The notes under the pieces are model-generated. The model ran no database searches and was not told where the DNA came from. It saw only the letters and a list, made by a program, of their open reading frames with translations. Of a stretch of DNA of 35,721 nt, positions 1 to 35,721 are shown piece after piece (within the stretch, counting starts at the first letter, position 1; every line of letters starts with the position of its first letter). Origin of the DNA: Clostridia bacterium (GTDB taxonomy: Bacteria > Bacillota > Clostridia > Oscillospirales > CAG-272). The position numbers and the translations under genes are program-made. Location of the stretch: positions 1 through 35,721 of the forward strand of contig JAFVTS010000012.1 of the NCBI GenBank assembly GCA_017503105.1, in the 5' to 3' direction.

Positions 1-414
1 GGTAAAAACGGCGAGGATGCGATACCGAACTTTGAGTTCAGAATTATCGGAAAGCATACCGTAACGGGTGCTACCGGTGTGATAACGAGCAATCTTAATT
101 TTGCGGCAATATCGGGTGGTGTATTCTACCTCGGAAACGGCTCGGCGGCAATCGCGAGCATTGGAGATGAACCCGTCACGGTGAGAATAGTTCTTGATTT
201 CGCCGCGGGTGAGCTTATTGCGTACGGCGATGAGGGCGAGGAGCTGGCAAGGACCGCAATGCCCGCTGTGCCTTCACAAACGGGAGCTGCCACTCATCTT
301 GAATGGAAGAGCTGCTTCAGGAGCTATCTTTACTATATGAGAAAGACGAGCAGCTCGGGTGATATCCGAATTTACGGAATCAGAATGGAAGAGGGCAACG
401 CCTTTTCAGGCTAA
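1..414 (+). CDS. C-terminal end of an unidentified protein (5' truncated)
   Basis: The frame is open from the first base of the window and ends at a TAA at 412-414, giving the last 137 residues of a longer protein. The visible part is rich in short beta-strand-like stretches with Gly turns (for example VRIVLDFAAGELIAYGDEGEE), which resembles a concanavalin/LamG-like beta-sandwich, but I see no diagnostic motif. No membrane segment or sorting signal is present at the C-terminus. The PnuC-like gene begins 53 bp downstream on the same strand, so the two may share a transcript. I do not recognise the family; a carbohydrate-related role is only suggested by the sialidase nearby. Confidence 0.6.
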   Translation, partial: GKNGEDAIPNFEFRIIGKHTVTGATGVITSNLNFAAISGGVFYLGNGSAAIASIGDEPVTVRIVLDFAAGELIAYGDEGEELARTAMPAVPSQTGAATHLEWKSCFRSYLYYMRKTSSSGDIRIYGIRMEEGNAFSG

Positions 415-467
415 GCCCCTTCCGTCCCAAAATAGCTCAGACAAAAATCAGAAAAGGAAAAGTCGCA

Positions 468-1232
468 ATGCAGACAAAAGAAAGCAAAGCAGTTCAATCG
501 CTCAAGGACGATACCCAAAAGCGCGCGTCAAAGAAAATATTTACAGAACTTTTCCCTATTGCAATCACGGGGATACTGCTTATAGCTTGCAGTATCGTAT
601 TTAAGCAAAAATTTATCAAGCTGCTACCAACACTCGTATCTTTGATCGTAATGCTTTTGAGCGCAAGAGTGAGCCGTTTTGCTTTTTTGCTCGGAGGTTT
701 AAATTCTGCGCTTTATTCCGTAGGATATTTTATGGAGCGATTATATCCGTCCGCGGTTTCTGCTTTGGCATTTTCGTTCCCTATTCAAATTGCAAGTTTC
801 ATTCTTTGGTCAAAAAACCAAACGGAAAAGAAAGAGGTAAAGGTCAGACGACTGAACAAAAAATCCGGTAGCGTTCTGCTCGTCGCTTCGGTCGCAGGCT
901 GGATAGTAAGCTTTTTGGTCTACCGCGAGCTTGGTACCAAGAGTCTCGTTCTTGACAATACGATATTCGTCCTCGGCATCCTTATCACGGTAATGCAGAT
1001 GTTGCGCTTTATTGAATCTCCTTTTTTGAATGTGATCTCGCTTATGGTCGGAATCGTTCAGTGGACTGTTCTGACAATAGAAAACACCGCGAATATTAAC
1101 TATTTGATCTATCACGTATACTGTTTTTATTTCGCGGTCGTTGCAATATTCGAGTGGATTCGGATCTACAAAGGTCAAATAACAGATGAAAAAAGAAACA
1201 ATACTTTACCCGAAGAGGAGCAAAGCTTATGA
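468..1232 (+). CDS. PnuC-like nicotinamide riboside / B-vitamin transporter
   Basis: A 254-residue membrane protein with about seven hydrophobic segments between residues 25 and 235. The middle shows the order typical of PnuC proteins: a helix pair (LGGLNSALYSVGYFMERLYPSA), a loop ending FILWSKN, a basic EVKVRRLNKK linker, then three to four more helices and a FEWIRIYKG end. PnuC proteins facilitate uptake of nicotinamide riboside or related vitamins, which are trapped by intracellular kinases. The exact substrate cannot be read here; other members carry thiamine or riboflavin. The start follows an AAAAGGAAAAG ribosome site. Its stop overlaps the sialidase-like start (ATGA at 1229-1232), so the two are translationally coupled. 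Confidence 0.7.
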   Translation: MQTKESKAVQSLKDDTQKRASKKIFTELFPIAITGILLIACSIVFKQKFIKLLPTLVSLIVMLLSARVSRFAFLLGGLNSALYSVGYFMERLYPSAVSALAFSFPIQIASFILWSKNQTEKKEVKVRRLNKKSGSVLLVASVAGWIVSFLVYRELGTKSLVLDNTIFVLGILITVMQMLRFIESPFLNVISLMVGIVQWTVLTIENTANINYLIYHVYCFYFAVVAIFEWIRIYKGQITDEKRNNTLPEEEQSL

Positions 1233-2575
1233 AATTAAGAAAGCAAAACGAACGAATCGTATTCCTTGGCGGAAAAAACGAGGATCTCGATTGGGGTTGG
1301 GTACAGTTCCCTAACCTTTACGCTATGCGTAACGGCAATATAGGTATGTGCTTCCACGACGATTATGACAACTGGGTGTCGCTTGACGGCGATTCAACGG
1401 AGAAGTGGCTCGTTTCCGAGGACGGCGGCGTAAGCTGGAAGAATGCAACCGAAGAAGACAAGGATATGATGGGTGTAATTTTACCAAACGGCGACGTCAT
1501 TCGGTCACTCCCAAATTCTCCGACGAGCTTAAAAGGAGTGAAGGAAGCTCCGTTTGTCTTTGGAAATGCGCGCACACCGAACGATCCTCTCGTTCCCGAA
1601 AAATCAAACGATCCTAAGCAGATGCCGCATCCGATAACGGTAAGATGCGACGTGTGGCAACTGATATATAAGGTTTATTGGCTCGACACCGTCCCCGACG
1701 AGCTTGTTGAAAAACGTTTTTGCTTCCACCGCCTCAAAAACGGCGAAACGAAGGCTGAAAAATATTACACTATGCCGGATTGGAAATACAGAACGGTGCA
1801 AAGCTTTGAGCCACGTCATCCGACAAGAACGGACCTCGAGGACGTAATGCTTAACAACGCGGGACTCTATACCTGCCGCGACATAAAGGTTGCGCCCGAC
1901 GGCTCTCTTTATCTTGCGCATTATCGCCCCGACGGAGCAAATCCGTTCACGGGTGTTTACGAGGGCACTTATAACACGTATATTCTCCGCTCGGTCGACA
2001 ACGGCGACACGTGGAAGCTCATCAGCTATATTCCTTACAAAAATCCCGATGAAGAAAACGATCCCTTCGCAAACCTTAAAAGCGGCTTCCCTGAGCCGAC
2101 GCTTGAATTTATGCCCGACGGCTCTATACTTTGCATTTTGCGCACCTGTGACGTTTTTAAAGGGGACGTCGAATGGGGTCCGACTTATATCACACGCTCG
2201 ACCGACGGCGGCGTGACGTGGGAGCAGCCTAAATACTTCAAGGACAGAGGCGCTTTGCCGAAGCTCTTACAGATGAAAAACGGTGTGACCCTTGCGGTTA
2301 TCACCCGCCCCGGTATCTACGTTTACGCGAGCGATGACTCGGGAAGAACTTGGTCCGAGCCTTTGGAAATAATGACGGACTCTGACAGAAGCCACCTTGC
2401 AAACGTTCCGCCCGAAAAGCCTAATTTCCATCAATGGGCAGGCAGCTGTTGCAACTGCTCGATCTATCCTCTTTCGGATAACAAAGCGCTTCTCGCATTC
2501 AGCGATTTCTATACTCCTGACGAGAACGGAGTCAAGCACAAGGGTATCAAGACCGTAGAAATAGTAATAGAATAA
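1229..2575 (+). CDS. Sialidase-like BNR/Asp-box protein
   Basis: A 448-residue protein with four Asp boxes (S-x-D-x-G-x-T-W type): SEDGGVSW at 63-70, SVDNGDTW at 255-262, STDGGVTW at 324-331 and SDDSGRTW at 368-375. These mark the blades of a six-bladed beta-propeller as found in exo-alpha-sialidases. A clear FRIP arginine motif is not obvious near the N-terminus, so true sialidase activity is unproven; other propeller hydrolases share the fold. There is no signal peptide, so it would act in the cytoplasm on imported glycans. It overlaps the PnuC-like gene by four bases and is followed by a bidirectional terminator. Confidence 0.75.
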   Translation: MKLRKQNERIVFLGGKNEDLDWGWVQFPNLYAMRNGNIGMCFHDDYDNWVSLDGDSTEKWLVSEDGGVSWKNATEEDKDMMGVILPNGDVIRSLPNSPTSLKGVKEAPFVFGNARTPNDPLVPEKSNDPKQMPHPITVRCDVWQLIYKVYWLDTVPDELVEKRFCFHRLKNGETKAEKYYTMPDWKYRTVQSFEPRHPTRTDLEDVMLNNAGLYTCRDIKVAPDGSLYLAHYRPDGANPFTGVYEGTYNTYILRSVDNGDTWKLISYIPYKNPDEENDPFANLKSGFPEPTLEFMPDGSILCILRTCDVFKGDVEWGPTYITRSTDGGVTWEQPKYFKDRGALPKLLQMKNGVTLAVITRPGIYVYASDDSGRTWSEPLEIMTDSDRSHLANVPPEKPNFHQWAGSCCNCSIYPLSDNKALLAFSDFYTPDENGVKHKGIKTVEIVIE

Positions 2576-2644
2576 AAACTAAAACAAAACAAAGAAAACC
2601 GAAGGTTTTCAACCTCAAAATCGGTTAAATATTCACAAAAACAA

Positions 2645-2684
2645 AAGTGGAGGCACTGTGTTACAATGTCTCCACTTGTTTTTT
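2645..2684. terminator. Bidirectional intrinsic terminator between convergent genes
   Basis: An inverted repeat AAGTGGAG (2645-2652) / CTCCACTT (2670-2677) is followed by GTTTTTT on the plus strand. Read on the minus strand it is followed by TTGTTTTTG. It can therefore end the sialidase transcript from the left and the peptide-gene transcript from the right. Confidence 0.75.
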
Positions 2685-2719
2685 ATTCGGTTTTCCCTAA
2701 CTGCGACAGTCCCGATATT

Positions 2720-2845
2720 TTATACGTTGTAAAGACTGCTTTCAGAACTTTCGAGAGGAATTCTTTCGGTTTCTACTTCCAGGGAAGTGGAAACCACGTC
2801 GACAAGTTTAACAAGCTCGATCTCGGGAGAGTTATAAGTTTTCAT
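2720..2845 (-). CDS. 41-residue acidic peptide
   Basis: On the minus strand an ATG at 2845 opens a 41-codon frame ending in TAA at 2720. CGGAGGACAACGGAT lies just upstream, a strong ribosome site at good spacing. The product starts MKTYNSPEIELVKL and is acidic and Ser-rich at the end, with no Cys and no membrane segment. Short proteins beginning MK-x-Y-x-x-P-E-(I/V) are common in Clostridia as solitary small genes, some of them RiPP precursors, but no function can be assigned here. It lies 21 bp downstream of the large secreted protein gene and is probably co-transcribed with it, ahead of the shared terminator. The ribosome site and codon-like pattern are the main support. Confidence 0.6.
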   Translation of the reverse strand: MKTYNSPEIELVKLVDVVSTSLEVETERIPLESSESSLYNV

Positions 2846-2866
2846 ATCCGTTGTCCTCCGTTAATC

Positions 2867-5506
2867 TCATACTAAGTAAGCCGATGTAAGCTGACAGTAT
2901 CTTGCGTAAGCGGTGATGAGAGATACCAGCTTAGAATCGGTCGTTTCATTGGCAAGAGCCGCGTGAATTGCCGTGAAAACAGAAATATCAGCACTTGCAA
3001 CAGCATCGCCGTCCGTGATAACGATCTCGAATGCAGTCATCGCTTTCTGGGGAGTTGACGCGCTTAGAGCTACGTAATACCCTTCTCCGTCGGAAACCTT
3101 AGTATAAGCTTTACCGTTTACCGTAACGGTGGCGTCCGCGGATGCGGTGAAGTAAACCTTCAGATAAGTTTTTGACGAGAAGGTAAGAGTTGCGCCGGTG
3201 TACTGAACGTCAGCGGTCATACCGTTTGCCGAGAATTTGTAATCAGCAAGATCGGCAGCGGTAAGCTCTGGCACCTCTTTATCCGCTGCATCAAGTCCTT
3301 CGTTTGCAAGAACGTCGTCGAGAGCATCATCCGCGTTCCTTACAGCAAAGTATTCCTGCGCAGCTGCACCAAAGTTAAGAAGTGCCTTTGCAAGCGCGAT
3401 CTCACTTTCATTTTCGCTTATTTCGATAAGATCGTTTGCGTAATCCTGAACGGAGGTAACGTAGACGTTAGAGCTTTCGCCGACCACCGTCACCTTAACG
3501 GGGGCTGTCATACGGATAGACGTAAGTTCGATCGTAAACTTGTAAAGACCGTTCTCCTCTGCCAAAACGTCTTTGAGTGCGTATTCCGCTTTTTTGTCGC
3601 CGCATTCAAGAACTATTTTCGCCTCTTCGTTTACAAGAAGTGTCTTAGCAAGTTTCATATATACGTTTATGTCTATGGTTTCGCCGAGCGAAACGCTCTT
3701 GCTTACTACCGCCGCACCCTCTGAGAGTATTCCGCCGCCGCAAGTGTTGCAAAAGTCAAGTTCTGCTTCGGCACCGCACCAATCACAAGCGAAGGAATCG
3801 GTGTAGCTGTGTGCGCATTCAAGGTTTGTGTCGCTGTAATACATCTTCACGTTGTCAAGAGCGTAAAGGTCTGCGCCGCCCCATTTGTTGTGCTTGGAAT
3901 CACCTCTTACGTATCCGGGCATAAATATTCCGTCATAAAGAAGCGCGTAAACGTCATCGCTGAGAGCCTTTATATCGTCAAGAACAAGCTCGCCGTCGAT
4001 ATAAACGTCGTAGCTGTTGGTTTTCGGAGTGTGGTGGAAGACGATGTTGTAGAAGCGTCCAACCTCAAACTGAACCGCCTGATACTGAACGAGTACACCA
4101 CCGTCGCTATAATTAAGATAGCCTGCCGAGTCGGTAAGAAGCACGTCGCTCCAAGCAAGATTAGTATTGCCCGCTCCGGTGTAGGTTCTTATTTCGCTGA
4201 TGATGCGGTGCGTTCTGCCCGCTTCAAGCTTCGCATAATCAAACGAAATGACGTAAGACGCGTTGACAGACTTGTCGCTATTAGCTATAAGCGAATTTAC
4301 GTTAGCTACGGTATTCTTGCCGATATTTGTAATCTGGAAATAACCGTCGGCAGCTATGCCGTCAGCCGCCATAGCACCCTGCTTTATGTAGGTGTTGCCG
4401 TCTTGGGTAACAGTTTTAAAAGTACCGCCGCCGTTCATAATAACGCCGTTGTCGCCGCCTACGTTATAGTTGCCGTTTGCCGTGATGGTAAAATCGTCAA
4501 AGTCGCAGGCGTAAACGAGATCTTCGCCCGCAACGACACCGGAAAGCTTATCGGGAGTTATTGTGCTGTTGATTCCGTGAGTGTGGACGCCAAACGCTTT
4601 GCCGCACCACTCGCATACGTTGTCTACTACGTTGTGCGCGCACTCGAGATTGGTGTCACCGTAATACATCTTCACGTTGTCAAGAGCGTAGAGGTCAGCG
4701 CCGCCCCATTTGTTGTGCTTGGAATCGCCTCTTACGTATCCGGGCATAAAGATTCCGTCATAAAGAAGCGCGTAAACGTCGTCGCCAAGAGCCTTTATAC
4801 CATCAAGAACAAGCTCACCGTCGATATAAACGTCATAGCTGTTTGTTTTCGGAGTGTGGTGGAAGACGATGTTGTAGAAACGACCAACCTCAAACTGAAC
4901 CGCCTGATACTGAACGAGCGTGCCGCCCGCGTTATAGTTAAGATAGCCTGCCGAGTCGGTAAGAAGCACGTCGCTCCAAGCAACGGTTGTATTGCCCGCT
5001 CCGGTGTAGGTTCTTATTTCGCTGATGATGCGGTGAGTTCTGCCCGCTTCAAGCTTTGCATAATCAAACGAAACGACGTAAGACGCGTTGACTGATTTGT
5101 CGTTATTAGCTATAAGCGAATTTACGTTAGCTACGGTATTCTTGCCTGTGTTCGTGATCTGGAAGAAGCCGTCGGCAGCTATGCCGTCAGCTGCCATAGC
5201 GCCCTGCTTTATGTAGGTGTTGCCGTCTTGGGTAACAGTTTTAAAAGTACCGCCGCCGTTCATAATGACGCCGTTATCGCCGCCTACGTTGTAGTTGCCG
5301 TTTGCCGTGATGGTAAAATCGTCAAAGTCGCAGGCGTAAACGAGATCGCTGCCGACCGCCGCTTTAAGCTCGTCGACCGTAAGTTTGTGCGTCGTGCTTT
5401 CCGTAGCGTCTGTCTCCACAGGCTCGTCCGATGCAAATACGTTCAATGCCAAGCACGAGAAGAGCACCGCGACAGCAAGCACAAGAGAAATGATTCTTCT
5501 TTTCAT
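2867..5506 (-). CDS. Secreted protein with two tandem LamG-like domains
   Basis: An 879-residue exported protein. Residues 1-26 form a signal peptide (MKRRIISLVLAVAVLF core, cleavage near VFA-SD). Residues 54-291 and 329-566 are near-identical copies of a beta-rich domain (12 differences in 238 residues) resembling a concanavalin/LamG sandwich, with lines such as YDVYIDGELVLD typical of that fold. Each copy is followed by a cysteine knuckle (VCEWCG; then ACDWCG and FCNTCGG), like small zinc-ribbon motifs. The last 280 residues form an alpha/beta region ending in a helical ARYCQLTSAYLV; no LPXTG, dockerin or membrane anchor is visible. A promoter sits upstream and the ribosome site is GGAAGG. 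Likely a glycan-binding or surface protein; function is inferred only from fold resemblance. Confidence 0.8.
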   Translation of the reverse strand: MKRRIISLVLAVAVLFSCLALNVFASDEPVETDATESTTHKLTVDELKAAVGSDLVYACDFDDFTITANGNYNVGGDNGVIMNGGGTFKTVTQDGNTYIKQGAMAADGIAADGFFQITNTGKNTVANVNSLIANNDKSVNASYVVSFDYAKLEAGRTHRIISEIRTYTGAGNTTVAWSDVLLTDSAGYLNYNAGGTLVQYQAVQFEVGRFYNIVFHHTPKTNSYDVYIDGELVLDGIKALGDDVYALLYDGIFMPGYVRGDSKHNKWGGADLYALDNVKMYYGDTNLECAHNVVDNVCEWCGKAFGVHTHGINSTITPDKLSGVVAGEDLVYACDFDDFTITANGNYNVGGDNGVIMNGGGTFKTVTQDGNTYIKQGAMAADGIAADGYFQITNIGKNTVANVNSLIANSDKSVNASYVISFDYAKLEAGRTHRIISEIRTYTGAGNTNLAWSDVLLTDSAGYLNYSDGGVLVQYQAVQFEVGRFYNIVFHHTPKTNSYDVYIDGELVLDDIKALSDDVYALLYDGIFMPGYVRGDSKHNKWGGADLYALDNVKMYYSDTNLECAHSYTDSFACDWCGAEAELDFCNTCGGGILSEGAAVVSKSVSLGETIDINVYMKLAKTLLVNEEAKIVLECGDKKAEYALKDVLAEENGLYKFTIELTSIRMTAPVKVTVVGESSNVYVTSVQDYANDLIEISENESEIALAKALLNFGAAAQEYFAVRNADDALDDVLANEGLDAADKEVPELTAADLADYKFSANGMTADVQYTGATLTFSSKTYLKVYFTASADATVTVNGKAYTKVSDGEGYYVALSASTPQKAMTAFEIVITDGDAVASADISVFTAIHAALANETTDSKLVSLITAYARYCQLTSAYLV
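3809..4522 (-). repeat. Tandem coding repeat, copy 2
   Basis: This 714-bp segment encodes residues 329-566 of the secreted protein and closely matches 4634-5347 at both DNA and protein level. The copies are separated by 111 bp coding for the linker and a CxxC knuckle. Confidence 0.9.
4634..5347 (-). repeat. Tandem coding repeat, copy 1
   Basis: This segment encodes residues 54-291. Many long stretches are identical to copy 2 at DNA level, which points to recent duplication or ongoing gene conversion. Confidence 0.9.
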
Positions 5507-5561
5507 CTTGAAATTTCCTTCCTTTTTATTTTAAGGTACAAAGAGTTGCCCCTTTGTTAAT

Positions 5562-5590
5562 ATTATACATTTTAAAACCTTAATAATCAA
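5562..5590 (-). promoter_or_regulatory. Sigma-A promoter for the secreted protein gene
   Basis: Minus strand TTGATT (5590-5585), 17-bp spacer, TATAAT (5567-5562), about 55 bp before the start codon. The rest of the 370-bp gap (5507-5876) holds the terminator of the GH2 gene; I see no gene in it. Confidence 0.75.
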
Positions 5591-5796
5591 TGAGATTTTT
5601 GTTCAAAACAATTAAAAAAACTATACTTTTTAGTTTTTGCCCCCCAAAGCACGGTATTTATAACCGCGCAAGAACGGACGAAGATTAAATTCGCTGTGCC
5701 TGTCGGATAGAGACTCCGATCAACAGTTGAGCCGCCGAAACAATTTAAAGCTATCTTTATTTTTTATACTGCGGTGTTTGTACCTAACTGTCGAAA

Positions 5797-5838
5797 AATA
5801 AGAAAACAGGGGGTGCCGTGAAAAAACACAGCACCTCT
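5797..5838 (-). terminator. Intrinsic terminator of the GH2 gene
   Basis: Read leftwards, GGTGCTGTG and CACGGCACC form a nine-pair stem (one G-U) with a short T-rich loop, followed by TGTTTTCTTATTTTT. It lies about 40 bp beyond the GH2 stop codon. Confidence 0.8.
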
Positions 5839-5876
5839 CTGTCTGTAAAAATATATCGGGTAAAAACCGCGGCTCC

Positions 5877-8237
5877 TTATTCTGCCGCCGTTTTTATTTG
5901 AGATGAAGCGGATATTTTGCCCATTTTTGCCACGACCTTCGGGTTGGCGCTGTTTGCGCTGAGCATTACGGTTGCCACGCCCGCGATGGCGTTCACGGTC
6001 GATGGACCTATTATCCGACCGCCGACTACCTCAAACGTCACCTCGTCTTTGCAGTTATATACTCGGTTTCCCTCGCTGTCCGTGATCTCGGCGTTTACGA
6101 ACACGAAGTCGTTTCCGTCTGGCTTCAATAGGGCGTATTTATCGTCGGCATTTATAACTATGGCTGCCGCCTCACCGTAGCTCGAAACCTTATGTCGGCA
6201 CACTTCCTTGCCGTCGATATATCCTATCGCCTCGGCGAAGCCTCTTTCAAAGGTGACGCCTCGGAAAATAAAGGGAGGATGGAGCGCGGAGTCCGTTGAC
6301 GTGCCGTCCCACATAAGATCTTCCCTGTATAGCTTTTCTGCGTCAAGGCGGTCGGCGAGGCTGTTGTTTGCGCCGCCGTCGGTTTCGATTATAACGTCGC
6401 GGATTTCCGAGCCGTTGACCCAGTAATAAGGATCGGCGTAAAGACCGCGTATCTTATACGGCGCGTGGGCACCGACGGAGGGCTTGATCCTTTCGTGCAT
6501 TTTTCCGTTTACGCAAAGAGCGACCTCTTCACAGTTGGAAAAAACGACTATCTTTTCACAGTTCTCGGGCTTTTCCCAATTGTTCGCGATAAATACCGTA
6601 GGCTCCTTTGCGCCTTGAGAACGCATCATATAAAACTGGAATTTTTTCTGTCTCAAGCTGTCAAGAGCACCGCAGCGGCAAAGCGGAAATTCGGGCCAAT
6701 AGCCTCGGTTGTAGTCGATGCCGACCCACGCCGCAAGACCGATGACCTCGGGCTCACCGAAACGCTCGTTATAGGTGTGCCACTGATTCCACGAGGCGAG
6801 GAGCATCTGCATATCTCCATCCTCCCTGCCCCTTCTTGACGAAGAGTAGTTTCCGCCGAAGTTGAAATCTCCGTATTCGCGGTAAAACGCGTTTCCGTTA
6901 TAAGCAAGCTTATATCCATTAGGGTCGTTTTCAAGCTTTTTTCCCGGGTGGCATATATCAAGCCCTATGTAACGAGCGTCCTTATTCAAGGTGTCTCCCG
7001 AAATAAGACAATTTCCATCGGGGAACTCCTCACGTATAGCGTCCACAACGGTTTTAGCAAAGCTGTCGGGGGTATTGTGCGCCTCGTTGAGCGTTGCCTC
7101 CCAGAATACGACGCACGCACGGTTTCTGTCGCGTCTTACCATATCCTGCGCGTTTTCTATGCAAAGGCGTCGGAACTGCTCGGTGTCGTTGAACCACTGC
7201 CACCCCGGGACGGGCTCTGTGACCATAAGTCCAAGCTCATCACAAGCGGCGAGCGTGCTTTCCGACTGCGGATAATGACAAAGCCTTACGAAATTGACAC
7301 CCATCTCCTTTATAAGACACATATCGCGATACTGCGCCTCGTCGCTTGCCGCGTTTCCGACGTAGGGGAAAGACTGATGTCGGTTCGTGCCGTAGATCTT
7401 TACAGGCTTTTCGTTCAGATAAAAGACTCCGTCCTCCACGCGCACGGTCCTTATGCCGATGCGCTCACGCTTTTCCTCTATAACCTTGCCGCCCGACGAG
7501 AGGCGCACGTCAAGGTCGTAAAGCGTCGGACTGTCGGGCGACCAAAGCTGCGGGTCAGTCACGGTGAGATCAAACGAAAAATCTCCGTCCTCAAATGGCG
7601 CAATGATGCAGCTCTTCTCTGCGCACGCAACGTCCCTTCCGTCAAGGGTGAGTGACACGGAAACCGACGCGTCCCTTTTCACGGAATCCGCGTTCTCCGC
7701 ATTCACGCGCACACGCACCTTCGCCTCTGAGCTCGATACCTTCGGGTATGAGACGAATATTCCGCCACCCGCGCACTTCGCCTTCATTACGGGAAGGGTT
7801 ATGTGAAGGCGATCAGTCTTATGCAGCCAAACGTTGCGGTATATACCGCCGAAATAGCAAAAATCAAGATTTGCAAGAGGCTTGCCCGGGGGGATATCGG
7901 GGGCATCCGTGTTATCCGTCAGCACCTCGATGATATTGTCGCCCTCTCTGAGAATGCCCGTAACGTCAGCGTACGCGGGAAGATATCCTCCAAAATGGCG
8001 GCAAACAAGCACGCCGTTTACGGTTATCTCGGCATACTGCATTATTGCCTCAAATTCAAATACCGTTCGTTTAAGAAGGTCTTCCCCACTCACGCTAAAG
8101 TGCTTTCTGTATCTGTCCTTGCCCTGATAATGCATACTTACGTCATACTCTTCTACCTTTGCGGTGTGCGGAAGCGTAACGTCCGTCCACTCTCCGTTAT
8201 CAAGGAACTGCCATCCGTCGTTAAACCGTATCTTCAT
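5877..8237 (-). CDS. Glycoside hydrolase family 2 (beta-galactosidase/glucuronidase type)
   Basis: A 786-residue GH2 enzyme. The jelly-roll sugar-binding domain covers about residues 1-140 (NDGWQF, LPHTAK, YRKHF, FGGIYRNVWL), an Ig-like domain about 145-265 (LWSPDSPTLYDLDV), the TIM barrel about 270-500, and C-terminal Ig-like domains follow. The catalytic acid/base is most likely E385 in ATLNEAH and the nucleophile E454 in FYREYGDF; both are present, so the enzyme should be active. GTNRHQSFP and VRLCHYPQS are typical barrel motifs. There is no signal peptide, so it works in the cytoplasm. The exact sugar specificity is open. It starts after an AAAAGGAGAT ribosome site and has its own consensus promoter and terminator, hence a single-gene unit. 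Confidence 0.92.
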   Translation of the reverse strand: MKIRFNDGWQFLDNGEWTDVTLPHTAKVEEYDVSMHYQGKDRYRKHFSVSGEDLLKRTVFEFEAIMQYAEITVNGVLVCRHFGGYLPAYADVTGILREGDNIIEVLTDNTDAPDIPPGKPLANLDFCYFGGIYRNVWLHKTDRLHITLPVMKAKCAGGGIFVSYPKVSSSEAKVRVRVNAENADSVKRDASVSVSLTLDGRDVACAEKSCIIAPFEDGDFSFDLTVTDPQLWSPDSPTLYDLDVRLSSGGKVIEEKRERIGIRTVRVEDGVFYLNEKPVKIYGTNRHQSFPYVGNAASDEAQYRDMCLIKEMGVNFVRLCHYPQSESTLAACDELGLMVTEPVPGWQWFNDTEQFRRLCIENAQDMVRRDRNRACVVFWEATLNEAHNTPDSFAKTVVDAIREEFPDGNCLISGDTLNKDARYIGLDICHPGKKLENDPNGYKLAYNGNAFYREYGDFNFGGNYSSSRRGREDGDMQMLLASWNQWHTYNERFGEPEVIGLAAWVGIDYNRGYWPEFPLCRCGALDSLRQKKFQFYMMRSQGAKEPTVFIANNWEKPENCEKIVVFSNCEEVALCVNGKMHERIKPSVGAHAPYKIRGLYADPYYWVNGSEIRDVIIETDGGANNSLADRLDAEKLYREDLMWDGTSTDSALHPPFIFRGVTFERGFAEAIGYIDGKEVCRHKVSSYGEAAAIVINADDKYALLKPDGNDFVFVNAEITDSEGNRVYNCKDEVTFEVVGGRIIGPSTVNAIAGVATVMLSANSANPKVVAKMGKISASSQIKTAAE

Positions 8238-8265
8238 AAGAAAAATCTCCTTTTCTGATACTCAA

Positions 8266-8294
8266 ATTATAGCACCCGATATTTACTTTGTCAA
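8266..8294 (-). promoter_or_regulatory. Consensus sigma-A promoter for the GH2 gene
   Basis: Minus strand TTGACA (8294-8289), 17-bp spacer, TATAAT (8271-8266), about 30 bp before the ATG. No operator dyad is evident around it. Confidence 0.85.
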
Positions 8295-8391
8295 TTGAAA
8301 ACCAAGATAATTACAGTAATACAATATCGTTATATTTTTGTTATCAACGAGTAAAAACTATATATGCCTTCTTCCAATTTAAAAGAAAGCA

Positions 8392-8420
8392 TTGAAAAAG
8401 TTTAGAAGATATGTTATAAT
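8392..8420 (+). promoter_or_regulatory. Promoter for the GIY-YIG protein gene
   Basis: TTGAAA (8392-8397), 17-bp spacer, TATAAT (8415-8420), 30 bp before the start codon at 8451. A GTGGAG ribosome site lies in between. Confidence 0.75.
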
Positions 8421-8450
8421 TACTTCAACATACATCAGTGGAGATTAAAA

Positions 8451-9296
8451 ATGATAAATTTATGCAAATTGTTAGAAATAGAAGCTGAAGATTTTAAAAA
8501 ATACAAAGTACACTTTGCAATAGGCAGAGATAACAGAAAAGAACCATATAACACATTTTTAATTGATAATTTCAAAGATTGGCAAGAACGGCAAACATCT
8601 AAAAATTGGAGCAGAAAATATATTCTATCTTTAATATACTACGAAAAGGACATTTGGATGTTTGGCGGTATCTACAAAGTTCTTCCCGTTGCTCCGGTGC
8701 CTATAAATAATGGATCTAATTGGCACGGTTGGAAATATGAGACAGAACTTGTCGACAAAGCGACAGAATACATAGGAAAAGCTTTTTTTAAGTTTAAAAA
8801 AGAGTTTCGAGCGTCATATCCTACGTTGGAATTAGACCCCAAAAACGGAGAACCAATAGCACAAATGCCTTTATCTCATATTCTTGATAAGCGTGTTACA
8901 TTAGCGGATTTCGTTGGATTTGACTCGGTCAATATAAGCTATAAAACGCTGAAATACATTGTTTCAGATAACATTTTATCTTGGAAATCCGCTCTTTCAA
9001 ATATAAAAGGAATTTATTTAATTGTAGATACGAAAACCGGAAAACAATACGTTGGCAGCGCCTATGGTGATGATTGCATTTGGCAACGATGGTCTAATTA
9101 TGCAAAAGACGGTCACGGCGGAAATGCAGAACTAAAAGAACTCATCAAAACAAACGGTATAGACTACAAATACAATTTCAAATATTCAATCCTTGAAGTT
9201 TGCAATATGAATCTTGGTAACGAATATATCATAAGTCGAGAAAAACATTGGAAAGAAGTTTTACTTACACGACAGTTTGGATTAAATTTGAATTAA
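8451..9296 (+). CDS. GIY-YIG nuclease-domain protein
   Basis: A 281-residue protein whose C-terminal third is a GIY-YIG nuclease domain: G187-I-Y, Y200-V-G, the expected arginine at R213 in IWQRW, and the metal-binding glutamate at E264 in SREKHWK, followed by a G-x-N end. All key residues are present, so nuclease activity is plausible. The N-terminal 180 residues form an unrecognised domain (YEKDIWMFGGIYKV, WKYETELV). The gene is clearly more AT-rich than its neighbours and has its own promoter, which suggests acquisition by transfer. Such stand-alone proteins occur in defence or mobile contexts, but no methylase or integrase is adjacent, so the role here is unknown. Confidence 0.8.
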   Translation: MINLCKLLEIEAEDFKKYKVHFAIGRDNRKEPYNTFLIDNFKDWQERQTSKNWSRKYILSLIYYEKDIWMFGGIYKVLPVAPVPINNGSNWHGWKYETELVDKATEYIGKAFFKFKKEFRASYPTLELDPKNGEPIAQMPLSHILDKRVTLADFVGFDSVNISYKTLKYIVSDNILSWKSALSNIKGIYLIVDTKTGKQYVGSAYGDDCIWQRWSNYAKDGHGGNAELKELIKTNGIDYKYNFKYSILEVCNMNLGNEYIISREKHWKEVLLTRQFGLNLN

Positions 9297-9303
9297 AAAA
9301 GAC

Positions 9304-9332
9304 TTGACTTTTTATAAAAAGTGTGCTATAAT
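9304..9332 (+). promoter_or_regulatory. Sigma-A promoter for the CNNM leader transcript
   Basis: TTGACT (9304-9309), 17-bp spacer, TATAAT (9327-9332). Transcription would begin near 9339, leaving a leader of about 245 nt before the transporter gene. Confidence 0.85.
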
Positions 9333-9398
9333 ATGTATTGATAACTCTGTGAGGCTTTGTGCTTTTACTTGCTTCACAGCGAATTTTATGGAGGAATC

Positions 9399-9452
9399 AT
9401 GGACGACGACGCGGACGGGGATACTTGTCAGTGTACCGTGCTTTTGGAATAG
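9399..9452 (+). CDS. Possible 17-residue Asp-rich leader peptide
   Basis: ATG at 9399 follows GGAGG at 9390-9394 (spacing four, slightly short) and reads MDDDADGDTCQCTVLLE, ending in TAG eight bases before the attenuator stem. Five of the first eight residues are Asp. Acidic runs early in a nascent chain are known to destabilise ribosomes at low magnesium, and the downstream gene belongs to a magnesium-transport family, so a leader-peptide role is attractive. An alternative frame starts at ATG 9388 but lacks a ribosome site. Confidence 0.4.
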   Translation: MDDDADGDTCQCTVLLE

Positions 9453-9459
9453 TAAATAC

Positions 9460-9508
9460 GACTTAACCGCACTTAAAACAGGTACGGTTAGGTCTTTTTT
9501 GCTTTTTT
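9460..9508 (+). terminator. Attenuator-like intrinsic terminator in the CNNM leader
   Basis: GACTTAACCG (9460-9469) pairs with CGGTTAGGTC (9485-9494, one G-U), followed by TTTTTTGCTTTTTT. It lies about 75 bp before the transporter start and after the promoter, so transcription must read through it. GTACC at 9433-9437 could pair with GGTAC at 9481-9485 as a weak competing structure. Confidence 0.8.
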
Positions 9509-9583
9509 CGCTCCGAAGACGGCGAAAAATAACACCAAACACGAAAGTACACAAGAAACAAGAAAGGACTCGTAAATTTTAAA

Positions 9584-10906
9584 ATGGGAATATACATAAT
9601 TATCATAGTAATATGCCTTATCGGTTCGGCATATTTCTCGGCAACGGAGACCGCATTCTCCACACTGAACCGAATACGTATCAAGAACCTTGCAGAAAAA
9701 GGCAGTAAAAAAGCCAAGCTCACGCTGAAGCTTGCGGACGATTACGATTCTCTGCTCTCGGCTATCCTTATAGGAAACAACATAGTAAACATTCTCTGCT
9801 CATCCGTGTCAACGCTTTTGTTCGTTGAGATCCTGCTCAAAGATTGGGATAGCGGTGAAAGCACGACCGTATCTACCCTCGTTTTGACGGTTATCGTTCT
9901 TCTCGTCGGTGAAATAACCCCGAAAACTCTCGCAAAAAAATACCCCGAGAAGTTCGCTATGTTCTCCGCTCCTATTATCAGATTTATTAAAATAATTCTC
10001 ACGCCTCTCAGCCTGATATTCAACGGATGGCAACTTCTCCTTTCCAAAATATTCAAGAGCAACGATGACGATAAGGGTATGACGGAGGAGGAGCTCATCT
10101 CCATTGTCGAGGAAGCCGCTGAAGAGGGCGAATTCGACGAAGAGGAAAGCACGCTTATAAAGAGCGCTATTGAATTCGGCGATCTTGAGGTCGGAGATAT
10201 TTACACTCCGAGAATCGACGTTACGGCTATCAACTCATCATCGAGCACGGATGAGATAAAGAAGATATTCATTGAATCGGGGTTCTCGCGTATTCCCGTT
10301 TACGACGATGACATTGACAACATTTCGGGTATTCTTTACTACAAGGACTTCTATGCGGCGCTCGGAAGCTCCGACGATCCCGCTATCAAGGAGATAATCA
10401 AGCCCGTAATCTACGTCGCAAAGACGCAGAAGGTCAACGACCTTATGAAGGAGCTTCAGGAAAAGCAGCTTCACCTTGCAGTCGTTACGGATGAATTCGG
10501 CTCTACCGCCGGTCTTGTAACCCTTGAGGATATACTTGAGGAGATCGTCGGTGACATCTGGGACGAACACGATGAGATCGTGGAAGAATTCAAGGAAATA
10601 GGCGAAAAAGAATATATCGCATCGGGAAAAGCCATCATATCCAAGGTGTTTGACGAGCTTGAGATAGACGAGGACCCCGAAGCGTTGACAGTCAACGGCT
10701 GGGCGATGCAGGTGCTCGGAAGAATTCCGCAGGAAAACGACGAGTTCGAAGCATCGGGGCTTTCCGTCAAGGTTCTTAAAATGAACGGCAGAAGAATTGA
10801 AAACGTGCATATCACCGACGTTCGAGTCTTTGAAGAGGACGAAGAGGACTCCAAGAGGGATAAGGACTCCGATGAGGACGAGGCACAGGCAAAATTCGAA
10901 ATATAA
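9584..10906 (+). CDS. CNNM/CorC (HlyC-family) divalent cation transporter
   Basis: A 440-residue protein with the full family layout. A CNNM membrane domain covers residues 1-190, with the signature patches SATETAFSTLN (19-29), GNNIVNI and GEITPKTLAKK. A tandem CBS pair at about 205-335 contains YTPRIDVTAI, FSRIPVYDDD and DEFGSTAGLVTLEDILEEIVG. A C-terminal CorC_HlyC domain at about 345-420 is followed by an acidic tail. Bacterial CNNM proteins export or transport Mg2+ (and perhaps Co2+), with the CBS pair sensing Mg-ATP. The only candidate ribosome site, AAAGGA, lies unusually far from the ATG (about 15 nt), so initiation may be weak or structure-dependent. Expression probably depends on read-through of the leader terminator. 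Confidence 0.9.
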   Translation: MGIYIIIIVICLIGSAYFSATETAFSTLNRIRIKNLAEKGSKKAKLTLKLADDYDSLLSAILIGNNIVNILCSSVSTLLFVEILLKDWDSGESTTVSTLVLTVIVLLVGEITPKTLAKKYPEKFAMFSAPIIRFIKIILTPLSLIFNGWQLLLSKIFKSNDDDKGMTEEELISIVEEAAEEGEFDEEESTLIKSAIEFGDLEVGDIYTPRIDVTAINSSSSTDEIKKIFIESGFSRIPVYDDDIDNISGILYYKDFYAALGSSDDPAIKEIIKPVIYVAKTQKVNDLMKELQEKQLHLAVVTDEFGSTAGLVTLEDILEEIVGDIWDEHDEIVEEFKEIGEKEYIASGKAIISKVFDELEIDEDPEALTVNGWAMQVLGRIPQENDEFEASGLSVKVLKMNGRRIENVHITDVRVFEEDEEDSKRDKDSDEDEAQAKFEI

Positions 10907-10912
10907 TATACC

Positions 10913-10955
10913 GACACCCCGAAGCGGCAATATCCGCTTCGGGGTGTCTTCCCGT
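10913..10955 (+). terminator. Terminator-like hairpin after the CNNM gene
   Basis: A perfect 15-pair stem (10913-10927 with 10934-10948) around the loop CAATAT. The following bases (TTCCCGTTAT) are only modestly T-rich, so termination may be partial. Confidence 0.65.
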
Positions 10956-11030
10956 TATAAGGACAAATTGCTTTTCAAATCATTCGGCGGCAGGCAAGCA
11001 TCTGAGTCCGACAAGCATTTGAAACAAGTA

Positions 11031-11070
11031 AAAAAGACACGGTCTGCAGGTGACCGTGCCTTTTTCTTTT
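11031..11070. terminator. Bidirectional terminator between CNNM and rplL
   Basis: CACGGTC (11038-11044) pairs with GACCGTG (11052-11058), with TTTTTCTTTT to the right and, on the minus strand, TCTTTTTT. It ends the rplJL transcript and backs up the CNNM hairpin. Confidence 0.85.
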
Positions 11071-11082
11071 AAAGAGATGAAA

Positions 11083-11460
11083 TTACTTAAGTTCAACCTC
11101 TGCGCCTGCTGCCTTAAGCTGCTCAGCGATCTTTTCAGCCTCTTCCTTAGCAACTGCTTCCTTGACAGTCTTGGGAGCTGCCTCAACGAGGTCCTTAGCG
11201 TCCTTAAGTCCGAGACCGGTGATCTCACGAACGACCTTGATAACGTTGAGCTTGGATGCGCCTGCGTCCTTAAGTACAACGTCAAACTCGGTCTTCTCCT
11301 CTGCTGCGGGAGCTGCTGCTGCGCCACCTGCTACGGGAGCTGCTGCAACGGGAGCTGCGGATACGCCGAATTCCTCCTCAAGTGCCTTAACGAGGTCAGC
11401 GAGTTCAAGAATGGTAAGACCCTTTACAAGTTCAAGGATCTGAGTAGACTTTTCGTTCAT
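11083..11460 (-). CDS. rplL: 50S ribosomal protein L7/L12
   Basis: A 125-residue protein of the usual length. The N-terminal helical dimerisation region ([29 protein letters not shown]) leads into an Ala/Pro/Gly hinge (about 36-54) and the globular C-terminal domain with [37 protein letters not shown] and AAPKTVKE. It forms the stalk that recruits translational GTPases. It lies 61 bp downstream of rplJ in the same transcript, with a GGAGGAATAG ribosome site. Its partner genes rpoB and rpoC, usually next downstream, are absent here. Confidence 0.98.
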
Positions 11461-11521
11461 TTTACTATTCCTCCAAAAATTGTGTTAATTTTTTTAATAA
11501 CTAAATCAGTTTATGCAGAAA

Positions 11522-12064
11522 TTAAGCCTCTGCGGGAGCTTCTTGGGGAGCCTCGGCAGCCTCTGCGCCGTCGCCCTCCTTGTCGATCTTCGCCTGAAGA
11601 ACGTATGCAAATCCGTAAAGAGAAGACATAAGGCTTCCCATCATCTTTGCAACGAGTACTTCCTTCGAAGGAGTCGCAGCGAGTGCCTCTACGCCTGCAG
11701 TGTCAAGAACACCGCCGTCAACGAAGCCTGCTTTGATTTCGAAGCATTCGATCTTATCAGCGTATTCCTTCATGATCTTCGCTGCTGCGAGAGGATCGTC
11801 CTGGCTGATAGCAATAGCCGTCATACCGCTGAGATGCTGCTTCATGTCACCGTAGCCTGCGATATCACAAGCTCTGCCGGTAAGGGTATTCTTCATAACC
11901 GTGTACTCTACGCCTGCCTTACGAAGAGCGGCGCGGAGCTCGGTGTCTTCAGAAACCGTAATGCCTTCGTACTTTACAAGAACGCCTGCTGCTGCGGACT
12001 GCATCTTTGCCGCGAGAGCTTCAACGACTTGCTTCTTTTCTTCAAGAATCTTGTTGCTGGGCAT
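11522..12064 (-). CDS. rplJ: 50S ribosomal protein L10
   Basis: A 180-residue stalk-base protein. The start is set at the ATG at 12064 (MPSNKILEEKKQVVEALAAKMQ) because GGAGGTGA sits just upstream; a longer in-frame reading starts inside the leader. Family features include AAAGVLVKYEGITVSEDTELRAALRKAG, YTVMKNTLTGRA and the C-terminal helix that binds L7/L12 dimers, followed by an acidic, Ala-rich tail. It anchors L7/L12 on 23S rRNA and the L10-L12 complex typically binds its own leader. It is the first gene of rplJ-rplL; rplK and rplA are not adjacent. Confidence 0.97.
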   Translation of the reverse strand: MPSNKILEEKKQVVEALAAKMQSAAAGVLVKYEGITVSEDTELRAALRKAGVEYTVMKNTLTGRACDIAGYGDMKQHLSGMTAIAISQDDPLAAAKIMKEYADKIECFEIKAGFVDGGVLDTAGVEALAATPSKEVLVAKMMGSLMSSLYGFAYVLQAKIDKEGDGAEAAEAPQEAPAEA

Positions 12065-12084
12065 TTTTTCTTTCACCTCCGTAA

Positions 12085-12234
12085 AAATTTCAATTAAAAA
12101 ATCCTTTCCGATAGCGCTCCTACAAAAACGCGCAAACCGAGAAAGGACAACCAAAATATGAATATTTCGTTGTTACGTCTTCCTCGGCAGGAAAGCGAAA
12201 CCGCTTTTACCGGAACCTGCTGTCTTAGGATACC
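12085..12234 (-). ncRNA. L10 leader (ribosomal protein autoregulatory leader)
   Basis: Between the promoter and rplJ the minus strand contains AAGACAGCAGG, then TCCTGCCGAGGAAGACGT, the conserved core of the Firmicutes L10 leader bound by L10(L12)4. A terminator hairpin follows directly, so control is by attenuation. Confidence 0.85.
12093..12147 (-). terminator. Attenuator in the rplJ leader
   Basis: On the minus strand TCCTTTC (12147-12141) pairs with GAAAGGA (12108-12102), with inner GCGC/GCGC pairing, followed by TTTTTT just before the rplJ ribosome site. Confidence 0.75.
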
Positions 12235-12240
12235 TAAAGT

Positions 12241-12269
12241 ATTATACTATAAAGTTTTCCGTTTGTCAA
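12241..12269 (-). promoter_or_regulatory. Consensus promoter of rplJL
   Basis: Minus strand TTGACA (12269-12264), 17-bp spacer, TATAAT (12246-12241). It drives the L10 leader. Confidence 0.9.
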
Positions 12270-12329
12270 TACCTTTTTCAGAAAAAAATAAAAATTTTTC
12301 AGCGTTGCGCCCCAAACAGAGCGCAACGC
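12270..12329 (-). terminator. Terminator of the beta-mannosidase-like gene
   Basis: Read leftwards, GCGTTGCGC and GCGCAACGC form a nine-pair stem (12302-12329) followed by a T-rich run (TTTTTATTTTTTT) reaching the rplJ promoter. Confidence 0.8.
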
Positions 12330-12404
12330 CTTCTTTGAAAGATATTTGAGAACGGTTCGGCGGAGCGCAGGAGAAATTACGCATTCCGTTCCGCCACGCT
12401 AAAT

Positions 12405-14525
12405 TCACTTTCTTCCTATATTATATACACTCATTACGGAGAGCTCCGACATCAGACGCTCGGCGGACACGTTTTCTGCTGTAACGAACGGAATGCGTCT
12501 TACCGACTCGTCCGTTATGTCAATACAGTTTTGTTCGAACACAGCATCCATCTTCTCAAAGCCGAATACCACGTCCTTAGCAAGGACCGACGACGTGCAG
12601 ATAAGAACGAACTCGCGACCGGAACCGCTTATTTCGCAAAGTATATCGGGCTTTACGAACTCAAAGCACGCAGGTGTCACAAAGAGGTACGCACCCGAGA
12701 AGAGCTTGCCCATTTCGCTGCAAAGAATATATTCAACGTAATATTCCCTCTCGTGCCCGACGGCATACTCCGTAAGGTCCACCGTATGCGTCCTCGCCGA
12801 GGAGAACTTATCCGCGGTGATCTCAAGGGTGGATTTGAATATCTGCTTGTTGGACGCGTTCTTCAAAGACAGCTCCACGACTCCCGAAAAAGCGTGCTTT
12901 GACTCGTTGGAAAGGACGAACGCTATTCCGTACTTACCGTCACGCTCCGCAGATATACGAACAGGCGAGAAGAATTGCTTTGCCTTGTAATACGGCACCT
13001 TCAATCTGCCGTTATGATCTATCAAAGCATACGAAACCGAGGGCTCCGAGTCGTTCAATGAGGCTATGATGGATGAACCGTATCTCGTCCTCGTAACTCT
13101 TTTAACGTCGGACGCCGCCTCGTTTTCGTGGGCGCTTGATATTCCCGACATATAAGAAAGCTCCTCAAAGCCGTCGGCATATCTGTACGAGCGCGACGCG
13201 ACGGAAAGCATTTCTACCACGGCGTCGGTACTCACGGTATGATAGCGCATAACACGAGAGAACATATTCAGGTCGTCCTGCTCACAAACAGAGGAAAGCG
13301 TTTTTAAATCGGGGAGAGAGACCACCGTCCTGATAAGCTCGTCCTCGTCGCCGATCTCTCTGAGCACGGCTGACGGAAGAACTTCTTCCATCACCTCTTT
13401 CAAGACCGCCGTGCGCTCGGGATCGAGAAGCGACGGCGCGTACGCGACCGAAAATACGCACGGGTGCTCGGACATCCTCGCAAAATGGAAGGAAAGCCCG
13501 CGTTTAAGCGCTCCCGTTTCCATAGAAGCGAGCACGCTCTCATCGACGACGCATTCAAGCGCTATTCCGTGAGTGTCGCAAAGTCTTAAAAACTCATCTG
13601 ACGGATATCTGCCCTTGCCGATGAATCTTATAAAATTCATATTCGCCACGGATGCGGCGGATATAAGAGATGACGCGCGAGCGAACATATCGAACTCGGA
13701 GAAGCACCCCTCCGCTACGTATTCCGCTCCCATAGCGAACAGCTTCATATCGTTGACCGTAAAGGACATACCTCTCCGATCGTCAAGCGCGAGCGCCCTG
13801 AAGCCTACGGTCGTGTCTTTGGAATCGACGACCTCGTTATCGTAATAAATGTTAACTCTCAGCTTATATACGTTTTGAATGCCGTAGCCCGTGGGGCTCC
13901 AGAAAAGAGGATCGGGAACGTTAATAACGGTCTTGCCGTTCGTCACACCGCCGTAATAGATCTTTCCTGCGGGAGATATGAGCGTGGCAACCGCCTTGAT
14001 ATCATCCGTTTTTCCTATCATACTTACGGAAACATCGACACTGACCCCGTTCTCACCGAAAACGGGCTTTGCAGACACGTCCGATATATATGCGTTTTTA
14101 AACGTGAAAAAGCGAGGCTCCTCAAAAAGGGTCACGTCGCGGACGCGATCGGCGGCAGGTATCTTGATAAGCACCGTATTAGTACCCGAAACGGCAAGAC
14201 CCGAAACGTCGACGCTGAGTGCGATATCGCCCACGGTATTAAGAACTGCTTTACCGTTAAAGAAGACCTCCGCCTCGGTGTCAAGACGCGGTATGTAAAG
14301 AAACGCGTATTTCAGTCTCGCGGCGTCGGATGAAAGATTGAACGACGCGCTGATCTCAAATTCAGATTTCAAGACGGAAAGACGCTCTTCAGCCTCATCC
14401 CTGTAATAGGGATTTTTTATATCGCCGCTTTCCTTGAGCGCGGCAAAAAGCGACGTCGGCACCGTCAAAAACAGGCGCTTGTCCCCCGTCGAGGCTACAA
14501 GCTTTTTAAGTTCGGTATTAAACAT
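12405..14525 (-). CDS. Beta-mannosidase-like GH2 protein, probably catalytically inactive
   Basis: A 706-residue protein with the beta-mannosidase layout: NPYYRDEAEERL near residue 38 (cf. the family's YRDNE motif), the sugar-binding jelly roll, WSPTGYGIQNVYKLRV at the Ig-like domain, GFRALALDD leading into a barrel, and SLNDSEPSVSYALIDHNGR plus YYKAKQFFSPV at the barrel end. Where active enzymes carry the GNNE acid/base motif after RLRHHPS, this protein reads RMSEHPCVFSVAYAPS, with no Asn-Glu pair. I see no convincing nucleophile motif such as SE(F/Y)G either. It lacks a signal peptide. It follows the CapD-like gene by 42 bp with an AGAGGT ribosome site, so the two likely form an operon. A binding or scaffolding role is inference. 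Confidence 0.75.
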   Translation of the reverse strand: MFNTELKKLVASTGDKRLFLTVPTSLFAALKESGDIKNPYYRDEAEERLSVLKSEFEISASFNLSSDAARLKYAFLYIPRLDTEAEVFFNGKAVLNTVGDIALSVDVSGLAVSGTNTVLIKIPAADRVRDVTLFEEPRFFTFKNAYISDVSAKPVFGENGVSVDVSVSMIGKTDDIKAVATLISPAGKIYYGGVTNGKTVINVPDPLFWSPTGYGIQNVYKLRVNIYYDNEVVDSKDTTVGFRALALDDRRGMSFTVNDMKLFAMGAEYVAEGCFSEFDMFARASSLISAASVANMNFIRFIGKGRYPSDEFLRLCDTHGIALECVVDESVLASMETGALKRGLSFHFARMSEHPCVFSVAYAPSLLDPERTAVLKEVMEEVLPSAVLREIGDEDELIRTVVSLPDLKTLSSVCEQDDLNMFSRVMRYHTVSTDAVVEMLSVASRSYRYADGFEELSYMSGISSAHENEAASDVKRVTRTRYGSSIIASLNDSEPSVSYALIDHNGRLKVPYYKAKQFFSPVRISAERDGKYGIAFVLSNESKHAFSGVVELSLKNASNKQIFKSTLEITADKFSSARTHTVDLTEYAVGHEREYYVEYILCSEMGKLFSGAYLFVTPACFEFVKPDILCEISGSGREFVLICTSSVLAKDVVFGFEKMDAVFEQNCIDITDESVRRIPFVTAENVSAERLMSELSVMSVYNIGRK

Positions 14526-14567
14526 ATAGACCTCTCAAATTCTAATTCCTTGCGTAAGGGCTTATGC

Positions 14568-16484
14568 TCATCCCTTGGCGCAAAGCATCTCCTCCGCGCG
14601 CTCGGCACACACGTTTACCTCATCGGGCGACTTAAACGTAGGTACAGCAAGCTTAAGAGCCTGCGTTATACGCTCCGAGGCGATGTTTTCCCTCTCCTCG
14701 ATGACGGTTCTCATAAGCATTTCCAGCTTTTCGTTCACCTCTTCACGCGTAAACGGCGTTTCTTCTTCGATAAATATAAGATCGTTATCCGTTTTGGTAA
14801 GGTTCTCACGCTTGATCAAAAGCTCCTCGTAAAGCTTCTCACCGGGGCGAAGTCCTATCTCAACGATGTCAATATCCACGTAAGGCGTGAGTCCCGAGAG
14901 CTTTATTATAGTTTCCGCAAGTCCGAGTATCTTGACGGGATCGCCCATATCGAGCACGAAGAGCGTTCCGCGCTTCGCCATAACGCCCGCCTGAACGACG
15001 AGTCCAGCCGCCTCGGGTATCGTCATAAAGTACCTTACTATCCTTTTATCGGTGAGGGTTATAGGACCGCCCTCGTCTATCTGACGCTTAAAGAGCGGAA
15101 CGACTGAGCCGTTAGAGCCGAGCACGTTTCCGAAACGAACGGCGCAAAACTCCGTTTCGCTGTCACGGCGGCAATTTATGACCATCTCGCACATACGCTT
15201 TGACGCGCCCATCACGTTAGTGGGATTTACCGCCTTGTCCGTAGAAACGAGAACGAATTTCTTGACTCCGTACTTCTCTGCTACGTCAGCGGTGTTTTTG
15301 GTGCCAAAGATATTGTTCTTTACGGCTTCGGCGTTGCTGTGCTCCATAAGAGGAACGTGCTTATGCGCGGCAGCGTGGAAAACGACCTCGGGTCTGTAAT
15401 ACGCAAAGACTGCGTCAAGACGCTCCTTGTCCCTGACGGAGGCTATCTCAACGGCAAGATCAAGCTTTCCCGCGTATTTACGGGTGAGCTCTTGCTGTAT
15501 ATCGTAGGCGTTATTTTCATATATATCAAGAATTATCAAGCGGCGCGGCTCGCACCTCGCTATCTGACGGCAGAGCTCGCTTCCTATCGAACCGCCACCG
15601 CCCGTAACGAGCACGGTCTTGCCCTTATAGTAGTCTGCCGCATCAGTATCAACGACGTCGATCTTCTTTCTGAAAAGAATATCGTCAATGCTGATATCTC
15701 TAATAACGCGTTTCTGATTATCGTGCGGTTGCTCCTCGCCTATCGGGAAGTCGTAGATCTTTACCTTGTAACCCGTTTGGCTGTAAAGGTCTATTATTCT
15801 CTTTTGAGCAGATCCCTTCGTGCCCGGGAGCGCAATTATGATCTCCTCAACGGAAAGCTTCTTGAAGAATGACGGTGCCTCTTCCTCGGAATAGACCTTG
15901 ATCCCGCTCACGGTACCTCCGACCTTGCAATCGTCGCAGTCTATAAACATCACCGGACGATAGAGAGAATGCGAGCTGCAAAGAAGCTCCTCAGCAAGCA
16001 TAGCGCCCGTCTGTCCCGCGCCAACTATCGCAACGCCTATACGCTCCTTGCCCCGCGGACCGTCGGATTTTCCCGAGCCAAGCTCAAGACGGCGATAATA
16101 AAGCTGATAGAGAAATCTTGAGGCAAGCGTGACGACGCAAGCGATGGAAAAGAGCGAAACTATCTCCCAAAGTCCGTACCAGATCTTAGGAAGGCAGCGC
16201 GTGATCAGAAGAGCTATGATACCGCTTATCGCATCCGTGAGAATTATTTTACAGTATGCCGCCGTATTGGCATATCGCCATACGTTCGAATATAGCCCTG
16301 CGATAATTCTCGCACCCATACAGAAAACTATGGAAAAGCCATAGTTAACAAAGAAAATAACGGGTTTGATCGTTCTTCCCGGGGTCAGCTCAGCCAAAAA
16401 CATCGTTAATAAGTAAACCGACGTAAAAAGAAGAGCGTCAATCAAAAACAGAAGCGTCGTTCTTCGATTTTTAAAAATACGCAT
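14568..16484 (-). CDS. CapD/FlaA1-type membrane NDP-sugar epimerase/dehydratase
   Basis: A 638-residue polysaccharide biosynthesis protein. Four N-terminal membrane helices (about 8-125) are followed by a first Rossmann-like domain (GAGQTG at 155-160) and the catalytic SDR domain starting at about 285 (VTGGGGSIGSELC, GGGGSIG at 295-301). FHAAAHKHVPLMEHS and STDKAVNPTNVMGASKR are hallmarks of the UDP-GlcNAc 4,6-dehydratase/epimerase group; the usual Tyr is replaced by Met in MGASK, as is normal for the large membrane members. It makes an activated deoxy-amino sugar for surface glycans at the inner face of the membrane. It has a consensus promoter and leads into the beta-mannosidase-like gene. 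Confidence 0.92.
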   Translation of the reverse strand: MRIFKNRRTTLLFLIDALLFTSVYLLTMFLAELTPGRTIKPVIFFVNYGFSIVFCMGARIIAGLYSNVWRYANTAAYCKIILTDAISGIIALLITRCLPKIWYGLWEIVSLFSIACVVTLASRFLYQLYYRRLELGSGKSDGPRGKERIGVAIVGAGQTGAMLAEELLCSSHSLYRPVMFIDCDDCKVGGTVSGIKVYSEEEAPSFFKKLSVEEIIIALPGTKGSAQKRIIDLYSQTGYKVKIYDFPIGEEQPHDNQKRVIRDISIDDILFRKKIDVVDTDAADYYKGKTVLVTGGGGSIGSELCRQIARCEPRRLIILDIYENNAYDIQQELTRKYAGKLDLAVEIASVRDKERLDAVFAYYRPEVVFHAAAHKHVPLMEHSNAEAVKNNIFGTKNTADVAEKYGVKKFVLVSTDKAVNPTNVMGASKRMCEMVINCRRDSETEFCAVRFGNVLGSNGSVVPLFKRQIDEGGPITLTDKRIVRYFMTIPEAAGLVVQAGVMAKRGTLFVLDMGDPVKILGLAETIIKLSGLTPYVDIDIVEIGLRPGEKLYEELLIKRENLTKTDNDLIFIEEETPFTREEVNEKLEMLMRTVIEERENIASERITQALKLAVPTFKSPDEVNVCAERAEEMLCAKG

Positions 16485-16525
16485 TTCATATTCCTCTTTT
16501 AATTAAGTAAAAAATTACTAACTTT

Positions 16526-16554
16526 ATTATACTACTTTAAAAAGTTCTTGTCAA
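16526..16554 (-). promoter_or_regulatory. Consensus promoter of the CapD-like operon
   Basis: Minus strand TTGACA (16554-16549), 17-bp spacer, TATAAT (16531-16526), about 40 bp before the start codon. Confidence 0.88.
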
Positions 16555-16689
16555 CCTATTTTTAAAATCATTAAATAAATAAGTACTTTTTACCAATTAC
16601 CGCACGCAAGTCATCGCCGTTTTTGTAAACTATATTTTACAAAAACGCGTCAAGGCGTTTTCAGTTCGGCAAGAAAATACTTTTTCCAC

Positions 16690-16718
16690 TTGACTTTTTT
16701 CCTCAAAAAGGCTATACT
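16690..16718 (+). promoter_or_regulatory. Promoter of the methyltransferase-like gene
   Basis: TTGACT (16690-16695), 17-bp spacer, TATACT (16713-16718). A separate dyad, TTTTTGTAAA/TTTTACAAAAA, lies at about 16620-16645 between the divergent promoters; it could be an operator or a hairpin. Confidence 0.75.
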
Positions 16719-16750
16719 GTTTTCACCGACAAAAAAACGGAGATCCTTTT

Positions 16751-17746
16751 ATGACCGCGAAAGATACTCAAAAATTAGAACGCATTTACGAAATTTTTAG
16801 CTCCAACTTTCAACTTACGAGGCTCTACAAATCATATCTTGAAAACTTTCCCGAGATGATAACGGAAGAGATGATAGAGGCGCTGTGCTCCGACGGCACG
16901 ACCGATAAAAAGGATGCCATAGCAGCCCTTCTCTGCGAATTTTTCGGCATCGATATTTTTCGCTCCGACGGGGAGAGATGCTTTATGCGCGATTACATAT
17001 CCCCATCCGTACGGCTTCTCGACGCAAAAAGATATACCGAGGACCCGTATTACAAAAACGTCAAAATCAAGGATATAAAAGACGGCAGATGGGAGCTCAG
17101 GTGGGAGTCGTACGCCCCGTATCGCGCAGTTATCTGCGACGATATGGTGATATGCGACGATATGAAGGAATACCCACCGCTCGGATTTTTTACCGAAAAA
17201 TTCGATTTCCCCGCCGTGCTTGAGGACGGAAACGAGTGGATGACCCTGACCCCCGTGGATATGGATACCTGCCAGGACGCCATAAGACGCTCGCGTGGGC
17301 GAGTAGTCACGTTTGGGCTTGGGCTCGGTTATTTCGCTTATATGGCATCGCAGAAGCCCGAGGTCGCGGAGGTTACGGTAGTAGAGCTGTCCGAGGACGT
17401 CATCAAGCTGTTCGGCACATACATCTTGCCCTACTTCCCTTACCCCGAAAAGATAAGAATAGTAAATTCGGACGCGTTCAAGTACGCCGAAGAAGTTATG
17501 CCAAAAGAGAATTTCGACTTTGCATTCGTAGACACTTGGCGTGATGCGTCCGACGGCGCTCCGATGTACAAAAAAATGAAGGCGCTTGAGCACCTTTCCG
17601 TGGGAACGGAGTTCTCATATTGGATAGAGAACTTCTTAATATCCCGTCTGCGCGCCGAAAAATACGCAGAATTGCGTGAAAAACTCGACACGGGTGTGGA
17701 CTTAAGCTATGAAAGCTTCATAAACGAGCTAAGAAATCCCATATAA
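16751..17746 (+). CDS. Class I SAM-methyltransferase / spermidine-synthase-fold protein
   Basis: A 331-residue soluble protein. The N-terminal half is helical and unrecognised. From about residue 190 it shows a Rossmann methyltransferase core: the glycine loop TFGLGLGYFAYMAS, the acidic strand end VTVVELSEDVIKLF (cofactor ribose-binding Glu), IVNSDAFKYAEE, and FDFAFVDTW at strand four. This order matches class I SAM enzymes and the polyamine synthases. The substrate is unknown and no RNA- or polyamine-specific motif is evident. It stands alone with its own promoter (ribosome site ACGGAGAT) and converges on pnp. Confidence 0.6.
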   Translation: MTAKDTQKLERIYEIFSSNFQLTRLYKSYLENFPEMITEEMIEALCSDGTTDKKDAIAALLCEFFGIDIFRSDGERCFMRDYISPSVRLLDAKRYTEDPYYKNVKIKDIKDGRWELRWESYAPYRAVICDDMVICDDMKEYPPLGFFTEKFDFPAVLEDGNEWMTLTPVDMDTCQDAIRRSRGRVVTFGLGLGYFAYMASQKPEVAEVTVVELSEDVIKLFGTYILPYFPYPEKIRIVNSDAFKYAEEVMPKENFDFAFVDTWRDASDGAPMYKKMKALEHLSVGTEFSYWIENFLISRLRAEKYAELREKLDTGVDLSYESFINELRNPI

Positions 17747-17822
17747 AATGCATCCGTATTTTTGGGAAAAAGCTCGTGCTTTTCACAGTAAGATACGCAA
17801 GAAATCTCTTTTGTAAAGAAAG

Positions 17823-17860
17823 AACCGCCGCGAATGCTCGCGGCGGTTTTCGTTATTTAT
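17823..17860. terminator. Bidirectional terminator between convergent genes
   Basis: AACCGCCGCGA (17823-17833), loop ATGC, TCGCGGCGGTT (17838-17848), then TTCGTTATTT to the right and TTCTTTCTTT on the minus strand. It serves the methyltransferase-like gene and pnp. Confidence 0.85.
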
Positions 17861-17868
17861 CTCTATTA

Positions 17869-19986
17869 TTACTCAGCCTTGGGAGCTGCGTCACGCATAG
17901 AAAGGTTCTGTCTGCCCTTCTCGTCGGTACCGAGATACTTAACTCTTACGGTGTCACCAACGCTTACGACGTCCTCGACCTTCTCGGTTCTCTCCTTCTG
18001 AAGCTTGGAGATGTGAACCATACCCTCCTTACCGGGAGCGTACTCAACGAACGCACCGATAGGAATGATCCTCGTAACGGTTCCCTCGTAGGTCTCACCG
18101 ACCTCGGGCTCGAATACGATAGCGTCGATTATAGCCTTTGCCATATCTGCGCTCGCCTTATCAACGGCGGCGATGTATACGGTTCCGTCATCCTCGATGT
18201 CGATCTTCGCACCGGTGTCTGCAACGATCTTCTGAATTACCTTTCCGCCCGAGCCGATTACCTCACGGATCTTATCGGGATCTATCTTCATCGTGATCAT
18301 CTTAGGAGCGTAAGCGGAAACCTCGGATCTGGGCGCGGGGATAGCGGCAAGAAGGATCTTGTCGATGATCTCGTCTCTTCCCTGGTGGGTAGTTTCGAGA
18401 GCGCGCTTGATGATCTCGGGGGTAAGACCGTCGATCTTAAGGTCCATCTGAATAGAGGTGATACCCTTGTGAGTACCTGCAACCTTGAAGTCCATATCGC
18501 CGTAGAAGTCCTCAAGACCCTGAATGTCGATCATAGTGTCCCAAGAGCCGTCCTCGGCGGTGATAAGACCGCAGGAAATACCCGCAACGGGAGCCTTGAT
18601 CGGAACGCCCGCATCCATAAGCGCGAGAGTAGAGCCGCAAACGGAGCCCTGAGAGGTAGAACCGTTGGAGCTTACGACCTCGGAAACGAGACGGATAGCA
18701 TAGGGGAATTCCTCCTCGGAGGGAAGAACGGGAACAAGGGAGCGCTCAGCGAGAGCACCGTGACCGATCTCGCGGCGTCCGGGGCTTCTCTGCGCCTTAG
18801 CTTCACCCGTGGAATAACCGGGCATATTGTAGTGATGCATATATCGCTTGGTCTCTTCATCGTCAAGGCCTTCAAGCTTCTGAGCGTCGGAAAGAGTGCC
18901 GAGAGTCGCGATGGTGAGGACCTGAGTCTGACCTCTGGTGAACAGACCCGAGCCGTGAACTCTGGGAAGAATTCCAACCTCGGCGGCAAGAGGACGGATC
19001 TCGTCCATTCTTCTGCCGTCAACACGCTTCTTGTCAACGAGGAGCCAACGACGAACGATCTTCTTCTGGATCTTGTAGATAAGTTCGGGAAGAACGACCT
19101 TGATGTCGGGGTACTTCTCTTCAAACTTCTCGGCGATATCGTCGATTATGGGCTGCATCTTAGCGTCGCGAACGTTCTTGTCGTCGGTGTCAAGCGCTTC
19201 CATAACACCCTTCTCGCAGTATGCAAAGATCTCGTCGAACATATCGTGATCAAGCTCACCCGAAGCATAGGAGAACTTGGGCTTGCCGATCTCGGCAACG
19301 ATGCCGTTGATGAAAGCAACGAGCTTCTTGATTTCCTCGTGAGCTATCATAATAGCCTCGTACATAGTTTCGTCGGAAACCTCGTTAGCGCCTGCCTCGA
19401 TCATAACGACCTTCTCAGCGGATGCGGCAACGGTGAGTTCAAGATCGCTCTTCTTTCTTTCCTCTGCGGTGGGGTTTACAACGATCTTGCCGTCAACAAG
19501 ACCCATAAATACGCCACCGATAGGTCCGTTCCACGGAATATCGGAAATGGAAAGAGCGACGGACGCGCCGATCATCGCGGTGATCTCAGGCGAGCAATCA
19601 GGGTCGACCGACATAATGGTGAGAAGGAGAGATACGTCGTTACGAAGATCCTTCGGGAAGAGGGGTCTTATGGGGCGGTCGATAACTCTGCCCGCAAGAA
19701 CAGCCTTCTCGGTGGGCTTACCCTCTCTTTTAAGGAAGCCGCCGGGAATCTTACCTACGGCGTACATCTTTTCGTCGTAGTCAACGGAAAGAGGAAGGAA
19801 ATCGATTCCCTCTCTTGGGGATGCGGATGCGGTCGCGCAAGCGAGAACGGTAGTCTCGCCGTAGCGGATCATTACGGAGCCGTTTGCAAGTCCTGCGACC
19901 TTGCCCGTTTCGATAACGAGGGGTCTGCCTGCGAGCTCGTAGTTGTAGACTCTGTACGAGTCAAAGGTTTTGTAGTGTTCTACCAT
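17869..19986 (-). CDS. pnp: Polyribonucleotide nucleotidyltransferase (PNPase)
   Basis: A 705-residue 3'-5' phosphorolytic exoribonuclease of normal length. Two RNase PH domains (about 15-145 and 310-540) flank the helical linker. The second holds the RGQTQVLT and GDMDFKVAGT active-site motifs, with the metal-binding Asp residues. KH (MKIDPDKIREVIGSGGKVIQKI) and S1 (GETYEGTVTRIIPIGAFVEYAPGKEGMVHIS) domains complete it. It degrades mRNA as a trimer. The ATG at 19986 follows a GGAGG ribosome site. A hairpin separates it from rpsO 200 bp upstream; the usual rpsO-pnp order is kept, and read-through is likely since no separate strong promoter is evident. Confidence 0.98.
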   Translation of the reverse strand: MVEHYKTFDSYRVYNYELAGRPLVIETGKVAGLANGSVMIRYGETTVLACATASASPREGIDFLPLSVDYDEKMYAVGKIPGGFLKREGKPTEKAVLAGRVIDRPIRPLFPKDLRNDVSLLLTIMSVDPDCSPEITAMIGASVALSISDIPWNGPIGGVFMGLVDGKIVVNPTAEERKKSDLELTVAASAEKVVMIEAGANEVSDETMYEAIMIAHEEIKKLVAFINGIVAEIGKPKFSYASGELDHDMFDEIFAYCEKGVMEALDTDDKNVRDAKMQPIIDDIAEKFEEKYPDIKVVLPELIYKIQKKIVRRWLLVDKKRVDGRRMDEIRPLAAEVGILPRVHGSGLFTRGQTQVLTIATLGTLSDAQKLEGLDDEETKRYMHHYNMPGYSTGEAKAQRSPGRREIGHGALAERSLVPVLPSEEEFPYAIRLVSEVVSSNGSTSQGSVCGSTLALMDAGVPIKAPVAGISCGLITAEDGSWDTMIDIQGLEDFYGDMDFKVAGTHKGITSIQMDLKIDGLTPEIIKRALETTHQGRDEIIDKILLAAIPAPRSEVSAYAPKMITMKIDPDKIREVIGSGGKVIQKIVADTGAKIDIEDDGTVYIAAVDKASADMAKAIIDAIVFEPEVGETYEGTVTRIIPIGAFVEYAPGKEGMVHISKLQKERTEKVEDVVSVGDTVRVKYLGTDEKGRQNLSMRDAAPKAE

Positions 19987-20141
19987 TTGTTTTTCCTCCG
20001 TTTTGTTTTTTCTTTTTTTGCGAAAAACACGGCGAACATAGCACTTAAATAAACCTTCGGGACCTCGCTCGACGGCATATTTAACTGCTACTTCCGCAGC
20101 ACTCTTCGCTTTTTTGCTTTTTAAAATCGAGCTCTCGCAAG

Positions 20142-20170
20142 AAACGGGAACGAAAAAGCCGTTCCCGTTT
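20142..20170 (-). terminator. Hairpin between rpsO and pnp
   Basis: On the minus strand AAACGGGAACG and CGTTCCCGTTT form an eleven-pair stem, followed by a weak CTTGCGAG stretch. It may be a partial terminator or a processing site at the 3' end of rpsO. Confidence 0.65.
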
Positions 20171-20213
20171 TCTTATCGAAAAAGCCCGGGAAAGTAACGC
20201 GCGAAAAACGGGA

Positions 20214-20480
20214 TTACTTTCTGAGACCGAGTCTCTTAATTACTGCTCTGTATCTCTCGATATCCTTCTTAGCAAGGTAATTAAGGAGCTGCTTTCTGTG
20301 TCCGACCATCTTGGAAAGACCTCTCTGAGAGTGGAAGTCCTTGGGGTTCTTCTTCATGTGCTCGGTGAGGCTATTGATTCTATCGGTAAGGATAGCTATC
20401 TGAACCTCGGGGGAGCCTGTGTCTCTCTCATTGATCTTGTACTCTTCAATGATGGCAGTCTTGGTTTCCTTAGAAATCAT
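20214..20480 (-). CDS. rpsO: 30S ribosomal protein S15
   Basis: An 88-residue protein of the standard length for S15, with [46 protein letters not shown] and a C-terminal [13 protein letters not shown]. It binds 16S rRNA early in 30S assembly. The ribosome site is AAAGGTGA. It has its own promoter about 130 bp upstream and a leader that could carry S15 autoregulation, though I cannot identify a known leader class. Confidence 0.98.
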
Positions 20481-20610
20481 TTTTCTTCACCTTTCTGTTC
20501 TTATTTACCAAGCAACCGAGCAACGTGCGGGTGAAAAGCGCAAAGCCACGCAAAGGATATTTCCAAAACGGAGCAAAGGCCATACACAAAACCAAGTTGC
20601 AGGCTTTAGT

Positions 20611-20639
20611 ATTATATCACAAAATTCGCCGTTTGTAAA
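20611..20639 (-). promoter_or_regulatory. Promoter of rpsO
   Basis: Minus strand TTTACA (20639-20634), 17-bp spacer, TATAAT (20616-20611). The gap from 20640 to 20875 is AT-rich and I see no gene or repeat in it. Confidence 0.8.
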
Positions 20640-20875
20640 GTAGTTTTGAAAAAATATTTTTCTTATATTATAATAATTGTAGAAAATGACGTTAAGTTCC
20701 TGAAATTCCCAAGCTTTTTATGTAAAATAGACAAATATAGAACCGTTTTTTTAGTGGAAATGCTATTTTATTTAATGAATATTCCCCTGCCCTATTACAT
20801 ATAATAAAATACCGAAAGAAAAACGGATAAGCAAGCCCGATATTAAGCTTTTTTTGAAAACTTCTTAAAAAGGGG

Positions 20876-20904
20876 TTGACATTTCGGAATAATAGTGCTA
20901 TAAT
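20876..20904 (+). promoter_or_regulatory. Consensus promoter of the tRNA pair
   Basis: TTGACA (20876-20881), 17-bp spacer, TATAAT (20899-20904), 36 bp before the first tRNA. Confidence 0.9.
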
Positions 20905-20940
20905 AGATAAGCGCAATACGGAAGATGCGCGGTCATTTAT

Positions 20941-21028
20941 GCCGGAATGGCGGAATTGGCAGACGCCCGGGACTTAAAATCCCGTGAGATTTTTTCTCGT
21001 ACCGGTTCGACCCCGGCTTCCGGCACCA
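20941..21028 (+). tRNA. tRNA-Leu (anticodon UAA)
   Basis: Acceptor arms GCCGGAA/TTCCGGC, anticodon loop CTTAAAA within a CGGGA/TCCCG stem, a long variable arm as expected for a class II tRNA, and an encoded CCA end. Confidence 0.96.
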
Positions 21029-21034
21029 TAATAT

Positions 21035-21112
<78 letters not shown>

Positions 21113-21113
21113 A

Positions 21114-21144
21114 AAAACGACAGGTTTCGACCTGTCGTTTTTTT
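21114..21144 (+). terminator. Terminator of the tRNA operon
   Basis: ACGACAGGT (21117-21125), TTCG loop, ACCTGTCGT, then a run of seven or more T. Confidence 0.92.
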
Positions 21145-21148
21145 ATCC

Positions 21149-21322
21149 AAGCCGCAGGCTTGGCATATCATCACCGCGCGAAGCGTGGTGTATATCATCA
21201 GCCCCTCTGGGGCTGTATCTCATCACGCGAAGCGTGCATTCCCCTGCGGCTTGATGATATACAAAACTTCGTTTTGGTGATATACAATGCTGCGCATTGA
21301 TGATATACACGGCTTTGCCGTG
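21149..21322. repeat. Array of triloop hairpins with TATATCATCA-type linkers
   Basis: Seven short palindromes with 3-nt loops follow one another: AAGCC-GCA-GGCTT (21149), CACCGCGC-GAA-GCGTGGTG (21172), GCCCC-TCT-GGGGC (21201), CACGC-GAA-GCGTG (21224), CAAAAC-TTC-GTTTTG (21262), CAATGC-TGC-GCATTG (21285) and CACGGC-TTT-GCCGTG (21308). In the left half the linkers read TATATCATCA or close variants; in the right half they read the reverse complement, TGATGATATA. CCTGCGGCTT at 21244 mirrors AAGCCGCAGG at 21149, so the array as a whole is also an inverted repeat. I do not recognise a named family. Confidence 0.85.
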
Positions 21323-21333
21323 ATTGAGTTCGA

Positions 21334-21346
21334 GGGTTCAAATCCC
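21334..21346 (+). other. tRNA T-arm relic 1
   Basis: GGGTTCAAATCCC, a T-stem and canonical TTCAAAT T-loop, stands without the rest of a tRNA and is followed by an intrinsic terminator at 21394. Confidence 0.55.
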
Positions 21347-21393
21347 GTAAGCAAAACGGCAAAAATATCTTTTTTATAGCCCTTTCACAAAAG

Positions 21394-21429
21394 AACTCGG
21401 AACACCATTTGGTGCGCCGAGTTTTTCTT
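21394..21429 (+). terminator. Terminator after T-arm relic 1
   Basis: AACTCGG (21394-21400) pairs with CCGAGTT (21417-21423), with inner CACC/GGTG pairing, then TTTCTTT. There is no gene between it and the tRNA operon. Confidence 0.65.
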
Positions 21430-21448
21430 TCGCTGTGCTAAGTTGCGC

Positions 21449-21460
21449 GGGATTTGAACC
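21449..21460 (-). other. tRNA T-arm relic 2, inverted
   Basis: On the minus strand this reads GGTTCAAATCCC, followed by GCGC, again a T-arm-like fragment without a full tRNA. Confidence 0.45.
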
Positions 21461-21604
21461 GAACGACCTTCGGAGAAGGTCGTGGGTAAGCTCCAGAAAA
21501 AACGGTTAATAATCGTTTTTGTGAAGCGTGTCACGAAAATAACGAGCCGAAGAAGCGAGTGTACCGAGCGACACACGGCGACTGTATTTTCGGAAGGGCA
21601 TGAA

Positions 21605-21617
21605 AAATCCCACTCCC
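21605..21617 (+). other. Direct repeat of the tRNA-fMet 3' end (att-like)
   Basis: AAATCCCACTCCC matches 21093-21105 inside the T-loop and acceptor of tRNA-fMet exactly. As in the tRNA, a CCAAAAAA stretch and a terminator follow. This could be an old attachment site or a decayed tRNA copy. No integrase gene lies between the two copies. Confidence 0.5.
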
Positions 21618-21631
21618 AAGGCCAAAAAAGG

Positions 21632-21676
21632 AACAGTAGATTGATACGGGTAGTATCGACCTACTGTTTTCTTTTT
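21632..21676 (+). terminator. Terminator after the fMet-like repeat
   Basis: AACAGTAG (21632-21639) pairs with CTACTGTT (21661-21668), with inner GATAC/GTATC pairing, then TTCTTTTT. The remainder of 21113-21860 holds no protein gene that I can support. Confidence 0.65.
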
Positions 21677-21788
21677 ATCGTTAAAAATTGACCGAAAGTC
21701 CTTGATTTACAAGGGCTTGTTTGTTTTCTTGGTGCATTTCGGTATTTGCGGTGCCTATATCTTGTGCCTCGGATGTCCTAAAATGCAG

Positions 21789-21823
21789 AAAAGCACTACT
21801 CCCCGTCAAGGTGTAGTGCTTTC
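21789..21823 (-). terminator. Terminator of the NERD gene
   Basis: AAAGCACTAC (21790-21799) and GTAGTGCTTT (21813-21822) form a ten-pair stem; leftward it continues into TCTGCATTTT. It lies about 40 bp past the NERD stop codon. Confidence 0.7.
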
Positions 21824-21860
21824 CTATCGTTAAAAGATTGGTATTCGTTAAATTACTGAT

Positions 21861-22715
21861 TTAGTGTTTGCCCAACTCAATGTAATCCAATTTGCATAAA
21901 GCGTAGATGCTGATGCGACCGTTATCGCTAACTTGGATTTTTGCATTTTCGAGAGTTATAGTTCTTACTGAGGCATCCACCATAGTAATATGCAATTCGT
22001 CATAAGACCAATGGTGGGAGATGCCGATGGAAGTGATATTGTCCGCAGAAATATTCCCTTGGGGAGTTTCAAATCGCAATGTGGCTCGGTTGATAATACA
22101 ATGCAAGGACTTTCCCCAAGCGTTGGCATATAGATAGTCGGCGGGAACACATTTTTCGAAAAAGTCATTTGCACTTGTGCCGAAAGAAGCCTTGCCGTCA
22201 TTGCTGATATAATCCACAAGGTCTTGATAGCGATCAAACCATACGTTATCCGAAAAAGCGGAAACCGACTCAAGCTCATCATCCTCAAAGAACACAATGG
22301 CATTCACCCACGCTTTAAGGGGGATTTGCTTTCGCAAAAGGTATATGGCTCTTCCAAGTTGTTTGAATGGTGATTTCAGGAGCTTTGTATGCATCTCTCC
22401 CGTCCACCTGTCCGTTTTTTCTTGCAAAAAGCCATCATCGCGTTCGGTCAGACATCCCTTCCAACGCTTAACCTCTATGGCGAACAGCTTATTATTATGG
22501 AGCACCAAGCAATCTATTTCAGCATTGCCGTCGGATGTGGAAATGACTACATTTCTTTTAATTTTACACGAAGGAAGCTCTCTGCGGAGTCTATATGTAA
22601 ATTCATCCTCGCCGTAATTACCGTAACGCTTCGCCTCATTGACATACGGAATGGAGGACTCCCCGGCTCGTACAAAGCCCATTTTGATTTTATGAAAAAA
22701 CGCTCGAATTCCCAC
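21861..22715 (-). CDS. NERD-domain (nuclease-related) protein
   Basis: A 284-residue protein. Residues about 30-140 form a NERD domain: GEDEFTYRLRRELP, then NAEIDCLVLHNNKLFAIEVKRWKG, which holds the D...ExK core of the PD-(D/E)XK nuclease fold, and a KSPFKQLGRAIYLLRKQI helix. The C-terminal half (LHCIINRATLRFETPQGNIS onward) is an unrecognised beta-rich region. NERD proteins are linked to DNA processing and occur on mobile elements; a precise role is not known. The start is a GTG at 22715, chosen because AAGGAGGT lies seven bases upstream. It has its own promoter and terminator and sits right beside the tRNA-relic region. Confidence 0.8.
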   Translation of the reverse strand: MGIRAFFHKIKMGFVRAGESSIPYVNEAKRYGNYGEDEFTYRLRRELPSCKIKRNVVISTSDGNAEIDCLVLHNNKLFAIEVKRWKGCLTERDDGFLQEKTDRWTGEMHTKLLKSPFKQLGRAIYLLRKQIPLKAWVNAIVFFEDDELESVSAFSDNVWFDRYQDLVDYISNDGKASFGTSANDFFEKCVPADYLYANAWGKSLHCIINRATLRFETPQGNISADNITSIGISHHWSYDELHITMVDASVRTITLENAKIQVSDNGRISIYALCKLDYIELGKH

Positions 22716-22745
22716 GGGATACCTCCTTCGGTATTTAATACATTT

Positions 22746-22774
22746 ATTATACCACTTTTTTATGAATTTTTCAA
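22746..22774 (-). promoter_or_regulatory. Promoter of the NERD gene
   Basis: Minus strand TTGAAA (22774-22769), 17-bp spacer, TATAAT (22751-22746), 30 bp before the GTG start. Confidence 0.75.
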
Positions 22775-22784
22775 TCGTTTAATA

Positions 22785-22818
22785 GCAAAAAAAGAGCCGA
22801 CCTTTATAGCCGACTCTT
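22785..22818 (-). terminator. Leftward terminator-like hairpin upstream of the NERD promoter
   Basis: On the minus strand AAGAGTCGGC pairs with GTCGGCTCTT (two G-U), followed by TTTTTTT. No leftward gene lies to its right, so it may be a relic or may block antisense transcripts from the regulatory operon. Confidence 0.55.
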
Positions 22819-22894
22819 AATATGAGTAAGTTTCAATTTTTGATTTAGGCACTTCAAGAAGTTGCACATTTTTGCTGTAATATTAACTTGACCT

Positions 22895-22924
22895 GTTGCA
22901 AAATCAAAGCAACTGTGATATAAT
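22895..22924 (+). promoter_or_regulatory. Promoter of the regulator operon, with overlapping dyad
   Basis: TTGCAA (22896-22901), 17-bp spacer, TATAAT (22919-22924). GTTGC (22895-22899) and GCAAC (22909-22913) form a dyad across the -35 and spacer, a plausible operator for the adjacent Xre protein. Confidence 0.65.
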
Positions 22925-22962
22925 AGAATATATTCAAGTTTTGGCACTTGCGAGGTATAAAT

Positions 22963-23184
22963 ATGGGTATCAGCTATAAAAAACTATGGGTTCTCCTTAT
23001 TGAGAAGGATATTACAAGGGCGCAGATGCGCAGAGATTTGAAGATTGCCACGGGTACGATGAGCAAACTTAACAAGGGCGAAGAAGTCGCCTTGTCGGTG
23101 CTTCTCCGTATATGCGAATATTTAGATTGTGACATTGGTGACATCTGCTCTGCTGTTAAGCCGAAAAAGGAGGACACCGTATGA
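22963..23184 (+). CDS. Small Xre/Cro-type transcriptional regulator
   Basis: A 73-residue protein that is almost entirely one helix-turn-helix domain: ISYKKLWVLLIEKDITRAQMRRDLKIATGTMSKLNKGEEVALSVLLRICEYLDCDIGDIC, the pattern of the short HTH_26/Cro group. The ATG at 22963 is chosen because CGAGG lies seven bases upstream; a TTG at 22948 would add five residues. The stop overlaps the next start (ATGA at 23181), so it is translationally coupled to the response regulator. It probably controls this operon or the export locus downstream. Confidence 0.85.
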   Translation: MGISYKKLWVLLIEKDITRAQMRRDLKIATGTMSKLNKGEEVALSVLLRICEYLDCDIGDICSAVKPKKEDTV

Positions 23185-23912
23185 TACAGATTGCAATTTG
23201 CGATGATGAGAAGAAGATACTCGACGAAGTGTCGGGCTACATAAAGAATTATGCAGAAAATAAAAGTGATCTTGACATTGAGGTGTTTCGCTTCGATTCC
23301 GCAAGGACTCTGATCAGCACGTTAGAGGACGGAAAATCCTTCGATATTTTTGTGCTTGACGTTTATATCGGTGATGAAATGGGAACGGAGCTTGCAGATT
23401 GCATCAGAAAAAACGGGATCGAAAGCCCCATTATTTTCGCAACGACCTCGCTTGAACACGCTCCGCAGAGCTATGAAACAGGAACGCTCCGCTATCTCAT
23501 AAAGCCAATCAATCCACGAAAGTTTTACGAGGCATTGGATGCGGCTCTTCTTCAAGTGAAAAGAACCCGCGACCGTTATTTGAAATTCAAGACAGAAAAC
23601 GGTGTTGCGAGCGTAAACGCAAACCACATTATGTACTCGGAAGCGCACGACCATTATCAATATATGAGGAAAGATGATGGCGAAGAAATCAAAGTCAGAA
23701 TGACCGTTACGGAGCTTTTTACAATACTCAGCAGATACGGTGGTTTTGTTCGTATCGGAAGTGCGTATATTGTCAATCTGAGGCACGTTAAGAACGTAAC
23801 TCCGACAAACGTATGCCTATATAACAATTACAAAATTCAAATTCCGAGAGGAAAATTTACCGAGATCAAGAACACCTTTTGGAATTTTCAATGCGAAGGA
23901 CAGGAGGATTAA
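23181..23912 (+). CDS. LytTR-family response regulator
   Basis: A 243-residue AgrA-like regulator. The receiver domain covers residues 1-120 with the acidic pair D8/D9, phospho-acceptor D60 in FVLDVY and the conserved Lys K108 in YLIKPI. A LytTR DNA-binding domain spans about 140-238 (YLKFKTENGVASVNANHIMYSEAHDHYQYM, FVRIGSAYIVNLRHVKNV). LytTR proteins bind two short direct repeats one helical face apart, a layout seen at 25181-25216. It is followed after six bases by its sensor kinase. Such pairs often respond to peptide signals. Confidence 0.93.
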   Translation: MIQIAICDDEKKILDEVSGYIKNYAENKSDLDIEVFRFDSARTLISTLEDGKSFDIFVLDVYIGDEMGTELADCIRKNGIESPIIFATTSLEHAPQSYETGTLRYLIKPINPRKFYEALDAALLQVKRTRDRYLKFKTENGVASVNANHIMYSEAHDHYQYMRKDDGEEIKVRMTVTELFTILSRYGGFVRIGSAYIVNLRHVKNVTPTNVCLYNNYKIQIPRGKFTEIKNTFWNFQCEGQED

Positions 23913-23918
23913 ACGAGC

Positions 23919-25175
23919 ATGACCGGAACTATCGTTGAATTTATACTTTTACTGATCGCTCACGCTGCTGCCGGCATCTATTCCTCTACTCTCAAATACA
24001 GCAAAAAGATTACTTATCTCGTATGGGGCACTTGGGTAGTCCTTCAAACAGGACTTCTGTTCTTTGCGGAATTTGTGCTGACAAATTGGGCGTTGCAGTT
24101 CTTCATTGGATTCGTTCTTTCTCTTGTGGGACAGTATGTAATATTCTTTGCAACCACCAAGGGCAGACTTGCGCAGAGAATCTTTACCATGCTGACCTAT
24201 TCGATCTTTTTCTGCATCGTCATGTCACTCCTTACTATGATAAGCGGCACGTTCAGCGAGTTGCATTGGGCACTTACCTCGCTCATCCAAGCGGTTCTGC
24301 TTTCGGCTATCGTTATCTATTTTCTTCGCTACGTTTGCACCCTTTGTCGGACGGCATCAAAGAACATTAAGGCGGGTTGGGCGCCTTTGATATTTGTGAA
24401 CATTGTCTTTATCATTACCATAATACTGTCCTCGGTATTCCCGGTAAGGCTTACAAGTTTTAACGATCCTGCGGTTATTACATTCGTATTTTTAAGCATT
24501 TCGATCATGGCGGTGTATCCCGTTATCTTCTCAAGCATTAACCATATGTCCGAAGCTGCTGAAAAAAGAGAGATCGAAACACAAAACAAGCTGCTTGTAG
24601 CGCAGATCGAAGCAGAAACTGCACAGCTTGCGGCGGACAGTCAATCAAGACACGATAGACGTCACCACAATCTCATTATGCTTGGCTTGGCGAAAGACGG
24701 AGATTATGAAAGTCTTAAAGAATATCTTGAAAGTCTCGTAGAGGATGATAACAAGGTATGGGGCGAAACAAGATACTGTGAGAATACCACGATAAATATG
24801 ATTTTGACTATGTATAAAAGACGGGCAAAAGAAAACGGTATCTCCGTAAAGATCTCCGCCAAAGCAAGTAATAACCTTGCAATTCCTCCGCAGGATCTCG
24901 TTATTGTAATTGCCAATCTCTTTGAAAATGCGATCAATGCAACCGCAAAACTGAAAGGTAAAGGCAAAAATATTGATATTCAAATTAAAGAAAGCCCCGA
25001 ACGGTTGCTTATTAAGATAGACAATCCGTGCAGGGCAAATCTGAGTTTTGATGAAACGCTCTACGGCATCGGTATTCGCTCGGTGATCACCGCCACGACC
25101 AAGTACGAAGGTATGTACGATTTCACCGCCGAGGACGGTGTGTTTTCCGCCAAAATCATCCTGAATTTGAGGTAA
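23919..25175 (+). CDS. AgrC-like GHKL sensor histidine kinase
   Basis: A 418-residue kinase. About six membrane helices fill residues 5-205, with no large extracellular domain, as in peptide-sensing AgrC-type sensors. A coiled linker leads to the H-box RHDRRHH with H245 as the likely phospho-acceptor. The GHKL ATPase domain includes the N-box IANLFENAINA and the glycine box YGIGIRSVI. It pairs with the LytTR regulator just upstream. A terminator follows. The signal is unknown; no AgrB/AgrD-like gene is seen. Confidence 0.9.
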   Translation: MTGTIVEFILLLIAHAAAGIYSSTLKYSKKITYLVWGTWVVLQTGLLFFAEFVLTNWALQFFIGFVLSLVGQYVIFFATTKGRLAQRIFTMLTYSIFFCIVMSLLTMISGTFSELHWALTSLIQAVLLSAIVIYFLRYVCTLCRTASKNIKAGWAPLIFVNIVFIITIILSSVFPVRLTSFNDPAVITFVFLSISIMAVYPVIFSSINHMSEAAEKREIETQNKLLVAQIEAETAQLAADSQSRHDRRHHNLIMLGLAKDGDYESLKEYLESLVEDDNKVWGETRYCENTTINMILTMYKRRAKENGISVKISAKASNNLAIPPQDLVIVIANLFENAINATAKLKGKGKNIDIQIKESPERLLIKIDNPCRANLSFDETLYGIGIRSVITATTKYEGMYDFTAEDGVFSAKIILNLR

Positions 25176-25180
25176 AAATT

Positions 25181-25216
25181 ACAATCTACGACAAATCAGA
25201 TACATTCTACGACAAA
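25181..25216 (+). promoter_or_regulatory. Candidate LytTR-regulator binding site
   Basis: ACAATCTACGACAAA (25181-25195) and ACATTCTACGACAAA (25202-25216) are direct repeats with a 21-bp period, that is 9-bp cores (ACAATCTAC, ACATTCTAC) spaced by 12 bp. This is the geometry of AgrA-type sites. A possible -10 TATATT lies at 25243-25248, before the export operon. Confidence 0.6.
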
Positions 25217-25240
25217 CTCCCCACATCGGGGAGTTTTTTT
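25215..25240 (+). terminator. Terminator of the regulator operon
   Basis: AACTCCCC (25215-25222), loop ACAT or similar, GGGGAGTT, then a T7 run. It overlaps the end of the candidate LytTR site and the expected -35 region of the next operon. Confidence 0.85.
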
Positions 25241-25318
25241 GTTATATTTTTAAAAAAGAAAAAAGCTCTCTTTTCAAAGTAAAAACTTGAATCATTTGCG
25301 CAAAGGAGGCACTTAGTT

Positions 25319-25561
25319 TTGAAGGAAAAGAAGTATACACCGGATGGCTATTTGATCGTATCGGAAATGGATACTTGTTCATTGTGGGAAAAGGATACCA
25401 TTCCTTGTAAATCCGGATGTAATAACCGTTGCTTTTTTTGCAGGTTTGGCGAATTTCGCACACCCGAGTATATAAGATATGCCGAAGAAATGCCTCGAGG
25501 CGAACCACTGCATAGCGTTTGTCGCAACGAGAAAAACAAAAAATCCGCTTCGGATACTTAA
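25319..25561 (+). CDS. Small Cys-rich protein, first gene of the export operon
   Basis: An 80-residue protein starting at TTG 25319, supported by AAAGGAGG nine bases upstream. It has six cysteines: C20, C30, C34, C38, C41 and C68. The cluster C30-x3-C34-x3-C38-x2-C41 contains the CxxxCxxC spacing of radical-SAM enzymes (CNNRCFFC), but the protein is far too short for a radical-SAM barrel. A metal-binding (Zn or Fe-S) domain or a modified peptide substrate are alternatives. It has no signal peptide and no double-Gly leader. It is followed after 13 bp by the first symporter-fold gene. Function unknown. Confidence 0.65.
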   Translation: MKEKKYTPDGYLIVSEMDTCSLWEKDTIPCKSGCNNRCFFCRFGEFRTPEYIRYAEEMPRGEPLHSVCRNEKNKKSASDT

Positions 25562-25574
25562 TTGAGGTGGTAAA

Positions 25575-27146
25575 TTGGAACAATTAGATTTCTCAAACAG
25601 TAATATTGACCTTACATGTGAGGATGTTGGCGCTTTTCTGACATCTGTCGGAGTGGAAAAGCGCGAGGCACTGCGAATCAAGCTCACCCTTGAAGAAATC
25701 CTACTCGATTACCAAGCAAAGTTTGGTAAAGAAGCGACCTTTAATGTCAGATGTGTGAAACGCCTTCTGACGATCAAGGTTGAGTTAATCGTTGCAGGTC
25801 GGGTTTACAACCCTCTTGAAAAAGACGAGGAAGAAAACGCCATAAACGGTATTTTAGCAGGCATCGGTCTTGCTCCCTCATACGGATACCGAAACGGAAA
25901 AAATCATATCATCTTCATCCCCAAGAAAAAACCGTTATCAAGCACGGTTAAAATGGGTGTGGCAATAGGACTTGCCATTATTGCCGGAATACTCCTTAAT
26001 CTTTTGCCCGAAGGAATCAGAGTGGGTGCTAACGAATACGTGCTGACTCCCGTGACCGATGCGTTTATGGGGCTTGTCTCGGCGGTATCTGTTCCTCTGA
26101 TTTTCTTGTCCATCCTTGGTAGCATCTGCTCGATGGGCAACATGGAAACTCTCGGTAAGATCGGCAGCAAGACCATTAAAGTTATTCTTTTGTATATGAC
26201 GGTAATAAGTGTCTTTATGACGGCACTTGGAAGTCTATTCTTTCACGTACAGTGGGGCGGCGGTGGCACATCCGGCTTCTCACAGGTTCTCAATTTGATT
26301 TATAACATCATTCCGTCAAATCTGTTTGAACCCTTTGTAACGGGAAACACTCTGCAACTGATCTTTATTTCCATTATAGTCGGACTTGCAATGCTCGTAC
26401 TTTCATCAAGAGTAAGCAGCGTTTTCAAACTTGTTGAACAGTTTGGCGCCATTGCTCAAACGATTATGTCGGGGCTGTCCTCTATGCTGCCGATTCTGAT
26501 ATTCGTTCTCTTTACAGGAATGATATCCGGCGGAGAGTTCGGCATACTGCTTGAATCGTGGAAGATTATTGCGGTATTCCTACTGTTGATTACGATTTAC
26601 TTCGCACTAACAGTTTTGTACATTGCGTTAAGAAAAAAAGTTTCACCGACATTGCTGCTAAAAAAGACATGGAAGACGCTTGTTATCGCTCTTACCACCG
26701 CATCGTCGGCTGCGGCGTTTCAAAAAAACATTCGTGATGCAAACAAAAAGCTCGGTATTGACAAAAGGCTTGCTGAGTTTGGAACCTCCTTGGGGCAGGT
26801 GCTGTTCAGTCCCACGGATGTCGCCATCCTCCTTGCTATGGAGTTGGGTTTTGCTGAAATGTACGGCATTGCGATCACTCCGCAGTTTCTCATCATTGCA
26901 TTGATTACGAATCTGCTCCTGTCCTTTTCCATCCCTCCCGTACCCGGAGGCTCTGTAATGGGATACACTATTGCATTCACACAGCTTGGTATTCCTATGG
27001 AAGTTTTGGGCGTTGTTCTTGCTTTGGATGCCATTATTGATTTCCCGGCAACAGCGTGCAACGTATCGGGATGGCAGCTTACTATGATCGAGGTCGCAGA
27101 CTCGCTTGATATGCTCGATAAAGAAACACTTCGTAAAGAAAAATGA
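25575..27146 (+). CDS. Degenerate GHKL-ATPase domain fused to a DAACS symporter fold, copy 1
   Basis: A 523-residue two-part protein starting at TTG (GAGGTGG upstream). Residues 1-120 align by pattern with the RsbW-like ATPase encoded at 31812: LTLEEILLDYQAKFG for the N-box helix, GRVYNPLEK for DxGxPYDPL, and YGYRNGKNHIIFIPKK for the last strand. The N-box Asn and G-box Asp are missing. Residues 125-515 have the glutamate/dicarboxylate symporter fold, with a Ser/Thr HP1 loop (ALTTASSAAAF) and the last helix LDAIIDFPATACNVSGW. Compared with GltPh, the NMDGT motif is absent, the substrate Arg397 is Ala (A492) and the sodium ligand Asp405 is Trp (W500), while the amine-binding Asp394 is kept (D489). 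A non-acidic substrate or a sensor role is likely. Confidence 0.8.
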   Translation: MEQLDFSNSNIDLTCEDVGAFLTSVGVEKREALRIKLTLEEILLDYQAKFGKEATFNVRCVKRLLTIKVELIVAGRVYNPLEKDEEENAINGILAGIGLAPSYGYRNGKNHIIFIPKKKPLSSTVKMGVAIGLAIIAGILLNLLPEGIRVGANEYVLTPVTDAFMGLVSAVSVPLIFLSILGSICSMGNMETLGKIGSKTIKVILLYMTVISVFMTALGSLFFHVQWGGGGTSGFSQVLNLIYNIIPSNLFEPFVTGNTLQLIFISIIVGLAMLVLSSRVSSVFKLVEQFGAIAQTIMSGLSSMLPILIFVLFTGMISGGEFGILLESWKIIAVFLLLITIYFALTVLYIALRKKVSPTLLLKKTWKTLVIALTTASSAAAFQKNIRDANKKLGIDKRLAEFGTSLGQVLFSPTDVAILLAMELGFAEMYGIAITPQFLIIALITNLLLSFSIPPVPGGSVMGYTIAFTQLGIPMEVLGVVLALDAIIDFPATACNVSGWQLTMIEVADSLDMLDKETLRKEK

Positions 27147-27155
27147 GGTGATAAA

Positions 27156-28730
27156 TTGGAACAGTATAATTTTTCAAACAGCAATATTGACCTTGCCTGT
27201 GAAGAAGTCGGTGAGTTTCTCGCCAAAGTCGGTGTAGAACGACGCGAGGCTCTCCGAACAAAGCTCACCTTTGAGGAAGTATTGCTTGAATATCAAGCCA
27301 AGTTTGGAGAAGAAGCCACCTTCAAGGTGAGACTTCTGAAACGCCTGTCCTCTATAAAGGTCGAGATCATCGTAGAAGGTGAATCCTACAACGCTCTTGT
27401 CAAAAACAGCGACGAGGGTGACGTGATACAAGGTCTGCTTGCAGGCATCGGTCTTGCTCCTACTTGGAACTACAAGAACGGTAAAAACTACATCGTATTT
27501 ATACCAAAGAAAAAACCGCTGTCCGGCACGGTCAAAATGGTCGGTGCAATCGGACTTGCGGTGATCCTCGGAATTATCTTAAATCTCTTGCCGGACGGAA
27601 TCAGAAGAGGCGCAAACGATTATGTGCTAACACCCGTAACGAATGCGTTTATGGGATTGATTTCAGCCGTATCAGGACCGCTGATCTTCCTATCGGTGCT
27701 CGGCAGTATCTGCTCGATGGGTAATATGGAAACCCTCGGCAAGATCGGAAGTAAGACGATTAAGGTCATCCTTCTTTATATGACGGTAATCGCAGTATTG
27801 ATGACCGCATTCGGCAGCCTGTTTTTCCACATTGAAATGGGTGGCGGCGGAGCATCGAGCTTCTCGCAGATTCTCGATTTGATCTACGACATTATCCCAT
27901 CGAACCTGTTTGAACCCTTTGTAACGGGAAATGCTTTGCAGCTGATCTTCATTTCCATCATGGTCGGACTTGCAATGCTCGTCCTATCGTCGAGAGTAAG
28001 TGGCGTGTTCAAGCTCGTGGAACAGCTCAGCTCCATCGTGCAAACTATTATGTCGGGGCTGTCCTCCTTGTTGCCGATTCTGATATTTGTTCTCTTTACG
28101 GGAATGATTTCAAGCGGTAACCTTGGTGCAATCCTCGATTCTTGGAAGATGATATTAGTCATCGTGCTAATGATTGTAGTTTACTACGTACTGAATCTTC
28201 TGCGAATCTCCCTTATGAAAAAGATACCGCCTGCTTTATTGATGAAGAAAGCGTGGCAGACACTTCTCATTGCACTTACCACCGCATCCTCGGCTGCCGC
28301 GTTCGGTACGAACACCCGTGATGCAAACAAAAAGCTTGGTATTGATAAAAAGCTTGTGGAGTTTGGTACTCCCATCGGTCAAGTGTTGTTTATGCCCGGG
28401 TTTATCGCTTTGCTTTTCGGTATGGAGGCAGGCTTCGCGGAATCCTGCGGTATTCAAATCACTCTGCCGTGGATCATTATATCTCTCATCACAAATCTCT
28501 TGCTATCCTTTGCTATACCGCCTGTGCCGGGAGGTGCTATGATGGGCTTTACGATTGCTTTTGCGCAGCTTGGCATTCCTATGGAGGTCATGGGGGTGGC
28601 TCTTGCGATAAATGCCATCACAGATTTCCCTGCAACAGCGTGCAATGTTTCGGGCTGGCAGCTTACCATGATTGACGTGGCAGACTCGCTTGATATGCTC
28701 GATAAAGAAACCCTACATAAAAATAATTAA
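27156..28730 (+). CDS. Degenerate GHKL-ATPase domain fused to a DAACS symporter fold, copy 2
   Basis: A 524-residue paralogue of the preceding protein, similar along its whole length, with the same TTG start and GAGGTG ribosome site nine bases after the previous stop. The N-terminal domain is again without the ATP-binding residues (EEVLLEYQAKFG, GESYNALVK). In the transporter part, HP1 reads ALTTASSAAAFGTNTRDANKKLGI, the NMDGT position reads FMPGF, and the last helix is AINAITDFPATACNVSGW. D490 is retained, but Arg397 is Ala (A493), Asp405 is Trp (W501) and Asp390 is Asn (N486). The two copies may form a hetero-trimer or handle different ligands. Confidence 0.8.
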   Translation: MEQYNFSNSNIDLACEEVGEFLAKVGVERREALRTKLTFEEVLLEYQAKFGEEATFKVRLLKRLSSIKVEIIVEGESYNALVKNSDEGDVIQGLLAGIGLAPTWNYKNGKNYIVFIPKKKPLSGTVKMVGAIGLAVILGIILNLLPDGIRRGANDYVLTPVTNAFMGLISAVSGPLIFLSVLGSICSMGNMETLGKIGSKTIKVILLYMTVIAVLMTAFGSLFFHIEMGGGGASSFSQILDLIYDIIPSNLFEPFVTGNALQLIFISIMVGLAMLVLSSRVSGVFKLVEQLSSIVQTIMSGLSSLLPILIFVLFTGMISSGNLGAILDSWKMILVIVLMIVVYYVLNLLRISLMKKIPPALLMKKAWQTLLIALTTASSAAAFGTNTRDANKKLGIDKKLVEFGTPIGQVLFMPGFIALLFGMEAGFAESCGIQITLPWIIISLITNLLLSFAIPPVPGGAMMGFTIAFAQLGIPMEVMGVALAINAITDFPATACNVSGWQLTMIDVADSLDMLDKETLHKNN

Positions 28731-28759
28731 AAAAATCATAAAGAAAGAGGTACACTACA

Positions 28760-29056
28760 ATGACCATCGAAAAGAATCTTAACGGAACTGAACTGACTAT
28801 CACCATCGCAGGCAGACTTGACACCACGACCGCACCGCAGCTTGAAGCAGAATTTAAGCAGTCTATTGGCGGCGTAACCAAACTTGTTCTTGATTTTGCG
28901 GAGCTTGAGTATCTTTCTTCCGCAGGACTTCGCGTAATTCTTGCCGCGCAGAAGGTAATGAACAAGCAGGGCGAGATGATCATCAAGAACGTAAACGAAA
29001 CCATCAACGAGATCTTTGAAGTAACGGGCTTCATTGATATTCTGACCATTGAATAA
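28760..29056 (+). CDS. STAS-domain anti-anti-sigma-type protein
   Basis: A 98-residue single STAS domain like RsbV/SpoIIAA: LTITIAGRLDTTTAPQLEAEF, LVLDFAELEYLSSAGLRVIL, and a GEMIIKNVNETINEIFEVTGF end. The phospho-acceptor is most likely S54 in the SSAG loop, aligned with the Ser of DS(S/T)G in RsbV. Such proteins switch partners: the unphosphorylated form binds the RsbW-like kinase, which inactivates it by phosphorylation, and a PP2C phosphatase restores it. Both enzymes are encoded downstream in this operon. The ribosome site is AAGAGGT. Confidence 0.93.
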   Translation: MTIEKNLNGTELTITIAGRLDTTTAPQLEAEFKQSIGGVTKLVLDFAELEYLSSAGLRVILAAQKVMNKQGEMIIKNVNETINEIFEVTGFIDILTIE

Positions 29057-29066
29057 GGTGATAGCA

Positions 29067-30197
29067 ATGAAACTCAAAGACAAAATATTTTCAAACGAGC
29101 AGATTAACACTTCCCGACAACGGGAGTTTGATTTGGCGAGAGCGGTCATAATATTTTGCCTTGCATTAATACACGTTACGATTGAATGTTCGACGGACGA
29201 GGGATTGTGCAGCGGCATTCCATATCTGTTCGATACCGTCATCGGCGGCCCGTTTTCTGCGCCGATGTATATGTTCGTTATGGGTGTTGGAATGTGCTAC
29301 ACAAGAAAGAACTCACCCCTGGAGCATTTTGTAAGAGGCGCAAAGATATTGGCGGTTGGCTATATTCTGAATATCTGCCGATTCCTTATACCGTACTCCA
29401 TCGGCTACGCTATTACGGGCGACTATGGGTATTACATAGAGCCGCTTCTGTATAAGGTGCCGGGCAACGACATTCTCATCTTTGCAGGACTGGCTATGAT
29501 GATTATGGCATTGTTTGTAAAGCTGAAACTTTCAAACATTGTGATGCTTATCATTGCCACCGTAATGTGCGGATTCGGAACACTCCTAAACGGGGTTGAC
29601 GTGGGAACTCCCTTGGAAAATATTTTCCTTGGGTATCTGATTGGCACAGAGGATGCCGCAGGAATGGTTCTTTCCGACTTCCCGATACTGAACTGGCTGA
29701 TGTTCCCGATTTGCGGATATGCTTTCGCATCTGTATTAAAGCGAGTTAAAGACAAAAATCTGTTTTATTTAACCTTTTCGCTCCCTGCGCTTATCATCGC
29801 AATCGTGTATTTCACCTTTGGCATTTACTTTGAGAGAGGTATGTTTGGTGAAGGACAGAATTGCTATTACCACATGATCTTCTCCGATGTTCTCGCAAGC
29901 CTTTGCCTTACCGTCGGTATGGTGGGGGTATATCACTTCATAGTAAAAATCATACCGAAAAAACTCTTTTACATTGCATGGAGCATCAGCGAAAACATCA
30001 CACCGATTTACTTTACCCATTGGGTGCTTGTGTCCTTTGTAGTTAATCTGTGGATGTATGTTATACGCGGAACGACAATTCTGACATCGTGGCAGATAGT
30101 TGGAATTGGCACGGTAATCAGCATAGCAGCCATTGTGATCGCGCATTTCTTCGCAAAATTGACAGGAAGGAGGAAAGTGCATGAGAAAACACCATAA
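29067..30197 (+). CDS. Membrane acyltransferase (acyltransferase-3 / HGSNAT-like)
   Basis: A 376-residue protein with ten or so membrane helices. The N-terminal RQREFDLARAVIIFCLALIHV matches the R-x-x-x-x-D-x-x-R...H pattern of membrane acyltransferases, in which the His in the first helix takes part in acyl transfer. The start is the ATG at 29067, with AAGGTG six bases upstream; a TTG at 29049 would overlap the STAS gene. Such enzymes acylate sugars, lipids or peptides; given the exporter, modification of an exported product or of the envelope is possible. The substrate is unknown. It overlaps the phosphatase gene by 17 bp. Confidence 0.75.
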   Translation: MKLKDKIFSNEQINTSRQREFDLARAVIIFCLALIHVTIECSTDEGLCSGIPYLFDTVIGGPFSAPMYMFVMGVGMCYTRKNSPLEHFVRGAKILAVGYILNICRFLIPYSIGYAITGDYGYYIEPLLYKVPGNDILIFAGLAMMIMALFVKLKLSNIVMLIIATVMCGFGTLLNGVDVGTPLENIFLGYLIGTEDAAGMVLSDFPILNWLMFPICGYAFASVLKRVKDKNLFYLTFSLPALIIAIVYFTFGIYFERGMFGEGQNCYYHMIFSDVLASLCLTVGMVGVYHFIVKIIPKKLFYIAWSISENITPIYFTHWVLVSFVVNLWMYVIRGTTILTSWQIVGIGTVISIAAIVIAHFFAKLTGRRKVHEKTP

Positions 30198-31815
30198 ACT
30201 GCAAAACACGGTCTTACTCAGCTTTACAATACTTGCCGTAGTTTTGGTGCTCGTAATCAGCTTCGTTGTGGGTGACCGTTATATCAGAGGCGAAATGGAG
30301 AATTGCAGAACAACCGCCTACGCATACACGAAATCTGCCGCAGAGCTGATCGACGGTGACAAAATCGCCCATTATCTCGAAACGGGAGAGAAAGACGAAT
30401 ACTATTACGAAATACTCGACTTCCTCAACTCCTTCCGTCTGAATACGGACATTCAGTATTACTATGTGTTCATACCTTTTGAGGATGATCTGGTTTACAT
30501 CTGGGATGCGAATGCTCTGAAACCGGGTGAAACGGCAGAGGACGTTGATTTCTGTGAGCTTGGCTACCGCGAAGAATATATGGAAGGCGGCAAGGAAGCA
30601 ACCTATTCCATCTATAAGCAAAATCCGCCCGAAGAAATCGAGCTTGTCAACGACGATAAGTACGGCTATATCGCCTCCGCATACTCTCCCGTTTTCGACA
30701 GTAACGGTGAGCCGGTAGCGGTTGTGGGTGTTGACGTGTATATGCCCGACCTACAGGAGAATATGCGCGATTTTCTCGTGATTGTTATTGCGGCTATCTT
30801 CCTTGTAGTGCTTGCGGCGATTCTGATGTGCTACTTCTTTGTAAAGCGGAAGATCGTAAATCCCATCAATAAGATTCGTGATACTTCAAAGAGAATGGTC
30901 GAAAATCTCGAAAACGAAGAATCCATTGACGTTTCCGTTAAAACGGGAAATGAAATCGAAGAGTTGTTTGATTCCTTCAAAGAGATGTACAGCGACGTCA
31001 AGGACTATATCAACAGGCTTGGTGCCGTTACTGCTGAAAAGGAACGTATCGGTGCTGAGCTTGACGTTGCAAAACATATTCAAGCTTCGATGCTGCCTTG
31101 CATTTTCCCTGCGTTCCCCGAAAGAAACGAGATTGACATTTACGCAACGATGGAGCCTGCAAAAGAGGTCGGCGGTGACTTCTATGATTTCTTTATGGTA
31201 GATGACACGCACCTTGCCATCGTTATGGCAGACGTTTCGGGCAAGGGCGTGCCCGCAGCTCTCTTTATGGTCATTGGTAAGACATTGATCAAAGACCATA
31301 CCACACCCGGTAGAGACCTTGGAAAGGTATTTACCGAGGTCAATCAGCTCCTTTGCGAATCTAACAGCGAAGAACTCTTTATCACAGCATTTGAGGGTGT
31401 GCTTGACCTTGTGACAGGCGAGTTCGTTTACGTGAACGCGGGACACGAAATGCCCTTTATCTGCAAAGCAGGCGGAGATTTTGAGCCTTATAAGATCCGT
31501 GCGGCATTTGTCCTTGCCGGTATGGAAGGTATGAAATACCGCGCAGGCTCAATGACGCTTGAGCCCGGTGACAAGATCTTCCAGTACACCGACGGTGTAA
31601 CCGAAGCAACAAATGTAAATAATGAGTTATACGGTATGGAAAGACTTGGTACGATTTTGAACAAAGTGAAAAACGGAACACCCCACGATATCCTTCCCGC
31701 AGTTAAGAAGGATATTGACGAGTTTGTAGGCAAAGCACCGCAGTTTGACGATATTACAATGCTTTGTTTGGAATACAAAACCAAAATGGAAATAAAAGAG
31801 GAGGATGCACAATGA
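30181..31815 (+). CDS. Membrane-anchored PP2C/SpoIIE-type phosphatase
   Basis: A 544-residue RsbU-like sensor phosphatase. Helix 1 (about 10-30) and helix 2 (about 198-222) bracket an extracellular sensor domain of about 165 residues with a Cache-like pattern (YYYVFIPFEDDLVYIWDA, ASAYSPVFDSNGEPVAVVGVDV). A HAMP region and coil lead to the phosphatase domain from about 295: DVAKHIQASMLP, EVGGDFYDFF, ADVSGKGVPAALFM and QFDDITML carry the metal-binding Asp residues. It should dephosphorylate the STAS protein in response to an external ligand. The start follows AAGGAGGAAAG. The stop overlaps the kinase start (ATGA). Confidence 0.92.
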   Translation: MRKHHKLQNTVLLSFTILAVVLVLVISFVVGDRYIRGEMENCRTTAYAYTKSAAELIDGDKIAHYLETGEKDEYYYEILDFLNSFRLNTDIQYYYVFIPFEDDLVYIWDANALKPGETAEDVDFCELGYREEYMEGGKEATYSIYKQNPPEEIELVNDDKYGYIASAYSPVFDSNGEPVAVVGVDVYMPDLQENMRDFLVIVIAAIFLVVLAAILMCYFFVKRKIVNPINKIRDTSKRMVENLENEESIDVSVKTGNEIEELFDSFKEMYSDVKDYINRLGAVTAEKERIGAELDVAKHIQASMLPCIFPAFPERNEIDIYATMEPAKEVGGDFYDFFMVDDTHLAIVMADVSGKGVPAALFMVIGKTLIKDHTTPGRDLGKVFTEVNQLLCESNSEELFITAFEGVLDLVTGEFVYVNAGHEMPFICKAGGDFEPYKIRAAFVLAGMEGMKYRAGSMTLEPGDKIFQYTDGVTEATNVNNELYGMERLGTILNKVKNGTPHDILPAVKKDIDEFVGKAPQFDDITMLCLEYKTKMEIKEEDAQ

Positions 31816-32222
31816 AAGAATTAACCATTGCCGCAACAGTAGAAAATATTGAAACTGTTACCGATTTTGTAAACGAGCAGCTTGAAGCACTTGATTGCCC
31901 GATGAAAGCACAGATGCAAATTGATATTGCCATCGACGAGCTTTTCGGCAATATCGCCCACTACGCATACAATCCCGATGTAGGAGAAGCGACCGTTCGC
32001 GTGGAGGTTACCGAAGATCCTCTTGCCGTGGTAATCACCTTTATTGATAACGGTGTACCTTACGATCCGCTTGCAAAGGCTGATCCTAACACCACTCTCT
32101 CCGCTGAGGAAAGAGAGATCGGCGGTCTTGGTATCTTTATGGTAAAGAAAACTATGGACGAGATCGCTTACGAATACAAGGACGGACAGAATATCCTCGC
32201 AATCAAGAAAAATTTGCAATAA
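31812..32222 (+). CDS. RsbW/SpoIIAB-like serine kinase (GHKL ATPase)
   Basis: A 136-residue single-domain ATPase. IDIAIDELFGNIAHYAY carries the N-box Glu and Asn, FIDNGVPYDPL the D-x-G-x-P box, and IGGLGIFMVKKTMD the glycine-rich lid, so ATP binding looks intact. It should phosphorylate the STAS protein at Ser. The ATG at 31812 is chosen for GAGGAGG seven bases upstream; a longer frame begins inside the phosphatase gene. In classic systems it would hold a sigma factor, but none is in the window. Confidence 0.92.
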   Translation: MKELTIAATVENIETVTDFVNEQLEALDCPMKAQMQIDIAIDELFGNIAHYAYNPDVGEATVRVEVTEDPLAVVITFIDNGVPYDPLAKADPNTTLSAEEREIGGLGIFMVKKTMDEIAYEYKDGQNILAIKKNLQ

Positions 32223-32240
32223 AAACGAGGAAGAAAGCCT

Positions 32241-32714
32241 ATGAATCATCAATTATTCAGAAAAAAGAGTGTGGACAAGGTGTCCTCGCCCGAACAATTA
32301 AATGAATACATACGAGTAGCAAATCCCGGTGTTTGGATGGTGCTTGCGGCAATCGTGATTCTGCTTGCAGGTGTAGTCGTTTGGGGCTTTATCGGACACC
32401 TTGACACCACACTTACTACCGCTGTTGTTTGTGAGAACGGTGAGGCTGTTATCTACGTAAAGGAAGCCGATGCAGAGAAAATTGCTATCGGCATGACCGT
32501 TCGTGTGGACGATAAAGAATACACGGTAAGCGAGATTTCCGCAGAACCGAAGCGTGTGGACGATACAATGTCCGAATACGCTGTTCACTTGGGCGGACTT
32601 ACGAGTGGCGAATGGGTATATGTCGTAAGATTGAACGGCGACTTTACCGACGGCGTACAGAAAGCTGAGATCGTTATCGAGACTATCTCTCCCATTTCAT
32701 TTATCTTGAACTGA
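32241..32714 (+). CDS. Short NHLM-type HlyD-like secretion protein
   Basis: A 157-residue protein resembling the N-terminal part of NHLM bacteriocin-system secretion proteins: LFRKKSVDKVSSPEQLNEYIRVANPGVWMVLAAIVILLAGVVVWGFIG gives a conserved head and one membrane helix (about 33-53). A single small beta-barrel/lipoyl-like region follows (VCENGEAVIYVKEADAEKIAIGMTVRV). It is much shorter than usual family members, which carry a coiled-coil hairpin, so it may act only within the single membrane of a Gram-positive cell. It is encoded directly before the exporter gene. Confidence 0.75.
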   Translation: MNHQLFRKKSVDKVSSPEQLNEYIRVANPGVWMVLAAIVILLAGVVVWGFIGHLDTTLTTAVVCENGEAVIYVKEADAEKIAIGMTVRVDDKEYTVSEISAEPKRVDDTMSEYAVHLGGLTSGEWVYVVRLNGDFTDGVQKAEIVIETISPISFILN

Positions 32715-32724
32715 GGTAAAGAAT

Positions 32725-34914
32725 ATGGGAAAGACCAAAGACAAAATAAAAACACCCATCGAGAGGGGTGTTGCCAAGGTTCCCGTCGTAATGCAGATGG
32801 AGGCACTTGAATGTGGTGCGGCATCGCTTACGATGATCTTGGCGTATTACGGAAAATGGATACCGCTTGAGCAGGTACGCGCGGATTGCGGCGTTTCCCG
32901 TGACGGCTCTAACGCCAAAAACGTACTCAAAGCGGCACGAAGCTACGGTCTTACCGCAAAGGGCTATCGCTATGAGCCGGACGAGCTGAAAAGATGCGGA
33001 AAATTCCCCTGTATCATTCATTGGAACTTCAATCACTTCCTCGTGCTTGACGGTTTCAAAGGAAACAAGGCGGTTCTGAACGATCCTGCAAAGGGAACGT
33101 ATAGCGTACCGATGGAAACCTTCGACAATTCCTTTACGGGCATTTGTCTGATGTTTGAGCCCGACGATTCCTTTGAACCCGGCGGTAAACCCAAGAATAT
33201 GCTTGCTTTTGCCAAGGAAAAGATGCGTGGCGCAGGTGTTGCCGTGGCGTTCACTATCATAACTACGGTAATCACCTCGCTAATCGGTATCATAAACCCC
33301 GCTTTTTCACGAATTTTCATCGACCGATTGCTCACAGGACAGAACCCCGATTGGTTTATGCCGTTTATTTGGGCGCTAACTGCACTTTCGACGGTACAGA
33401 TCATTATCTCCTTCATTGAGGCGATATTTGAAGCGCGTATCAGCGCAAAGATCGATGCGGTAGGTAGCACTACCTTTATGTGGAAGGTGCTTCGTATGCC
33501 GATGGAATTCTTTTCGCAGAGAATGGCAGGCGACATTCAACAGCGCAAGGGCTCTAACGCATCGGTTGCTTCCACACTTGTGCATACCTTTGCACCTCTT
33601 GTGATTGAGGCGTGCATGATGGTGTTCTACCTTGTGGTTATGATCCGTTACAGCCTCCTTCTGACACTCGTTGGAATCGCATCCATACTCATCAATATGT
33701 TTATGTCCCGTATTATCTCGAAAAAGCGTGTGAACATCACCCGTGTTTCTATGCGTGACTCGGGTAAACTCGCAGGCGCGACCGTGGCAGGCATCGAAAT
33801 GATCGAAACCATTAAAGCAAGCGGTGCTGAAAACGGCTTCTTTGAGAAATGGGCAGGCTATCAGGCAAGCGTGAACACACAGAAGGTCAAGTTTGCAAAG
33901 CTGAATCAGTATCTCGGTATGGTTCCGTCACTCGTATCTACGCTGACAAACACCGCCGTGCTTATAATCGGTGTGTATCTGACGATGGAGGGCAGCTTCA
34001 CCGTTGGTATGGTGATGGCGTTCCAAGGCTTCCTCGGTTCGTTTATGGCACCTGCCGGACAGCTTATTTCCGCAGGTCAGACCTTGCAGGAGATGCGTGC
34101 CGAGATGGAACGTATCGAGGACGTTATGAAATATCCCACCGACGTCCTTTGCGAACAGGCGGCGGATGAGGGTGAAGATGCAGAGTATGACAAGCTCTCG
34201 GGTAACGTGGAAATGCGAAACGTGACCTTTGGCTACTCCCGTCTTGGTGAGCCGCTGATTCGTGACTTCAACCTTACCTTGCGCCCCGGAAGCCGTGTTG
34301 CTTTCGTTGGTACTTCGGGATGCGGAAAGTCAACGCTGTCCAAGCTCATTTCGGGACTTTATCAGCCGTGGAGTGGTGAAATCCTCTTTGACGGCAAGCC
34401 AATGACAAAGATTGACCGAAGCGTGTTTACAGGATCGCTTGCGGTGGTTGACCAAGATATTATTCTTTTCGAGGACACGATTGCCAACAACATCAAAATG
34501 TGGGATAGCTCCATCGAGGACTTTGAAATGATTATGGCGGCGAGGGACGCACAGCTCCACGAGGACATTATGCAGCGTGACGGCGGCTATAACTACAAGC
34601 TTACCGAGGGCGGTAAGGATTTCTCGGGCGGTCAGCGTCAGAGAATCGAAATCGCGCGAGTGCTTGCACAAGATCCCACGATCATCATCCTTGACGAGGC
34701 AACATCGGCTCTTGATGCCAAGACCGAATATGAGGTCGTAAAGTCCATCAAGGACAGAGGAATTACCTGCATCGTTGTTGCTCACCGTCTTTCCACCATA
34801 CGTGACTGCGACGAGATCATCGTAATGGATCACGGCAACGTGGTCGAGCGCGGAACACACGAAGAACTTTATGCTCAAGACGGCTTCTATACGAAGCTCG
34901 TCACGAGCGATTAA
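32725..34914 (+). CDS. NHLM-type peptide exporter: C39 peptidase-ABC transporter
   Basis: A 729-residue peptidase-containing ABC transporter. An N-terminal C39 peptidase has oxyanion Gln Q24, catalytic C30 (LECGAAS), H104 (NFNHFLV) and D120 (LNDPAKG), all intact. A six-helix membrane domain covers about 165-450. The ATPase has Walker A GTSGCGKST (529-537), signature FSGGQRQRIEIARVL and Walker B IIILDEATSALD. Such proteins cut a leader (usually double-Gly) from a peptide while exporting it. The layout, with a second ABC subunit next to it, matches nitrile-hydratase-leader-microcin (NHLM) systems. No substrate peptide is recognised in the window. Confidence 0.93.
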   Translation: MGKTKDKIKTPIERGVAKVPVVMQMEALECGAASLTMILAYYGKWIPLEQVRADCGVSRDGSNAKNVLKAARSYGLTAKGYRYEPDELKRCGKFPCIIHWNFNHFLVLDGFKGNKAVLNDPAKGTYSVPMETFDNSFTGICLMFEPDDSFEPGGKPKNMLAFAKEKMRGAGVAVAFTIITTVITSLIGIINPAFSRIFIDRLLTGQNPDWFMPFIWALTALSTVQIIISFIEAIFEARISAKIDAVGSTTFMWKVLRMPMEFFSQRMAGDIQQRKGSNASVASTLVHTFAPLVIEACMMVFYLVVMIRYSLLLTLVGIASILINMFMSRIISKKRVNITRVSMRDSGKLAGATVAGIEMIETIKASGAENGFFEKWAGYQASVNTQKVKFAKLNQYLGMVPSLVSTLTNTAVLIIGVYLTMEGSFTVGMVMAFQGFLGSFMAPAGQLISAGQTLQEMRAEMERIEDVMKYPTDVLCEQAADEGEDAEYDKLSGNVEMRNVTFGYSRLGEPLIRDFNLTLRPGSRVAFVGTSGCGKSTLSKLISGLYQPWSGEILFDGKPMTKIDRSVFTGSLAVVDQDIILFEDTIANNIKMWDSSIEDFEMIMAARDAQLHEDIMQRDGGYNYKLTEGGKDFSGGQRQRIEIARVLAQDPTIIILDEATSALDAKTEYEVVKSIKDRGITCIVVAHRLSTIRDCDEIIVMDHGNVVERGTHEELYAQDGFYTKLVTSD

Positions 34915-34926
34915 GGAGGTGACAGT

Positions 34927-35721
34927 ATGGGTTGGTTTGACGAACAAATAAAACAAAGAAAGAAAAACGACGAGGATCTGTTCTCTGAAGCGTTCGTAGG
35001 CATTGCCGATGCGGTGCTTGGCTCAAAGATGAGCGCAGCATTTACAAACGACGAGGCAAAGGCACAGGGCGCAATCGAAGAAATCCTCAAATACTATCAC
35101 GTAAAACCCCGTGAAGTTCCCGATTCTGTCAAGGGCCTCCACGACCGTCTTGAATACCTCCTCCGTCCTAACGTCATTATGCGCCGTAACGTGAATTTGG
35201 AGAAGGGTTGGTACAAGGATGCCATCGGTGCGGTACTTGGCACACGCAAGGACGATGGCAGCGTGGTCGCATTTATCCCCAAAGGTCTATCCGGCTACGT
35301 TTATTTCGATGCTCCCACGGGCAAGTGGGTGAAGCTGAATAAGAAGAACGAATCACTTTTTGAGGACGAAGGCATCTGCTTTTATAAGCCGTTCCCACTT
35401 GGAAAGCTCACGCTTCGCTCCTTAATGAGGTATATAATCGAAACGCTTTCCATGGCGGATTTCGTGCTGATCGCTCTGGCAACTCTGGCTATCACTCTCT
35501 TAGGACTTCTTGGTCCTAAGCTCAACAATCTCCTTATGGGAACTGTCGTAGAGAGCAAAAACTATCAGCTTCTCATCGGCATTACGGTATTTATGATAAG
35601 CGTTAGCATCAGTACGATGCTGATCACATCGGTAAAATCTCTCTTGATGGCGCGGATCAATACCAAAATGTCTTTGTCGGTGCAGGCGGCAACTATGATG
35701 CGTGTGCTGTCCTTACCTGCC
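34927..35721 (+). CDS. NHLM-type second ABC exporter subunit (3' truncated)
   Basis: The first 265 residues of a longer protein, open to the window end. The ATG at 34927 follows AAGGAGGTGA. Residues 1-175 form a soluble N-terminal region (KGWYKDAIGAVLGTRKDDGSVVAFIPKGLSGYVYFD), as in the NHLM ATP-binding partner that replaces the C39 domain with an unrelated module. Membrane helices then begin (DFVLIALATLAITLLGLL). The ATPase part lies beyond the window. It probably pairs with the C39-containing transporter as a heterodimer. Confidence 0.85.
   Translation, partial: MGWFDEQIKQRKKNDEDLFSEAFVGIADAVLGSKMSAAFTNDEAKAQGAIEEILKYYHVKPREVPDSVKGLHDRLEYLLRPNVIMRRNVNLEKGWYKDAIGAVLGTRKDDGSVVAFIPKGLSGYVYFDAPTGKWVKLNKKNESLFEDEGICFYKPFPLGKLTLRSLMRYIIETLSMADFVLIALATLAITLLGLLGPKLNNLLMGTVVESKNYQLLIGITVFMISVSISTMLITSVKSLLMARINTKMSLSVQAATMMRVLSLPA

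Follow-up and report, generated by a model that had tools for sequence, protein, structure and literature searches.

Most of what is known about partner switches concerns their control of sigma factors, and the RsbW/SpoIIAB proteins within them are dimers. A different output is described for SiaABCD of Pseudomonas aeruginosa, where a PP2C phosphatase, a kinase and an anti-sigma-antagonist-like protein form a partner switch on the diguanylate cyclase SiaD (PMC7647112; PMC8457831). For transporters, the DctA-DcuS and DauA-DctA complexes of Escherichia coli are described as coupling an SDF transporter to a signaling kinase and to a STAS-bearing transporter, respectively, with the DauA-DctA contact made via the membrane domains and not via STAS (PMC5703999). 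SLC26/SulP transporters are described as carrying a C-terminal STAS domain (PMC8256260). Among the literature matches listed, none concerned control of a transporter via a dead anti-sigma kinase domain.

The window analyzed here, a stretch of 35,721 nucleotides from a Clostridia bacterium of the gut (GCA_017503105.1, contig JAFVTS010000012.1), encodes two paralogous proteins, 75% identical, in which an RsbW-like domain precedes an SDF (SLC1-fold) core. Fusion 1 (25575-27146, plus strand, 523 amino acids) consists of an N-domain at 25575..25940 (residues 1-122) and a linker with SDF domain at 25941..27146; in fusion 2 (27156-28730, plus strand, 524 amino acids) these lie at 27156..27524 and 27525..28730. 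Each open reading frame starts at a TTG, with GAGGTG(G/A)TAAA upstream. The fusions belong to a run of eight plus-strand genes (25575-34914) with intergenic gaps of -17 to +29 bases, and this run also encodes a partner-switch module (28760-32222) comprising STAS, PP2C and RsbW proteins. The single-domain STAS protein (28760..29056), the candidate ligand of the pseudokinase domains, has Ser54 at what we take to be the phosphoacceptor position, and serine occupies this column in all 40 aligned STAS proteins. A membrane acyltransferase gene (Acyl_transf_3, 29049..30197) overlaps both of its neighbors. The SpoIIE-type PP2C phosphatase (30181..31815; SpoIIE, 1.3e-43) has an N-terminal membrane part and a weak HAMP match (1.3e-4, under the HAMP cut-off), and is the candidate input of the switch. 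Its gene shares 4 bases with that of an intact RsbW-like kinase (31812..32222), in which the N-box Asn, DxG and GGxG are all present. The run continues with a 157-amino-acid protein (32241..32714), residues 13-58 of which resemble the first 46 positions of an NHLP HlyD-type secretion protein, and its last complete gene encodes an NHLP-type peptidase/ABC exporter (32725..34914; TIGR03796, above cut-off).

An earlier note on this DNA had proposed that the N-terminal 120 or so residues of both fusions are RsbW-like, and profile comparisons bore this out. Aligned with hhalign, a profile of 28 N-domains (A3) matched 15 intact RsbW proteins at 97.6% over 112 columns, compared with maxima of 9.9% among 21 decoy families and 2.6% among 30 column shuffles, so the resemblance is far above chance. 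Searching against HATPase_c_2 (PF13581) likewise found the similarity: 9 of the 28 N-domains matched at E≤1 (best, 2.3e-5; three scores of 17.2-22.8 bits fell under the gathering score of 27.4), and every other Pfam family was matched by at most one of the 28. In whole genomes, fusion profiles also picked up stand-alone RsbW-type open reading frames. Single sequences were less informative; residues 1-122 of neither window protein matched Pfam, and a PDB search with one window N-domain gave no useful match. Since even the 28-row profile found no RsbW chain among PDB sequences, the similarity is visible only via relatives or profile-profile comparison. At the level of sequence, these results confirm residues 1-122 of both proteins as a predicted degenerate RsbW/HATPase_c_2 domain. 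A closer kinship with SpoIIAB in particular was dropped, because the closing motif differs.

Loss of the ATP ligands runs through the whole family. The N-box Asn and G1 Asp, presumably the ATP-Mg ligands, are found in 1/28 and 0/28 SDF-fusion N-domains, versus 15/15 intact RsbW proteins in each case. Kinase activity of the RsbW type is thus predicted to be dead, and the earlier note's description of a ligand-less domain holds for the family. Its details needed some correction: the N-box Asn is indeed replaced by Asp45 in fusion 1 and Glu45 in fusion 2, but the G1 Asp column holds Val in both (Val73 in fusion 1), the Ala and Glu it had named being in the next column. Similarly, the NPL it had reported for both proteins occurs in fusion 1, but fusion 2 has NAL. 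The closing GxNxI strand is present as it described. Divergence among the 28 N-domains is strong, with four invariant columns in their alignment. E40 (28/28) and G75 (26/28) are kept, as is a closing Y-x(2-3)-x-N (28/28); the corresponding Y..GxN is present in 15/15 RsbW proteins of these loci and absent from two SpoIIAB-type proteins that we inspected.

The SDF core begins at residue 130 in fusion 1 and 127 in fusion 2 and matches nearly the whole PF00375 profile (211.7 and 211.9 bits, cut-off 27.9; 2e-62). We examined the columns N310, D312 and D405 (GltPh numbering), which we take to correspond to the sodium-site positions within the NMDGT motif and to the Asp of TM8. In the window fusions these columns read F/P/W. 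Across 123 fusions, N310 is replaced by F or Y in 111 (N in 8), D312 by P in 111 (D in 5) and D405 by L in 97 (D in 5), with all three residues retained in five proteins. Among 30 unfused SDF proteins of the same class, by comparison, the N310 column holds N in 23 and H in 5, D312 is D in 21, and D405 is D in 27. The HP2 motif is PP(V/I)PG in fusions versus mostly (A/S)G(V)PG in unfused relatives, and all 41 degenerate fusions in a tree formed one clade containing no unfused members. With the known sodium-site residues gone in nearly all fusions, the core is predicted, by this residue test, not to be sodium-coupled.

To survey linkage, we searched for fusion loci with six full-length fusions (A2) as the query; 67 of 71 loci were fused, a share biased by that query, and in the other four (L140, L150, L151 and L152), left out of the main set, the HMM did not find the fusion. 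Forty-four of the 71 were from Lachnospiraceae or Oscillospiraceae. At least one switch gene (STAS, PP2C or RsbW) lay within 10 kb in 30/67 main-set loci and in 21/38 loci of at least 15 kb, compared with 1/30 of all and 1/28 of the long unfused-SDF controls, the distant ones among which HMMs started from the window proteins may cover with less sensitivity. For 21/38 versus 1/28 the Fisher p was 4.5e-6, with related loci and no phylogenetic correction. These counts had been 33 and 23 before the apparent RsbW genes at L089, L094 and L130 were rejected as broken or frame-split pieces of fusions; the STAS at L117, a 417-amino-acid STAS fusion protein, stays in. In the sequence examined, 37/67 main-set loci and 17/38 long loci had none of the three genes. 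A second set of 30 loci was counted apart (n=27 after L056, L058 and L192, which had no fusion, were left out), since L045/L084, L048/L126 and L049/L114 look like identical places; it had a switch gene in 9/27 and none in 18/27. Switch and fusion genes often abut or overlap at related loci, where overlap lengths, taken from the longest reading frame, may be overestimates, and L126 and L128 share the order STAS, fusion, PP2C, RsbW. Queried with five sigma sequences of the window's genome, the 101 loci retrieved for fusions gave no sigma-70-type open reading frame, although such searches cover ECF-type factors poorly and a sigma partner could be encoded elsewhere. A sigma gene does occur at the one control locus that encodes both STAS and RsbW. 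PF04542 occurs at seven places in the window's genome, none of them on the window contig.

The fusions are patchily distributed, in Clostridia and a few records from other groups, and one search found them in 2/59 other genomes of the genus; orthologues occur in Sporofaciens musculi and Eubacterium sp. 14-2. Matches at L009 and L036 were judged on inspection to be due to chance. Similar domains also occur on other transporters. ABC-importer ATPases carry an RsbW-like C-terminal tail, and the ABC ATPase of L026 (= L218) has the C-terminal domain as well; by hhalign, 39 such tails matched the SDF-fusion domain at 97.1% and RsbW at 96.3% (30 shuffles, maximum 3.5%) and retain the N-box Asn in 1/39 and the G1 Asp in 0/39. 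A tail is present in 35/67 main-set loci, often in one operon with the fusion; the window's own genome has none. ABC exporters at L192 and L207 carry a similar domain N-terminally, and MATE transporters carry one C-terminally. Some MATE copies are intact and keep the N-box, so not all of the transporter-borne domains have lost catalysis.

We propose, with a probability of about 0.5, that STAS, as part of a partner switch, docks onto the transporter via the dead RsbW-type domain, at loci where no sigma gene was detected. The N-domain would be cytoplasmic, and the membrane PP2C phosphatase and the intact RsbW kinase would together determine whether STAS is phosphorylated. In its unphosphorylated form, STAS would bind the pseudokinase domains of the SDF proteins, and not, or not only, RsbW for sigma release; in relatives it would also bind those on ABC-importer ATPases and other transporters. 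Such binding would gate transport post-translationally. We infer STAS as the ligand, phosphorylation as what binding depends on and transport as the output. The earlier note's suggestion that membrane transport is tied to the partner switch thus gains from linkage at about half of the long loci, from the lack of a detected sigma gene and from the similar domains on other transporters, but it presupposes a working symporter and is weakened by the lost sodium-site residues, given which gating presumes an unfamiliar mode of transport.

Those same losses make a receptor role a serious rival, although we consider it unlikely. The SDF protein would be a transceptor-like nutrient receptor in which transport is uncoupled or has been lost; depending on whether ligand is bound, its pseudokinase would capture or release STAS, or compete for it with RsbW, and in this way report the external nutrient status to the switch. 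The contrast with unfused proteins at N310, D312 and D405 fits this, as does the exclusive clade of 41 fusions; but five fusions retain all three residues, and domains of this kind are also borne by ABC-importer ATPases and ABC exporters (ABC_tran matches), which are apparently working pumps. Pairing of the N-domain with the intact RsbW kinase via its dimer surface, tethering the kinase to a membrane transporter, seems improbable: homology to RsbW, co-occurrence with it and the dimeric nature of RsbW/SpoIIAB would favor it, but L091, L121, L123 and L136 have STAS and PP2C with RsbW absent from the sequence examined.

We find it more doubtful still that the domain has lost partner binding and persists as an appendage, structural or for binding a small molecule, whose linkage to the switch is inherited history. 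Its divergence, with four invariant columns, and the 37/67 loci lacking a visible switch gene point that way, whereas a common function is called for by the recurrence of such domains on proteins of the SDF, ABC-importer, ABC-exporter and MATE kinds and by the tight packing of the genes, often with overlaps, with the caveat that the two ABC kinds have an ATPase in common. That the RsbW resemblance is a coincidence is scarcely credible; the failed Pfam and PDB searches are set against hhalign with its decoys and shuffles, the nine HATPase_c_2 matches and the reciprocal matches in genomes.

Returning to STAS docking, we tentatively extend it to a sigma-free switch in Clostridia and some Spirochaetales that would act directly on nutrient and other transport, with STAS docking dead RsbW domains at the N-terminus of SDF proteins, the C-terminus of ABC-importer ATPases and the N-terminus of ABC exporters (and domains, intact or dead, at the MATE C-terminus), the SDF member being noncanonical, either a transporter or a receptor, and probably independent of sodium. 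Transport in these bacteria may be switched at the transporter itself, not via gene expression. If so, several transport systems would be opened or closed together post-translationally, recurrently in gut Clostridia; the sigma-less PP2C/STAS/RsbW sets of these genomes would have a purpose; and the question of the STAS partner would become a simple binding experiment.

Compared with known systems, the N-domain shares with RsbW/SpoIIAB a profile homology that spans 112 columns, as well as the N-box Glu, G-x-x-(Y/F)-(D/N)-P and closing GxN strand, but it lacks the ATP ligands, has a shorter G2 region, is fused to a transporter and has no sigma gene found at its locus. The core shares PF00375 with the SDF/DAACS symporters GltPh, DctA and GltP, but the fusions have an extra N-terminal domain, replaced sodium-site residues and the HP2 motif PP(V/I)PG. 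DctA-DcuS and DauA-DctA also give an SDF transporter a signaling partner, but as separate proteins and, for the kinase, of the two-component type. SiaABCD is alike in being a PP2C/kinase/antagonist-like switch with a nonsigma target; that target is SiaD, whereas the candidate targets here are transporters to which a dead version of the kinase domain is joined. SLC26/SulP transporters carry the STAS half of a partner switch, whereas the transporters described here carry the kinase half.

The two fusion genes (25575-27146 and 27156-28730) are paralogues with 75% identity, and they open a tight run of genes on one strand of the contig, which the window spans in full (35,721 bases) and which belongs to a 2.6-Mb genome. 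Fusion 1 is followed, with spacing to the preceding gene in bases, by fusion 2 (9), a STAS protein (29), an acyltransferase (-8), a PP2C phosphatase (-17), RsbW (-4), a 157-aa HlyD-like protein (18) and an NHLP-type ABC exporter (10). The stretch 32241-35721 carries the 157-aa protein, which resembles the start of HlyD, the NHLP-type peptidase/ABC exporter and, directly after it, the opening of another frame that leaves the contig end. Upstream of the run lies a terminator-like hairpin (25214-25236), weak taken alone since the region holds 22 such sites against 10.8 expected; it parts the run from a LytTR response regulator and a HATPase_c_5 sensor-kinase-like protein immediately upstream (23181-25175). 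Between hairpin and fusion 1 is an 80-aa, cysteine-containing ORF with a TTG start (25319-25561, +).

Pfam places the SDF domain of fusion 1 from residue 130 (211.7 bits) and that of fusion 2 from residue 127 (211.9 bits), and recognises no family in the ∼122 residues ahead of it. Among nine such N-domains, three matched HATPase_c_2 in the correct register (E of 1e-4, 0.003 and 0.005). Of 28 diverse N-domains, nine matched that family at E≤1, with 2.3e-5 as the lowest value; any other Pfam family was matched by one member at most. The earlier note had called the window's two N-domains RsbW-like, and profile comparison bears this out: aligned with hhalign to 15 intact RsbW sequences, the 28-member profile scored 97.6% over 112 columns, compared to ≤9.9% for 21 other families from the same loci, ≤2.6% for 30 column shuffles, and 0.5% and 0.4% for STAS and PP2C profiles. 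An early N-domain profile searched against the order also retrieved stand-alone ORFs of RsbW size, as judged from their sequences (L031, 2.7e-5; L033, 1.6e-4; L035, 7e-4). The 28-member profile found no RsbW chain in the PDB; in the class it found ten stand-alone ORFs of RsbW size by length (134 to 197 aa; 4e-6 to 1e-3), one of them L033's gene, which is the one also judged by sequence. A closing motif, Y-x(2-3)-x-N, is present in 28/28 N-domains and, as Y..GxN, in 15/15 RsbW proteins from these loci, and is absent from two SpoIIAB-type proteins examined. This distribution says, at the level of sequence, that the predicted dead domain resembles the operon's own kinase.

The ATP ligands have been lost from these N-domains. 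In alignment columns, the N-box Asn and the G1 Asp are each present in 15/15 intact RsbW proteins, compared to 1/28 and 0/28 SDF N-domains; mostly retained are two adjacent acidic residues in the N-box helix (E40, 28/28; E41, 25/28) and the G1 Gly (G75, 26/28). The Asn column reads Asp and Glu in the window's two proteins, as the earlier note had it, but its reading of the G-box Asp as Ala or Glu has to be corrected to Val in both. Such ligand loss in GHKL enzymes speaks against ordinary Mg-ATP binding, and the SDF N-domains are thus predicted to be dead kinases.

Searching 98 genomes, its own included, with the fusion 1 N-domain gave matches in seven, one of which (L009, in genome G040) is a chance match, judging from its sequence; the fusion is sparse in the genus (2 of 59 other genomes, G008 and G052). 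The early profile matched 26 of 394 genomes of the order at E≤0.001, and 13 of these contain SDF fusions; matches in the remaining 13, classified by reading sequences and partly by Pfam, are either chance or come from RsbW-type, MATE, ABC and STAS-kinase proteins. The 28-member profile matched 31/391 genomes of the class and 15/398 of the phylum, in overlapping sets and with non-fusions included. An SDF-family search of the order hit 13 of 59 genomes at 20 places (10 unfused, 8 full fusions, 1 contig-cut fusion and 1 cut piece of unknown kind). In the class, 46 of 148 genomes matched; six places had fusion-size frames (526 to 559 aa) with an N-domain match, and the other places spanning most of the profile had frames of 389 to 471 aa. 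A related-locus search with six fusions returned 71 titled loci, and HMMs identified a fusion in 67 of them. By record titles, which can err for assembled genomes, 23 are Lachnospiraceae, 21 Oscillospiraceae, and 3 Spirochaetales or Spirochaetaceae, with a single record apiece for Coriobacteriaceae, Selenomonadaceae and Methanocorpusculaceae; the titles left over are unspecific or of other Clostridia type, apart from a Sphingopyxis record, which lacks a fusion. In several Lachnospiraceae-type records the second fusion gene is in pieces (L089:12097-13230, L094:12096-13145, L101:7439-9009 and L103:12214-13676).

At 30/67 titled loci (a script count of 33 minus three fragments), and at 21/38 of those of at least 15 kb, one or more of STAS, PP2C and RsbW is encoded no further than 10 kb from the fusion; in the remaining 17 long loci none of the three was found within that distance. 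A second locus set, which appears to overlap the first in part, gave 9/27 overall and 8/16 of long loci. Unfused SDF controls gave 1/30 overall and 1/28 of long loci (21/38 versus 1/28, Fisher p = 4.5e-6, uncorrected for kinship among loci), in searches whose HMMs, built from window proteins, may be less sensitive in more distant controls. The sole positive control, L166, looks like a sporulation operon, because a sigma ORF accompanies its switch genes. Neither the window nor any of the 101 loci fetched for fusions, of which 94 carry one by HMM, yielded a sigma ORF; on another contig of the window's genome, C21, a HATPase_c_2 gene adjoins a sigma gene, as expected for SpoIIAB-SigF.

Gene order is compact but variable: STAS, fusion, PP2C, RsbW in L126 and L128; PP2C, fusion, STAS, RsbW in L043; and fusion, STAS, then PP2C/RsbW as a single polypeptide in L137. 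Between STAS and PP2C, L091 (4230-8486) encodes a 1,418-aa single-module NRPS (condensation, AMP-binding, carrier and reductase by Pfam); similar-sized gaps suggest the same in L121, L123 and L136. L110 (4394-5578 and 5957-7309, -) encodes two STAS fusion proteins, one with an APH-type kinase and one whose other part weakly matches a methyltransferase; L212 (936-2537) encodes a triple STAS-APH-HATPase_c_2 fusion.

Similar domains occur on other transporters. Thirty-nine ABC ATPases, many of them close relatives of each other, end in an RsbW-like domain that retains the N-box Asn in 1/39 and the G1 Asp in 0/39; they are separate proteins of 363 to 386 aa or the end part of polypeptides of up to 1,147 aa (in L125, with SBP_bac_3, BPD_transp_1 and ABC_tran by Pfam). 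With hhalign these tails scored 97.1% against the SDF N-domain (101 columns) and 96.3% against RsbW, compared to ≤3.5% for 30 shuffles. The tail is present at 35/67 titled fusion loci, and in many cases its gene shares a few bases with an adjacent one. Its profile matched 13 of 197 genomes of the order, in two of them SDF N-domains only (2.2e-5 and 5e-4), and nothing in the window's own genome. Two ABC exporters of ∼700 aa (ABC_membrane plus ABC_tran; L192:8136-10226, -; L207:2445-4559, +) have a degenerate RsbW-like domain at the N terminus. MATE proteins (MatE by Pfam in L054, L131, L135, L150, L210, L211 and L216) have an RsbW-type domain at the C terminus; its N-box is intact in L150 (7447-9330) and L054 (11269-13050) and lost in L135 (15212-16966) and L131 (19342-21009), possibly a series from live to dead kinase.

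Given that the predicted dead domain sits on several kinds of transporter, that many loci carry PP2C, STAS and RsbW, and that no sigma gene was found with them, the pattern is best explained by a partner switch that would act on transport through this domain. The dead domain would be the site of action, and STAS its natural candidate ligand, since RsbW binds STAS.

We consider the reverse, an SDF core that serves as a receptor feeding the switch, less likely, and retain it because of residue loss in the core and the core's phylogeny. The columns that we take to be N310, D312 and D405 in GltPh numbering agree with an alignment to an aspartate transporter of solved structure. In 123 distinct fusions they read F/Y 111 and N 8, P 111 and D 5, and L 97 and D 5. 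Thirty unfused SDF proteins from the class have N 23 and H 5, D 21, and D 27 at these positions. In a midpoint-rooted FastTree of 74 sequences, the 41 degenerate fusions all fall into a single clade (support, 0.845) that contains no unfused protein. The five fusions that keep all three residues cluster elsewhere, and two that read N/Q/T are placed next to the degenerate clade. Either fusion therefore arose repeatedly or the core decayed after fusion.

Among the matches listed by literature searches, judged by title and opening of the abstract and with most subscription journals outside their scope, none described an RsbW-type domain on an SDF, ABC or MATE transporter. Partner switches on non-sigma targets are already known from SiaABCD (PMC7647112; PMC8457831), and SDF proteins coupled to signalling are known as well (PMC5703999).
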